Part shown: in pieces, positions 1 to 64,000 of the stretch | How the letters are laid out: every line of letters starts with the position of its first letter | Position numbering within the stretch: position 1 is the first letter of the stretch | Virus record (IMG/VR): IMGVR_UViG_3300026488_000021 | Coordinates: 1-64,000 of that record | From: a virus | Length of the DNA stretch: 64,000 nucleotides | Reading direction: 5' to 3' (one strand) | Translations under genes and position numbers: made by a program | Notes under the pieces: model-generated | The model's input: the letters and a program-made list of their open reading frames with translations, nothing else | What the model was told of the DNA's origin: nothing | The model's database searches: none

Positions 1-885
1 TAAAGCTTCGTGCTGTCCTTCTATCAACTCTTCTACTCATTGTTCTGGTCGTGTAATATAGCCTGCATAAAATAAAACTTTTTTGTAATTTAGTAAATAA
101 TCTGTAAAGCTTCTGTAAAGTTTCTTACCATGATGTTTTATTCATTTAGAATTAAGATAATCTATAATATCTTTTTTGTATTCTAGCTGTCAGTTTGCAA
201 ACATTTCTAAAGCTTGTTTTAAGTAAGTTGCTTCTGGTTCTTTGATTAGCAAAATTTTCTGGTCTTTTCATCCAATTTTTACATAATCTTTTTTGTATCA
301 TAAAGGTGCATCAGGCCAAGGATAGTAGCCTTGTAAAATCTTACTTTTAATTCAGTTCATAGTTCTAGCTTTAATTTTTGTTCTTTCATAACTTGCAACT
401 AAGTATTGGAAATTTTGGATAAATTTACCTTCATCAGTAGTAGTATCTGTTGGGTGCATAGTGTAAATAATTTTTGCACCAGTGGATTTTATTTTTTGAT
501 CTACTTCAAGAGTATCGATTAAGTTCTCACTTCTAGAAATTCTTGAAGCTTCAGTTGTAATAAAATATTTAATTTTAACTCACTTTTTATTTTCTTTTTC
601 TAGGAAATTTAAAGCATCAGATAAGCCTTTTCTTTCAAGTTTAGCACCAGAAATTCACTCATCTTTAAAAATTTTGACAACTTCTACATTGTTATTTAAA
701 GCTCGTTGCTGGCACATTTGAATTTGGCTTTCAATTCCGTGTCAATGCTTTGCTTGGTCTTCTGTAGAAACTCTAGCATAGATAATCCCATAAGTCTTAT
801 CTGGTGAATATTTATTATCGTCAGAAACAAGTCTTAAATTATCTAAATCTAACTTGAAATTTTGTTTTTTCTTGTTATTATTCAT
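1..885 (-). CDS. Large serine recombinase (integrase), C-terminus outside window
   Basis: Site-specific recombinase of the large serine family, which integrates and excises phage DNA through a covalent serine-DNA link. The visible 295 residues start at ATG 885. The resolvase domain shows YARVST with catalytic Ser40, then the DEGISG motif, then a conserved R-S-E region. It is followed by the recombinase domain with an LNxxGIxxxxGK signature. Three TGA codons fall on invariant glycines (KHGHGIES, DEGISG, LNSKGI), so this gene alone argues for UGA = Gly. The zinc-ribbon and coiled-coil end lies beyond base 1. It faces away from the head genes, the usual place for an integrase at a prophage edge. 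Family assignment is firm; attachment sites cannot be seen here. Confidence 0.93.
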
Positions 886-916
886 TGTGCTTAGTAATTA
901 AAAACTAAAAAACCAT

Positions 917-947
917 AGAACCTTTTGCACGGGGGTTCTTTTTTTTT
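917..947. terminator. Hairpin terminator, probably bidirectional
   Basis: AGAACC and GGTTCT form a 6-bp stem around an 11-nt loop, followed by nine T on the + strand; on the - strand it is followed by ATGGTTTTTT. The only upstream gene in range is the small - strand gene at 1001-1174, so leftward use is likely. Confidence 0.6.
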
Positions 948-1000
948 ACTAAAAAAACAATAAACAAAAAAAAGTAAATCTCAAACAAAAATAGTTCGGA

Positions 1001-1174
1001 CTAAATTTTAAAATTTTCATCGCAAAATTTTTGCCAGTGAATCTCCAAAGTGATTTCTGCTATTTGGTATAAAATTTCTAAAATAGTCTTGATTTCTTCT
1101 TCTGTGTATCAAGCTTGTTGTAGAATTTTAAAAGCCTTTTGGATTGTATTTTTGTTTAGATTTTCGTATAACAT
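1001..1174 (-). CDS. Small hypothetical protein (57 aa)
   Basis: Short leftward gene starting at ATG 1174 and ending with TAG. The protein is predicted to be mostly helical, rich in Glu, Ile and Lys, with one in-frame TGA (QQAGYTEEE). It lies between the integrase and the Panacea pair and ends just before a hairpin terminator. No family is recognised. A small DNA-binding or excisionase-like role would fit the position, but nothing in the sequence demonstrates it. Confidence 0.55.
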
Positions 1175-1237
1175 TTTAAAAAATCAGGAAATAACTTAAT
1201 TTTAGGAAAAATTTGGTTTTTGTGTCAAATTTAATGC

Positions 1238-1265
1238 TTGACTGAAAAGAAATAAAATTTATAAA
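1238..1265 (+). promoter_or_regulatory. Sigma70-type promoter for the Panacea pair
   Basis: TTGACT at 1238-1243, a 16-nt spacer and TATAAA at 1260-1265. Expected transcription start near 1272, which lies upstream of ATG 1302 but downstream of an in-frame TTG at 1266, and so supports the ATG as the real start. Confidence 0.6.
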
Positions 1266-1301
1266 TTGAGTAGTAAAAATTTAAATTGTAACTTTCTAAA
1301 A

Positions 1302-1790
1302 ATGGCAAAAAATGCTATGGATGTTGTAAAAGCTATCATTTTTAATTACATAAAAAAACAAGAGGAAAATAATATCCCTAAGGACCAATATGAATATCCA
1401 ACTCAATTGAAAATACAAAAGTTATTGTATTTTGCTCAAGCAGCATTTTTGAGTTTATTGAATAAGCCTGCTTTTAAAGAGGAAATAGAAGCTTGGCAGT
1501 ATTGACCTGTTGTAAGAGAAGTTTATAATGAACTAAAAAAATTTTGAAATAATCCTGTTAAATTTGACTCAGCTGATCTAAAAAAAGCTTATTCTAAGTT
1601 TTCAGATAAAGAAAAGGATATTATAAGTTTTATAAATGATACTTTTTGAAAATATTCTGCTTCTAAACTTGTGGAGATAACTCATAAGCATAAACCTTGG
1701 AAGGAAGCTTTTGAAAGAGATGAAACAGTTATTTCTAAGTCTACATTACAAAAATATTATAAGCCTTTATTTGAATTTGATCTAAAATAA
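1302..1790 (+). CDS. Panacea-domain antitoxin (SocA/GepA-like, DUF4065)
   Basis: 162 aa. The protein carries the Panacea signature: TQLKIQKLLYFAQ followed by EAWQYGPVVREVY, where the glycine of YGPVV is written TGA. Panacea proteins act as antitoxins for varied toxins and are also found as phage-associated GepA and as the SocA protease adaptor. The start is ATG 1302, because the promoter at 1238-1265 would start transcription after the alternative TTG. The stop overlaps the next gene's start (TAATG), so the two are translationally coupled, as expected for a toxin-antitoxin pair. Family membership is clear; antitoxin activity here is inferred. Confidence 0.88.
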
Positions 1791-2236
1791 TGGGGTTTAG
1801 ATATAACGAGGAAATAGATTTTCCAAAAATTGTTGAGAATCCAGAGGAGAAAGTTGTAATAAGTTTAATTTGTTTAGCAGATGATTGAAAAAGTTTCTCG
1901 AAACAAAATGCAAATACAATAAAGGATTTTGTTAATTGGATAAGAAAACTTGAAGATATTACAGTTCAAGAATTTGTAAGTAGAAGTAGGGAGAAATGAT
2001 GATTTATAAAGGAACAAGAGAAACAACCAAATTATAAGTTTTTAAAATGATTAAGTAAAACCTTTAAAAATCATAAAATAAGGACTGTTGAAATCCAATG
2101 TTATAAGAATTCGAATTATTGACATTGTCATGTAGATAATAACAAATCCGGAAAACTTATAAGAGTTTTTGGAATATTAGTGTCGAATAAATTCTGTATT
2201 CTTGAGATAGATTGGAATTGAAAGAGAAATCATTAG
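1790..2236 (+). CDS. Putative toxin partner of the Panacea protein (148 aa)
   Basis: Coupled to the preceding gene through the overlapping stop/start at 1788-1792 and followed at once by a terminator, so the two form a closed bicistronic unit. The C-terminal half has a beta-rich pattern with CYKNSNYGHCHVD and LEIDWNGKRNH. I do not recognise a known toxin fold. Calling it the toxin rests only on pairing with a Panacea gene, whose toxins are very diverse. Confidence 0.6.
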
Positions 2237-2259
2237 CTGGTTTTTCCAGCTTTTTTTTT
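2235..2259 (+). terminator. Rho-independent terminator
   Basis: AGCTGG-TTTTT-CCAGCT stem followed by nine T. It overlaps the stop codon of the Panacea partner gene and isolates that pair from the head operon. Confidence 0.85.
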
Positions 2260-2295
2260 GAAAATTTTTTAAAGAATAATTCGAACTATTTTTAC

Positions 2296-2324
2296 TTGAC
2301 TTTACTACTTTATTTTACTACTAT
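2296..2324 (+). promoter_or_regulatory. Candidate promoter of the first head module
   Basis: TTGACT at 2296-2301 with TACTAT 17 nt downstream; a second possible -10, TATAAT, lies at 2328-2333. The region is flanked by CGAACTA (near 2282) and TAGTTCG (near 2340), a 7-bp inverted repeat that could be an operator. Confidence 0.4.
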
Positions 2325-2352
2325 TCTTATAATTTATTCTAGTTCGTAGAAT

Positions 2353-2865
2353 ATGAGAAAAAGAAAACTTTCTAAAAGAACTACAAAGAAAGAAAAAGTT
2401 GTAAGATATGATTGGGGAAGACTTTTTCAGGAATTTTTGTTTTCTGAATTTGTTTCAGTAAAAGATTTTTTGGTTTCTAAATGAATTTTAAAAGAAGATC
2501 AAAGACTTTCAGGAAATATGCAAACAAAAACAAAATGATGGGCTGAAGAAAAAAAGAAATTTTGGCAAGAAAAACTGGAAAATTTCGAACTAGATGAAAA
2601 ACAAAAACAAAAGTTTGGAATGGCTATTTATCAAGGTGTAGATGTTTTTGCAGAAATGCTAATTTATTATGCAAAAAAGCAAAGAGAAAAAATCAAAAAG
2701 TGAGATAAAGGAATTTATGTTAAGGAATTGGTGCAGTTTGGTAAATTATTAGAACATTTCCATAAAATCCCTTTGTGAACAGAAAACGATAATCAACAAG
2801 AAATTAAAGTAGAAAATCAAATATCTCTTAAAGACTTTTTACAAGAAATGAAGAAAAATGACTAA
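2353..2865 (+). CDS. Terminase small subunit-like protein (170 aa)
   Basis: First gene of the left packaging operon. The N-terminus is strongly basic and is followed by a helical segment (WGRLFQEFLFSEFVSVKDF, then TKGWAEEKKKFWQ) resembling the helix-turn-helix and linker of small terminase subunits, which recognise viral DNA before packaging. A later helical part could mediate oligomerisation. The large terminase lies two genes downstream. Assignment rests on position and general pattern rather than a diagnostic motif. Its last bases overlap the next gene by 8 nt. Confidence 0.55.
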
Positions 2866-3289
2866 ATGAAGAAAAACTGTTAGAACAGCTTATAATCCTT
2901 ATAGAGAACTTTATAATTTTGTCTTTAAACTTATCTATTGCTTTGATTTAAAAAAATTTTTTAAGCAGTGAAAAATAAATATTCAATTTAAGGATAAGGT
3001 TATAAACCTTATCTATACCAAGCCGTTTGTAGAATTTTCGCAAGAAATCAGGCTAAATGCAAATAACAGAGAAGAAAAAGACAGGATAATTTATGCTATT
3101 CAAGAGTTTATTTTAAATGCCTATTACCTTTATGAACGAGATTGAAAACCTATGAAGTATAAGGATTTAGCTTGATTATTATTAGTTTCTCCACAAGCAG
3201 TAGATAACGAAATAAGACAAGAGATGCAAAAAGTAGCACAAAGAGCAAAAGAGCAATGAATTATAGTTGATTGAGTTAACACAGATTAA
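2858..3289 (+). CDS. Hypothetical protein with sigma-region-4-like helix-turn-helix (143 aa)
   Basis: Starts at ATG 2858 inside the end of the preceding gene. The C-terminal third (MKYKDLAGLLLVSPQAVDNEI) looks like a helix-turn-helix of the type seen in sigma factor region 4 and small terminases: a conserved-looking GLL turn, then a recognition-like helix. It could be the true DNA-recognition subunit of the terminase or a regulator of the operon. The N-terminal part is basic and aromatic, with no family recognised. Confidence 0.6.
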
Positions 3290-3349
3290 AGAAAAGTTTA
3301 GAAAAATGAAGGTTTATCTAAAGAAAGTATTTAACTTTTTGAAAAAGAT

Positions 3350-4795
3350 ATGTATGAAAAAATAACAAAAGAGGATTTAGAATTTCTTATCCAAAACGAA
3401 GATAAAATTCCAGAAAGTTTACTACCACAGTATTTATACCGAAGGTGATTTTATGATTTTCAATTTTTCCAAGATTTTTTCTTTTCTCACTTACAAACCA
3501 TTAACTGAAAAAAAGTAAAACCTGCAAAATTTCATAAACAAATGGATAATGACTTAATGAGTGATAAAAACCTATTATGGATTATGTTTAGAATGTCTGG
3601 TAAAACAACAAAAGCCTTAATTTATATTATTTGGACTATTGTTTACAAACAAAGGTATTTTATTACTTTCTATGCTTTTGATAAGCAAAAAGCTACTGCT
3701 AAGATTTTCTGACTTGTAAGGGAGTTAGTAGAAAACCTAAAACTAAGAGCAGTCTATTGAGATATTTTCCCACAAAAGAAACTAACAAAAGACCAACTAC
3801 AAAAAAAGTCTATTGCAGAATTTATTACAACTAATTGAATTAAAGTAAAAGCACTTTGAATGTGAGAAAGCCCAAGATGAGAACTTCATATAACCGAAGA
3901 AGGTGCTTTTAGACCAGATTTGCTTTTGCTTGATGATATTGATGTTGAAAAATCTGTAAGTAATCCAAAGATTATTGACAAAAACTACCATTTTCTTAAA
4001 TCAGAAGTTTTTGGTTGATTAGGTTTTCAATCAAGAATTATTTTCTTAGGAAATATTATTAAACAAGATTGACTTGTCCCAAGATTTGAAAAAGAGTTTA
4101 AAAATAATCCTAACCGGATTGTAAGAAGACAACCTTTGATTGAAGATTGAAAAATAGTTTGGGAAGCTTTTACTTGGGAGAAAATAGAAGAACTTAGAAA
4201 AGAACAATGAGAAATAGCTTTTAATCAGAACTATTTACTTATTCCTTATGTAGACTGACAAATAATAATATGAAGAGAATATATCCAATACTATGATGTC
4301 CTACCTCCAAAACTTGAATACTATATTGGTATTGACCCTGCTATTTCCGAAAAAGAAACTTCTGATGATTTTGCTATTGTTATTTCTTGATATGATAGAA
4401 AAAGTAAAAACTACTATGTGGTGGAGGCAATAGCATTAAGATGAAAACAAAAAGAACCTTTCAAAGCAACCCAAACTATCAAGAACCTTTATCAGAAATA
4501 TAAGCCAAGATATGTGATAGTTGAAAGTGTAGCTTTCCAAAGAGTAATGGGGAAATTACTAAAAAATGAAGGTATAGCTGTAAAAGATATAAAAGCGACA
4601 AAAGATAAAATAACAAGGCTTAAAGAGAAACAATACTTGTTTGAACAACAAAGAGTTTTTTTCTCAAAAAATACGGAAGAGCTTGTAAACCAGCTAGTTA
4701 ACTTTCCAAATGTTCCACACGATGACCTTGTAGATGCTATGGTATATAGTCTAGAAGACCAAAGAAGAAGCTATGACGTGCTTTTAAGTTGATAA
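3350..4795 (+). CDS. terL: Terminase large subunit (packaging ATPase-nuclease), left module
   Basis: 481 aa motor protein that pumps DNA into the procapsid and cuts concatemers. The ATPase half has the short P-loop MSGKTT (Gly84-Lys85-Thr86) and a Walker B of four leucines followed by DDID (Asp195-Asp196). The nuclease half is an RNase H-like fold with GIDPA (Asp329), a VES acid and HDDLVDA (Asp458). Fifteen or more in-frame TGA codons must be read through. The stop is TAA at 4793, directly after a TGA that is read as the last glycine. The portal gene follows after 50 nt, the usual order. No intein, unlike the second terminase at 53.8 kb. Confidence 0.93.
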
Positions 4796-4845
4796 AAACT
4801 AATAAAAAGTAAATTTATTTAGATTTATTTTACTAAAAATATTAA

Positions 4846-6228
4846 ATGCAAATCCAAATAGACCCAGCAATCCAAAAGGAAATAGAAAAAAGAAAACTTT
4901 TTGATAAGCTTTATAAAAATGATTTATCACATTTTTTAGAAGGGACTTTTAGAGAACAAATCTTTAATATTAAAAGTTTCCTTACGAAAGACCAAAGAAA
5001 AGATGAATTACTTTACATATCAGTTAACTTATCAAGCCTTATAGTTAAGAGTTTTGCTGATTTTTGTTTTTGAGACGGTCTAAAAATAGAATTATCGAAC
5101 TATCAAGAAGAATGGAAGGAAATAGAAGAAAACAACTATCTTGATAATGTATTTTATGGTGCTTTTATTAACCAGAGTAAAACTGGTTATTCTATTTTAA
5201 GAACAAGAAAAGAAAATGATGAGGTTATAATTGAAGAAATACCTTTTGACTATTATTATCCTACAATCTCTAATCTAGCACTTTGACAAGAACCAACAGA
5301 ACATACAATAGCAAGTTTTTATGTAGATGAAGATGGAAACCAAAAAGCAAATATCCAAAACTATAAACTACAAGAGAATTGAAAACGGCTTTTTACAGCT
5401 TGAACCTGAACCTTTGATTGACAGACAATAAATTTCGAAGAAATAACCTTACAAGAAGAACTAGATTTCTTACCAATTATAAGAATTGACAACCAAAAAA
5501 TAGCAGGGGAACTTTTTGGTAGAAGTGATTTAGAGGAAGTGCTAGACTTACTAGAAGAAATAAATGATAGAATAACCCAAATTTCTGTACAATTCATTAA
5601 ACACCTAAATGTAAAGATAGCTTTACCAGAAAGTATGTTAGAATGGATAGAAAGAGCAAAAGAGGAAGGAAAGATAAACTCCATTCAAGAACTTGATGTT
5701 ATTTGATTTAGTCAATGAGAACAAAAACCAGAGTTTATTGAAAATAAAAATATGCTTATAACTGATGCCTTAGATTATTTAGACAAACTTATAAAACTTA
5801 CAGCTAGTATAGTGCAAGTGCCTACAAGTTTCTTTGGTATAGAAGAGAAAGGTTGAGCTGAAAAAGTAGAAGCTTTAAGAATTAGAATGATGAGATTTCT
5901 AAAAAAAGTGGCAAGGAAACAAAGAATGTTTGAAAAAGGTTTAAAGGATTTAATAAAAAAGTCTTTAATGCTACAAGGTTATAATGTGGATAACTTAGAA
6001 ATTGATGTTAAATTCTCTGATTGAATACCTCAAACACTAGAACAGAAAGCAGAAATTTATCAAAACTTATATTTAAATTGATTAGTTTCAAAAGAAACAG
6101 CAATTAAAAAGATATTTGACCGGGATGATTTGTTTGTAAAAGAAGAATTAGCAAAGATAGAACAAGAAGACTTAGTAAATAAAGTAGTGCAATGACAAAG
6201 TATTTTACCAACTCTAAATAAACAATAA
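4846..6228 (+). CDS. Portal protein (SPP1/Gp6-like), left module
   Basis: 460 aa, a typical length for siphovirus-type portals that form the dodecameric DNA channel at one capsid vertex. It contains the characteristic mid-section (FLPIIRIDN, then GRSDLEEVLDLLEEINDRI) followed by a helical wing and a C-terminal region ending near PTLNKQ. It sits between the large terminase and a MuF-like gene, the classic order terL-portal-MuF-scaffold-capsid. The stop overlaps the next ATG (TAATG). It shows no obvious similarity to the 616 aa portal at 57.0 kb. Confidence 0.88.
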
Positions 6229-6401
6229 TGGCTATTTATCAAAAAGTGAATTACAGACAAAAAATTATTGATAAGCTACCAGATACCATAGATAAGAAGA
6301 AATTTGCAAGATTGTATTTTTTAGGTTTATTCTACCTAGCTTTTGCAGTTATTATTTTACTATTTTCAATTTTATTGCCTTTTAAAATCTTATTTTTTTA
6401 G
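6228..6401 (+). CDS. Small single-pass membrane protein (57 aa)
   Basis: Overlaps the portal stop (TAATG) and ends one base before the next ATG. The N-terminus is basic (RQKIIDKL, DKKKFARLY) and the C-terminal half is one long hydrophobic helix rich in Leu, Phe and Ile. No TGA codons. No family is recognised. A membrane protein inside a head operon is unusual; it may be an infection or exclusion function. Confidence 0.6.
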   Translation: MAIYQKVNYRQKIIDKLPDTIDKKKFARLYFLGLFYLAFAVIILLFSILLPFKILFF

Positions 6402-7190
6402 ATGAAAGAATTAGATAAAAAGCTTTTACAATTATTTTTAGAAGCAGAAAAAGATATTTTACTTAAAGTAGAAACAGCTTTAAAGCAATGAAAGCAAATA
6501 ACAAGCTATAAAGCAGTTTTAGCTGATATACAAAATATTTTACAAAACCTTTGAGTAAATATTACAACCTGGGCTAATATAAGATTGCCTGAAAGTTATT
6601 TAGAAGGTGTAAACCTAGTAGATAAAAGTAGTGAAATCACAGATTTTCTAAAAGAAGAACATACAAAAGATGAATATGTAAATTTTATCTGAAACTATTT
6701 AGGGCAAATACATCTTGAAGCAGTAGAGAACTTAATTTCTGAAGGTATTGCTTATGCTAGCAATATTGTAGATTGAGTTTATAGAGGAGCTAGATGGAGC
6801 CTAGCAAAATGAAATGAAGTAGCAATCTTAGAAAAACTTGCAAAGTGAGAAATTGAAGGTGAAAGTTTACAAGAACTAAAACAAGAAGTGATAAAAACAC
6901 TAAAAGAAAAAGGATTGACTATAATGAAAGATAGAGGTTGAAAATCTTGGAGTTTATCTAGATATTGAGAAGTGGTAGTAAGAAGTGAGACAGCAAAAGC
7001 CTCTAATGCAGGAACTATAAATAGAGGAGTAGAAGTATGAATAACAAAATTTAAAAGAGTAGAAAAATTTGATTGCTGTGAAATATGTGCTCTACATAAT
7101 GGAGAGATTTGGGACGTAGCAAAACAAGGGCAACCACCTCTTATATATCATTCTAATTGTCGTTGATATTGGATACCTGTATTTGATTAA
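6402..7190 (+). CDS. MuF/SPP1 gp7-like minor head protein
   Basis: 262 aa. The C-terminal part matches the phage Mu F-like head morphogenesis domain: RSETAKASNAGT, then a metal-binding pattern CCEICALHNGEIW and HSNCRGYW, with Cys/His spacing typical of the family. Such proteins sit inside the capsid near the portal and are needed for head maturation. The TGA in CRGYW falls where the family has glycine or another small residue. Position between portal and scaffold fits exactly. Confidence 0.85.
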
Positions 7191-7234
7191 ACTTTTAGAT
7201 TGAAAAAAAATAAAAGTATTTAAAGTATTTTTGT

Positions 7235-7246
7235 TTTAAATCTTAA
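7235..7246 (+). promoter_or_regulatory. TTTAAATCTTAA leader motif, copy 1
   Basis: Exact 12-mer 9 nt upstream of the scaffold ATG at 7256. The same 12-mer precedes the capsid gene and the gene after it, and one early - strand gene. Confidence 0.5.
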
Positions 7247-7255
7247 AATAATTAA

Positions 7256-7906
7256 ATGGAACAAAACAATTCAGTGCAAGCTGGTAGCACTGCTCAAAAC
7301 CAACCAGCAGTAGAAAACTCTGAACCAGTTAACTCTGGGACTGGGGAAGAGCAAGTAAAACAACCAGAGCAAACACAAGAACCACAAGAAGAGAAAAAAT
7401 ATAAAAACTGGATACCGCCAGAAAGATTTCAAGAGGTGATAGAACAAAAAAAGAAGTTGGAAGAAATGCTTAAACAAAAAGAAGAAATGGAACTAGCAGA
7501 GAAAGAAGAATTTAAGACTTTGTATGAAAAAGCAAAAGAGGAGTTAGAACAATATAAACCTTTAAGTGAAAAATTACAAAAATATGAAGAAGTTGTTAAA
7601 AATCTAGCAAATCAAGAGATAGAACAAGTAAAACAAGCAGTAGGTGAAGATAAATTTAATGAGCTTGTAGAATTGCTTGAACTAGATAAGTTAGAACCTT
7701 TACAATTAGTAGAGAAATTACCAAAAATTAAGAAACTTGCAGGTTTGACTAGTAAACCACAAGTAAGTTGAGGGCAACCAGTTCAAACAAATCAAACAGA
7801 TGAAAAAGCAGAATTTGAAATTTTAAAAAAGAAAGTAGCAAATCATACTGCTACTGGTGAGGAGTTGTTAAGGTATAAACAACTTATGGCAAAAATGTTT
7901 AACTAA
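7256..7906 (+). CDS. Capsid scaffolding protein, left module
   Basis: 216 aa, very acidic and coiled-coil. The N-terminus is Gln/Glu/Pro-rich and disordered, then comes a long heptad-like segment (KKLEEMLKQKEEMELAEKEE) and a short C-terminal domain ending LMAKMFN. This is the standard make-up of scaffolds that guide capsid assembly and are then lost. Only a pair of adjacent TGA codons (after KPQVS) is used for glycine. It lies between the MuF-like protein and the capsid gene and shares their leader motif. Confidence 0.82.
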
Positions 7907-7907
7907 A

Positions 7908-7919
7908 TTTAAATCTTAA
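7908..7919 (+). promoter_or_regulatory. TTTAAATCTTAA leader motif, copy 2
   Basis: Exact 12-mer 10 nt upstream of the capsid ATG at 7930. Confidence 0.5.
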
Positions 7920-7929
7920 TTAAAAAGAA

Positions 7930-9072
7930 ATGTTTAAAATCAATGATTATCCATACTTAGCAGATAAAACAGGTGCAATTTTGCCTTTGACAGGAGGCGA
8001 TAAAACTATTTTAAATCTGTTTAGGATAGAAAAACCTATTCAATATGTATCAACCTATGAATGGTATACAACTAAGGCAAGAAGGTTAGAAGGGACAATT
8101 ACAGCAGATTGGGATGCTACAACAACAACAGGTTTAGCAATTAGTGCAGAATTAGCACAAACATTGTTTGCAAATACAATTTTAATGGTAGAAGATGAAT
8201 ATGTTAAAGTAAAAGCAGTTGATAAAACAGCAAATACTATTGATGTTTATAGAAGATGAGATTTAGGTTCAACAGCAGCAACACATTCCAATTGAACTAA
8301 AATATTTGTTATCTCAAATGCAGAAGTTGAAGGAGGAATTACAGCAGAAAATGTAATGTCAGAAAAAGTAAGATATGAAAACTTTATCCAAGAAATCACA
8401 GATAGATTGACTTTGTCTAAAAGAGCAGTTAATTCATCTTTGAAAGACTATGAAGATTTAGTTTTGGAAGAAAGGCAAGAAAAACTAGAAACTCAATTAA
8501 AGAAATTACAATTAAACTTGATTTATGGTAAACCATATAAACCAGCAGTAGGTGAAGCAGACCAATCAGCTTGGACAGCAGGTGGTGTAAAACACTATAT
8601 CACAACAGGTGGTGGTGTTATCTCAACAGGTGCACTTACACAAGACAACTTTGATGCTTTCTTAACAGAATTAGCAAATAGAGAAAGTGAAGTTGATGTT
8701 TTAATTGTAAATCCATTTGTAAAAACAAAGTTAGCAAAATTGGCTAACTATACAGAATACGTAGATGCACAACAACAAAATAAAGATGTTTATGCTGGTT
8801 ATAACTTATTAGGTTTTGTTTCAAATACTTTCAATGGTAGAATTTTGCAAGTTGTAAGCTCACCATTAGTAAAGACTAATGAAATCTTTGCAGTAAAAGC
8901 TGATTATTTGAGAGTATATCCAGTAAAAGATAGATTGACAGGAAATACTCAATTGTTCGACTTTGTAAAAGAAACAAATACATCATCAGCAGTATTGGAC
9001 GAAACTTTGAGAACTGTTTATACAACAGAAATCCAAAAACCAGATACAATGGGTATCTTTATTGTAAGCTAG
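7930..9072 (+). CDS. Major capsid protein, left module (HK97 fold, SU10/DUF5309-like)
   Basis: 380 aa shell protein. An N-terminal arm is followed by RRLEGTITADW, an inserted beta domain (VEDEYVKVKAVDKTANTIDVYRR), then a helical spine (LVLEERQEKLETQLKKLQ) and a conserved C-terminal part with YVDAQQQNK and RLTGNTQLF. This layout fits the SU10-type capsid proteins with an insertion in the N-terminal region. Only two of its roughly thirty glycines are encoded by TGA; the rest are mostly GGT, a marked bias compared with neighbours and a sign of very high expression. It directly follows the scaffold. Confidence 0.85.
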
Positions 9073-9073
9073 T

Positions 9074-9085
9074 TTTAAATCTTAA
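9074..9085 (+). promoter_or_regulatory. TTTAAATCTTAA leader motif, copy 3
   Basis: Exact 12-mer 9 nt upstream of ATG 9095, immediately after the capsid stop codon. Confidence 0.5.
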
Positions 9086-9094
9086 TTTAATAAA

Positions 9095-9271
9095 ATGCTT
9101 GTAAGAATAACAAGAGAATGCCTTATTGAAGGTAAGACTTATAGAAAAGGACAGGTTGTAGAAGTAGAAAAATTTGTAGGAGTTTGTATGGAAAAAGTAG
9201 AAGACAAGAAGAAAGAAAAGGAAGAGGAAAAAAGGGAAGAAAAGAAAACAAAGAAAGGAGGTAAAAAATAA
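9095..9271 (+). CDS. Small highly charged protein (58 aa)
   Basis: Follows the capsid gene with the same 12-mer leader. The first 35 residues resemble a small beta domain (ITRECLIEGKTYRKGQVVEVE), like head-decoration or connector fragments; the rest is an almost pure Lys/Glu tail. It has no TGA codon, in line with high expression. The stop overlaps the terminator stem. A head-associated role is likely from position only. Confidence 0.65.
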   Translation: MLVRITRECLIEGKTYRKGQVVEVEKFVGVCMEKVEDKKKEKEEEKREEKKTKKGGKK

Positions 9272-9286
9272 AAGCCTCCTTTTTTT
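9254..9286 (+). terminator. Rho-independent terminator after the capsid genes
   Basis: AAAGGAGG pairs with CCTCCTTT, followed by a T-run. The stem looks like a Shine-Dalgarno sequence, but the T-run and position past the end of gene 9095-9271 favour termination. Confidence 0.65.
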
Positions 9287-9345
9287 AAATTGAGAAAATG
9301 AAACTAAAATTATTATACAAGTGATTTAATTTTAAAATAAAAGCT

Positions 9346-10914
9346 ATGGCAAAAAGAAAACAACAAAATCAAAAATGAGGTGTTTTAATTCCAGTAATTA
9401 AATGAGGTTGAAACTGATGAGCTTCTTCTTTTATAGAATTAAATGATACACCTGGTTCTTTTTCTTGACAGGCAGGGAAAACGTTAAAAGTAAATGCATC
9501 AGAAGATTGATTAGAGTTTACACCTAATACAGGAACAGATGAAAAAGTATGACTTAATGCATTAGATGTACCTGGTTATTTGGAAGATAAAATAGATTGA
9601 AATACTATTAAATCAGATTGAACAAAAATATTAGTTGATTGAAGTGTATTAGATGTAAATAAAGTTGATGGCAAAGACGTTAATGACAATAAAATAGATA
9701 ATACTGCACTATGGACAGCTAAAAAGATTTGAGATGAACTTAATAAAAAAGTAGATAAAGTAGTATGAAAATGATTGTCTACAAATGATTTTACTGATGC
9801 TTATAAGAATAAATTAGACTGAATTGAAGATTGAGCTGAAAAAAATGTACAATCTGATTGGAACCAAATAGACAATACAAAAGATGATTATATAAAAAAC
9901 AAACCAGATTTATCTATTTATGAAGAAAAAGCAAACAAAGTATCATCTTGGCAAACTACACCAGACAATATTCATTATCCATCAGAAAAACTAGTTAAGG
10001 ATAATATAGACGATTTACAAAATAATAAAGCTGATAAAATCACTTCGTGAGTAGAAAATAATTTTGTTTCAATAGATAACACGTGAAACATAAAAGACAG
10101 TTGAAAGAAAGCAGATGATTTTGCAAATGCAACACATACACACAATTGGACTGATGTAAATAAAACTTGAAGTAAATTATCTGATATAGAAGATGTACCA
10201 GCTTATACAGGGAATGCAGGTAAGCTATTAGCTGTTAATAATACAGAAGACTGATTAGAATGGGTTGAGTGATGAGGTTGATGAGGTGGTTGATGATGAG
10301 GTTGATGAGGTGGTTGATGAACTATACCTAATAATCCATATGCAATATATAAACTTAATTGAGATTTAACAGACAGTAGTTGAAATTGAAGAGATTTAAC
10401 ATTGTATATTTGAACTCCAACTTATAAGACAGAGTGAGATATTACATATGTTGACACAAGAAGTAATAAAATTGCTACAAGAATGGATGGTGGTACCTTA
10501 CTAAACCAATGGACCTTTTATGTTAAATTAAGAGATGTTGGAACAAGTACTCGGCAAACCATCTTTGGTTGAGAGACTAATGATAATATTGCAGTTTCAA
10601 TATATAAAAGTAGTAATAAATATGTTATTAACTGATATAAATCTGGACACTGAACTCAATATTCCTATGCAAGTGATGTTAATGTAGATTGAAATTGGCA
10701 CAAATTAGCAATTAGTTATAACAATTGAACTATCAAAATATATATGGATTGACAATTTAAAGTCTCTAAGAGTTGAACTTTGGACTTTAATTGTAATACA
10801 TTCTTTTCTGATGAATATAATAGTGCGAATGAGCCTGCATCTTGAGAGTTTGATGATATAATTGTATACGATAGAGTATTAACAGATAGTGAAGCAAAAA
10901 GTTTAACAAGTTAA
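9346..10914 (+). CDS. Tail fibre with poly-glycine linker and lectin-like C-terminal domain
   Basis: 522 aa from ATG 9346; an in-frame ATG at 9298 would add 16 residues. The N-terminus contains LNDTPGSFSGQAGK, also present in gene 23689. The shaft has fibre repeats (LSTNDFTDAYKNKLDGIEDGA) like many phage fibres. At about residues 300-320 there is an uninterrupted run of 17 glycines, written as TGA and GGT codons. The C-terminal 200 residues look like a concanavalin/laminin-G lectin (WTFYVKLRD, GNWHKLAISY, FDDIIVYDRVL), which would bind surface sugar. Reading TGA as tryptophan would make an implausible run, so this protein is independent evidence for Gly. Confidence 0.85.
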
Positions 10915-10940
10915 AATTTTATATTTTAAAAAAAATAATT

Positions 10941-11267
10941 ATGCCTAAAATTGAAGAAAATAAAGAATTGAAATATTTAATTCAAGCAGGAAATGATTTA
11001 TATCCTTGAAGATTTTTATGAGTTTTAGATTGAAAAATAATCTTGAAATGATGAGATAAAGTTGATGAAAATAAAGTAAATGAATATATAAAAAAAATTA
11101 AGAAAAAGGAAAATATTCTCTCAGTAGCAACACTAACAGACCAACTTAATTTAATTGCCTGAGTATTAGCAGAACAAATAGAGGCAAAACCAGTCAATGA
11201 AAGAACAGAGTTAGAAAAAAAATGATTAAAGATTTATAAGTCTATAATGAGGATTTTAAACCAATAA
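10941..11267 (+). CDS. Hypothetical protein (108 aa)
   Basis: Starts at ATG 10941 after the fibre gene. The N-terminal part is aromatic and glycine-rich (LYPGRFLGVLDGKIILKGGDKVD); the C-terminal part is helical and charged. Seven or more TGA codons encode glycine. It lies between the fibre and a small membrane protein, so a structural or lysis-related role is possible. No family is recognised. Confidence 0.65.
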
Positions 11268-11276
11268 ATTAATATT

Positions 11277-11645
11277 ATGAGGACTATAGAACAAATAGTA
11301 ACTGAAAATTGATATACAATAGAAGAATTAAAAGAATGTAAATATTGTAATTGATGTTGATGAAAGGGAGGGATTAATTTTGAATTACTTATAAAATCTC
11401 TCCCTTATTTTAAAAAAGATAAAGGTAAACAGTTATTAGAAGATTTACACTTGCTATGTAATATGCACGATATATGGTTTTATAAATGATGAAATCTTAT
11501 TGATTTTTTTGTTGTGAATCTTATATTTAGTGTATGAGTCTATAGATTGTTACATTGGACATTATTTATTGTTAGATTATTTCTCTTTGTAATATTATAT
11601 TTATTGTTAAATTTATTTGGAATAAGATATTTTAATAGGTGATAA
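11277..11645 (+). CDS. Membrane protein with Cys-rich N-terminus (122 aa)
   Basis: N-terminal CKYCNGCGGKGG cluster, in which four of the glycines or their neighbours are TGA codons. A polar middle (LHLLCNMHDIWFY) follows, then two closely spaced hydrophobic segments (about residues 75-115). The Cys pattern could bind zinc. It immediately precedes the holin, which suggests a lysis cassette. No family is recognised with confidence. Confidence 0.65.
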
Positions 11646-11653
11646 GGTTAATT

Positions 11654-12259
11654 ATGGATGCGATTACAGCGTTACTTAATACAACACTATTGTATATTAA
11701 ACAAGCATTAAGTATGTTCCGGTTTAAAGTTATATTATCATTACTTGTAATTATTGCTTGATATATTCTAAACATGTATTACTCGCAACAAGTAGCAATA
11801 GATATGTTATTTATGTTTATGGTTATAGATTTTTTGTTATGATTTTGATTATCAATATATAATAAAACTACATCTAGTTTTAGGATGTGGATATGATTAG
11901 GGAAATTTATTGCATACTTTGTGGTCATATTCGTTTGATACGCCTTTGATATGATGATGTTTTGAGAACCAGTTCAATACTGAATGCACTACTTCTTTAT
12001 TGTATATCTCTGAATAACGGAATTAATTAGTATATGAGAACACTTACATACAATAGGTATTGACCTTCCGCTTATAAGAGATTTAAAGAAGATTCGTAAG
12101 GAAATGCAACACAAATCTGTTAGCGAGATTATATGAGATAAATTAGATTTTGTTTTACATCATAATTATAATAATAATGGCATTCAAAAAGGAGACTACG
12201 AGAAAAAGGGCTTCAAGGAAGACGCCAAAGAAAACATCAACAAAGACATCAAAAAATAA
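11654..12259 (+). CDS. Phage holin (family 4 / toxin-secretion type)
   Basis: 201 aa. The N-terminus is amphipathic, then three or four transmembrane segments run from about residues 22 to 130. The diagnostic end follows: ITELISIGEHLHTIGIDLP, then a charged tail, as in class 4 holins. Holins make the membrane pore that lets the lytic enzyme reach the wall and set the time of lysis. The peptidase gene 12474 lies close downstream. The last 83 nt also encode the start of another protein in a different frame. Confidence 0.82.
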
Positions 12260-12452
12260 AGTAGTTAAACTATGAAAGAAGACTATTAAAATTAAACACC
12301 CTTGAGCTACAGGTAATGCTTGTAGAAAAATGTGATATTCATCTTGATGTGACCCAAGATGTTTAAGTAAACTAAAAAAAAGGTGAGGTGTGTGGACCAA
12401 AAGAGCTGCACTGGCTAAATGATTATGTAAAATGAAGAAGAAAAGAAAATAA
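12177..12452 (+). CDS. Small very basic Cys-containing protein overlapping the holin (91 aa)
   Basis: ATG 12177 lies inside the holin gene; 83 nt are read in two frames. The N-terminal 35 residues are almost all Lys, Arg, Thr and Ser (RKRASRKTPKKTSTKTSKN), like a histone tail. The C-terminal part is ordered, with GNACRKMGYSSGCDPRC and GLCKMKKKRK, four cysteines in all. It may bind nucleic acid or negatively charged wall polymers. The stretch past the overlap keeps a clear coding pattern with six TGA glycines, which supports a real gene. Confidence 0.65.
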
Positions 12453-12473
12453 TTTATATTTTAACTATCTTTT

Positions 12474-13559
12474 ATGAGAAAAGCATTAATTAAAGCTTTA
12501 GAGGCTATAAAGAAAACTATATATAAACTAATAGATATTATTTTTAAAAAAGTTGAAGATGAGATGCCTGATGACTTATGAGCTAGATGGTATGGACCTA
12601 TGGAAGCAGATCCTAGAGACTTTAAAGTAGAGAATATTTTATGAAAGATAGATAAAAGCAAAATTAAGGATAATGTTGATTTACTTAAAGAAGCTGATAA
12701 TAAACTAGTACCAGTATATCAATGATGTGTTCCAAGTTGTACTGCTAGTGCTTTAACTAATTATATTACTTTACAGGAAGCCATTGAAAGAAATAAAAAA
12801 CTGGATTTTAAAGTAGAGATAGATTGAATTAAAGGTGCTAAAAGATTACGGAGTGAAATGGGACACAAATGGGTTTGTAAATGAGAACACGGTGATTATT
12901 TGGAACACGCATTAAAGTTAGTAAGGCATAATAAATTACTTGCTGAGATAACTTATTACAATCCGTTAAGCATTAAAGACGAATACTTATGAATTACAGG
13001 ATACGCTTATGCTAATGCTACAGCAGATAATATGAAATACTGGTTGAGTATGTGATATCCATTATACTTTGCCTTCAGAGGGAATAAGAATACTCGGACT
13101 GAGATGGCTTTATGAGAGATTAAAACTTACAACTTTACTCCTACTGGTTGACACGCAGTAACAGCTTATTGATATGATGAAGATTACTTGTATTTCATAA
13201 ATAGTTGGGAACCTAATGACTGAACTAAATATGAATGAGAATATGCAGTATTTAAAATAAAGTGGGGCTGATTAATGGAGATGGTTAGAAAATGATTAGC
13301 TAATTGGAGATTCTGGATTGTATACAATGTTGATGATAATTTAGATTCTTACAAAAGAAAAATGTTTGTGGATTATAAGATTAACGGAGAAACTGAACAA
13401 GGACAAGCTGTGAAATACTTTACCGAGAAAAAGATTATTAAGTGAGTTCCTAAGGAAGATTGAAGACGGCTTGAACCAAATAGACCTGTTACTAGACTAG
13501 AATTAATAGTTATTTTATATAGGTTCTTGAAAACTATAATTAATCAGGACAAGAGTTAA
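12474..13559 (+). CDS. Papain-like (C1 family) peptidase with C-terminal SLH-like domain
   Basis: 361 aa. The catalytic triad is visible: YQGCVPSCTAS with nucleophile Cys89, GGHAVTAYGYD with His227, and FINSWE with Asn243. The glycine after the oxyanion Gln and the first glycine of the GGH are TGA. The last 60 residues resemble an S-layer homology domain (AVKYFTEKKIIKGVP, then PNRPVTRLELIVILYRFL), which would anchor the enzyme to the cell envelope. It follows the holin, so it may cleave envelope or S-layer protein during lysis or entry. A C1 protease in this role is unusual; most endolysins are glycosidases or amidases. Confidence 0.85.
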
Positions 13560-13573
13560 TCTCTTGTTTTTTT
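13550..13573 (+). terminator. Rho-independent terminator after the lysis genes
   Basis: CAAGAG-TTAAT-CTCTTG stem followed by seven T, overlapping the peptidase stop codon. Confidence 0.85.
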
Positions 13574-13621
13574 AATTAAATTAAATATATTTTTTTTAGT
13601 TTATAATTTTATAAAATATGA

Positions 13622-16600
13622 ATGACTTGGTACAATCCACTAACTTGGTTTGATAATGAAACAAATAGTACAGAACAACAAAATAAAAAGGTACTAGATA
13701 CATTATTGGATTCACCGGAGTATAATGAATGATTTTTGAATTGGATAAATAACAGGATTGCAGATGTTACAAAACATATTCCAGTGTTAGATGAATATGC
13801 AAAAACTACCGCTGCTGAGAATATAGCGGAACAATTTGAGAAAGCTACTCAGCAGTTACCAGAAGTATTTAAAGCAAATAATATTACAGCTTATGATGTA
13901 TATAAATATTTAAATAATAAGCTAGATGATAAAGAATTAGAAAACAAAATTAAATGACTTGCTACACAATATGACATTTCTAAATTTAAAAATATAGTTC
14001 CAAATGCAGAAGAAAAATTAAAGCAAATGTGATATAAATGAGATATTATTGCAAAACTTTCCCCTGAAAAAATTATCTCTGAATATACAAAAGAACTTAC
14101 ACAATGAACAATATGAAAACAATTATCTGATTTAACTAACAAATGAGTAATAACAAAAAAAGAAGCTAATAATACGATGAATATAATGAAAGATTATATA
14201 AAAAGGCTAGCAGAAATAGATCTATCTATGAAGAAAAGTTTTTGAGATAGAACACCAGAAAAACTTAAATCTTGACTTAGAAATGTTCGTAATCTTATTA
14301 ACACATATTTGACAGCAGTTGTAGATAAGTTAAAAGAATATTGATGAGATTTTGAAAAAGTATCTAATGATGATGAATTAAATCAACTAGCATCACAAAT
14401 AGAAGATTGATTAAATTCTCTTAGGACACTATCTTCTTTACAAGGTATAGCAGATAAAGAATCAGTATTAGGGAAAATTAAAAGTTGAGCTTGAACTATT
14501 ATGTGATTTTTAAATACAGCAGTTCAGAAATGAGAGGAGTGATGGGCAGAACTGGTAAATGCTATTACTCCATATCATGTTGAATGGGGGAATAATTTAC
14601 AAGAAAGAATAGATCTTGCAGACAATAAATCAACACTTTACGATAAAGTAATGCAATGAGTTTGAAATACTATTGCTGACTTAGTTCCTTGAACTGTTTC
14701 AACAATTTTATGAATATGATGAGTATCGAAAGTAGCGGGAGCTACTGAAAAGATAAGCCCATTGTTATCTAAAACAATAAATGTTTTATGAACTAATGAA
14801 GCAATTAACTGAATTTTTAATCATTATTTTGATCCTGCACAAACTAGATTGACACAACAAACTGATATGTTATTCGATATTGCTGGTGAAGCTATAATGA
14901 ATCCTGCTTTATCTCTTATTTGACAGACAGGTAAGAAAATTTTAGGGTTAACAGAAAAAGATGCGTTAAAGAAATATTTAGATGATACAGAATTTATTAT
15001 TAAAGATAAAGATTGAAAACAAGTAAAAGTTAAATGAAATGAAGTATTTAAGAATTTATGAGATATAGAAGAATTTGCAAAGGCTAAATGAATAAGTGAT
15101 TATAACGCAATTAAAGATTTGTTTCAAAAATATATAGCTAAGCTTGATGAGTTGAATAAGAAAAAAAGTTGATTATTCAGCCCATTAGTTAAAATAACAA
15201 AGAAAGCAGTGTTAGAGGACATTAATAATTATCTTAAAAAAACTAATAGTAATCCAGTATTGTCCAAGGTACTTGATACTGTTATTAAAACTAATAACAG
15301 TAAAGCAATTGATAAAGTTTTTGATTATGTTAGTCAATCTGCAAAAGAATGGAGTGAGAGTGTTGATAAATATTTAAAAACTGCAAACAATTTAAGTGAT
15401 ATTAAAAACTTTTTAACACACTTAGACTTAAAGAAAACATTTTTGAAAAAAGTTTCTAATGACTTATCTGTCAAGAATTGAGACGTGATTAAGATAGCAA
15501 ATACTAATCCTATTCCAAAAGATTATGATTTTAAATTAAAGTATAATTTAAAAGAAGGAACGTTAGAAGATGATACATTCAGTAAAGTAATGTGAGATGC
15601 TGTTGAGTATGCTTATAAGAAATTTAATTGAAAACCTGTATCGTATGATGAATTTGTGGATACAATAGTATGATATTTCAAAAATGTATGAGAGGTAAGT
15701 AAACTTCCTAGGACATATCAAGATCTAATTAATAGGGTTGTAAAACAGTTGATAAAATGGAAAAAGGATAATGTATTAAGTTGAACTAAGATTCAATTAT
15801 TTAAAAATAAAAAATGAGCATTATGATTAACTGATAATACAAAAGATATTGTTAAAGTGAATACATTAAAAGAACTATACTGAAATAATCCTGAAAACTT
15901 TTTTATAGTATTATTCCACGAGCTAACACATAGAAAATGAGAAAACTTTTTTAGAAAAGTTACAGGTGAAAAAGTAACAAAGAGATTAGATGATATTTAT
16001 GAAAAAGCAGTTGCTGGGGTAAAGCAGTTAATACAAATAGCAGAGTGAGAACAAAAAAAAGATTTAGAGAAATTATTGAAAACAATTCTACAAAGTAAGG
16101 AAGAGTTTCTTGCTTATGTTATTTGAGAAATGATAGTAAGGTGAAATAAAAGCGATATCTTAGACAGATTATTGAAACAGTTATCTGATTTATGAATAGA
16201 TATAAAACAAGATGAACTTAATCTTTTTAAAGAAGCTATAAAGAAATATATTTCAAAAAGATTTTTCGTTGATAATCCAGATAAAGTAAATTGAGTATTA
16301 AAATTTGCTGCTAATATTGGTTTAATTATTAATAAATGATATAAAACTATAAAAAATTATTTTACAAATTTTGTAAAATTTAGAGATATCAAAGAACTAG
16401 AAAAAGCTATTGATATAATGACTGAAAAAGAATTTAATGATTTTGTAAGAAATATATTTGGTAGTAAATATCTAGCTTATAAGAATAAATACTGAATACC
16501 GGATAAGGATTTTAGAGAACTTGTTAGATTACAATTAAAATTATGATTATGATGAGAAAATGGATTAAAAGCTGCTGCTGTTTGGAATTATATTGATGAT

Positions 16601-17569
16601 TTAGTAACAGCATCAGTTAAAAAGAATTCTATACCAGATATTCCAGATTACTTCAAGAAATTATTTGATAATGATAGTCTATCAAAAATAGAACAACTAA
16701 GAGAGTTAGCTATTAAATATTATAATGAATGATTAAATGTAACAAATATAGCAAAAGAATTATGAAAAACAAAATTGTGAAAAACAGCAACGGAAGCACT
16801 TGCATTTATGTTAAAATCCCTTGCTGATGGGAAAATTGATAATATCACACTAAATACTGCTGCTTATTTGTGGAGTAGAGTTGTAGGAGACGATGTGTTA
16901 AAAACAATAAAAGCAAAGGAAGATTATTTATCAAAAGCTTTAAATTATATTACTAAAAAACTTTGAATAAAGAAATGAGATGATTCAATAAAATGATTAT
17001 TACAAAGTATGTGATATGATATAGATAATAGGTATATCAACAAATTTAAGAACACAAACTTTGATATTTGAATATGATTAAAAAACTGATGGATTACTAA
17101 AATAGCTAACATTGATAAGAATAAAGCAGAGGCATTAATTAAGGCTAATTATTATAGATTTAATCCTATTGTTGCTAGAAATTTAAATAAATGATTAGTT
17201 AAACAATATCCAGAACTTGCAAATCTAGATGAGAGGTTGTATACACAAGCTTTAAAGAACTATCAGTATGTTAAAAAGATCCCTATCCCTGTATGAACAA
17301 GAAAATATCCAGGAATAGAAAATAGGTTTTTAGCACCTTTGGTTGAAAAAGATGGTAAAAACATTATAGTAACAACAGATGACTGAGTAAAATATATATA
17401 TGATGAAAAGACCTGAAATATGATAAAACAGAACATTCCAGCAACAGAAATAATAAAACAGGAATATGAAAGTAATAGGTATTTAAAAATTAAGGATACT
17501 ATTGATTACTTAATTAGTGATGAAAAGTATGCAATGTTTAAAAATTTCAAAAAGGCTTTAAATTGTTAA
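13622..17569 (+). CDS. Giant virion-type protein with HELTH metallopeptidase motif (1315 aa)
   Basis: Start ATG 13622; the ATG at 13618 is in a frame that stops at once. The protein is long, Lys/Asp/Asn-rich and mostly helical. A hydrophobic stretch near residues 345-380 contains LGIGGVSKVAG. A zinc-metallopeptidase motif HELTH is at residues 766-770 (FHELTHRKGENFF). About 100 TGA glycines keep one frame open throughout. With the next gene it forms a pair of giant proteins placed after the lysis cassette. They resemble large polyvalent proteins that phages package and inject to act on the new host. The peptidase motif is seen; injection is inferred. Confidence 0.75.
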
Positions 17570-17578
17570 GAATAATAA

Positions 17579-20500
17579 ATGGTTTGTGTTGATATTAAGA
17601 AATATATGTGAGACTTGTTCCCTTACTACAAAAGATTATGAGAAATGTCTGAGGAAGAAATGCAGACATTTCTTTCTTTATTAGAAAAGAAATGATATAC
17701 ACTTGAAAGTTTTTTAGATGAAGTAAGTAAAAAATTCCCAGAAACAAAAGACTATAATGATTATGTAGCTAAATGATATGAGATGTCTAAGATGATGAAG
17801 TCTAATATGTATGCATATATAAATAAAAATATTAAGAAGAATATGGTAGAAAATACAAAAAAGATGATAGAAAAAATAATAAATGAAAAAGATAAGATAA
17901 AAAGAGAACAATATATAAAGGAGCTTCAAAAAAATATTAAAAGGTGAGATGATGTCGCAAATTTATTTGATGAACTTGTAACAGATATTTCATTAAGTAA
18001 AGAAGAAAAACAGGAACTTACTAAGTTGTTTTATTGAGATACTGAATTAGAAAAATTATTACAAGATAAAGATATAAGATGATTGCAAAATTATTATAAA
18101 AATCTAGACAAAAAAGCTGCACAATATGATTTGGAGAATGCTGATGCTGCTCTAACCACATTAAACAGTCATACATATTTCCTAGAAAAAGTAAAAGATA
18201 AAATATTTTTTGCAGATAAAACTACGGTTGAAAGGAATACAAAAAGAATTTATAAAGATTGATTTAGAGATTTTTCTAATTTATATGATATCCGGAATGA
18301 AAGTAAATTTAAATATTGAGATATCCTAAACCAATTAAGAAAAGAGAATAAGACAGAAGAGTATAATATCTCTGAAATACTAAACCAGATAAATCAACAA
18401 AGATGAACAAATTATAAATTTGTATGATTTGTTAATAAAGATACTGCTCTTTTACAGGATTCTGAATGAAATGTTTTTGTAGTAAATACCTGAATGTTCC
18501 AACAAGATATCGATACAATCATAAATTACTTTTCTGCTGATATCGGTTGAGAATATTGAATGAAAGATTTTACACATGCAAAAGAAATAACAAAAAACAA
18601 ATTTTGAGAAGATATTGCTAACAATATTTCAGATGTAGAAAAAGTTGCATATATAGAAGAACAATATAAAGAATTAAAAAAGAGATTCGATGAGTGAAAA
18701 TTGTGAGACTTAACAAAAGAGGAGGTTCAAGAACTTATCAGTTGATTAGAGAAAGAAGCAGATAGTTTGATAGAAGATAACCTAATAAGATATACTGAAT
18801 TAGTTCATAAGTTTCCTGAGTATATAACTGGGAAGTTAGAACATAGATTTTGAGAAAATGTATTATCTACATTTTGAATTAATAGTTATTTAGTAAATTT
18901 ATTGTCTAACATTGAATTAATTGAAGAATATTCACCTGAATTAGCTACTATGATTAAGAAAATTTTAAGGGTTAATGAAACAAAAGTAAAGGATTTACAG
19001 ATAGATTTATTAAAAAAATTAAACACTTTAATTACAGAAAATCCTAAAATTGTAGATGAAATAGAGCAATACGAACCTATGATGGTAGTATTAGATACAT
19101 TACAAAAGAGAATAAAAAACTTAGAAACAGATAAATGAATAAAATTAGAGGATGAGTTTTATATGTATTATCAAAAAGAATTATTAAATTTAGATAATTA
19201 TGAAGATAAACTGATAAAATTTAAGAATTACATAAACCAATATTTAGAGAATATTGGTAAATGAGATTATAAGATTACAGATGAACAAATTATGGTTCAG
19301 AGGAATTTGTTCGAAAGGAGTAAAAATGCATTTTCAAAAGAATGATATGTTTGATATGCGTTCTTAAAATACTGAATTGATACTTCTATTAGAGTCCCAT
19401 TTAAATATAAAATTAAAACTGACTTACAGGTAATAACAAGAGAATTTGTAAAAGCTTATCCAAAGTTGGATGAAAATATATTATATGATAAGATAATAGA
19501 TATTTTTTCTAAAAACAAAAACTTAATTGTATGATTTAATAATCTTAGATCAACATTTGAACCTTTTGATAAAGCATACCAAGAATCTGTTTGAAGCCAA
19601 TATAGTTTGATAGATATATTACTACAAAAAGCTTGAATGAATGAAAACAATATTAAGAGAATCAAAGGGGATTTATATTGAAAATCAGTATTTTGAGATA
19701 ATAAATGGTATGAAGTAATTTGAATAATTAGAGACATTTATTATAAAACTTCTATGACATTATTTGGTGGTAAAGGTTTATCTATTGCTTTCCAGAACTT
19801 ATATACAATTCCTGAATCATTATCATTATATCAAATAAAAAATCCTTGACAATATAAGGAATTCTTAAATATATTAAATGAATTAAATAATCAAAAAATA
19901 AAAAAGAAATTAGAACAAGAAATATTCTCGCCATTAGAAAATGAGATTATAAAATATTCTGAAAATAACAAACTTACTTGGGATATTAGGATAGCAAATA
20001 AATTCAATTTATGGTTATACAAAATTCTTAAAAAATTTAATTTAAATAGTTTAGCTGATGCTGTATTAAACAAGAAACTTGTTCAGCAATTGAATTGAGT
20101 TATATTTAATCCTGCTGGTGTGGTAGATGAATTAGCTAAAAAAACTTTTGTTAAAGACAAAATATTTGACTATGTTCTTAACGATGCTTGAATTGATATG
20201 AATGAATTGAAATTATTAGTTGATAAAGCTAACAAATGAGATTTAGAAGCATTAGCTACAATTAATAAACTAATAGATGATGCGAATGAAAAAGCTTTGG
20301 TAGAATATACAAGATTGTATAAAGTTGCTTATCATGCAGGTTTAACTAGGAATTCGTTTTCTAGACATATCTTCTTAAATATATTCTCTTCTTGGTGAAG
20401 TAAAAAATTTGCGTCATATATGACAGACATATTTATTACACCTATTAGAGATGCTGCTACAATTTATAGAATAACTTGAAGTACAAAAGCAGCAACAGCT

Positions 20501-22492
20501 AGTTTATTTTCATCACTAGTTAAATCAAAAAGATTACAAGCAATTCTAAAACAATTATATATGGCTTCATTTTTAATATACAATATCCATAAAGATACAG
20601 AAGTTGACTGAGATGAAGTAAAAGCTATAAAAGAAGCACTAATCCCATTCCAAGCATTTCAATCGTTTGTTTTAACAAGAGCTATTGGTAAAGCTATTGA
20701 CTACTGACTTATAGCATACAAAGATGATGCTGATTTTTGAAAAACATTGTTATGGACTTTACACTGATTTTGACAAGCAGTATTTAGTAATTTTATGAAA
20801 GATGTAAAATACTTTTGACAATTAGTGTGACAACCAGCTATATATTTAGCTATGTGAAAAGATGACCAAGCTATTTACACATTCTTTTATAATCTTGTAA
20901 ATGCAGCAAATACTACATTATCGTATAATATGTTTGATCAATATAAATGAGTATATACAACAAGATTTGATAGTAAAACTAGATTGTGATTGTTAGAATG
21001 AGCCTTATGATTTCCATTAACAAAATGGTGAGAAGAGAAATGGGATCTTGTAAATGAGAACAAATATAAAGAGTTTTTAAAGAAATGAATGTCTAGTATA
21101 GTAAAGGATTATAAATTATCATTTTTATGAAGTTATTACGCAGCCAGTTATTCATATAAGTTTACTAAGCTATGACAACAATTAGATAGTGATGTTGACT
21201 TTAAAATAATGAAAGAAACTTGAGAAATTCCTGATAGTTTATTAGAAGATGATAAGAGTATAAATAAATTGTATAACTTTATAACAAAATCTGATTACTT
21301 ACAATGATGGAATCTGGAATGATGAACAACTGAATGGCAGTGAAAATTGTGATTAATATTTAATGAGCTACAAGAAAAATGATATGACCTAAATAAACTT
21401 ATTGTAATAGTTAATTCTAGTTTAATTAAGTGAGATACACAGACAGCATTAAAATTGCTAGCTTGATTAGACACAAAAGCAGGTGCAACTATGATTACAG
21501 CATATATGGCGCAAAAGGAATACCAATCATTAGTAAATAATTTAAAAACATCTTTGTGAGTTAAGAAAATATCTGATATACCACAAGACACATTAAGACA
21601 AATAAAAGTAAATATTATTAAAAAATACCTTCCTGTATTAGAATGATTAGATAAGCATTTACACTCAAAAGTATCATGATACTACATACAAAAAACATAT
21701 TGAGATAATAAAGACTTATATACAAATGATATTAAAAAAGATATGGAATTAGAGTTATTTGCAGAACTAATAGATTTACAAAAAACAGATTTTAATAATC
21801 AATTATTTACTAGTATCCCTGCTAAGTTATTGAGAGATACTGATAAAGAAAACTTCCAACCTATGTTAGATAGACTTTGGAATTTAATAGATAATTTATG
21901 AGTATCATCTACTACAAAGACTATTGCTAAAACTGCATTGTTATATGCAAATTTAAATAAGGTTAAGGATTTATTATTATCTAATCCAGATAAATATTGA
22001 CCTTACGTAAATAAACTTGCTGATTTAATTTGGGAAACAGACAAGAGAATTCAAGCTAATCCGGAAATATTAGAATGATTATTTTCAAACAATACAAAGG
22101 TAAAACCAAATAGATTTGGATTAGTAGATACAAAACCTGCTAAATTAGCTAGGCATATAAAGAAAGAGATTTCTAAACTAAAAGAGTTAACTTTAAAACT
22201 ACCGACATATAAACCAAAAGCATTCTCAAAAATTAAATATTCGGTATACAATCCTAAAACTTTAAAAACTAATATTAAAATAGATGCAAATAAAATCTGA
22301 ATTAGAAGAGAAAAATTGAAACCAATCAACCCAGGACAACTTAGAACTGAAATCCTTAGAACAAGAGAAAAATATATTAAAGCCAAAAGAGCTAGGAAAC
22401 CTAAAACAAAACCTGTTGGAAAAACATACAAGAAGACAAAACCAAATAAAGCAACTAGAACAAAAATTAAACCAAGTAGGGTTAACAGATAA
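17579..22492 (+). CDS. Giant virion-type protein (1637 aa)
   Basis: Begins 10 nt after the stop of the 1315 aa gene. The N-terminal half is charged and helical (many KK/EE coiled-coil stretches). The middle part from about residue 900 has amphipathic and semi-hydrophobic helices, and the last 110 residues are strongly basic and Pro/Lys-rich (RTKIKPSRVNR end). No enzyme motif is recognised. Length, pairing and location suggest an internal virion or ejection protein. The final 70 codons overlap another reading frame (see 22416-22961). Confidence 0.72.
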
Positions 22493-22961
22493 TTTTACCT
22501 TTAAAAAATTAAAAGATCAAATATTTAATTCTATCAGGATAGCTCCTAATTGAGAAGCTATTCCTGATTTTCCTAATATGCTATCAGCAATTAAAATACG
22601 GAAAATCCTTAGATGATACCAAAAAAAAGGTCTAACTCTCGAAGACCTTTTATGATTGACTGATGAATTATCTAATAAGGCAAAAGTTCACATTTTATTA
22701 GATGAAATTTGATTAACCGATGAGGCTGTATTTGAACAATTAAAATATATTATGGAGAATGCTTATTTTGTTGTAAAAACTGAGGACTGATATGTAAAAG
22801 CTCCTGAAAATAAAACCATAAATATGGCTGTAAGAGAATATAGTCTGTTAAAAGATTACATCGAAGATGATACTATGAATGCTTTAAATTTGTTTAAAGT
22901 AGATAATCACAGATTACAAATAATCTTTTGAGATGAATTATCTCTTCCAGATTACCATTAG
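22416..22961 (+). CDS. Hypothetical protein overlapping the giant gene, start uncertain (181 aa)
   Basis: The frame is open from about 22307 and contains a clean coiled coil (IKQLEQKLNQVGLTDN) well before the first ATG at 22578. I chose TTG 22416 as the start, which gives a 77-nt dual-coded overlap with the preceding gene. The remainder is helical with seven TGA glycines. It may instead be made by frameshifting from the giant protein, or start at 22578. It ends with TAG just inside a terminator and overlaps the - strand nuclease gene antisense. Confidence 0.55.
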
Positions 22962-23262
22962 GCTTCATCTGATAAAGGGATGAAGCTTTTTCTTTTTTAA
23001 AATAAACTAAAACAAAAGCATTTGGATACAATTCTTTTAGGTTACCTATTTGATGTTCTTTTAATAGTCTCTTAATATTTGTTTTTGAGGTTGGTGCTAC
23101 TTTCAATTCTACTGCTTTTATGTTTCATTTATATGATATAAATGTATCAAAGGGTTTTCTAACATTTCAAATATCTGGAATTTTATAAATCCATCATCAC
23201 ATTTGTCTTATTAGTTTAGTAAAAACAGCTTGAAAATCTTTTTCTTTTTCTATTGAAATCAT
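22894..23262 (-). CDS. RecU/PD-(D/E)XK-like nuclease (122 aa)
   Basis: A lone leftward gene among rightward ones. The core KPFDTF, then NIKAVELKVAPTS and EHQIGNLKELYPNAFVLVYF, fits the restriction-endonuclease fold of RecU-like Holliday junction resolvases: Asp, then E-x-K, then the Ser/Thr region before HQ. Resolvases remove branches before packaging, which would fit a late region. The C-terminal 68 nt lie antisense to the end of gene 22416-22961 and contain its terminator. Confidence 0.7.
22962..22998 (+). terminator. Rho-independent terminator
   Basis: GCTTCATC at 22962-22969 pairs with GATGAAGC at 22979-22986, followed by TTTTTCTTTTTT. It ends the giant-protein unit and lies inside the antisense nuclease gene. 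Confidence 0.85.
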
Positions 23263-23312
23263 TGATAAGTTTGTTATAAAATTTAAAGATATTTATTCCT
23301 TATAATAAAGAT

Positions 23313-23684
23313 ATGAAATACAATATTCAAGATTTAATTAAGAAAGCTGTATCATTAGAAAAAAGAATGATTGACAATAATAATAAACAAGCACTTATAG
23401 ATTATCTTAATTTGTTTACTCAGATAAAAACTATTGTTGAGGATTTAAGAGTTACTATGTTTACTGATTTCTTAGAGAATAATTGATTACAACAATTCTC
23501 AATGTTAAGAACTGACGATAATATCGCTACTGTTATTATTGCAGAATGAAGACCAAAAGAAATTGTAGATGCTGCTAAGAATTTTAGAAGATGTAAAATT
23601 TTGTTAGCAAGAATGCATAAGTTTATAGATGCATTACCAGATAGTTATTTAAAAGTAAATATAACAGATTTAGAAGTAAAATAG
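23313..23684 (+). CDS. Hypothetical helical protein (123 aa)
   Basis: Diverges from the nuclease gene with only 50 nt between starts. It is all-helical, with few glycines (two TGA). Motifs such as LVENNGLQQFS are not diagnostic, and no family is recognised. It is the first gene of a run of fibre genes, so it may be a structural or chaperone protein. Confidence 0.7.
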
Positions 23685-23688
23685 TATA

Positions 23689-24192
23689 ATGCCAAAAACT
23701 TTAACAAAAGTGAAGAGAGAGATTATTGTTTTGAATAATGTTACCCATAAAGAAGAAATTATAAATCAATGATGAGTAACAAAATTTTTACAATTAGATG
23801 ACACTCCAAATTCTTTTTCTTGACAAGCTTGAAAAGTTGTAGTTGTTAAAGACACAGAAGATTGATTAGAATTTTCTTCTGCTAGCAATGTGAAAGAGTT
23901 GTGAGATTTAGAAGATGTGGATTTAACTTGAATACAAGATAAATTTATTTTAAAATATGATGCTAGTAGTTGAACTTGGAAAGTATCAGAGGATAAATCT
24001 GATAAATATTATGAACAAGAATTTACTGATGCTACTAGTGTAGATGTACCTCACAACCTTTGAAAGTATCCTTGTGTGATTATAATGGATACAACCTGAA
24101 TGGCTTTACAATGAGATATTCAATATGTAGATTTAAATAATGTGAAAATTTATTTTAACGAAGCGACTAGCGGGAAAGTAGTGTGTAATTAA
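23689..24192 (+). CDS. Fibre or baseplate-associated protein (167 aa)
   Basis: Shares the segment LDDTPNSFSGQAGK and EDGLEF with the N-terminus of the lectin fibre at 9346, so both probably use the same attachment or adaptor motif. The C-terminal half (FTDATSVDVPHNLGKYPCVIIMD) is a beta domain of the type seen at the end of fibre repeats. Sixteen TGA glycines. A hairpin follows its stop. Confidence 0.72.
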
Positions 24193-24195
24193 TCT

Positions 24196-24218
24196 TGCCT
24201 GTGTAATAGTCACAGGCA
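24196..24218. other. Perfect hairpin without T-run
   Basis: TGCCTGTG-TAATAGT-CACAGGCA, 8-bp perfect stem between two fibre genes. No uridine tract follows, so it may be an RNA-processing or mRNA-stability element rather than a terminator. Confidence 0.55.
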
Positions 24219-24246
24219 GAATGTTTTATATCTTATAGTTATAGAA

Positions 24247-25257
24247 ATGGCAAGAAAATTCTTAGTTGATTTAGATCTAAACCAAAACCAGTTATTGAAC
24301 GGTGTTATTCATAAAGGAACATCTGAGCCAACATCAGCAGTTGAAGGACAAATTTTTTTCAATACATCGGAAGATAAGCTTAAAATTTATGATGGCTCTG
24401 CTTGGATTGTATTACAAGATAATGCTAGTGCATTATTATCAGATTTAAATGATACAGATATCCAATCTGTTGCAGATGCGCAAGTATTAATTTATAATTC
24501 ATCTACTGGTAAGTGGGAAAATAAAACTTTATCAGGGGATATATCAGTAGATAATACAGGAGCTGTTACAATTAATGATGGTGCGGTTCAATTTGATGAT
24601 ATTGATAGTAATGCCATCTCATCTGACTTAGCAAATGATGCTAGTTCTACAAAAGTAGCGAGAGCGGATGCTGTTAAGTCTTATGTTGATAACGCTGTTG
24701 CAACTACTGATGCATTCACACTTAAAGGTGAGATTGATGCTAGTACAAATCCAGATTATCCTGCTGCTGATGCTGGTGATGCTTATGTAATTAGTGTTGC
24801 TGGTAAAGTTGGTTGAACTAATGGTACACCTGTGGAAGTAGGTGATATGATTATCTGTAAGCAAGATGGAACTGCTAGTTGAGACGAGGCAACAGTAGGT
24901 GATAAGTGGATTAAGATACAAAGAAACACTGATTACGCTACAACTGATGTAATGGGTCTTGTTAAATTAGCTACACAAGCAGAAGCAGAAGCTAAATCTG
25001 ATACTCAAAAAGTAGTAACACCTGCTACATTAGTAAACTATACAAAAAGGTTTTCACAAGCATTTGGTAATACAACTGATACAAGTTATACAATTACACA
25101 TAACCTAGATAATAAGTTTGTAGTTGCTAAGGTTTATGATAGCTCAACAGGAGCAGAAGTTGAAACAGATATTACTTTGATTGATAATAATTCTTTAAGA
25201 GTAGATGTCTCAACAGCACCAGGCGATAATGCATTGACAATTGCTATAATTGGATAA
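24247..25257 (+). CDS. Major fibre/tail-tip protein with GGT-biased glycines (336 aa)
   Basis: Starts MARKFLVDLDLNQNQLLN, an N-terminus common in phage fibre proteins, followed by EGQIFFNTSEDKLKIYDG, a repeated structural motif of adhesins. It has beta repeats in the middle, then MGLVKLATQAEAEA, VVTPATLVNY (a fibre coiled-coil motif) and a C-terminal beta domain. Only two of its many glycines are TGA, unlike flanking genes where TGA is the main glycine codon; it is probably strongly expressed. It is the clearest fibre gene of this block. Confidence 0.82.
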
Positions 25258-25267
25258 TAATTTATAG

Positions 25268-25288
25268 GGGAGGTTTCTTCCTCCCTTT
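25268..25288 (+). terminator. Weak terminator-like hairpin
   Basis: GGGAGG-TTTCTT-CCTCCC followed by only three T. It may attenuate transcription after the abundant fibre gene. Confidence 0.5.
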
Positions 25289-25324
25289 GAATTGTTGAAT
25301 ACTTTAATTGAATAATTCAAATTG

Positions 25325-25528
25325 ATGAAGAAACTTAACCCTATTGAGCTAAAAAAAATACAATCAACTGCACAAGCCGATAATTGATATGTAAAACTTT
25401 ATATAAAAGATGATGGAAATCTATATATACAAGACGAGAATTGAAATGAAAAGATGTTAGCTGTAAATGGAGAATTAGTTGATCTAAACACTAAGAAATA
25501 TATGTGGCTTATGAGTTTAAATAATTAA
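25325..25528 (+). CDS. Small hypothetical protein (67 aa)
   Basis: Polar N-terminal helix, then a beta segment with KLYIKDDGNLYIQDENGNEK resembling a single fibre repeat. It ends 9 nt before the next gene. A small fibre accessory is likely from context; no family is recognised. Confidence 0.6.
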
Positions 25529-25536
25529 TAACTAAG

Positions 25537-26172
25537 ATGAAACCAATTGTTTTAGAAAATTGATATTCATTAGTAGCTTCACTGTGAGAAGCTACAAATA
25601 GTAGCAATGTAAATTATTGTATATCATACAGTATAAGTTGAACTAGTTTTGAAGAAAAGATAGCTGTATGATGATTATCTAATACTAGCGATACTACACT
25701 ATTAGACAATCAAACTACAGATAAATATGTTATAGCTAACATATCGTTTTATAATGAAGACGATATTCAACATACTATTTATCTAAAAATTAATGATTGA
25801 ACTAATACATATACAATCGAAAAATATTGAATAAGTAATTGAGATAGTACCTGATGAGACTGAGCTTGAAACTGAGTAGATGAAAAGGTAAAAGCTGATA
25901 GTTGAGATCCTATTGCTTGATACTTGTCTGATAAAGTAGATTGAAATACTATTGAAGTTGATAGTAATAATCATAATATTAAAGTAGCACAAGCATATGA
26001 CGCTATATTAGTACATAAAAATTGAGATGAAACTATATGATGAAATAAGATATTTAGTAATAACCTAGAAATAAGCAATCCTTGATGATGACTTGTTCTT
26101 ACAGATAGTAATGGGAATAGGTATTTATTAAAAGTAGATGATAATGGAGATTTAGAACTTAATAGTCTATAA
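25537..26172 (+). CDS. Fibre-like structural protein (211 aa)
   Basis: Beta-rich with many short Gly/Asn/Asp turns. It contains the fibre-type sequence GYLSDKVDGNTIEVDSN and near its end LVLTDSNGNRYLLKVDDNGDLEL. More than twenty glycines are TGA. The stop overlaps the next ATG (TAATG), so the two are translated together. It is similar in style to genes 9346 and 26172 and probably part of a fibre assembly. Confidence 0.7.
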
Positions 26173-27077
26173 TGTATGGTAGATTAAAAGCACAAAACTT
26201 CTACAAAACTACATTAGCTTCACAAATACCTGCCTGAGATCCTTCTGATACAACAGAGAAATCTTTCCAAGTATCAGAAGCTCCTGTTGGTAAAATGTGA
26301 TGGTTAATTGTAGATTTTGTAAATAATAAAAGAGAAATCATCTTTTATCATAATGTAAATTGAAATACAGTTTATTATTATGATTATAATAGACAATATC
26401 CGTCTTATACTCACGAGATTGGTAGTATAATACAAATGAATGATGTGGCTGAAATTATAAATCGGTTAAGTAATAATATAGATGATTTGTGATATATACA
26501 AAAGAAAACTTGATTAAACATACTGGTAAGATGAGGTATTGTATTCTGAAAGAATTGACCAATTGAAATATGAGATACAGAAATTATATTAGATGATAAT
26601 TCTACAAGTTATATTGTTGTTGATTTTAATGACAATTTAATTAAAAAAGTAGATAGTATAGAGGTTAATCATATACCATTAGCAAGAGTTGTGACAGCTT
26701 GATGAAATATTATAACAATTAATAATATTAAGTCTACTGTAAGATGATATATAACCTGGGATATGATAGATAAAAGCTGAAGTAAATTAAATGATATAGA
26801 AGATGTTGATGTTGATAGCGTCTCGGATTGAAAGGTGTTGATATATAATTGAGTATGAAATAAATGGCAAGCTGGCTGAAATGTTACATCTGAACATTTC
26901 ACTGATTTAATTGATACGCCAGGTGGGTATTCCGGTGAATGATGAAAGATGTTATATGTAATGCCTGATGAAAGTTGAATATGATTCACTAAGGATGTTA
27001 TTTTACAATGAGATGATTGAAATATTTATCAATTAAAAGTTAATTCTGACTGATTATTAGAATTACATTCTTTATAA
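26172..27077 (+). CDS. Fibre-like structural protein (301 aa)
   Basis: Coupled to the previous gene. N-terminal MYGRLKAQNFYKT, then a beta domain and a long segment with GSKLNDIEDVDVD that matches GSKLSDIEDVPAYTG in the lectin fibre at 9346. The C-terminal half has LIDTPGGYSGEGGKMLYV, a degenerate copy of the SFSGQAGK motif. About thirty TGA glycines. It appears to belong to a set of fibre paralogues built from the same modules. Confidence 0.7.
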
Positions 27078-27090
27078 TTAAACAATTAAG

Positions 27091-28134
27091 ATGACTTTAA
27101 AAGGTATAAATGCTAGTGAATATAAAAGAAATTGAGTCGCTGAAATGCAACCTAATTGACTTATGGTGCTTAATAGTAATTGAGATGTAGAAGCACCTAG
27201 TGGTAAGAAGTTTGTTTGAGATGGGAGTGGATTAAGTAATATTCAAGCACAGACTTTTGTTTTTGGCGATTGAAGTGATTGAGATTTAATAATAACATCT
27301 TGAACTACTAATCTGAACTTAAATCAAGCTTATCAATTTTCTAGCATAAATATTGCTAGTGGTGCTACATTGTCGACAACAGATACAAACTGAAATATGC
27401 TAATTAAATGTAATTGAGATGTTCAAATCGATTGAGATATAGATTTAAATGGTAAGTCGTATTTAGACTTTAAGTCTCTATTTTGAATAGAAATTAGTTG
27501 ATGAATATGATGAACTGCTTGAAGATGATGATATTGATGAACTGTTGATGGTGGTGATGGAACTGGTGAATGATGACACTCATATATGGTATATACGAAT
27601 TACTACAGCAAAGATTGAGGTCAATGAAGTTGATGAGGTTGATGAGGGGCAGTAGACGAGGATGAACATTCAAATTGAGGAATCGGTACACTGACTACTG
27701 GTGGTAATTGATGAAGTGTTAGTGATGCAACTTGATGAAAGGGAGGTGACCCAGGTGAAAGATGATTAGCTTGATGAGGACTTGTACTTAATTGTAAGAA
27801 TATAGAATTGAATGGTAATATATATCTGAATTGAGAAGACTGATGAAATTGAGAAAATGGTACAAATTGAACTAGAAGTAGTACATACGAGACTAATGCT
27901 GGTGGTTGATGAGGTGGTTGAGGTAGTGGTTGATGAGGTGGTTGATTTTTTATACTTTTTACACCCAAAGATATTACATTAAGTAATATTTATGTTAATT
28001 GAGGTAATTGATGAATAGGTGGTCTATGATGACAATGAACTGCTGGAAGTGATTCTAACTGAGATAATTGATGAGATTGACAAGCTGGTGCTAATGGGAA
28101 TATTAAATTTATAAATGTAAATAAATTATTCTAA
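27091..28134 (+). CDS. Extremely glycine-rich fibre/adhesin (347 aa), about one in six codons TGA
   Basis: Some 55-60 in-frame TGA codons plus GGT and GGA make this nearly a third glycine. After a short N-terminal domain it holds repeated clusters such as ISGGIGGTAGRGGYGG and GGWGG-like stretches interspersed with Asp, Asn and Ser. This resembles glycine-rich receptor-binding tips of phages, in which polyglycine helices pack to hold variable loops. It is followed directly by an 89 aa gene and a chaperone-like gene, as tip adhesins often are. Confidence 0.75.
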
Positions 28135-28404
28135 ATGCATATAGAACTATTATTTAATAACGAGTTCATAGTCTGACTTAGAACTAATTGGCATAATCCT
28201 AAAAATCCCCCCAAACCAGAGAATGTCTATAATCTACCTGCTAGTGAGGTTAAAAGACTTATAGAATTTTTAGCAGGTAGACCTGTTGTAAAATGTTTGG
28301 ATAATGAAAAACCAGACTTTGAATATCATAATCTAAAATTAAGAGCACTTGATTTAGGTAATGTAAAAGCTTTAAAATCGGTTAAAAGATATTTAGATAA
28401 ATAA
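28135..28404 (+). CDS. Small hypothetical protein after adhesin (89 aa)
   Basis: Starts directly after the adhesin stop. It contains VYNLPASEVKRLIEFLAGRPVV and a helical C-terminus, with one TGA. Its place suggests an accessory or chaperone for the adhesin. No family is recognised. Confidence 0.65.
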
Positions 28405-28415
28405 TTTTTCAAAAA

Positions 28416-28892
28416 ATGTTCTACTGAATTAAAAATTGAAAAGTGTTTATTATAAGTGAAGAGAAAACAAAAGTAAAAGTAGATAAATGGGTAGAAAGTG
28501 ATGTAGTCAATTGAGTTTATGAAGATTGAAAAATTGTACCAAAAGAAGAAAGTGAAGAATACAAAAAACAAATGGAAGAATATAAACAAAAAATGTTAGA
28601 AGAAGAAATACAAAAAATAAATAAATGTTTTGACAAAACAATTAAAGATTATATTAAGGCCTACCCAGAAATGGAAGTAGAAACCTGGGAGACAAAGAGA
28701 GTAGAAGCTGAAAAAGTACTAGCTTGACAAGAAAGTGAATATCTAAACAAGCTAGCAGAAGCAAAAGGTGTAGATGTTAAAGAACTAGCCAAAAAAATAA
28801 AAGAGAAAGCAGATGCTTATGCTGATATGTATACTAAACTAGAAGCTGAAAAAGATAAAAAAATAGAAGAGTTAAAACAAAAACTTAAATAG
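28416..28892 (+). CDS. Putative fibre assembly/chaperone protein (158 aa)
   Basis: A short N-terminal beta part, then a long charged coiled coil (EEYKKQMEEYKQKMLEEEI), then WETKRVEAEKVLAGQESEY, reminiscent of the DUF4376-type tail-fibre assembly proteins that end fibre operons. The last residues form a second coiled coil. Position at the end of the fibre cluster supports this role, but similarity is only by pattern. The stop lies inside a hairpin. Confidence 0.6.
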
Positions 28893-28906
28893 GGCAACCG
28901 CCCTAT
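28889..28906. other. Hairpin over a stop codon
   Basis: ATAGGGC-AACC-GCCCTAT, 7-bp perfect stem containing the TAG stop of the preceding gene; no T-run. Confidence 0.5.
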
Positions 28907-28938
28907 GATTAAATTGAAAAATAAAGACAAATGACTAT

Positions 28939-28969
28939 ACTACCACATATAGTGGTAGTTTATTTTTTT
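28939..28969 (+). terminator. Rho-independent terminator of the fibre operon
   Basis: ACTACCAC at 28939-28946 pairs with GTGGTAGT at 28952-28959, followed by TTATTTTTTT. Confidence 0.85.
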
Positions 28970-28982
28970 ATATACATACATA

Positions 28983-30449
28983 ATGAAACACGATAGAGAA
29001 GTCTTATTGCGCGTAAAAGAGTTAAACGAACAAGGATACAAATCTAAAGAAATTAAAAAAATAATTGAAGAAGAATTATGAATTGTTGTTAGTGATAGAA
29101 CAGTGAGATGGTGGTTAAAAAATAAAATTGATGAACTTGAAAACGATTTAAAAAAGTTAAATGATGAAATAGAAAGCAGACAGACATTTGAGATTATAGA
29201 GAATGAAGATTGAAGTGTAGACATTGTAATGTATAGGAAAGTATGAGAAGAAAAACATAGGTATGTGTTTCCGTTAGAATTAATAGTTAATATATTTAAG
29301 GATTATTCTAGATATGGATGAAATCTATCTTGATTACAAGTTCAAAGGAAATACAACTTAAAACCTGAAGCTTGGCAATTACTTAAGAATAGATTAAACT
29401 TGTACAAAGATAGTGATGTAATTCCTGATTGGGCGTTGGAATATGTAGAATGAAAATGGTGAGAGGATAAGGTTGAAGAAGTGATTAGAGATGTAACATA
29501 TGAAGCTGTACAGAATAAATACAAGAATAAATTAGTAAAACAATATGAAAGACAAAAAGATAGAGAATACGAGAAAGCTATCAAAAAACTATATGACTTA
29601 GAGGAGTTTTTATGAATGTTAAAAGAATACCTGGAATCTTATAACCCTGAGAAAATTATTACAGCTGAAGATTTAAACAAACTACACAGACAAAACTTAG
29701 ATAAACATAATAACGATACATTATATACTGCAATAACTGATATACATATCGGTAAAGAAGATACAGATAAAATTATAGAAAGAATAAAACAGGTTACCGA
29801 ATATGTTTGTAATAGACCAGAAAGAAATGTTAAGTTGTTTATATTATGAGACATACTTGAAACTATTGTAAGATGATGAATGCATGTATGACAGACAGAT
29901 GATATGGATTGACCATATGGATTTGATTTGATAATGAAAACTGTTGAAGTATTTGAAGAGATGTTTGTTAGAATATATAGCAGTTGAAAGAAACTAGATG
30001 TATATGGTATAACTTGAAATCACGATCGTATTGGTCAAAAAGATAGCTTTGAATATACAGGGTGACTTATTATTTATGAAATGATAAGAAGATGACTGCA
30101 ACAACTAGAAATAGAAATTAACTATCTAAGAGAAGTTTGGAATACAGTAGAGACAGATGATTTTACCTTTATACTTCAACATTGACATATTTGATGAACT
30201 AAGAGAAGATTGTCTGATATACTATGGGAATATGGGAACTCACAGAAATATAATATCTTACTTCAAGGTCATATACATTCTTGAGTACTTGAAGAATGAA
30301 ATAGAAAATGAATGAGGATTATTGTGCCATCGCTAGCTGGTGATTGAATGTACAATAAAGCCTTATGAATCAGTAGTAGCACCTGATTTGTAGTAATTAA
30401 AAAATGAATTAAAGATAAGCCCGAGGTGAGTTTTATTTATTTAGATTAA
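28983..30449 (+). CDS. HTH-calcineurin-like metallophosphatase fusion (488 aa)
   Basis: The N-terminal 40 residues (GYKSKEIKKIIEEELGIVVSDRTVRWWL) look like a helix-turn-helix of the resolvase/transposase type. The C-terminal 280 residues are a complete metallophosphoesterase: DIHIGK (Asp253), GDILE (Asp290), GNHD (345-348), QHGHIG and GHIHS (His430, His432). The glycines of GD, GNHD and QHGHIG are all TGA. The family includes phosphatases and SbcD-like DNA nucleases. With a DNA-binding head, action on DNA is plausible. It follows the fibre operon after a terminator and probably starts its own unit. Confidence 0.88.
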
Positions 30450-30452
30450 TAG

Positions 30453-30704
30453 ATGAAAACAATAAAAATAAGAGATTATGTAAACTGAGCAAAGGTAGTG
30501 TGAAGTTGGGAAACTTGAAAAAAGATTAGAGAAGACATTGACAAATACGACAAGGCCATACTTGATTTCGAGTGAATAGAAACTACATGTACTGCTGTAT
30601 TTAATAATATGTTATACGACTTTGATAAAATAAAAGATAAAGTTAAATTTAAAAACTGTAATGATTATATTAAAAAAATTATAATAGAAGTAATTAATTT
30701 ATAA
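30453..30704 (+). CDS. STAS-like domain protein (DUF4325 type, 83 aa)
   Basis: Starts 4 nt after the phosphatase gene. The core AILDFEGIETTCTAVFNNM matches the DUF4325 pattern, in which a beta strand DFEG is followed by a helix containing a possible phosphorylated Ser/Thr. Such domains pair with GHKL-type kinases or anti-sigma factors. No kinase partner is seen in this window. Its presence in a phage late region is unexplained. Confidence 0.72.
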
Positions 30705-30721
30705 CTTTAAATAATTATAAA

Positions 30722-31099
30722 ATGGAGTTAAATCTAAACCTATCTTCCTGAAGATTAATAGAATACAACTCAGATAAGGAACAACTAAGTTTGTTGGAGA
30801 TAGATAAAAACGAAGATTGAAATGAAGAATTAAATGTGTCGACATATAATACTGATGATGTGTCAGATCTAACTGACTTGATATATGATTTAACATATGA
30901 GATGTATGATAAGTATTGAGAAAATTATTATGTTATAAAGTGATGCTGACATAAGTTAGAATGTGAATGATACTGAGACAAGAAAAATAAAAGGTGAGTA
31001 TTATTAAATATCTGAAGGTTGTTATATGAATATTGGAATTGAGAATATGATGAAAACGAGACTATAAGTTATATAAAAAAAGAATTAAGCTCTGACTAG
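30722..31099 (+). CDS. Hypothetical acidic protein (125 aa)
   Basis: Last rightward gene of the left block. Acidic, with VIKGCGHKLECEGYGDKKNKRG in the middle, whose Cys/His residues (two Cys, one His) might bind a metal. Ten TGA glycines. It ends within a terminator. No family is recognised. Confidence 0.7.
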
Positions 31100-31114
31100 A
31101 CGTCAGAGTTTTTT
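31090..31114 (+). terminator. Rho-independent terminator ending the left block
   Basis: CTCTGAC-TAGAC-GTCAGAG followed by six T. It faces the leftward terminator at 31123-31148, so transcription converges here. Confidence 0.88.
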
Positions 31115-31122
31115 ATTTAAAT

Positions 31123-31312
31123 AAAAAAACCTTGCCGCGATGGCAAGGTATCGCCTGGACTCATACTGAGCACACAGGACTTTTGCATAGATTGCTGGGG
31201 CCTCACGCCAGCGTAGTGTAGCAGAGCCTGTTACTTTATTGCCTTGGCTAGTAGGCGAACAGGATACTACACTTTCGGGGAGACCTCCTCGCTAGCCACA
31301 GCTCCCCAAGAC
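31123..31312 (-). ncRNA. Structured RNA of about 190 nt with loop-loop pairing
   Basis: GC-rich island in AT-rich DNA with no convincing ORF. Helices (+ coordinates): 31302-31307 with 31277-31282 (GGGGAG/CTCCCC); 31267-31272 with 31216-31221 and 31258-31263 with 31227-31232 as one interrupted stem; 31208-31212 with 31194-31198; a small hairpin near 31154-31178. The loop of the first hairpin carries GGCTAG and the loop of the second its exact complement CTAGCC, so the two can kiss. It ends with a terminator, CCTTGCC-ATCGC-GGCAAGG-TTTTTTT. A promoter sits just upstream. It is not a tRNA, tmRNA, RNase P or SRP RNA by any signature I can see. Confidence 0.75.
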
Positions 31313-31317
31313 CTGTA

Positions 31318-31347
31318 TTTATATAATTATTCTTTTTTCTTTTTCAA
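31318..31347 (-). promoter_or_regulatory. Promoter of the 190-nt structured RNA
   Basis: On the - strand TTGAAA (31342-31347) is followed after 16 or 18 nt by TATATA or TATAAA (31318-31325). Expected start near 31311, the first base region of the RNA's first helix. It lies within the 3' end of gene 31327-31578. Confidence 0.6.
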
Positions 31348-31578
31348 GTCTTTTTGTTTTTTCTCGTATTCCCTTTTTATTTTTTCCTCCAATTCCATTG
31401 TAAGCGATTCCTCTAATTCCGCTACAAATTGTCAGTACGATTTAGCTTCTTGAATCAATGAAGATACAACGTTGTATGCATCCAAACCATAACCTTTTAA
31501 AGCCATGTTCATAAGTTCTTGGATCAATCTAAATCCTTGTTCGTTTACAATGATGATTGGTTGTTCTTGTGTATTCAT
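31327..31578 (-). CDS. Small hypothetical protein between tRNA and ncRNA (83 aa)
   Basis: Starts at ATG 31578. The N-terminus contains PIIIVNEQGFRLIQELMNMA, the rest is charged and coiled-coil, with a Lys/Glu tail ending KKKKE. It has one TGA. It is the last protein gene of the leftward early block and its 3' end contains the promoter of the structured RNA. No family is recognised. Confidence 0.75.
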
Positions 31579-31752
31579 GTTATATTATTAATTTATAAAA
31601 GCAATATAATAACCAGCTATAAGCTGGCGAAAAGAGATTAGAAGAAGAGAATGTGATTGTTGACACAGGTTTACTTTTGTATTCTTTCTTTAAATAGAAG
31701 GGTTCCTTGGATTAGCTAGTTAGATTAGAATGATAGAAACTTGATAGAAATA

Positions 31753-31826
31753 CGGAGCTGACGGGATTCGAACCCGCGACCTCCTGCGTGACAGGCAGGC
31801 GTTCTAGCCAGCTGAACTACAGCTCC
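31753..31826 (-). tRNA. tRNA-Asp (GUC)
   Basis: Full cloverleaf on the - strand. The acceptor stem is GGAGCTG/CAGCTCC, the D arm GTTC/GAAC and the anticodon stem CCTGC/GCAGG with loop CTGTCAC (anticodon GTC). The T arm is GCGGG-TTCGAAT-CCCGT. It is very close to bacterial tRNA-Asp. The discriminator is G and no CCA is encoded. It lies inside the early gene block rather than at a genome edge, so it looks like a phage-carried tRNA. It cannot itself read UGA. Confidence 0.95.
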
Positions 31827-31830
31827 ATAA

Positions 31831-31849
31831 TGTAGGGATATACCCTACA
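31831..31849. repeat. Perfect 7-bp inverted repeat beside the tRNA
   Basis: TGTAGGG-ATATA-CCCTACA, between the tRNA 5' end and the stop of gene 31857-32111. It may be a processing hairpin that separates the tRNA from the upstream mRNA, or an operator. Confidence 0.5.
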
Positions 31850-31856
31850 AAATAAT

Positions 31857-32111
31857 TTACCTAATCATTTTATTAAAGAATCAAATCAAATCATCAAATG
31901 AATTTATCTCAATAACTTCAACATCTGGATTAGGTTTATCTTCACCATCTGTGTACGGATCTTCTTTATTAGTACAGTGTTCAATTAACTTACTTCTTAA
32001 CTCCCTAAAGAACATATCCCAGAATGTATTCCCGTCTTTGAATTTATCATGGTATACTTTAGACCAGATTCTCATTTCTTTAATTACTTGATTGATTTGT
32101 TTGTTTGTCAT
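31857..32111 (-). CDS. Hypothetical protein (84 aa)
   Basis: Begins MTNKQINQVIKEMRIWSKVY, helical, with an acidic C-terminal tail (DGEDKPNPDVEVIEINSFDD). A single TGA near the end extends the frame to TAA 31857. Direct upstream neighbour of the tRNA. No family is recognised. Confidence 0.72.
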
Positions 32112-32120
32112 TATTATTAT

Positions 32121-32555
32121 TTAACGAATAAAATAATAAGTATTGCCTATCTTTATAACTTCACTATCCTCAGTTCAGTATCAATAATTAAGTGGTCAAG
32201 TAAATTGTCAAGTATTTGATTTAATTCAATTAAAATATAAATATTCTCAAGATTCTCATAGATTGTCAATATAGAAAGTAGATCATTCTTGAACATCTTG
32301 TAATTTTCTAATACTATTAATTCATATACTACAATATATTTCAACAGAAGTATTATTAATTAAATAAGTATAATCATCTTTTAGAATTAATGTTTTAGCT
32401 ATAACTTCATGTATATTCAACTCATATCTTATTATTATATCTATTAACTTCATTTTATATACTTTATTATCTACTTTACATATATATAAATTATCTAGTC
32501 ATTTATATATACCTTTATATTTTTCATAAGCTTCTATAAGTTCTTTATAATCCAT
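32121..32555 (-). CDS. Hypothetical protein (144 aa)
   Basis: ATG 32555 overlaps the end of the YopX-like gene by 11 nt. The N-terminal half is helical (YKELIEAYEKYKGIYKG); the C-terminal half is beta-rich with many TGA glycines (YFNGIKSNTGQFTGPLNYGYG). It has the general look of YopX-neighbourhood phage proteins. No family is recognised. Confidence 0.75.
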
Positions 32556-32979
32556 TGTTGTTTTTAGGATATAAATATTCATTCTCTATTCAGTTTATTT
32601 TTTTTATTCAAAGCTTTTTAAACTCCTCTCTATATTTATCAGAGTTAAACAAAGCATCTAACGAAATTAAATCTCAGTTATCTAGTTCAACAAAGAATGA
32701 AGCTCTATCTTCATCATATATAACTGTTCAATAATATGTACCATGTTTTCAATCTAGTAATTCTACTCAGAATGCTATTATATCTCATTCATATATATCC
32801 TTATTATTTTTATCTTGAAATCAAGTAAACAATAATATTTCATAGTCTTGTCTTAATTCATTATCTTTATTAGATACTATTATTGACCATAGCAATCAAG
32901 GATTTACATTCACAAGATCTTTTCACTTGTATACTTTTTTTGTAGCTTTCTCAAATAGAGCTAGTTTAAAGTTTTCCAT
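32545..32979 (-). CDS. YopX-family protein (144 aa)
   Basis: Carries the YopX hallmark LFTGFQDKNNKDIYEGDI, in which both glycines flanking the motif are TGA codons. A beta-barrel-like region with GTYYGTVIYDE and LFNSDKY follows, also typical. YopX proteins are common in the early regions of Firmicutes and Bacteroidetes phages; their function is unknown. The stop overlaps the next gene by 11 nt. Confidence 0.85.
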
Positions 32980-33243
32980 TTATTTGTTATTTATCTTATA
33001 AATTTCGTATATTAAATTATACAATCCTTCTACATCGTTTTCGTTATTACATACAAATTGTCAACCTGTATCTAAATTTTTTCACATAATATTATATTTA
33101 TATATATGTCATCATAACATATTTTCTCATTCATTTATTACATATATATCCATATTGTATCAGTTATCACATTTCAATGACAACATTTCTTTTGTCTTAA
33201 TTATTCCTTTTAGTTGATTTTTAAATGATTCTTTATTTAGCAT
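32980..33243 (-). CDS. Hypothetical protein (87 aa)
   Basis: Ends one base before the YopX start. The N-terminal part is helical and basic, followed by a beta segment with YVINEGENMLGGHIYKYNIM. Six TGA glycines. It may be a YopX-like small domain; no family is recognised. Confidence 0.7.
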
Positions 33244-33278
33244 TTTATATTATACATAATTAAATAGTTAAGTAACTA

Positions 33279-33608
33279 TTATTTAAGTTTAGGTAAGTTA
33301 AAGAGGCATTCTAATACTACATATATCTCTCAGGCAGATAAAAATATGAGACTTACTACTTCAAATATTCGTTGGAATCAGTATATAATTATCATAAATG
33401 GTGTTATAAATACATGAATAATTATTCATATTATGCTTAGTATTGTATATCTAATTAGTAACCATATATATTGTAGATATCTATTTTTTCAAGATAAATA
33501 CATTGTATATGAATAACTCCCCCAAGACCACTCACTTGGTTTTAAGAAATCAGTCAATCAATATACAGTCCATCAATAATATGTAATTTTACACGATCTT
33601 TTAGACAT
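33279..33608 (-). CDS. Membrane protein (109 aa)
   Basis: Aromatic N-terminus (YYGWTVYGLTDFLKPSEW) and two or three hydrophobic segments from about residue 45 on, with few charges in between. Predicted inner-membrane protein. No family is recognised; superinfection exclusion is one possible role for an early membrane protein. Confidence 0.65.
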
Positions 33609-33625
33609 TTTAATTTATTTATTTT

Positions 33626-34189
33626 CTAAAATCAAATTCATCTCCAACTTCTCTTCCACATATCTATGAAATAAATAGCCTGTTGTAATCTATCTGCAAT
33701 ACTTCAATGTAAAGTCCTGATTGTTAGTTTATTGTTTTGAGAATAAGCGTTATGTAACTCTTCTAAAACCCTCTTGTTTACTCCTCTCCTAAGTTCTTCG
33801 TTTGTATGTCTTACTCAATCATTTTCTATCTCAAACTCAATTGGTAGATAGAAAATAATGTCATATAAATATGGTGAATATTTTCTAACTATCTTTTTAA
33901 TATTCTCATCATCACAATATGCTGGTATAAGATTAATTGGAGTATCTGTTATTAAGTCGTCATACTTTCACGCAACGGCTAATGTTGTATGGACTAACCA
34001 TCTTTGATAATCTAGTTTTTGTTCTTCTGTATGTTTATTGAAATCAAATGACAGAAGTTCTGCTAATTCTCTTTCAGTGTTGATATCTAAGTGTATTTTA
34101 TCTCAGTATACTCTTTCATATTTTTCTTTAAGTTGATAAGCTAACGTAGTCTTTCAAGTTGAGAAAGCTCAAACAATTCCTATCTTCAT
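33626..34189 (-). CDS. P-loop kinase/ATPase (AAA_28, NadR-like)
   Basis: 187 aa. The N-terminus is MKIGIVGAFSTGKTTLA: P-loop glycines 7 and 12 are both TGA, which only works if TGA is glycine. Later elements are DTPINLIPAY (Walker B-like) and FYLPIEFEIENDGVRHTNEELRR, the lid region of NadR-type nucleotide kinases. Such phage enzymes may phosphorylate nucleosides or nicotinamide riboside. It lies upstream of the dUTPase in transcription-sense neighbourhood, consistent with a nucleotide-metabolism role. Confidence 0.82.
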
Positions 34190-34194
34190 TTGTC

Positions 34195-34638
34195 TTAGTT
34201 AGAATTTAAATATCAACCAGTTGAACCAAACCCTCATTGTCTTTCCGTTACATTTTCTTTTTCCCAATTATCATACAAATTCTTATCAACTAATTTAATT
34301 AGTTCACAATCATCTCATATAACTTCCATCTGTGCAATCCTTTCTCATCTCTTAATTTCCACTGGGGTATCTGTAAAGTTATATAACATAGCCTTAGCTT
34401 CGTTTCTATAATCTGCATCTATAATACCAACACTATTTGCAAGCATCAATCCTTTCTTTAAAGGTAGACTACTTCTGACATACAGTTTCCAAGCGAAATC
34501 TGTTTTAATACCAAGTCATACCAATTTAACTTCACCTGGATTAATTACTACGTTCTCAGCAGATTTTAAATCTAAACATAAACTATTAGATGTTCCTTTC
34601 ATAGGTAATAAGTTTTCATCATAACTAATTACTTTCAT
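34195..34638 (-). CDS. dut: dUTP diphosphatase
   Basis: 147 aa, the usual length. It hydrolyses dUTP to dUMP to keep uracil out of DNA. All five trimeric-dUTPase motifs are seen in order: LDLKSAENV, VRSSLP, NSVGIIDADYRNE (catalytic Asp), KRGERIAQMEV and QGGFGSTGG. TGA supplies the glycine of motif 4 and one in motif 5. It starts at ATG 34638 within the end of the gene upstream (14-nt overlap) and ends 6 nt before the kinase start. Confidence 0.95.
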
Positions 34639-35080
34639 AATCTTTTCTTTTAAAAACTAAATCTTCCCGAATAGGGGAAACAAACTTAACCTCAACAGCG
34701 GACGGTAGATAATTCCACCAATTCTTTGGTTTTTTTCAAAATGTATCAGTAAATTTAGTATATCATGGCATTTTTAAGATAATGTTCCCGTTTCCGTCAT
34801 ACACATATCAAGTATACATATATCTATCTCAATGAGTTCATTTTCATCTTTGTGCTAATTCTTGTATTAGTTTTTTTGTAATTTTGAGTTCCTTTACTCA
34901 TTTTTTCCTCATTAACATACATACATAAGAAGCTAGTCATCACCTTGTTAAATTAGTACCAGCTACCAATTCATTTATTGTTTTGTCTCATATTATATAT
35001 CTATTCCCTGTTGGTCATTTAACCATCTTAATTGTTTTTCATACATTTTGTGCTAATATATCAATTGCTCTTACAAACAT
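34625..35080 (-). CDS. Hypothetical protein (151 aa)
   Basis: Basic and glycine-rich. It contains RGGLASYVCMLMRKKGVKELKI, which resembles a helix-turn-helix, followed by a beta/aromatic C-terminal half (YTGYVYDGNGN, NWWNYLPSAVEV). Overlaps dut by 14 nt. It could bind DNA; no family is recognised. Confidence 0.7.
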
Positions 35081-35090
35081 TGCTCTGGGT

Positions 35091-35528
35091 TTAATTTAAA
35101 TATGTAAATACTTTATCAATATTTGGTTCTCTATTATTCGCTTTTGCTGACAATATTTCCAAGAATGCTAATCTCAACAAATCTTCTGGAAGCATTGTCA
35201 TACCTAATATTCCTTTCATAACTCACAATATTTTATCTTTATCTTGATTTCAAAAGTACATATATCAAATAGTAGCTATCATATATTCTATTATTCATTC
35301 TAACACTTTTCCAATATCTTTATTATACCAGCATTGTATAATCATATTTCTATATTTATCCATATCTTGTTCATATTTTTTTAACAATTGTTTTGTATTT
35401 CAATCTTTATTTTTTTCTAAAAACTCAGTTGTTTTATCAAGTAAATCATCCCAATACAAAGTATCAATCACTTCTTTCTTTTTATCAGCATAAATATTAC
35501 CCAATGCTTTTTCTAATTCTTTATTCAT
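35091..35528 (-). CDS. Hypothetical helical protein (145 aa)
   Basis: All-helical, acidic and low in glycine. It begins MNKELEKALGNIYADKKKEV. Near the middle is a hydrophobic segment around YMIATIGYMYFG that could be a buried helix. It ends 11 nt before the next gene start. No family is recognised. Confidence 0.7.
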
Positions 35529-35812
35529 TATTTATTTTTAAGGTATAAATATATTTGTCTCTTTGCAAAATAAGTCATCAATAATTTTAATTCATCTAGT
35601 TTTTTAATTTTACGTTTTCAGATTTTACTATACTCCTCATCTAAATTAGTTACTGCTCTATTATATTCTTTTTCAGAATACTTTCTTAATCTTTTTTCTA
35701 AATCCCAAAAAATATCACAATATTTTTTAATAGCTTTACCAAGTAAATGATTAGATATATTTACATTATCTTTAAGAAATCTTTTAAAAGCATTTGCATC
35801 TGCTACTAACAT
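35528..35812 (-). CDS. Hypothetical protein (94 aa)
   Basis: Starts at ATG 35812 (a TTG two codons upstream is possible). It is helical and basic: ANAFKRFLKDNVNISNHLLGKAIKKY then EKEYNRAVTNLDEEY. One TGA near residue 67. The stop overlaps the next ATG (TAATG). No family is recognised. Confidence 0.7.
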
Positions 35813-36492
35813 AATCAATTATCTTTAAATCGTAAAGATGTTTCTTTTACATCCGTTCATAAGTATATAGAAACAAAATGGAATGGATTTCAATGCGCCC
35901 TTCATTTAGAAGAAAAGTCAGTAACTATATTTTGCGTAGTATTAGCTCTCCATCAGTCTGTCCATCTTCAATGCTCATATAAGGCATAAGTATCATATCA
36001 AACCTTTTTATATTCTATTCACAATTTATCTAATACAGATAAGATTGGTATTCTTTTTAAATCTTCAATATCAGGTAAATCTATTTTTTCTCACTTAATA
36101 ATCACTGGTTTATATTCTTTTTTTCTAGGGAAGCATTCCTCATAAATATCAGATAACTCAACATAAGGTTCAATCCTTTCAAAATCTACTACATATTTAG
36201 ATGTATTTGCTATAAATAATATGTTTTCTACTTCTTGTAAATCAAGATTATGTTTTTTTCTTATATTCTGTATATTTTCTTCTATCCACTTTTTGATTTC
36301 TTCAACTATTTCTTCCTGTGTTTTTTCTATTAACAAACAGGATAATCAATCTTGTTCGTATATTATATAATCTATTTGCTGTCATCGGTTAGATATTTTG
36401 TCATTATGTCTCTCTACTATTCTTTGTAATACCTTCTTAGGTGCTCTTATTAATTTATATTTCACACAATCTGGTAGCTCTGAAAAATACAT
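35806..36492 (-). CDS. Primase-like protein (228 aa)
   Basis: The C-terminal third, YEHGRWTDGWRANTTQN then VTDFSSKGRAHGNPFHFV, fits the N-terminal fold of CHC2-type primases, in which a strand with Asp-Phe is followed by a GNxFxFV segment. Zinc-binding cysteines are not all present. The N-terminal 130 residues are helical. It lies in the same operon as a large P-loop ATPase (37348), which would fit a split primase-helicase. Tentative. Confidence 0.5.
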
Positions 36493-36508
36493 TGCTCTAT
36501 ATTAGTAT

Positions 36509-36958
36509 TTAAAATTCAACCTCTTCAAGTTCTATATCTTCATCTTGGATTTCATCTTTATAAGAGAATTTAAATTTGAAATATATTTCATCATTTTTAT
36601 TTCTCTTTTTCTCAATATTACACCAATATTCATCATTATATTTAAAAGCACAAGACACACCATCTTCCCTAATAAATTTCCAAATTACATATTCTTGTCA
36701 TCATACTTTTATTTTTCATAAAGCTTTTTTATTCTCTTGAAATATCAACTCAGCATCTTTATGTCAGTCTGGTGTAGCCAATTTAAATTTATAAATAATC
36801 TCTTCTCAATAATCTCATTTTCTTCTATCAGTTAGATCATCTTTATCTACTGTGGTAATCTTTACTACTTTTTTATAACCATCTAATGGTTGTCAGTTAA
36901 AATCTTTATCAAATTCTTTTTCCCAAATTTTGTTAAATGTTGTTTTAGTTTCTGTCAT
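36509..36958 (-). CDS. Hypothetical protein, possible ssDNA-binding type (149 aa)
   Basis: Beta-rich core (YKKVVKITTVD, EEIIYKFKLATPDG, YVIWKFIREDG) ending in a very acidic tail, DEIQDEDIELEEVEF. An OB-like barrel with an acidic C-terminal tail is the general form of single-strand DNA-binding proteins, and its operon encodes replication proteins. There is no diagnostic motif, so this is an inference. Confidence 0.6.
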
Positions 36959-37337
36959 AATATTGTTTTATTAAATAAAATATAAATCATTTTATAAATT
37001 TTGTAGCTCTATAATCAACCCATCATCTTGTACTTACAACATCCTCTAATTTTATATGCATATCATCCTTCTTAACTTTATTTTTAAGGTAGTTCCCAAA
37101 TTTAACAAGATTAGTATCTGTAAAATATGGATTCGGAATATATCTATTAGTAAGATGTCTTTTATGTATCTTAATATATAGTTTTCAATTTTCTTTATAA
37201 AATCTAACAGCCAATCAAATTTCTTCGCTTTTTTTTTGAAGCCACTTATTTCTATATTGCAAAGATTTTCAGGTAAGGTTTCCTAATGATTTTATAAACT
37301 CTTTTGGCTCTAATGTAATTAACTCTCTTAAATTCAT
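36945..37337 (-). CDS. Hypothetical basic protein (130 aa)
   Basis: Overlaps the next gene by 14 nt. The N-terminal helical part (LRELITLEPKEFIKSLGNLTGKSLQYRN) is followed by a basic beta region (KLYIKIHKRHLTNRYIP). It may bind DNA or partner with the ATPase encoded just upstream. No family is recognised. Confidence 0.7.
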
Positions 37338-37347
37338 CTTGTATTAA

Positions 37348-39582
37348 TTAATTTATAAACTCGTACATGAATGCTTGCCAAAGTCTATTTTTGTAATTTG
37401 CTAAGTATCTAAATAAATATTGAACAATCCATTCAGTTCTTTTATCTCTTTCTTTTAATAATCTGCTTATGTTTATAACAATATTTTGGTTTTCACTTGT
37501 ATCATCTTTAACTAATTGTTTAATAGCTTGAATAGCATGATGCTTACTTCCAAGTTCTTCTGGAATATATAAATCGATAGTCACCTCTTCACCAACATCT
37601 CATCTTATATTGATTGACTGTTCCTTTTTATTATACAAGATAGTTTTTACAAAAAACTCTTTTAATTCATCTTTACCCTCAATAATAGCTCTATGTATTT
37701 TTGATGTTTTCTCTATGATAGTTTCAAGTTCTTCCTTAGAGAATACTTTGTAAATATCATTAACAATCCTTAACCAAGCATAGTTATTATCTATTCTAGC
37801 TTCTCAATTATCAATCCAATCTTTATATTTAGATAAGTCAACATCTTTCACTTTATCCCACATATCTGCAAGAACAGATTTTCAATTAAGACTTTTTCTG
37901 ATTTTCTTATAAGTCTCTTTATCTGTATGTAATGATTTATCTAATTGAACATAGATAGATCTATTCATAACAGACATATACTTTGGTGCTTTCTCTCAAC
38001 CAATAACAACAGGAGATAACATATTGTATGTAACAACACTTTGATCTGCTCTACCTTTCTTTGCATCTTTTTCATTATAAACTCATCTTAACATTTCTTC
38101 TATTTCAGATGAGATATTTCAAGTAAACTCATCAAAGAATATTGGCGCATAATCTCATAACTCATTTTGAACTGCAAATGTTCTTGTTCCTTCTAATGTC
38201 ATTGCTCTTGGTTGAATTGTTACATTTCCATCTTTTATTGGCGTAGGTGACAATCCCACAAGTTTCATCATCATTTGTATAGTTTCAGTTTTACCTGATT
38301 CAGTAAATCAGATAACCTGTAAGATTGGTGTTGGTATTCATTGCTGGAATAAATCCTTTTTAAGGAAAGCTCATAAGAACCATAGGAATATAATATAGTG
38401 ATAAGGTTCTCTTAAATATCACTTCATAATTTTCTTTGCTTCTTGTATAGTTATTTGTTCTCAAATAGTAGTAGCATATTTAGGAGCAAATACTTTAAAT
38501 TCTTCATCTGTATCTTTATACAACATCTGTCATCAATGGACAAATATTTTTTTTTCTAGATCAATTCAATTATGTTCTACAATTTTAAACTCAGGTATAT
38601 TATCTTCATCTATCCATTGGTCTAGTGCTGAATAAAACATTTGAAATGTTTTTCAAGTCGTCATCATTCTTATTCATTGTCATCATAATCTTTTATTGAA
38701 ATGGTCTGTATTCTGATAATATGGGAAGATAATATCTCATTCGAAGTAGTAGTATCTTTTCTTAATATCAGTAATCACATTATTTAAGACATCGTAATTA
38801 GACTCATACCATCCTACCAGTTTCAACGGTTTATCAATAATTACACTTTCAACTTCTGCATCTCAATTTGTTTTAATTGAATATACTCCGTCTTTTCTAA
38901 ATTCTATTTTATGTGTATCACTGATATTATACATATAATAGATATCTGTCTCTTCTATACCATCTATTCAGAATTGCTGTAATAACTTATTCAGTTTTGT
39001 AATACTTCATTTAGCAAGTCTATACAAACAATCAAACACATTTCAAGATATATTGTCATCTTTATTTCTTATATCTAAGACAATTCCTAGTTCATTAGAT
39101 ACAAATACTTCTTGATTTTCTATCTCATCAACAAACAATTTCGCACCTACATCCTCTGGTAAAATAAGAGAATTAACTTTCTCTTTAAGTTCTGCTAAAT
39201 CTCAATTTAATTCTAAATCTTTACTTATAAGTTGTAAAGCTTTCGATAATATTGACAAGTCTTTTATAGAAGGTTCTGTATTCTTTATTGTTAAGTCATA
39301 CACTTCTTTCTTCCATTCTCATATTTTAATCTTCCCTCAATTATCAACCTGCCATCATATTAACTTCCACCGATTTGGTTTGATGTTTTTAGTTAACTTC
39401 TGTATCACAGTATCCTTATTAGAAATTATTGCCTTCTTATTTCAGAATTCTCAAACTACATTAAAGATAGGTAGATCTATTGCTTCCTTAGAAATCTTTC
39501 TAAGCAAAATTCCATTATCAATGAAAGCATATTTTGCTTTATCTTTAATAGTAGTTTTTCAATCTTTATCTAAGTATTTCAT
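37348..39582 (-). CDS. Large P-loop ATPase, probable replicative helicase (744 aa)
   Basis: The central domain has Walker A GFTESGKTE at residues 425-433, where the first glycine is TGA, and Walker B PIFFDEFTG about 60 residues later, with a downstream GRADQS/R-finger-like region. The N-terminal 380 residues include QVDNGGKIKIGEWKK and a charged linker. Layout and context (primase-like, annealing and nuclease genes) resemble D5/SF3-type primase-helicases, in which an N-terminal priming or accessory part precedes an AAA+ hexameric motor. There is no recognised polymerase in the window, so this may be the main replication initiator. Confidence 0.75.
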
Positions 39583-39592
39583 AACTTAGCTG

Positions 39593-39931
39593 TTATTCAA
39601 TAAATCATTCTCTATTTACATCTGTTATAATTCAAACATATTCAGCATCTGTATTTATTTTTTCTCAATTTTTAAGTCAATATACTCTTCATTGTTTGTC
39701 TCTTACTAAAATTACGGATTTTAAGTCACATACAGCAATACCATTCCTAAATGTATGTACTCAATAATTTGTCATTCTGTTCATGTCAAATCCTTTTGCA
39801 GCTTCTGTATATTCTTCTATACTTGCTTTTATTATTTGTGGTTCATTATTTTTTTTATTTTCAAGCTTTTTAATCTTTTCATTCAGACTCTTCAAAGAAA
39901 GTTTCTCTGCCATTGTTTTTTTTGTTACCAT
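39593..39931 (-). CDS. Hypothetical protein with coiled coil (112 aa)
   Basis: Start ATG 39931. The N-terminal 30 residues form a coiled coil (LKSLNEKIKKLENKKNNEPQ), followed by a beta-rich domain (NGIAVCDLKSVILVRDKQG). Eight TGA glycines. The first 62 nt are also read in another frame as the end of gene 39870-40151. No family is recognised. Confidence 0.68.
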
Positions 39932-40151
39932 ATAAATAAGCAACTATTGGACTAAATCATCTTTTACTAATATCTAAAAACAGATCTGTCATCTTATCGT
40001 AAAACTCTATACCTTCTTTCTTTCAATACTTTCTAATACTCTCTTCTAATAAGAATTGTGGTTTACCAGCAAATCTAATTAGGATATTGTTTTCAGAATT
40101 CTTAAAATAAATTCAATTGTCATCAACATATGTTTTAAAATAGATTTTCAT
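39870..40151 (-). CDS. Hypothetical protein overlapping the next gene (93 aa)
   Basis: Starts MKIYFKTYVDDNGIYF and has FAGKPQFLLEESIRKYGKKEGIEFYDKM, alternating beta and helix. Its last 62 nt are shared with gene 39593-39931 in a different frame. Both frames look coding, so a real overlap is likely. Confidence 0.65.
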
Positions 40152-40161
40152 CTTGCTCTTG

Positions 40162-41511
40162 TTATATATTAAATAGTTCTTTAATATCTTCCTTCTTTTT
40201 ATATTGATTTTTAATTTCTTCTGCAAGTGATTTTAATTGTATAGATTTTTCTATATCAATCAAGTAATTCTTATATTTTTTTATTTCTATGTCTCACCAC
40301 ATTTCTTTATAAGCTTTCATTCTTTCTCTTACTTGCGAGTATAAATTCCCATCCTGGAAATCATAATATTCTGGATTCTCTGAACCTCTTAGTATTCTTC
40401 CAATAGCTTGTTTTACTTGTGCCTTAAATTTTACGAACATAAAGTAAAAAGCTGTATCTAATGGAGGATGATCAAATCAAGTTCCTACTGACTGATAAGT
40501 TGCAACCATTACTCATTTTTTTTCTGTCAATTCTTTTAATATTTCTTCTCTTTTCTTTTTACTAACTTTTCAAGTATAAGCAGCAGCAGAGATTCAAAGT
40601 TTATTTAATGCAACTGCTATTCACTCAGCTATATCAGTTCTATCTACAAATATTATTCACATATTTCTGTCTCATCTTTTCATTACATCTTCAACTAAGA
40701 ATAAGAAGTGAGCTAATCTTTCTGTATCCCAATACATTGTATCGACCAAGTCCTGCCAGTCAACAGCATTATAAGATTTACTAAACTTATAATAATAAAC
40801 CTCAGGATTTTTAGGTCGTATTCAACTGTCGATATATACATTATTAAACATTTTAAATAATGCTTCTGAGGGAAAATTATTTAACTCTGGGGTTCAAGTA
40901 AATCAATATACTTTGTCATACTTATATTGACAGAAGAAATGTATTCTGTTTCTTGTGGTAAACTGCATATGTATCTCATCTATTAGTACTTGTTTGTAAA
41001 TACTATCTAGTGATAACTTCTCCCAATACATATCAAAGGATCTTGAAACAATAATAAGAACCTTAGGAGGATTAGTTCTACTAAACTTATCCTTATTAAA
41101 TATTTCTACTTCAATTCACAATCATTTAAACTTCTCGTATAATCATTTTGCAATCTCTGTCTTCGGTGCAATAACTAAGGTATGTCAAGAATATACCTTA
41201 GCTATCGCAGCCATCATATAACTTTTCCCTGACCCCACACCTGATAAAAGAAGTCAATAATTATATTTCAATAATTTCTCAACTGCTTCTTTTTGTTTAG
41301 GTCTAAGAAAATCTGGTAGTTGTATACTATCTTTAGTTTCTTTTTCTATCCCAAATGTCCTTGGTAAAATATATGTATTGCTTCATCTTTTTTTTTCAAA
41401 AAGTTTAAGCTGTTTAGGTCGCGCTTCATTAAATGGATTTTGCTCTTTAAATATTAGCTCTTTTGGTAACTCAAAACTTAAAACTTTATCTCAGATTCTG
41501 TAATATTTCAT
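40162..41511 (-). CDS. SF2 DEAD/DEAH-type helicase (449 aa)
   Basis: DNA helicase with all core motifs. Q-region LRPKQKEAV, Walker A LLSGVGSGKS (near residue 95), Walker B LIDEIH, motif III VYGFTGTPE with both glycines written TGA, motif V-like GVMVATYQSVGTG and motif VI KQAIGRILRG. Phage SF2 helicases of this kind help remodel replication forks or replication-recombination intermediates. It sits between the RecB-like nuclease (34-nt overlap) and small genes of the replication operon. Confidence 0.9.
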
Positions 41512-42224
41512 TCCTCTACATTAAGTTTAAATAATGGACATTTCTCTTTTAATTCACAGAAATGACACATTCTATTTTGTTTAGGTTCATAATCATCAAA
41601 GTCTTGTGAGTTTTGATATTCTATAACTACTTTTTTAATTTTCTTTAAACAGTCTTCTTTTGTAAATTCTCTTTCAAACTCCTTTAAACTTGCACTACTT
41701 TTCTTTTCGAGAACTACATATCTAAACTTAGCTTTATTAAATCAAAAGTATTCCATAGCCAAATATGAGTATACTGTTGATTGTAAACTTTCATTCCAAA
41801 TATCATCTCATTCATACCAATTCTTATTATTAGATGTTTTCCAGTCTATGATTAAGAGTTCTTGACTTTGTCAAGAATCTCTTATAGCAACCAAATCTGC
41901 TGTTCAAGTAATCCATGTATTCTCTATTTTTTTTACAAATGGAATTTCTGTATAGACAAAGTTATAGACATTGTCTATTTGTTGTCTATATTGAATAACT
42001 TTATCTGCAAGCTTGTCTATTATTTTTTTAGTTTTCAAGTCTGGATTTATTTCTTTCGAATACCAGTCTATCATCTCTTTCTTACTTTCTGGATGTCTAC
42101 TTACAAAGTGAATTAAATCTCATAAAGCACTCACTTCTATTGGTATATTTACTTCTCAATATTTAAACTTATATGGACAAGTATTATAGATAGACAAGCT
42201 TGTAGTTCTTATTTGATTAGTCAT
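41478..42224 (-). CDS. RecB/Cas4-like PD-(D/E)XK nuclease with Fe-S cysteines (248 aa)
   Basis: Begins with LSIYNTCPYKF (Cys16), then a WITGTADLV motif and LIIDWKTSNN catalytic Asp-x-Lys, QSTVYSYLAMEYF, and ends with CHFCELKEKCPLF. One N-terminal Cys and three C-terminal Cys make the pattern of 4Fe-4S exonucleases such as Cas4 and AddB. No CRISPR array or other cas gene is present, so a recombination role with the helicase and annealing protein is more likely. TGA gives the glycine of GTADLV. Confidence 0.87.
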
Positions 42225-42795
42225 TACAATTATTAAATTTATAAATCTCATTTCAATACACATCTCGTCCTTTAGGTTTACATCTTGCAAATACCTCTAT
42301 CTTCTTTAAATTAGGATACATAATATCTAAGTTCTCTCTAACCTTATCAGGCTTTCTACTATGTTCTCTTATAGGCTCTGCTATGATTTGATTTATCATA
42401 GGTTTAGCAGGTTTAAATCTTCATCCATTCTTTCACTTAATTCATATTAATACTAGTTCCACATTACTAGCTGTATAATATCAGGGATTAATCCTATAAC
42501 TTCAATCTTTATTTATTTTTACCCATGTAAAAGCTACAGTTTTATAAACAAATCACCAATACTTCATAAGTTCAATAGCAAAATCAAGTCTAGGACATGT
42601 AGCCCACATAAACATTATACAGTCTTTATTTGCCAGACTACTTATAACATTCTTAAAGTTTAGTAGTTCTTCATCTCTCATAAGAGGATAGTGTTTCATA
42701 GCTCATCCTCAAAACTTTATTTTATTTTTTCTTTCTCATCAAGTTTTCCTAGAATTATACCACCAAGGTGGATCAATATAAATCAAGTCATACAT
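42217..42795 (-). CDS. MT-A70-family DNA adenine methyltransferase (192 aa)
   Basis: N-terminal catalytic DPPWWYN motif (Asp8-Trp11) and C-terminal EPIREHSRKPDKVRENLDIMYPN with VFARCKPKGRDVYGNE, the standard MT-A70 layout for N6-methyladenine transfer. Such phage enzymes modify DNA to escape restriction or to time packaging. No matching restriction enzyme is seen. It overlaps the nuclease gene by 8 nt and its start overlaps the next gene's stop. Confidence 0.9.
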
Positions 42796-43103
42796 TATTT
42801 AATCTCTTTTACTTGTAAATAAGCTGTCTCTTTTTCTTCTAAATATTCTTCTGCTCATTCTTTAACTAATGCTTTTGTATCGATTACAATTTTAACAGCA
42901 TCTGGATATTTTCTCTTTACTTCTAATTCATCTATATCTGGTTTTAATTTATAAGAAAGTCTTACTACTTTCTTTACAATAAAATTGTCGACCTTTTCTT
43001 CTTCAATTCCTTCTTGAAGAAGCTCAGCTTCAAGTTGTTTTATTTCTTCTTGAAGCTGTTTCAATTGTTGTTTTTTTTCTACTAATAATTTTAGTTTATT
43101 CAT
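42795..43103 (-). CDS. Hypothetical coiled-coil protein (102 aa)
   Basis: The first 40 residues are a heptad-like coiled coil (KKQQLKQLQEEIKQLEAELL). A small alpha/beta part with YPDAVKIVIDTKALVKEG follows. One TGA. Its position between the annealing protein and the methyltransferase suggests a recombination accessory such as a Gam-like or exonuclease partner, but nothing diagnostic is visible. Confidence 0.72.
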
Positions 43104-43105
43104 AT

Positions 43106-43771
43106 CTATTTTTTATCAGATAAAGCTTTTCTCCATTCGTCTGCAATCTTCTTTAGTTCTTCTGTATTTACTTTTCATTTTTCTATTAACTGTTTTAGAT
43201 TATTTTCTTTAGCCCATTGTTGTCTCACTATCTCAAACTCTTCAACTGTCTTAGGATTCTTAGTTGCAATATATTCTGCAAAGTCTGCTACATAATCTTT
43301 ATCTGTATTATCAACAATTTTCTCAGCTTTCTTCTCAACTTCTTCAAATGTTTTTTCAATAGCTTCTTCCTCTTGTGGGAATTCGAAGATCTTAGCTACA
43401 TATTTTAATGCATCTTTAAATGCTCTAGCCCTCAATCTTGATATCCCACCATACAATCCGTCACTAAGTAATGTTTTACTAGTAAGATTCAAAGCACCTA
43501 ATCCTTCAAACACTCTTCAATCTTTTAATGTAATAACACAAGTTTGTAGCAAAGCCACAGCTGAATTAGAACTAGCCAATTTTTCGACTGGTTTAAATTC
43601 AACTCTTTCTAGGATATCTAACTGTCTTGCTATATCTCTAATAAATTTTACATCAACATATTCTTGTCATTTAAAATCCTTCTTTAGAATATCAGTTGGT
43701 AGATATTCATTTATTGAATACTCTTTTCCTTCAATAATTACCTTAGTTGTAGTAGCTTTTTTTGTAGCCAT
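43106..43771 (-). CDS. Rad52-like single-strand annealing protein (221 aa)
   Basis: N-terminal half with YVDVKFIRDIARQLDIL, then a beta strand and ITLKDGRVFEGLGAL, then GGISRLRARAFKDALKYVAK, a pattern seen in Rad52/Sak-type annealing proteins (a glycine-rich strand, then an ARAxxxAL helix). The C-terminal part is acidic and helical. With the 5' nuclease and SF2 helicase it would form a phage recombination module. Only three TGA codons; preceded by the 12-mer leader. Confidence 0.65.
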
Positions 43772-43782
43772 TATTATTTAGT

Positions 43783-43794
43783 TTAAGATTTAAA
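43783..43794 (-). promoter_or_regulatory. TTTAAATCTTAA leader motif, copy 4
   Basis: Exact 12-mer 11 nt upstream of the annealing-protein start; it also encodes the end of the preceding gene. Confidence 0.45.
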
Positions 43795-44130
43795 ATATTT
43801 TTCATAAGCTTTTTTAGGAATTTTGTTCCCATATTTTTTCTTGTAATAATAATACATCTGATCTCAGATGTACTTAATAGCCTTGTGTTTAGGTGGTAGT
43901 TCTACTAAATTATCTTCTATAAGATAATCTTTAATATCAAGTCAAAGTTCTTCTACCATTTTTTTAATCCTCTTAAACACTTTGTCTGTAAAATACTTAA
44001 CTCTTTTATCTTTAAGAACCTGATAAGACAATCAGTACTTTCAATAAACCTCACCTAATGTCTTACCAAGTTCAATTACTTTCTTTTTTACATCTTTTGT
44101 AAGTGTATCTGTATCAACCTTTGTAAGCAT
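43783..44130 (-). CDS. Hypothetical basic protein (115 aa)
   Basis: Starts MLTKVDTDTLTKDVKKKVIELGKTLGEVY, a helix-turn-helix-like stretch, then LSYQVLKDKRVKYFTDKVFKRIKK. Basic overall, so it could bind nucleic acid. It ends KAYEKYFKS with the stop inside the leader motif. No family is recognised. Confidence 0.72.
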
Positions 44131-44152
44131 TCTTATTCTTATTATTTACAAT

Positions 44153-44356
44153 TTAAATAGTATCATTTATTAAATCTTTTATAATTATTTTTAACCAGGT
44201 TATATCTTCTCTTAAACAATCATCATATTCTAGTTCATTCAATTTTAATATATCTAGAACATTTACTTCTTTACTATTCAAAAGACTTAATAATTTTTCT
44301 GGACAGTTAAATTTGTCTTTATCCCGCTCTATAATTTGCTCTACATTAACCCTCAT
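44153..44356 (-). CDS. Small hypothetical protein (67 aa)
   Basis: Acidic and helical, with RVNVEQIIERDKDKFNCPEK and ELEYDDCLREDITWLK. It has no TGA codons. No family is recognised. Confidence 0.68.
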   Translation of the reverse strand: MRVNVEQIIERDKDKFNCPEKLLSLLNSKEVNVLDILKLNELEYDDCLREDITWLKIIIKDLINDTI

Positions 44357-44362
44357 TTTAAT

Positions 44363-44560
44363 TTAGTTATTAGATAAAAAAGTTTCCCAACTCTTTCATA
44401 AAAACTCTTTTCTCTTTTTGAGATATATTTCATAATCTTTTTTATTACTAACCTCATACATTACAACATCATTCGCAAAGATGTTATAATATCTGTTCCA
44501 ATCTCATCTAACTTTTATCATTTTTGCATCTACTTCTACTAAGTGTTGATAGTTTATCAT
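44363..44560 (-). CDS. Small hypothetical protein (65 aa)
   Basis: Helical and aromatic, with VRGDWNRYYNIFANDVVMYE. It ends SWETFLSNN, 6 nt before the next gene start, and its start overlaps the upstream gene's stop. No family is recognised. Confidence 0.66.
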
Positions 44561-44715
44561 CTCGATTTTACTTTATAATATAAATATTTTCACATATAAA
44601 TAAAGGATTTTACAGCTGAACTAAACAATGTTTTTAAAGCTGTAAAGAACTTGTCTTGCTCTTGTATCCATTTTTTTTGATAATCTTTTCTTAAAGTGTA
44701 ATCTATAAATGTCAT
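44554..44715 (-). CDS. Small hypothetical protein (53 aa)
   Basis: Basic; TLRKDYQKKWIQEQDKFFTALK then an aromatic C-terminus (SFIYMGKYLYYKVKSRG). The stop overlaps the next gene start by 7 nt. No family is recognised. Confidence 0.6.
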
Positions 44716-44733
44716 TTTAATAATTATTAGGAA

Positions 44734-44985
44734 TTAAATTCTTTCAATCTCAATACTTACCTTTGGTATTTCATCCTTCTCAATTGGAAGTTCCTTTTCT
44801 ATGAACTGATAAATTTTCTCGTTCAAATCATCTATGAACTGGTCTCTTATTTCTCTTAGTGTATAAGTGTTGTCATCAGGTCATTTATATACACCATCAG
44901 GCAACATATCATCATCAGTATACTGACTTTGGAACCAATCCCAGTATTCATATAAGGCTTTTTGTAATCTTAATTCTGGTGTCAT
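44734..44985 (-). CDS. Small acidic hypothetical protein (83 aa)
   Basis: Strongly acidic, with LYEYWDWFQSQYTDDDMLPDG and a C-terminal KDEIPKVSIEIERI. One TGA. DNA-mimic size and charge, but no known family. Confidence 0.68.
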
Positions 44986-44987
44986 TT

Positions 44988-45167
44988 TTATTTTATAAAG
45001 AAATAAATAAAAGGTCAAACCAACATACAAATAAGTCAAACTACACTTATTAATTGTCCTTGCTTAAATATCATATCGTCCTCATATCATATCCCAATTT
45101 TCATCAATAAATCTCCAATAAATACACAGATTAGAAATCCAATTTCCATTAATATTATTTGTAGCAT
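44988..45167 (-). CDS. Two-segment membrane protein (59 aa)
   Basis: Hydrophobic segments at about residues 3-20 and 38-56 with a short charged middle (GYEDDMIFKQG). It resembles small phage membrane proteins of unknown role. Confidence 0.62.
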
Positions 45168-45169
45168 TT

Positions 45170-45358
45170 TTATTTAGTTATAGAATAAATACTTCTAAGT
45201 AGGAACCAATATTCCTTTTCTCAGTATAAACTTATGTATTCTTGTTTTAATTTTTCGTCTTCAGGATTTTGTTGTATTCTTTCTTTTAAATCTAACCTAG
45301 CTACGAATCTAGCTAGGTCCTCTGACAAACCTAATTCTTTTGCTCTTTCATATGTCAT
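45170..45358 (-). CDS. Small hypothetical protein (62 aa)
   Basis: Helical, begins MTYERAKELGLSEDLARFVARLDL and ends with RSIYSITK. A helix-turn-helix-like N-terminus is possible. No family is recognised. Confidence 0.65.
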
Positions 45359-45406
45359 TTTAATTACTTTGAAAATCTAAAAGTATCTATATATCTTATT
45401 TTAACT

Positions 45407-45865
45407 TTAATCAGAAACCAGTTTTATGTAGCATCCTGTGTGTGTATCATTATTTATATGTAAAATATAATTTCATTTACTCTCTAATATTTTCTTTACA
45501 TCTTCTTTTTTTAATTTCCTTACTTCTTTAAGTAAAAAAGGTTCAAGCTCTCTAAGTTCTCATTTATATTTTATTTTAACTTTTTTAGAGAACTCCTTTC
45601 ATAGAATATATGAGTTATACAATTTTTTTAGTAACTCACATATAAAATTATAATTATATTCATAGTAAATGTAATTTATTCTTATTTTCTTAATTTTAGT
45701 ATTAGGATTAAGTAGTCTAGATATAGTATGTAAATCTCAATCTTCGTTAATTAAATAAAAATCCGTTAGAGCAATTATACTATAATCCTTGTCATCTATA
45801 AGTAATGCCTGATCAAAGAAACATCAAAATTCATTAAATGCAGTTATATATTTTCCTATATCCAT
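45407..45865 (-). CDS. Hypothetical protein (152 aa)
   Basis: Mixed alpha/beta with many Tyr, Lys and Ile, ending YILHINNDTHTGCYIKLVSD. Seven TGA glycines. The start overlaps the stop of the next gene upstream by 10 nt. No family is recognised. Confidence 0.7.
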
Positions 45866-46500
45866 TTTTCAAATTTATTATGTTGTAAAAGTACTTTTAT
45901 CTCTTCTCATGTTAAATATTTCTTTATTTTCTTTTCTAATTTATTTTTTAATTTTTTAAAGATATTTATTTTCATATCTAAAAAAGAAATCTCAGTAACA
46001 CTAGATATTATTTGAGAAGTTCATTCAAAGTCAACACCACTTAACCCTACACTTAAATCTAAAATAAATAATCTTTTTGTGTTTATTCTATCCAATTCTT
46101 GTATTAATTCATCATATTTATGTCTATATGTATCAACGTATGCTAAGAATATTTTAGCATATGTTTCTATTTCTCCTATATCTCGATCAACTTCATAAGT
46201 GGGTATATTTAATTTATATTCAGTTTCTTTAGGACTAACTAGCTTTAAACATCATTTATTTAAAGATAATCAACTACTTGAATAGTATCAATTATCCTCT
46301 TTAATTTTGTATGTTACAAAGTTTTCTTTTCTAAATAAAATATGTTTTTTACTACATATTCCTTGATAAGAATATCAATATTTTGTAAGTTCATAATCTA
46401 TATAATCATTATATTTATCTAATAGTTTAATTACGTCTGGAATTATATCCGTTTTTTTAATATAATAGTCTAATTTAAATATTAACTTCATATTACTCAT
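45856..46500 (-). CDS. Hypothetical protein (214 aa)
   Basis: The N-terminal half contains YDYIDYELTKYGYSYQG; the middle contains LFILDLSVGLSGVDFEGTS, a possible beta-strand and glycine-rich turn; the C-terminus is a charged helix. It may be related in style to its neighbour 45407-45865. No family is recognised. Confidence 0.72.
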
Positions 46501-46503
46501 TTT

Positions 46504-47127
46504 TTATTCTTTTAAATCAAATAAAATTCCCCAATCTTTTTTACATTCTACCAAACATCTCTCTGCATCTGACTTATACATAAACATTATTCCATCAATA
46601 GTCATAGCTGTTTCTAGGATGATCTCTAATTCATTAGTATCCTTATAATAGGCTACCCTATATCATCAATGATAAGTTCAATCTTCATCCCTATTAAGTC
46701 ATAATAGAGCTTTATTCTTCCAAATCCATCTTTTAATTCTTGCTAATGCTTTCCTTTTTCTTAATTCTTTTTCTGCTTCCTCTTCTGTTAAAAAAACATT
46801 TCACATTTCTAATCTTCTTTCGAATCCGCTTCATAACAATCAATCAACATCAATTATCTCTCATCTATCATTAATATAAAAGTATGCCCCACGATTTTTT
46901 AATTCATAGATACTTTTGGGTGTCTCCTCCACCTCTTCTAACCATCAATTATATTCTAGTTCTGTAATCATCCTTTCTAATATTCATAATAAATGCTCAT
47001 CAACAGTTTGAAAGGATGGAGTTGTGTTATCACTACATTCCTCAAAATATACATCTCAATCTTCATATACTATTATGTCTCAAGCTTTTGCTCCAGGCAA
47101 GTCCTTTAATAATTTAAATTTTTTCAT
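46504..47127 (-). CDS. Hypothetical protein (207 aa)
   Basis: Begins MKKFKLLKDLPGAKAGDIIVYEDGD, a small beta domain, then a helical middle and WIWKNKALLGLNRDEDGTYHG. The pattern (short beta repeat containing Pro-Gly-Ala-Lys-Ala-Gly-Asp) is frequent in phage early proteins of unknown function. Confidence 0.72.
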
Positions 47128-47167
47128 TTGTTTATTTAATTAAGTTATAAAATTATTATTTTCTTAT

Positions 47168-47494
47168 CTAGGATTTCATATTAAATGGTCAAGTAATAAT
47201 TATTTTTTCATCATCAAAGATTAATACTTCTCATTTTATGTATTCTGTTGGATTAAATTCATCGTCTAATCGTTGTCAAGTAGATGGTTGTTTATATAGT
47301 GTTAACAAGAATTGTCAATCAATATTATATACTTTATATCTTTCAAGGTTAGCATCTTCTAGCAATGCATCGAAGACTCCTTGTGATATAAATTCATTAT
47401 CCATTTTTTTTAACTGTTTAATAATGTATACTTTCTTTATTAAGTCAAATTTAAAATAGTCAAGTAATTCAAGTAATGTTCCTTTGTGTAACAT
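47168..47494 (-). CDS. Hypothetical protein (108 aa)
   Basis: Helical N-terminus (LLELLDYFKFDLIKKVYI) and a beta-rich end (YIKGEVLIFDDEKIIITGPFNMKS). Five TGA glycines. The start lies 5 nt from the stop of the lysozyme-like gene. No family is recognised. Confidence 0.7.
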
Positions 47495-47498
47495 TAGT

Positions 47499-48068
47499 TT
47501 ATTTTGTTAAAAAATTAAACACATAATTGAAGTGTCTCCATCAGTTCGGACAATGATATCTATACATTCCCGAACTAGCTTCTTCAGTACAATATCTACT
47601 CAAAGATGGTCTTCAGTTTAAGCTGTAGAAAAATCTAGCTCAACCTTTCCATCTCCAGGTATACCAGTATTTGGTATACCTTGACAACCAATCGTCTAGA
47701 TTTTCTGATAGGTTTTTGAAACCGTATACTTTAACTCACATACATTGACCTTTCCAACAGTGCTTGAATCCTCAACTTTCAGCCATAGCTATTCAAGCAG
47801 TAACTATAATACAATTTTCTACACTTCAAGTTATTATCCACTTCTTGCATTTATTGATAACGAGTGAAGATTCATAATCACTAAATCAAAGCTGCCTCAT
47901 TCAGTTGTATAATTCAACTGCTCTTTCTCACCAGCAGTATCACCATACAACTTTTTTACATCCAAGCGGTTCGTAGTTGTATGCTTTAGTTTGAACCGCT
48001 CAGATAATGATTAATACAATTCCGCTAGCTACTAGTAGTGTAGCTAGCCAGGTTAGGTTCTTACTCAT
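47499..48068 (-). CDS. Membrane-anchored lysozyme-like protein (189 aa)
   Basis: N-terminal hydrophobic segment (residues 6-26, LATLLVASGIVLIIIGA), then a Cys-rich extracytoplasmic domain. IAMAESGGFKHC fits the catalytic Glu helix of lysozyme/transglycosylase folds, followed by GVKVYGFKNLSENLDDWLSRY, seen in small phage muramidase-like domains. Eight or nine cysteines could form disulfides. An early-block wall enzyme may help wall-related entry, exclusion or lysis. Unusually rich in Trp and Tyr. Confidence 0.7.
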
Positions 48069-48086
48069 GTTGTTTTTGTTTATTTT

Positions 48087-48602
48087 TTAAAAGCTTAAAG
48101 ATATTATTCATTTTTCTATTTTTTGTTTTGCTTCTTCAATTTTTTTTATAGAGTATCATTCATCTTGCAATTTCTTTACAATACAATCCCAATCTCCTCA
48201 ACATTCTTTCTCTGCTGTAAGATACTCTGCTAGACTTACCTGATAATAATCATCCTTTTTTAAATATATAGTTAAAAAGATAAATAACAAATCACTTCAA
48301 TAATTTATTCTTATTTCTTTATTATTCCAACTACACTTAGATAAAGCTAACTTCATGTTGTTTTCCACGTCATTGTTAGCTCTCATAGCTAATTTTTTAA
48401 TACAATTCTTTTTATTTAAACCTTGTAAATCTTTAGTATACCATAACATTGTTGCGTGATACATATCAACTAATAGATATTCCTTGTATTCTTTTTTAGG
48501 AATATATTTTCAGTCCATAACTATCTTTATTCATTTTTTATTTACATAATCTGTAATATAATCTAGAATTATTTCTGCAGCTTTTTCGTTTATATTATAC
48601 AT
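48087..48602 (-). CDS. Hypothetical protein (171 aa)
   Basis: Alpha-helical with Lys/Glu/Tyr. It contains MYHATMLWYTKDLQGLNKKN, ECGGDWDCIVKKLQDEGY and KKIEEAKQKIEKG. Its three to four Cys residues (NCIKK, KCSWN, ECGGDWDC) do not form a standard zinc motif. No family is recognised. Confidence 0.7.
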
Positions 48603-48619
48603 TTTTTTTATTTTTAATT

Positions 48620-49003
48620 TTAAAATTCTTCTATTAACTTAAACAAATCTATTAACTTTATCCTTCATGTTTTTGTTTCTATATAAACCCTTAATCAAGG
48701 GTATCTGTGCACATCCTCACTATATTCTCAATCTAGTTTATCCATCAGTGCTACAAATCTATCTTCCATCTTAAAGACATCTGTACTTGAATATACATCA
48801 TCTGAGAAAATAAAGCTTCAGTCTGCTTCAATTATCATTTCTCTTTTACCAGTATCATAACGTTTTAGTTTTACTTCGTATTCTACTTCCTTTTGTAACT
48901 CTTCCTTAGTGTATTTTTTTGTAAATAGTCAAGGAATAATATAACTTTCTCAATCTTTACTTTTTTGAGGAATTATAGATTTATCTACAAATGCTAAAGT
49001 CAT
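48620..49003 (-). CDS. Hypothetical protein (127 aa)
   Basis: Mixed alpha/beta; begins MTLAFVDKSIIPQKSKDGE and contains a helical segment after EEYSEDVHRYPG-like residues, ending LIDLFKLIEEF. The leader is AATAAAAAAAATG-like, as for the neighbouring genes. No family is recognised. Confidence 0.7.
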
Positions 49004-49009
49004 ATTTAT

Positions 49010-49162
49010 TTATTTAGAATGTAAAATATTTTTAATAGCTATCTTAAGATAGCTTATCTCACAAGTAGCAGGGGTCATATCGTATACTCTTTTTAAATAT
49101 TTTACTACTTGTGGCAGGATACCTTTTTCTTTACAAAAGGTATATAATTCTTGTTTAGTCAT
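49010..49162 (-). CDS. Small hypothetical protein (50 aa)
   Basis: Helical and basic: FCKEKGILPQVVKYLKRVYD then CEISYLKIAIKNIL. No TGA codon. No family is recognised. Confidence 0.6.
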   Translation of the reverse strand: MTKQELYTFCKEKGILPQVVKYLKRVYDMTPATCEISYLKIAIKNILHSK

Positions 49163-49181
49163 CTGTCTAGTAAATTAAAAA

Positions 49182-49352
49182 TTAAAAAGATTTTCTAGTT
49201 TTAACCAACTGTTGAAGGATATCTCTTAAAACATGTTCTTCAACGGTTGTTATAGTCCATCACTTTTCTTTTAGTTTTTCTTGTAGTTTTGTTATTAAGT
49301 TTAAATCTTGAGCTGTTTTTAACATTTCATTATAGTTTTTATTTTCTAACAT
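49182..49352 (-). CDS. Small hypothetical protein (56 aa)
   Basis: Helical, LNLITKLQEKLKEKGWTITTVEEH, with a single TGA and a basic tail. Possibly DNA-binding; no family is recognised. Confidence 0.6.
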
Positions 49353-49362
49353 TTTTTTCTTT

Positions 49363-49632
49363 TTAATAAGTAAAAATATCTTCAGGTCGTTTATATTCTC
49401 AATCAGGTTCTGCTCATTCTACTAAATCTATATAATCGTCTTCATCTTTAAATTTTACTTTAAGTATACCCCGTTTAATAAATGCATCTTCTATATCGTC
49501 TATAGTTTTTCAGTATTCTTCTAATTTCTCAAGTATTCTTTCTCAATCAAAATCTACATAACATTTATATTCAGCTGATATACCTTCAGCTTTGCTTGAT
49601 TGTATTTCTTTCAACATTTCTTTTATATTCAT
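49363..49632 (-). CDS. Acidic hypothetical protein (89 aa)
   Basis: Acidic, KEIQSSKAEGISAEYKCYVDFDGE then EDAFIKRGILKVKFKDEDDY. Ends KRPEDIFTY. No family is recognised. Confidence 0.66.
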
Positions 49633-49637
49633 TTTTT

Positions 49638-50174
49638 TTATTTAATTAAATTATAAAATTCTTTAAAACAATTATATTTTCTACTAAATTTCACTTCTTC
49701 ACAACCTATGATTTCCAATAATCTTTTACAGTTTTCGATGTTTCTTCATTGATTAAGAAGCTCAAATTTAAACTCATCTATTAACTTAACACATCAATTT
49801 TTAGCTTCATACACGTCAATTTGATAAACTCAACAATTCACAATTCTATCTAATAACTCAACATCTCTACTTTCAAACTTATCAAATACAAGTACTACTC
49901 CTAGATGATATTCTACATCATATGTTTTATTGTTTTTACTTTTAACTCACCATCATTTTTTATCCGAATAAGTGATGGTTATTTCATCGTCTTCAAGTTT
50001 TATTTTCTTTTTATTTGTTATAATTGCTATGTCTTCTAATTCAGGACTTATTGGTTTGTCTTCCGACCAAATAGCAACAAGTCCAGCTTCTTTCAACTCT
50101 TTTTTAAATCCTTCTGACTGGTTTTTAAGTAAAAAAAACTTTTGATTTATTTTTTTATAAGTAATTATTTTCAT
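49638..50174 (-). CDS. Hypothetical protein (178 aa)
   Basis: N-terminal two-thirds alternate beta and helix with KLEDDEITITYSDKKGGG-like turn; the C-terminal third is helical with several Cys (IVNCGVYQ, NGCVKL, NCKRLLEIIGCEE). It may bind metal, but no standard motif is seen. No family is recognised. Confidence 0.7.
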
Positions 50175-50188
50175 TTTTATTTTTAAAT

Positions 50189-50401
50189 TTAAGAATTAAA
50201 AACACCAGCACTTGCTGTATCTAGTAGTAGCTGGTCTTCAAGGATTTTTAGCAGGTCTTGTCTTAGACCTGCTTTTTTTGCTACTTTAACGGCTTCTTTT
50301 AACTCTTCTACTGTTCAATACAAACAAATGTTTTCTATTGCTTGGTTCACCAACCAAGCATCTTTACTTGTAAGATTTTCAATTTGCTTCTTAATATTCA
50401 T
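50189..50401 (-). CDS. Small hypothetical protein (70 aa)
   Basis: Helical with KQIENLTSKDAWLVNQAIENICLYG then LKEAVKVAKKAGLRQDLLKI. Helical-repeat style; no family is recognised. Confidence 0.65.
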
Positions 50402-50431
50402 TTTTTTATTTTAAGAAATAAATATTATAGT

Positions 50432-50800
50432 TTATAAACTAAATTTATAGTTTAAATTATGAAGTTCTTTATCAGCATATTCATCAATTACATTATATAT
50501 ACCATCCTCTATTGCCCATCTCGGAGTTCACCCAGTAAATTTTATATCTACATAAGGAACTGTATACTCCTTATCTTCATCTTCGTTTTCTACTTTTTCT
50601 GCTATATAACTAATAAGTTTATTCAATGTTTTAGTATAATCAATTTTTCAATCTATTGTGTATCCTTTTAGATTTACCTTTTCTTCTTCATTAATCTGTT
50701 CTATGATTTCTTCTAATACATTCTCTCTTGCAATCTGAAATATTCTTTCTAAAACATCCATCCTTAAATCATTAAGATAGATATATACACTTTTTATCAT
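50432..50800 (-). CDS. Hypothetical protein (122 aa)
   Basis: Helical N-terminus, RMDVLERIFQIARENVLEEI, then a charged middle and a beta-rich C-terminal part with YTVPYVDIKFTGGTPRW. Two TGA glycines. No family is recognised. Confidence 0.7.
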
Positions 50801-50832
50801 TACTTTTTTTAATTAAGAAATAAAAACTGGTA

Positions 50833-50961
50833 CTATCTATTTATATAGTACCAAAAGCCGTGCTTCTTGCAATAAGTCAGAAGCCGGCTCCTTCACTCTT
50901 TATCTAAGCCATATTTTAATAGGGCTTTAATAAGCCTCTTAATCCTTCTAAGTTGTTTCAT
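50833..50961 (-). CDS. Very small basic protein (42 aa)
   Basis: MKQLRRIKRLIKALLKYGL then SRLLTYCKKHGFWYYINR. Highly basic and helical. It has the same A-rich leader (AATAAAAAAAATG) as neighbours, which supports translation. Possible nucleic-acid or membrane binder. Confidence 0.5.
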
Positions 50962-51036
50962 TTTTTTTATTTATAAAATATAAAAAACCTGGAATCTCTA
51001 AATTAAAGAAATTAATCTACGTAGAACTTAGCTTCT

Positions 51037-51339
51037 CTAACTTCCCGCTCGTCTGCAAGGCACGCACATACCTGCTTTTCGAGCTGCTAAGTCCTGGGCT
51101 TCTTCATAATTAGAAGCCCGAATTAAATCGTTCAGTTGTAGCACACCTTGGTGATAAGCTACAACATGATATGGACGCAAGATTTCTGCGTCCATAAACT
51201 TTTTAGCAAATTCAACAGCTTCCTCATAGCTGTTGAATTCTTTTTCAAAGTCAGCAACCCTTCCTGATGGGTTGTTATTATCCTCAAAGTAAGGGTCGTA
51301 AGTATAGACCCTTACTTTATATTTTTTAAATTCTTTCAT
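51037..51339 (-). CDS. Hypothetical protein with C-terminal CxxC (100 aa)
   Basis: First gene of the leftward early block, immediately downstream of the large structured RNA's terminator. Beta-rich N-terminus (KVRVYTYDPYFEDNNNPSG), helical middle (SYEEAVEFAKKFMDAE, NYEEAQDLAARKAG) and CVPCRRAGS at the end. It has no TGA, and uses GC-richer codons than neighbours. No family is recognised. Confidence 0.75.
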   Translation of the reverse strand: MKEFKKYKVRVYTYDPYFEDNNNPSGRVADFEKEFNSYEEAVEFAKKFMDAEILRPYHVVAYHQGVLQLNDLIRASNYEEAQDLAARKAGMCVPCRRAGS

Positions 51340-51365
51340 TTTTTTATTTTTAAAGAATAAAATAT

Positions 51366-51389
51366 AAAAACACGATAAGTCGTGCTTTT
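51366..51389 (-). terminator. Terminator of the large structured RNA
   Basis: On the - strand GCACGA-CTTA-TCGTGT followed by TTTTATATTTT. It also works in part on the + strand. Confidence 0.75.
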
Positions 51390-51950
51390 ATATTTGCGGT
51401 CGACTATATTTTTTTCTGGAGCCTCGACCGCAAGGCTCAACAGGAGTCTTTTTTGTTTAACCGGTGTTTCCCCTCACCGGTAAAACCACCCGTGTAAATA
51501 TATTTAATCCAAGAGGCGAGCCAGGCGGTGCTTTGAACTCGCCCCTTGTTGAATTTAGTTTTTATCCTATCTCGAGCTATAACCAGTAGGCAACTACTCC
51601 TACTGGAAACGCTCGACCACTCGCCCCGTCGGTCCGTTGCTCGTCCACACCAACCAAGCGTAAGCTACGCTACACGCCCAGCCGGTGCTTCATCCAAGCT
51701 GTCCCCCGCTTCGGGGCGGTGGATGCGGAGCCGGAGCCCCGCTAATGTTAAATATCTACCCTTTTAACTGATAAGCAAGGGGTAGGACCAGCCGTCCTTG
51801 CTTACCAGCCCAGCCCAGGAATTGAAACCTATAGGCTGGTAGCAGGTTTTAGCCCCTGCTAGGGCTTTATAAGTATTACGGCTTAATACCGTAACACTAT
51901 CAAGGAACTTCGTTTTAGCCCCTCCGTCGGGGTATCCGTTCCCTGATGCT
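51366..51950 (-). ncRNA. Large structured RNA (about 585 nt), family unknown
   Basis: A GC-rich block of nearly 600 nt in AT-rich DNA, with its own promoter and terminator. At least twelve perfect or near-perfect helices fit in order (+ coordinates): 51938-51946/51900-51908; 51929-51932/51919-51922; 51889-51897/51873-51881; 51855-51861/51840-51846; 51834-51841/51803-51810; 51796-51803/51773-51780; 51721-51725/51691-51695 with inner CCCCG/CGGGG; 51666-51671/51657-51662; 51611-51616/51572-51577 enclosing 51599-51606/51583-51590; 51538-51543/51515-51520; 51475-51481/51460-51466; 51424-51431/51396-51403. Open frames on both strands lack this code's TGA use and a plausible protein, so I call it non-coding. 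Size and setting recall the large ornate phage RNAs (GOLLD, ROOL), but I cannot assign it. Confidence 0.82.
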
Positions 51951-51956
51951 GTTAGT

Positions 51957-51984
51957 AGTATAATCATTTTTTTAAAATTTTCAA
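51957..51984 (-). promoter_or_regulatory. Promoter of the large structured RNA
   Basis: On the - strand TTGAAA (51979-51984), a 16-nt spacer and TATACT (51957-51962). Predicted start about 51950, exactly before the first helix. Confidence 0.75.
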
Positions 51985-52003
51985 GACTTTTTTAAAAAAA
52001 TGA

Positions 52004-52256
52004 TTTAGATTGTATAGAAGGAGTTTTAATAAAAGCCTTATTGAAGCTGGTTTTTAGGTGTTATACAATGTAAAAAAAATAAAAATTAAATTATAGGTAT
52101 GTAAAAAAAATAATGAAATATGTTTCATAATGCGTAAAATTTTGAAATTATAAATTTTTATAGGTATAAAAAAAAAAAATAAAATTTTACATTGTATAGT
52201 GGTTTAAACCCTAGTATATATGGGGTTTCTCAAAGATGGGGTCTATACAATCTAAA
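52004..52256. repeat. Nested inverted repeats in the early/late control region
   Basis: Outer pair: a 14-mer beginning TTTAGATTGTATAG at 52004-52017 and its exact reverse complement at 52243-52256. Inner pair: ATACAATGTAAAA at 52063-52075 and its exact reverse complement at 52185-52197. All four arms share the core ATTGTAT(A). They could be operator sites for a dimeric regulator or a replication-initiator, or form a large cruciform. Confidence 0.75.
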
Positions 52257-52456
52257 CGTTTTTGTGTAAAAGAGAATTGAAAGATTTAAAAGGTTATTAT
52301 AGAGACACTAGATGTATAATAAGTAATTAGACATACTTAAAATAAAAAAGTAAGATAAAAAAGGATTGAAAAAGTTAAAAAGAGAGTTTGAATTTTTTTG
52401 ATTTTTTAAAAAATTTTTCTTCATCTATTAGTTTAGTTTACATAAAATATAATTTA

Positions 52457-52524
52457 TGTAAAGTAGACCGGGGGGGTGCGGGGGGGGTGGCGCGCACCGC
52501 ACAGGACGCGTGTAAAGCAGACCG
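52457..52524. repeat. G-runs and near-identical TGTAAAG-AGACCG repeats
   Basis: Runs of seven and eight G at 52470-52476 and 52480-52487, inside a GC-rich hairpin (GGTGCG with CGCACC at 52493-52498). The hairpin is flanked by TGTAAAGTAGACCG (52457-52470) and TGTAAAGCAGACCG (52511-52524). In this AT-rich DNA that is highly unusual. Confidence 0.7.
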
Positions 52525-52540
52525 CAGGTTAAACCTAGAA

Positions 52541-52878
52541 TGTAGGGCTAAGGTCTGAAAAGTATAGGAAGAAACTTTGTGAAATTGAAAATCTCGCAAG
52601 TTTGATGTGCTGTAAGGTGTATCTATCGTCAGCAACCAAAAAACTTTAAAATTTGAAAAAATCGTAATGAAAGTATGCGGGGTTTCGGCGTCAATTTTAC
52701 CCTAAAATTTTGTAGGGCTAGCTTGTCTACCCCAAGCCTTACCCAACCGTTGTGTCGCTGCGCCGCTTCTTTGTTGTCTTCATTGTTTTCTTTCCGCTTG
52801 TTTGTCCGCTAATAATACAGCTTTCCTCTTCTTTCTTCGGGGGCGCCCCTCCCCAAGGTACTTCTTTTTTGTAGGGCT
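52541..52878. repeat. Three copies of TGTAGGGCT
   Basis: TGTAGGGCTA at 52541-52550 and 52711-52720 and TGTAGGGCTT at 52870-52879, spaced about 160-170 nt. No gene is seen in this part; short GC-rich patches such as GGGGCGCCCC near 52836-52845 add further structure. Confidence 0.55.
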
Positions 52879-52902
52879 TATCCAATTCCCTCCTAAAAAC
52901 CT

Positions 52903-52948
52903 TCCGATTAAACAACCTTCCCTCCCAAACCTCCGATTAAACAACCTT
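52903..52948 (+). repeat. 17-bp direct repeat
   Basis: TCCGATTAAACAACCTT at 52903-52919 and 52932-52948, 29 bp apart, in a Pyrimidine-rich tract. Possible initiator or regulator binding sites. Confidence 0.7.
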
Positions 52949-52949
52949 A

Positions 52950-53180
52950 AACCTACTAATTAAGGATTTAAACCTCTAACTTAAAACCTAAACTTACACT
53001 TACTAATTTAAATAAACTTACTAACATTACTAACTTAATCATTTTAGTATATAAACAATTTTAACTAAATACTAACAAACTCAATTTAATAAAATAAGTA
53101 AAAATACTAAGAATATTATTTTAATCAGAATATTCTTTTACTAAGAATAGTAAAACTCAAATTATACTAAAAAGCTAAGA
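52950..53180. other. TACTAA-rich AT tract, candidate unwinding element
   Basis: About eight copies of TACTAA or ACTAA within 230 bp of nearly pure AT, plus a 9-bp inverted repeat AAGAATATT (53109-53117) / AATATTCTT (53129-53137). No coding potential. It lies just upstream of the late promoter. Confidence 0.55.
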
Positions 53181-53185
53181 TAATC

Positions 53186-53213
53186 TTGAAACTAAACTGA
53201 ATATAATTATAAT
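53186..53213 (+). promoter_or_regulatory. Promoter of the second head module
   Basis: TTGAAA (53186-53191), 16-nt spacer, TATAAT (53208-53213). Near-consensus; predicted start about 53220, 28 nt before ATG 53248. Confidence 0.75.
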
Positions 53214-53247
53214 GTTAGTATATTTATAATTTAAGTAAATTACTAAA

Positions 53248-53796
53248 ATGAGAATTCAAGCAAAGACAACAGATAATATTTTGATTGAATTGAGTAAAGC
53301 ATTTGGTTGAACAAAATGATTAGAATACTATATTGAGTATTTAAAGAAATGAACAACAGGGAGTGAGGTAGCTGATATGTACTTGGAGAGCAAATGATTA
53401 ACAAAAGGGAACACTAGTGTTTTATCAGAAGAAAAGTTAAAAGAACAAATAAAGAAGGAATACGAAGAGAAAATGAGGAAACTTGAAGAGCAAGATGAGG
53501 AGATTATAGAGAGGTTGGAGTGAGAGATTAGTAGATTACAAGAGAAGATTGAGTATTTAGAAAAAGCTGAACCTGCTTATGATTGTGATAAAGTTATAAT
53601 ATCATTAGCTAATAAATTAAGACAAGCTTATAATTATGCTGTTAGGTTATCAGATAATAAAGAGGATTGAAGTAGATATGAAAGAGATGCTAGGCTGTTG
53701 AAGAAGGAATTTGAGAAGAAATTTTGAGTGGATATAGAGAATTATGACGAACCGATCGAGGAATTAGTAAAAAATTTTAAAGAGTTAAATAAGTAA
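53248..53796 (+). CDS. Coiled-coil protein, candidate terminase small subunit of right module (182 aa)
   Basis: First gene after the late promoter. The N-terminal 70 residues (ILIELSKAFGGTKGLEYYIEYLKKG) could hold a helix-turn-helix. The centre is a strong coiled coil (EEYEEKMRKLEEQDEEIIERLE) and the C-terminal part is helical. DNA-binding head plus oligomerising coil, directly upstream of a large terminase, is the layout of a small terminase. Two nucleotides separate its stop from the next ATG. Confidence 0.6.
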
Positions 53797-53797
53797 T

Positions 53798-56700
53798 ATG
53801 TTAGCATTAAAACTACACGATTTAAAAAACTGAGTAATTTACCATCCACATCCTTTAAAGAACCCGTTAGCTTGGGACAAGGAGGATTTTGTATTTTATG
53901 ATAAGAGAGTTGATAAATTACTAAAATGGAAGTTAAGATATCTTTATAATAATTGAAATCCTAAGATTGTAAAGAAAGAAATAGAAATATTAAATACTAC
54001 GTATACATTGGAAGAGTTAGAAGTTCCTAAAAACATTCCTGAAGATATAAAAGTTATTTTACAAGAGTTTGAAGACACAAAAAAAGAGTATATAGCAGAT
54101 GCTGTTAAAAAAAAACTATATGGAGATTTAGAATATACAATAGCGGTTGAACTTCTTATTAGTGAGAAAAAATGAATTAAATTAGAAAATGTTGATAAAA
54201 ATAATTTGGAATATTTGTTTTCGCTACCGTTTAAAACTTTTTATAAGCAAGCTAAAAGATTGATTGATAGATGAGAAATTACTAATACAGATTTAGATAA
54301 TATTGTTATTAAAAAAACATCTAAATATTATTATAATCCTAAACTACCAGTCCCTTATATACCACTATTAGCAAGAGAACATGTTTACACACCAGATTGA
54401 AATCCTTGGAATCCGAAACTTGGTCAGATATATTATTTGTATCATGAAGTTGAAAATACGGTTAACTTATTATTATCAAAAAGACAATATGGTAAAGGAG
54501 GGTATGTATCATTAAAATGATTTCAATATAGAATGGCTGATTGAACATTTAAAAAGGCTAAGGATATAAAAGTCTGAGATAAGTTATTAGCTTCTGATAA
54601 AAGGTGATATACTAACGTAGTTGGCATATCTCTCACAAAAGAACCTGTTTATAAAATTACTCTTTCTAACTGAGCTTATTATTATGCTACTACAGAACAT
54701 CAACATGTAACTGCTGAGAATTATAAAAATTGAAAGTTTGTTTGACCTTATAAAAATACAGTTGAACTTCAAAAATGAGACTTTATACCTTATATGCATA
54801 ATATAGAGATTAAGTGAAAACATGAGAATATTTATAAAATGAAATTATTGTGATATTGGTTGTGAGATTGAACAGTTGCTAGTGATAGTTATGTAAACAC
54901 AATGTCTTTAGAAATTAGTTGCTGAACTAATCAAGCTTATATAGATAAGCTTATTCAATATGCTAAATATTTGTGATTAAAAGCAAGAGTGGAGTTAGAT
55001 ACTAGAAAACAAAATCATTGTGTACATATATACTGATTTGATAATATGAAAGATATTTATAAAAATAAAAGTTGAACTAAATATATTCCTAATTTTGTGT
55101 TTGGATTAGATAAAGAATGAAAGCGAGCTGTGATAGAATGATTATTATGAAGTGATTGATATATACAGATAAAACACAACTGAGTTGTTACAATAGAGTA
55201 CTGTAGTAAATCTGAAGAACTTATTAGAGGATTGCAAATATTGTTAGCAGATGTTTGAGTGTTGTCAAATATTAAAAGCAGATTTATGAAAACGAATTTT
55301 AATAAACATAAATGATGAGATACCTATTGGTATTTGTATATTACAGATAGACAAAGTGTTTTAGATATATTTGAACACACAAATCTTGATCACAAGCTTA
55401 ATTATGAAGATGCTTATAATATTATTACAACAAACACTAAATTATCCAATTCTAAACATTCTATAATTCCTATGATTGCAAAAGAAGAACAGAAACAAGT
55501 AATATCGTGGGAAGAAAAAGTTAGATTAGGAATTAGAAATATTCAGTATAATTTCCAAAGACGGAAAGCTCCTTACTACTGATTAGAACACTGGTTAAAA
55601 TATCATTGGGTTAGAGTAGAAAGTATTGAAAAGATAGGAGAGGAAGAAGTTATACATATACAAGTGGATTGAGATAATTTGTTATGGACAGGATGAGTTT
55701 TAACACATAATTCACTTCTTACTACCTTAATTGCATTTCAGCATTTAATGATGGATTGAGAGAATTCTATACTATATTTGGTTGAGGCTGAAAATAAAAT
55801 ACTTCCAATCATGCAATATTTTGAAAGAGGTTTAAAGAAATATAAGCAGGCTTGAATTTTTTCTATGTCAAAAAATGATTATACTATAACTTGTAAAATA
55901 ACTGGTAATGTATTAAAGTTTATGTCAGCATGAAGTAGGACTGGTGTTAAAGGATATTCTTTTAAAAAGGTAATAATTGATGAAGCTGATTACATAAGTG
56001 ACGATGTATTCTTTTCTTTAATTCCAATATTTAATAAACCTGGTGGTAAATTTTATGCGGTATCAACAGTAGCGTTTGATGTTAAATGAGGTTCAACTTG
56101 GTTTTATGATTTGGCTAAAGATATAGAACTAGGATTAAATAAAATGATTTGAGACATTCCATCACAAGCACTAACAATCACTCTGTATGAAGATGAGTGA
56201 GTTACAAAGCAACAATTACAGATGTTTGAGATAATCCGTAAAAGAGATCCAGATCGTTTTTTGTGAGATTACATGTGTATTAGGTGAGATCAAGATACAT
56301 TGTGGGATAAAAATAAATTGATTAGCCCTATTAGTTCAGATGAATATAAAAAGAAGAATGTAATAAATGTCTTAATTTCTCTGGATCCAGCTAAAAAATA
56401 TGACTATGGTGGATTGGTTGTTAGTTATATTATTGAAGAAGACTGAAAAAATTATATAGTTCCAGTAGTAGCTGATGAGTTAGAAAAGATGGAATATTAT
56501 CAACAAATAGAGATTGTTAAAAAATATGTAGATTTGGCTTTAATAAATCAATTCCCAGTTAATGTTATTATAGACGAAACTGGTGTTTGAGCTGCTGTAT
56601 CAGAAATGTTAAAGCAACAAATACCAAATGCACACTTAATTAAATTGATGTATACCGCAGGGAATAATATTACAGAAAAAAATGGAGCTATTTATGTTCC

Positions 56701-57004
56701 TAAGAAAGAATTAGTTGATACATTATCAACACTTGCATCAGAATGAGAGGTTAAAATTCCGTATGATTTAAAGAATTTGATAGAACAGCTTGATACTTAT
56801 AGGTATGTAAATGGGAAATACGAAGCTATTACTTGACATGATGATGTGATAGAAAGTTTTTTGAATACAACATTTATTTATAATTATAAACTAAAAAAAC
56901 ACTTGAAATTATTTTGAACATCTGTAAACTGACAAACAGATGATATCATAACAATACCTCCGCCTAGTCAAACTAGACAAAGATTAAGAAAGTTTCTTTA
57001 TTAA
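53798..57004 (+). CDS. terL: Terminase large subunit interrupted by an intein in its P-loop, right module
   Basis: 1068 aa before splicing, about 663 after. The N-terminal extein ends in SKRQYGK (Gly232-Lys233). After roughly 405 residues of intein the chain resumes with Ser639-LLTTLIAFQ, so the joined sequence reads RQYGKSLLTTL, a canonical terminase Walker A. Walker B is VIIDEADYI (Asp728-Glu729). The nuclease part has SLDPAKKYDYGG, NVIIDETGVG and HDDVIES. Start ATG 53798. The 235-residue N-terminal extension before the P-loop is longer than usual. It shows no close likeness to the terminase at 3350. Confidence 0.92.
54497..55711 (+). other. LAGLIDADG intein within the large terminase
   Basis: Hint splicing blocks: ADGTFKKAKDIKVGDKLL (block A end), TTEHQHV (block B, Thr-x-x-His), and at the end DGDNLLWTGGVLTHN followed by Ser+1. 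The homing endonuclease has two LAGLIDADG helices, LLGYWLGDGTV and VIEGLLGSDGYI, with TGA in the invariant glycines. If the insertion is GK|S, the intein starts with Gly-Gly rather than Cys or Ser; the alternative is Ser at 54509, which would leave GKGGYV in the P-loop. About 401-405 aa. The insertion in the Walker A is a typical conserved-site choice for inteins. Confidence 0.88.
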
Positions 57005-57017
57005 ATAAACCATCGCG

Positions 57018-58868
57018 ATGGAATTTAAAGATTTACAAAATGTAGTTAGTTATTACGAAGAAAGTATATTCCCGGCTTTCTTGGATTATTATAAAAAATA
57101 CTATTGAGACTTATCAGAAAGAAAACAATATATAAAAGACTGGCAAGCTAATGAGCCGGCTAAAATTCTGGCTAGAATAGTTGATACTTTTTGGTCGAGA
57201 ATATACGATAATCAATTTAGATTTTATGTTTCGCCTAATAGACAAAAAGATGTTCAAACAGCGAAAGCAGTACAGAATCTGTTAGTTTGGGCTATACAAG
57301 TTTCAAATTTGAAACGTAAATTTTTTAATTCTGCTAAGGATGCTTTAATTACTTGAGAAGGATACGGTAGGGTTAAATATACAATTAAAAAAGATAAGGT
57401 TTCATATTTTAATCCTAAATCTGGTAAGAAAGAATTTTATATTAAGAATGTAGAATACCCTGATTACGTGTATATTTCACCATTTAACATTATGGTGGAT
57501 CCAACAGCACAAGGATTCGAAAGCGCTAGATATGTAGTTGCTAGAAGACTGATGACTGAGGATCAAATTAAAAAAGAATATTCTGTTCTTACTGGTGAGA
57601 TTAAATGATTAGAAAAACTGAAAGACGAGGAGGTTGCTCAATATTTGTATACAACAGATTGGTTAGCTTTAAAAAACCAAGCTTTATATAATTCGTCTGT
57701 ATCTGATCCTGTAACTGACGACACAGTGCAATTTGATCCAAATAAATATTTTGAAGTTATAGAATATTGGGAGGCAGATAGGCTTATAATTTGGGTAAAT
57801 TGATATAAAATTTATGATTGAGAAAATCCATTACCAATTAAGACATTACCATTTATTCAAATAACTTATAATCAAGAACCTTGAACTCCTAGGTGAATTG
57901 GGTTATGATTTCAATTAAAACATATAGAGGAAGTTTGAACTGCTGTAATAAATGCATTTCTAGATGATATGAAATTAAAAACTACACCAGTCTATAAGAA
58001 AAGAATTTGATTAAATACAATTAAGTGATTAAATACTGAGCTAGATATTGAACCAGGTATGACAATTCCAGTAGAAGATCCAAATGATTTGTTAGTTATG
58101 GAACTTGGTAGACTTAATTATGATTTACAAAATATGTACCAGTTCTTATTAAATGAAGCTATGATGATAGCTGGTGTGAATGATATTGTAATGTGATGAC
58201 CTTTAATGAAAGTTGATAGAAGTGCTACAAGTTCAGCGGGTAGAATAGAAAGTTTTAAAGCTAGAACTTTAAACTTTTTTGATAGTATAAACCAATCTTT
58301 ATGAAAGATTGCTGAACTATGGCTAGGTATGATTATAGCTTATAATCAAGGTAAGAAATTTGAATATAAAATATTTGATGAACAACAAAAGAAAACTATT
58401 TTTCAGAATATAAAACTTGAAGATATAGAATGACAATTTGATGTTATATTTGATACACAGCAATTAAAATCAGCGATGAGAGATGTAGCTTTACAAAAGA
58501 AACTAAACTTCTTGCAAGTTGCTGCTCAGTTAGCAGTTGATCCAGTTACACAACAACCAATTGTTAACTTAAAGAAATTGGTTGAGAAAATTTGATACGA
58601 TTTGGACCTACCTGATGTATTGTATGAAAATAAAGAAGAACCTAAAAGAAAAACTAAGTTACAACAACCTATACAAAATCAAGAAAAACCACAGGTACAG
58701 GAACAACCACAGTCACAACCACAACAAGAAAATACAGAACAGTTAGTTAATCAACTTATAAATGCTGTTAATGAATGAGTAGAAGAACCAGTTGAGAATC
58801 CAAATCCAGAGGATGCTCAGATACAACAACAATTGTTAGCTACTGCTTTAAATGCTAATGCTTGATAA
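57018..58868 (+). CDS. Portal protein (P22/podovirus-like), right module
   Basis: 616 aa, longer than the left portal and of podovirus size. It contains ILARIVDTFWSRIYDNQFRF, PFNIMVDPTAQGFE, PGTPRGIGLGFQLKHIEE and GMTIPVEDPNDLLVMELGR, the standard body of P22-type portals. The Gln/Pro-rich linker near residues 555-590 (QEQPQSQPQQE) precedes a short helix. It follows the terminase after 13 nt and its stop overlaps the next ATG. Confidence 0.88.
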
Positions 58869-59083
58869 TGTTATTTAAAGATATACAAATTAAATTTGAG
58901 ATTGAACCTACGAATCTAGAACAATATGTAAATCAAGAATGTTTTGATGAATTTGTAAAGTTTGTAAGGAATTATATGATAGATAAAATTAATAAATCTG
59001 AATATGAAAAAGCGGATGTCGCAAAAGAAATTCTATCTACACTTTATTATTTAAAGTGAAAAAAGTCTTGACTTTCTATTTAG
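58868..59083 (+). CDS. Small acidic hypothetical protein (71 aa)
   Basis: Overlaps the portal stop (TAATG). It contains IQIKFEIEPTNLEQYVNQE and a helical C-terminus ending SGLSI, with two TGA. Followed by a terminator, so it ends the first transcript of this module. No family is recognised. Confidence 0.68.
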
Positions 59084-59094
59084 TTTTTTTATAA

Positions 59095-59116
59095 CCCTTA
59101 ATGATAAGGGCTTTTT
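59095..59116 (+). terminator. Rho-independent terminator between portal and scaffold
   Basis: CCCTTA-ATGA-TAAGGG then C and five T. Partial termination would set scaffold and capsid levels apart from the portal. Confidence 0.75.
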
Positions 59117-59137
59117 ATTATATTAGGGATATTACAA

Positions 59138-60007
59138 ATGGTTAAAATTAAAGATATGGAACAAATGTTTGATATTGAAAACGAACAAACTAAGGAACCA
59201 ACAATTGAACCTGAAACAGTAGAAGAAGCAGAAGATATGGAAGATGAGAAATTAATAAATGCAATGTTTGGTTTAGAAGAAGAACCTGAGGTAGAAGAAG
59301 ATAATAATGTAGAAGAAGAGAATAATAATGTAGAAGAAAAAAATAACAATATAGAAGAGGAACCTACTGTGGAGAATGTTCAAAAAGAAGATAATGAAGA
59401 ATCAGAATTAAATACTAACGAAGGGCAAGAGCAAGGGGGAACAGAAGAAGAAAAACCAGTTGAGAATTTGATTGAAGATTTACTTTCTGACGCAGAGAAA
59501 ATTGGTGGTGAAGAAGTAGATGCAGCTGCACAAGAAGTTCAAGATGCGATTGATGAGGGCGCGCCACAAGACGAAATCTTACAGAAGTTAGCTGAGCTTG
59601 AAGAAGCTTTGGCTAACGAGACTTTAACAAATGAAACTTTATCTAAGGAAAAAGAACAACTTATTCAGAGAATATCTGAATTGCAAGACAAACTTGCAGA
59701 ATACGAAATGAAAAGCTATGAGTATGGAACAATTGAAAAAGCTTTGGAGGAAGATCCAAGTTTAAAATGATTTGTAAAGATTTTAGCTTATTATAAGCTA
59801 GATCCAAATAAAGTTGGGAAGGAGAGATTAATTTCAGCTCTTGATAATCTAACTCAATCTGAGTTCGGAGTTTCTATTAAATCTCTTCTTGACCAAAAAG
59901 CGAAAGAAGAAAATAAGAAAATGACTATGGGAGAAGAAAAAACTCCTATTGAAATAAATGTGTCAACTGACACAGAAAATCCTATTGAGGATATGTTTGA
60001 TATTTAA
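59138..60007 (+). CDS. Capsid scaffolding protein, right module (289 aa)
   Basis: Very acidic and repetitive. The first 110 residues contain EED/NNVEE repeats (EEENNNVEEKNNNIEEE) and are disordered; the centre is a coiled coil (LAELEEALANETLTNETLSKE and KEQLIQRISELQDKL). The last 70 residues form a helical domain that should contact the shell. Only one TGA codon, as in other abundant virion genes. Position between portal and capsid confirms the call. Confidence 0.85.
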
Positions 60008-60029
60008 TTTATTTGGTAAATAATTAAAA

Positions 60030-61358
60030 ATGGCTAACTTATTGACAAAACTACAAGATAAACAAGGTATTGGTTTGTATTCACAATTGATTGCAAAACA
60101 AAGAAGTCCGTTTATGTCTGATATACTATTTGGACAAGATATTAACGATCCGTCTTCTACATTGTCTTTTAAAGGGATTTTATTACAAAAGACAACAACA
60201 AAAGACGGTAAATCAGTAGAATGGAGATTGATTTCAGCTAATGAGGATTATTCTACTCTTGCTGCAAATGCTGCTGCTGGTGCTACATCTATTGATGTAG
60301 TTGATGCTACTCCATTCTCAATTGGTGATGATATTGAAGTTGGAACAGGTACTGCAAATGCAGAAAGAAAATATGTTACTGCTATTACTGGTAATACATT
60401 AACATTGGATTCTGCATTAGCTAATGATCATTCTGCTGGTGATCAAGTATTGTCTATAACACACGCAAAAGGTGTTGGTGAAGTAGCAGATAAAGGACAA
60501 GGTGTATGGACAGATGATACAGAATCAAACTTCTTCCAAACATTTGATGCTGTACTGGAAGTAACAAAGGATGAATTAAATGCTCATATTATGGCTGGTT
60601 CTGGTGCTTTTAATATTTCTATGAAACAAGCACTAAGTCAAAAACAAATTGATGCTGGTATTGATAATTATTTAAAATTGGAATTTATTAGAGTATTTGG
60701 TTATGATATTCTTAGAAGTGTAGAAAATGCATTCTGGAGTGGTAGAAAAGCTGAAATAAATGTTGGTGGTAAATTAAGAAGATTTACTGGTGGTTTTGAA
60801 GAATATAAAACAACTGATGAAACAATTGATGCTTCTACTTTGACAGATAAGGAATTGTTTGATAAAATTGTTTCTCACATTTATGATGTAGAAAACTTAG
60901 CATCATCAATTAATGCTAACGAAGTTGTAGTTGTATGCAATAATGCGTTCTTCAAAAAATTCTTGACATTACAACCATCTGGTATTGCATTACCTGAAAA
61001 ACCAACAAAAGATGGTTATAGATTAACAGAAATTATGTTAGGAAACAAAACATATCAAGTATATTACTCTCCTGCTTTGGATAAATTAACAGCTAATAAT
61101 CCAACAGTTGGTAGATTGTATGTATTCCCAAAAGATACAATTGCTGCTAAAACAAGAGAATATACAGATGTAGATGCTAAACAATTGAAGGCTGTTAAGG
61201 GTGGTCCAGATATTAAAGTTACATATGATCCAACTGCTCAAGCTGCTGGTGATGTATGGAGATTCTACTTTATGTATGAAGTTGCATTCATCTTTGGTGC
61301 ATATACACCAAATAAGGCATTGGATGTTTATAGAAAAATTACAGTTACAAATATCTAA
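60030..61358 (+). CDS. Major capsid protein, right module (442 aa)
   Basis: Coat protein with HK97-type features: an N-terminal MANLLTKLQDKQG segment, an inserted Ig-like domain (SIDVVDATPFSIGDDIEVG and AITGNTLTLDSAL), then QKQIDAGIDNYLKLEFIR and a long core with VVVVCNNAFFKKF and GNKTYQVYYSPAL. Of 32 glycines none uses TGA, while the next gene downstream uses TGA for about nine of twelve. That is the strongest codon bias in the window. It differs in sequence from the capsid at 7930. Confidence 0.9.
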   Translation: MANLLTKLQDKQGIGLYSQLIAKQRSPFMSDILFGQDINDPSSTLSFKGILLQKTTTKDGKSVEWRLISANEDYSTLAANAAAGATSIDVVDATPFSIGDDIEVGTGTANAERKYVTAITGNTLTLDSALANDHSAGDQVLSITHAKGVGEVADKGQGVWTDDTESNFFQTFDAVLEVTKDELNAHIMAGSGAFNISMKQALSQKQIDAGIDNYLKLEFIRVFGYDILRSVENAFWSGRKAEINVGGKLRRFTGGFEEYKTTDETIDASTLTDKELFDKIVSHIYDVENLASSINANEVVVVCNNAFFKKFLTLQPSGIALPEKPTKDGYRLTEIMLGNKTYQVYYSPALDKLTANNPTVGRLYVFPKDTIAAKTREYTDVDAKQLKAVKGGPDIKVTYDPTAQAAGDVWRFYFMYEVAFIFGAYTPNKALDVYRKITVTNI

Positions 61359-61364
61359 TTATAG

Positions 61365-61392
61365 AATACAGCCTAACCGGCTGTATTTTTTC
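61365..61392 (+). terminator. Rho-independent terminator after the capsid gene
   Basis: AATACAGCC-TAACC-GGCTGTATT, a 9-bp perfect stem followed by TTTTT. Confidence 0.9.
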
Positions 61393-61453
61393 TATTGAAA
61401 AAAATATTTATTTCTTTACTGTAATAGGTAGGTTTATAATTTATTAACAAATT

Positions 61454-62053
61454 ATGATAAAAAGTAATCAAACTGTTTGAAGTTTTATTCAACAGGTAGC
61501 TATGATGGTTAATGAAATAGTATCATCAAATATGTTTAATGATAATTTTTGGATTTCGATTTTGAATTGGAGTATGAACTATATTTATTGATATCATAAA
61601 TGGAGTTGGAATATTTATTATGAAGAGGTAGATGTAATAAATTATGAAGCAGAAGTTACTTATCCTATTCAGGAAATTATTGAAGTTATTGACGATTTAT
61701 GAAATTTATATATTCAATGAGAGTATAAGCCAGACACTGGTGTATTTGTTAAAAAATGAAATAAATTGTATTTTAATAATGACTTTGTAGGAAATAAAAT
61801 TACAGTGGCATATAGAAGATGGTTTATTCCGTATACTGTAAATGATATGTCATCTACATTAGATATTCCAGCACAGTTAGAATGACCATTAGCTAGTTTA
61901 ATGCAGTTTAGAATTACACCGATTTGGTTGTGAGAGTGAAGTTGAGGTATGATGAATAATTACTTACAGATTGCAATAAATGAGTTAAATCAATTTAGAC
62001 AAATTGATACATATGAAGAAGCTCAAAGACCTTTAAACCCTAAGAGGAGATAA
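61454..62053 (+). CDS. Head-tail adaptor (P22 gp4-like) (199 aa)
   Basis: Helical N-terminus (NQTVGSFIQQVAMMVNEI), a beta region, then FIPYTVNDMSSTLDIPAQLEGPL and a C-terminal helix ending YEEAQRPLNPKRR. This order is typical of gp4-like adaptors that dock on the portal of podoviruses. It follows the capsid gene, as in P22-like modules. The stop overlaps the next start (TAATG). Confidence 0.7.
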
Positions 62054-63801
62054 TGGCTATACAACAATTGGATATAAGACCACAAGAATGATTTAATCAG
62101 ATTTATAGTGAATTAGTGAATAATGAAATTGTAAATACTCCTTACAATAAAGATTATTCATCTAAATTTTTCTTTTTTAAAAAGAGAAAGTGAATAAAAG
62201 AGTATAAGAGAAAAGATGGTTATGGTTTTTTAGATTATGCTGTGTACACTGATAATAATTGAAATAAAGAGTTCTTCCTGACTAGAAGACAATCAGACAA
62301 TGCTTATGTAATATTTGATTGAGATTTGAATCAAGTTCTAGAAATTTCTGAGTGATGAATTTGTGATAGATTTTATTCGGTATTATGATGAGGAGAGAGT
62401 AGATATGACAATTGAACTGTGTCTAGTTCAGATGCAACTCATATTACTGATAATTCTAAAAATTGGAGTAATAATGAATTAGCTGGTTATTATGTTTATA
62501 TAGATGATTGAACTGGTGCTTGACAACTTAGACAAATATTGTCTAATACTTCTGATACCATCGAGGTAAGTTGATGGAGTGCTAATCCTTGAAGTTGAGC
62601 TAGTTATGTGATATATACTAGTTTAGTAGACAATATAGTTGTTCCATATAATAATTGAGCCTATATATTTGATTGAGAACAATGGTATGACTCTGCTGTG
62701 TTTTCTTGATATAAAATAAAATGAATGGAGGTTTGGAATAGTAGGTTATGGTATGCTACTGGGAATCAAATAATATATTCTGATGAATGAGATTATTATT
62801 TTTCTCCTGCTGGGAATGAGCTATTTATTTCAAATCTTGATATAAATAATTTATATTGATTTTGAAATTATTTATTTGTTACTACACCTAAAAGTATTTG
62901 AGTTGTGTATAAGGGATTCTCTACAACAGATTGAACTCCGTTTTTCATAATTAAAGAAGGGGTGTCACAAGTATGAGTTAAAAATAGGTTTGGGATTTGA
63001 AGATATAGGGATGTACTTTACTTTGTATCGTCGGATCTAAGATTGTATTCACTAGGAGTAACCATGCTTGGAGAGGAAACAGTTTTTAAGTTTCAAGATA
63101 ATTGAACATTGCCTTCAAATTTTATTGAAAAATACTATGATAAAGATATAAAACTTTATAGTGATATAAATTATTTGTATTTATTTTGTATAGATGGTGG
63201 TAAGACAAAAGAAATATATTATAATGATTTGTACAAAGGATGGTTGAATAATGAGTATATGGTAAAGATTAATAGTAAAAAATTATTATTATCGCAGGAA
63301 TATGTGCTATGAGATTGATTTGTTTGAACCAGAGAGTGATATAAAGATTTAGACGCTACTTATTGACAAAAGATTAGATGTGTAGTTGGTGAGCCTGATA
63401 TATTTATGTGGAAAGATATTAAATATGTTAATATTTTGTTGTGAAAGAGTGATTATATACAGAACTGAATCTTAACAGTTACATCACATATCTGAAATAA
63501 GAAAGTAGAAAGAAAAATAGATTTAGCGAGAACTTGATATATTTCAGATATGTGAGATATTATAGAGAACACATACTGAAGTACATTAATTTGATATCCA
63601 TTATTTGGTTGAGATTTAGGGTATTTAAGTGAATATATATCTGATATTGATATTATTCAAGTTTGATTAAATATGACTTGACAACTAATTGAATTTACAA
63701 TTGATACAGGTGAATGAGATAATTGAATATTTTATGGTGGTATGATGGTATATTATAATTTGTTAAACCCTAAATTAAAATATTATAGAAACATTATTTA
63801 A
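62053..63801 (+). CDS. Beta-propeller-like virion protein, possible gp10-type hub (582 aa)
   Basis: Dominated by repeating beta blades with aromatic/Asp-Gly turns (NGKEFFLTRRQSDNAYVIFDG, FSGYKIKGMEVWNSRLWYATG, YRDVLYFVSSDLRLYSLG), the pattern of a propeller. In P22-like phages the gene after the gp4 adaptor encodes gp10, a hub protein of this kind that closes the head and carries the tail needle. TGA encodes most glycines. Function is inferred from order and fold pattern; no diagnostic motif is visible. Confidence 0.65.
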
Positions 63802-63818
63802 TTAATAAAAATTGTAAA

Positions 63819-64000
63819 ATGACAATACAAGAATATTATAATAGACTTGCTAATATGTCAGGAGAAGAGTTGTATAAAAAAATCAGACAAAAATATTGAG
63901 ATGTATCCTGATTTGCGTTAGCATATAATAAAGCTTTAAATAATTATGCAGGAGCAGATAAAGATAAATATAGAGATTTGATAAGTAAGATTGAAGCAAA
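63819..64000 (+). CDS. Hypothetical virion protein, 3' end outside window
   Basis: First 60 residues only: MTIQEYYNRLANMSGEELY and KIRQKYGDVSGFALAYNKALN, a basic helical start. As it follows the propeller protein, an ejection or tail-associated protein is likely. The frame is still open at base 64000. Confidence 0.7.

Follow-up and report, generated by a model that had tools for sequence, protein, structure and literature searches.

What kind of element is the GC-rich tract of about 600 nt that lies between the two divergent gene blocks of an AT-rich phage genome, and does it act as an RNA, as DNA or as a coding sequence? The DNA analysed here (the window) covers the first 64 kb of a virus record with a total length of 82,022 bases. 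The initial annotation had read the tract as a large, ornate − strand RNA at the head of the early operon, and its composition is as distinctive as was claimed, with 50% GC across 51360–51951 versus 27.8% for the genome. A large structured − strand RNA that heads the early block is supported by its folding energy, by the difference between the two strands and by the fact that no reading frame spans it. The explanation that we prefer, at about even confidence, is a discrete structured noncoding RNA of ~590 nt that would represent an undescribed family.

Genetic code and genome layout

Open stretches of at least 200 codons number only 4 under the standard code, as against 32 when TGA is read as a residue. 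If TGA is translated as tryptophan, this residue falls at places where glycine is expected; table 25 turns the terminase motifs TGVW and TWHDD into TGVG and TGHDD, and the glycine of TGHDD aligns with one in the terminase from another code-25 contig. These terminase sites argue that TGA most likely encodes glycine in this phage (NCBI table 25), and the code in turn suggests that the host probably belongs to the Gracilibacteria/Absconditabacteria, lineages for which phages that use TGA as glycine have been described (PMC10746230). Given this reassignment, table 25 is needed for annotating 1–64000, since table 11 makes nearly all genes appear broken, and the gene map around the candidate RNA consequently differs from the one read earlier.

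The − strand block includes genes for a helicase, a PD-(D/E)XK nuclease and an MT-A70 methylase at 40.2–42.8 kb, and the + strand block contains the portal and terminase genes from 53.8 kb onward. The candidate RNA sits between these divergent blocks and heads the − strand replication (early) block. Within the + strand block, the large terminase gene (53798–57004) is split by an intein that contains a LAGLIDADG endonuclease domain and apparently sits close to the ATP-binding motif. A 442-codon gene at 60030–61358 contains no TGA codons, compared to 46 in the terminase gene; it has no family match and possibly encodes the major capsid protein.

Fold of the tract and its strand

On the − strand, 51360–51951 has a minimum free energy (MFE) of −261.8 kcal/mol, whereas dinucleotide shuffles average −188.6 ± 6.9 (z = −10.6). 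All 200 shuffles were less stable, and repetition with 300 shuffles gave z = −10.7; the stems are thus beyond chance, as had been proposed. Windows of this region also rank at the top of a structure scan across the entire 82 kb. The MFE fold comprises 25 predicted helices, most with a mean pair probability above 0.8, which exceeds the minimum of twelve counted by the initial annotation, and their lengths include 19, 14, 14, 11, 11 and 10 bp. The predicted layout is a series of hairpins that leads into a branched GC-rich core (Table 1). This core (51742–51572) is nested with pair probabilities near 1, and contains the 19-bp helix (51688–51669/51665–51647) as well as the previously noted arm in which CCAGTAGG/CCTACTGG (51606–51599/51590–51583) lies inside TCGAGC/GCTCGA (51616–51609/51580–51572). 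The closing helices are weak (2 bp, P = 0.57; 8 bp, P = 0.57; 5 bp, P = 0.58), so that the overall topology is uncertain while the local arms are firm. An internal repeat of at least 12 nt, such as the one found here, occurred in 4 of 300 shuffles, and is hence unusual. Enrichment of unpaired A was not significant relative to shuffles (z = 1.4), and A-rich loops were accordingly dropped as added support for a functional fold.

Table 1. Positions of the candidate RNA, its predicted parts and the neighboring elements (P, pair probability)
Feature	Position	Strand	Basis
Candidate structured noncoding RNA, ~590 nt	51360–51951	−	MFE and strand-difference z; no spanning frame; no Rfam match
Four exact TATACAATNTAAA sites, two inverted pairs, equal 58-bp spacing	52004–52256		
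16-bp inverted repeat AATCATTTTTTTAAAA/TTTTAAAAAAATGATT around the −35 hexamer	51962–52005		
Promoter-like TTGAAA-N16-TATACT	51957–51984	−	10/12 matches to consensus
67-aa open frame	51764–51967	−	ATG; A-rich leader resembling other early genes
Helix 1, 10 bp, enclosing a CCCC-GACGGA-GGGG hairpin	51899–51947	−	P = 0.96
Exact repeat GGGGCTAAAAC at each end (12-nt AGGGGCUAAAAC repeat)	51846–51922	−	
Helix 2, 11-bp hairpin	51872–51898	−	P = 0.98
Three-hairpin domain	51758–51865	−	Inner helices P = 0.96–0.97; weaker closing helix P = 0.58
Long nested arm of GC-rich core: 11, 3, 5 bp and 19-bp tip helix	51617–51722	−	P = 0.94–1.00
TCGAGC...GCTCGA / CCAGTAGG...CCTACTGG arm	51572–51616	−	P = 0.85 and 1.00
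14-bp hairpin CAAGGGGCGAGUUCA/UGGCUCGCCUCUUG	51510–51548	−	P = 0.91
Penultimate hairpin TTGCGGTCGA/TCGACCGCAA	51394–51433	−	P = 0.83
Terminator-like hairpin with U tract	51360–51395	−	Sequence match
Next gene, 100 aa; coding RNA a chain of near-perfect hairpins	51037–51339	−	

Such hairpins might in principle act as DNA, namely as a segment of an origin or control region that is extruded or recognised in the form of folded single strands. Many of the stems are perfect on both strands, and the tract lies next to the two inverted pairs of TATACAATNTAAA sites and to a change in the sign of the GC skew near 52 kb, both of which would fit such a role. However, while the + strand is itself more stable than its shuffles (z = −6.0), the minus-plus energy difference is −56.2 kcal/mol versus −20.8 ± 6.6 in shuffles (z = −5.3), and we regard the DNA interpretation as improbable. 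The − strand is stabler than the + strand beyond expectation, as G-U pairs in an RNA would lead one to expect, and the structure therefore most likely belongs to an RNA read leftward and not to palindromic DNA alone. As G-U pairs show no excess over shuffles, this strand argument is based on the energy difference alone.

Boundaries, coding potential and the downstream hairpin chain

Promoter-like and terminator-like sites flank the candidate RNA, both as consensus matches alone. The near-consensus promoter reported earlier is present at its position, but it is weak evidence by itself: it is merely suggestive because the 82-kb record of this AT-rich genome contains 89 sites with at least 10 of 12 matches. 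The terminator seen previously likewise corresponds to a terminator-like hairpin in our analysis. The inverted repeat around the −35 hexamer is possibly an operator; if transcription begins further upstream, it could instead form a hairpin at the 5' end of the RNA. Beyond it, the TATACAATNTAAA sites, which have no other exact copies within the window, may be operators or another part of a control region, or else origin elements; with these sites just upstream, the transcript may start further upstream. A second GC-rich noncoding stretch at 52470–52960 contains runs of G as well as a direct repeat of 22 nt (52898, 52927), and is absent from the unusually structured windows of the 82-kb scan.

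No reading frame spans 51360–51951 under code 25. The region could nevertheless encode one or more small proteins, with the fold as a by-product or an overlay. The best case for this is the 67-aa frame, whose 67 codons lack a stop and are preceded by the kind of leader seen at early genes. Against it, this frame covers one third of the region, has a flat GC content by codon position (0.46/0.49/0.49), scores −52 bits in synonymous codon usage against the genes of the phage, has no match in a family search, and yields no predicted fold (AlphaFold2 pTM 0.20). On account of its flat GC, atypical codon usage and lack of family or predicted fold, it is probably spurious, and a coding function is the least likely of the explanations considered, being very improbable.

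The initial annotation ended the structured tract at 51366, and on this point the evidence goes against it: dense structure runs on through the first downstream gene to ~50.8 kb. Perfect strong hairpins of at least 8 bp number 10 in 50800–51990, where local shuffles contain 0.1 on average. The mRNA of the gene at 51037–51339 is more stably folded than its synonymous shuffles (z = −7.7), and the gene has a leader similar to those of other early genes. A single-sequence AlphaFold2 model of its 100-aa protein has pTM 0.47 (moderate confidence), and a structure search with this protein gave no significant match. The coding RNA of another early gene, 47499–48068, is also unusually structured (synonymous-shuffle z = −4.9).

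A comparable element was encountered in a distantly related phage contig (G349:C199) from another code-25 genome, with a terminase 26% identical. Here an open frame consisting of a hairpin chain (L019:12957–13256) heads the early block, with a synonymous-shuffle z of −11.6. This frame and 51037–51339 are the two strongest among 139 frames in the synonymous-shuffle test, and are comparable in kind and position. Both stand at the head of a block divergent from the terminase genes, in phages of the same kind of host, with an extreme fold signal. In contrast, the frame of the distant phage has no covariance-model similarity to the candidate RNA, and its hairpins lie within an open frame, so that they resemble the 51037–51339 gene and not the GC-rich core. 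A protein search of 353 genomes recovered no further copies of either hairpin-array protein, and a third code-25 phage contig (G020:C33) has no hairpin cluster like those seen in the other two. The distant phage also contains a GTAGGAAATTATTTGTGATA-like motif that recurs (at 12912, 14346 and 14949) ~45 bases ahead of early genes; it is perhaps an early promoter element and has no exact match in IMG/VR.

These observations bear on the main alternative, that the tract forms the structured 5' region of a polycistronic early mRNA instead of a separate RNA. Its hairpins, over 1.2 kb of untranslated and coding sequence from ~52.0 to 50.8 kb, would then act in cis by shielding the first early message against nucleases, by setting up processing, or by delaying translation or termination. 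The continuation of the chain into a coding gene, with the top structured windows reaching 50.8 kb, favors this alternative and counts against a discrete RNA. The hairpin-array frame with which the early block of the distant code-25 phage begins points the same way, as does the 16-bp inverted repeat, which may mark the start of a longer transcript. On the other hand, 51400–51760 differs from the coding part, with its local hairpins, in being untranslated, branched and rich in GC, and a terminator-like hairpin stands between the candidate RNA and the gene at 51037–51339. As the branched core and the terminator-like hairpin favor a discrete RNA, we consider the structured-mRNA explanation a serious but less probable one.

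Proposed role and relationship to known phage RNAs

The discrete RNA would be transcribed leftward from ~51950 and end at the terminator-like hairpin near 51360, directly before the early (replication) operon, into which some polymerase would read through. The product is proposed to act as an RNA, in trans, early in infection. A broader proposal combines both forms of structure: the candidate would be the first described large ornate RNA family from phages of TGA-glycine bacteria, within a wider habit in which early transcripts open with ~0.3–1.2 kb of dense hairpins over noncoding and coding sequence, for protection or counter-defence. We view this combined proposal as rather unlikely in its entirety. 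Together with its counterpart in a distant phage whose host is of the same class, the hairpin-array gene at 51037–51339 suggests that code-25 phages may repeatedly experience selection for RNA structure where early transcription begins.

The candidate RNA has no credible match among the known families. At the gathering score, Rfam 15 gave no match in the window except for one tRNA distant from the region, and a scan of the whole library at E <= 10 gave no credible match in the region itself, where the best score belonged to a Tetrahymena snoRNA (31 bits, far under its 100-bit cut-off). An identity as ribosomal RNA, RNase P, tmRNA, intron or riboswitch was rejected on these grounds. Searches for homologues, in collections from which near-identical records may be missing, likewise recovered none that was usable, whether by blastn against annotated phages, by protein-anchored IMG/VR scans (terminase, capsid-like, helicase and portal) or by an IMG/VR scan with a three-phage terminase alignment. 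A DNA search of 353 code-25-class genomes returned short AT-rich matches only. Single-sequence covariance models detected no homologue, either in the same 353 genomes (R1) or in 12 sources (R1/R2), and a pattern search with the internal repeat pair gave three matches, all unrelated.

The very large structured RNAs known from phages fall into only a few classes, and two of these, ROOL and GOLLD, have functions that are poorly understood (PMC12286853). The initial annotation had been cautious about placing the candidate in either, and rightly so. The ROOL model (RF03087) had no match in the record at E <= 10, and 14 control genomes gave none either; the GOLLD model (RF02032) had no match at the same threshold, with weak hits in control genomes, none of them above the cut-off. 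Neither family appeared in the whole-library scan. If it is a discrete RNA, the candidate would be an independent case of a large RNA, unrelated to ROOL and GOLLD, from an almost unstudied host group. Beyond the initial annotation, the analysis adds the TGA-glycine code, the hairpin chain that runs into 51037–51339, and the comparable array gene in a distant phage.

The candidate resembles ROOL in size (the model has 574 positions) and in being phage-encoded and highly structured (PMC12286853). However, ROOL RNAs often occur near tRNA islands (PMC12286853), whereas the only tRNA in the 64 kb (31752–31827) lies ~19.5 kb from the candidate. GOLLD RNAs are similarly phage-encoded, large and highly structured, but many of them exceed 800 nt, compared to the ~590 nt of the candidate, and in phages and prophages they are often found near tRNA islands (PMC12286853), of which there is none here. 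The candidate would parallel both in its size, its setting and the extent of its structure, without being a member of either. ROOL and GOLLD form RNA-only cages (PMC12286853), a homo-oligomeric nanocage in the case of ROOL, and by analogy with what is thought of these RNAs, the candidate would most likely serve in trans as a scaffold or a sequestering particle.
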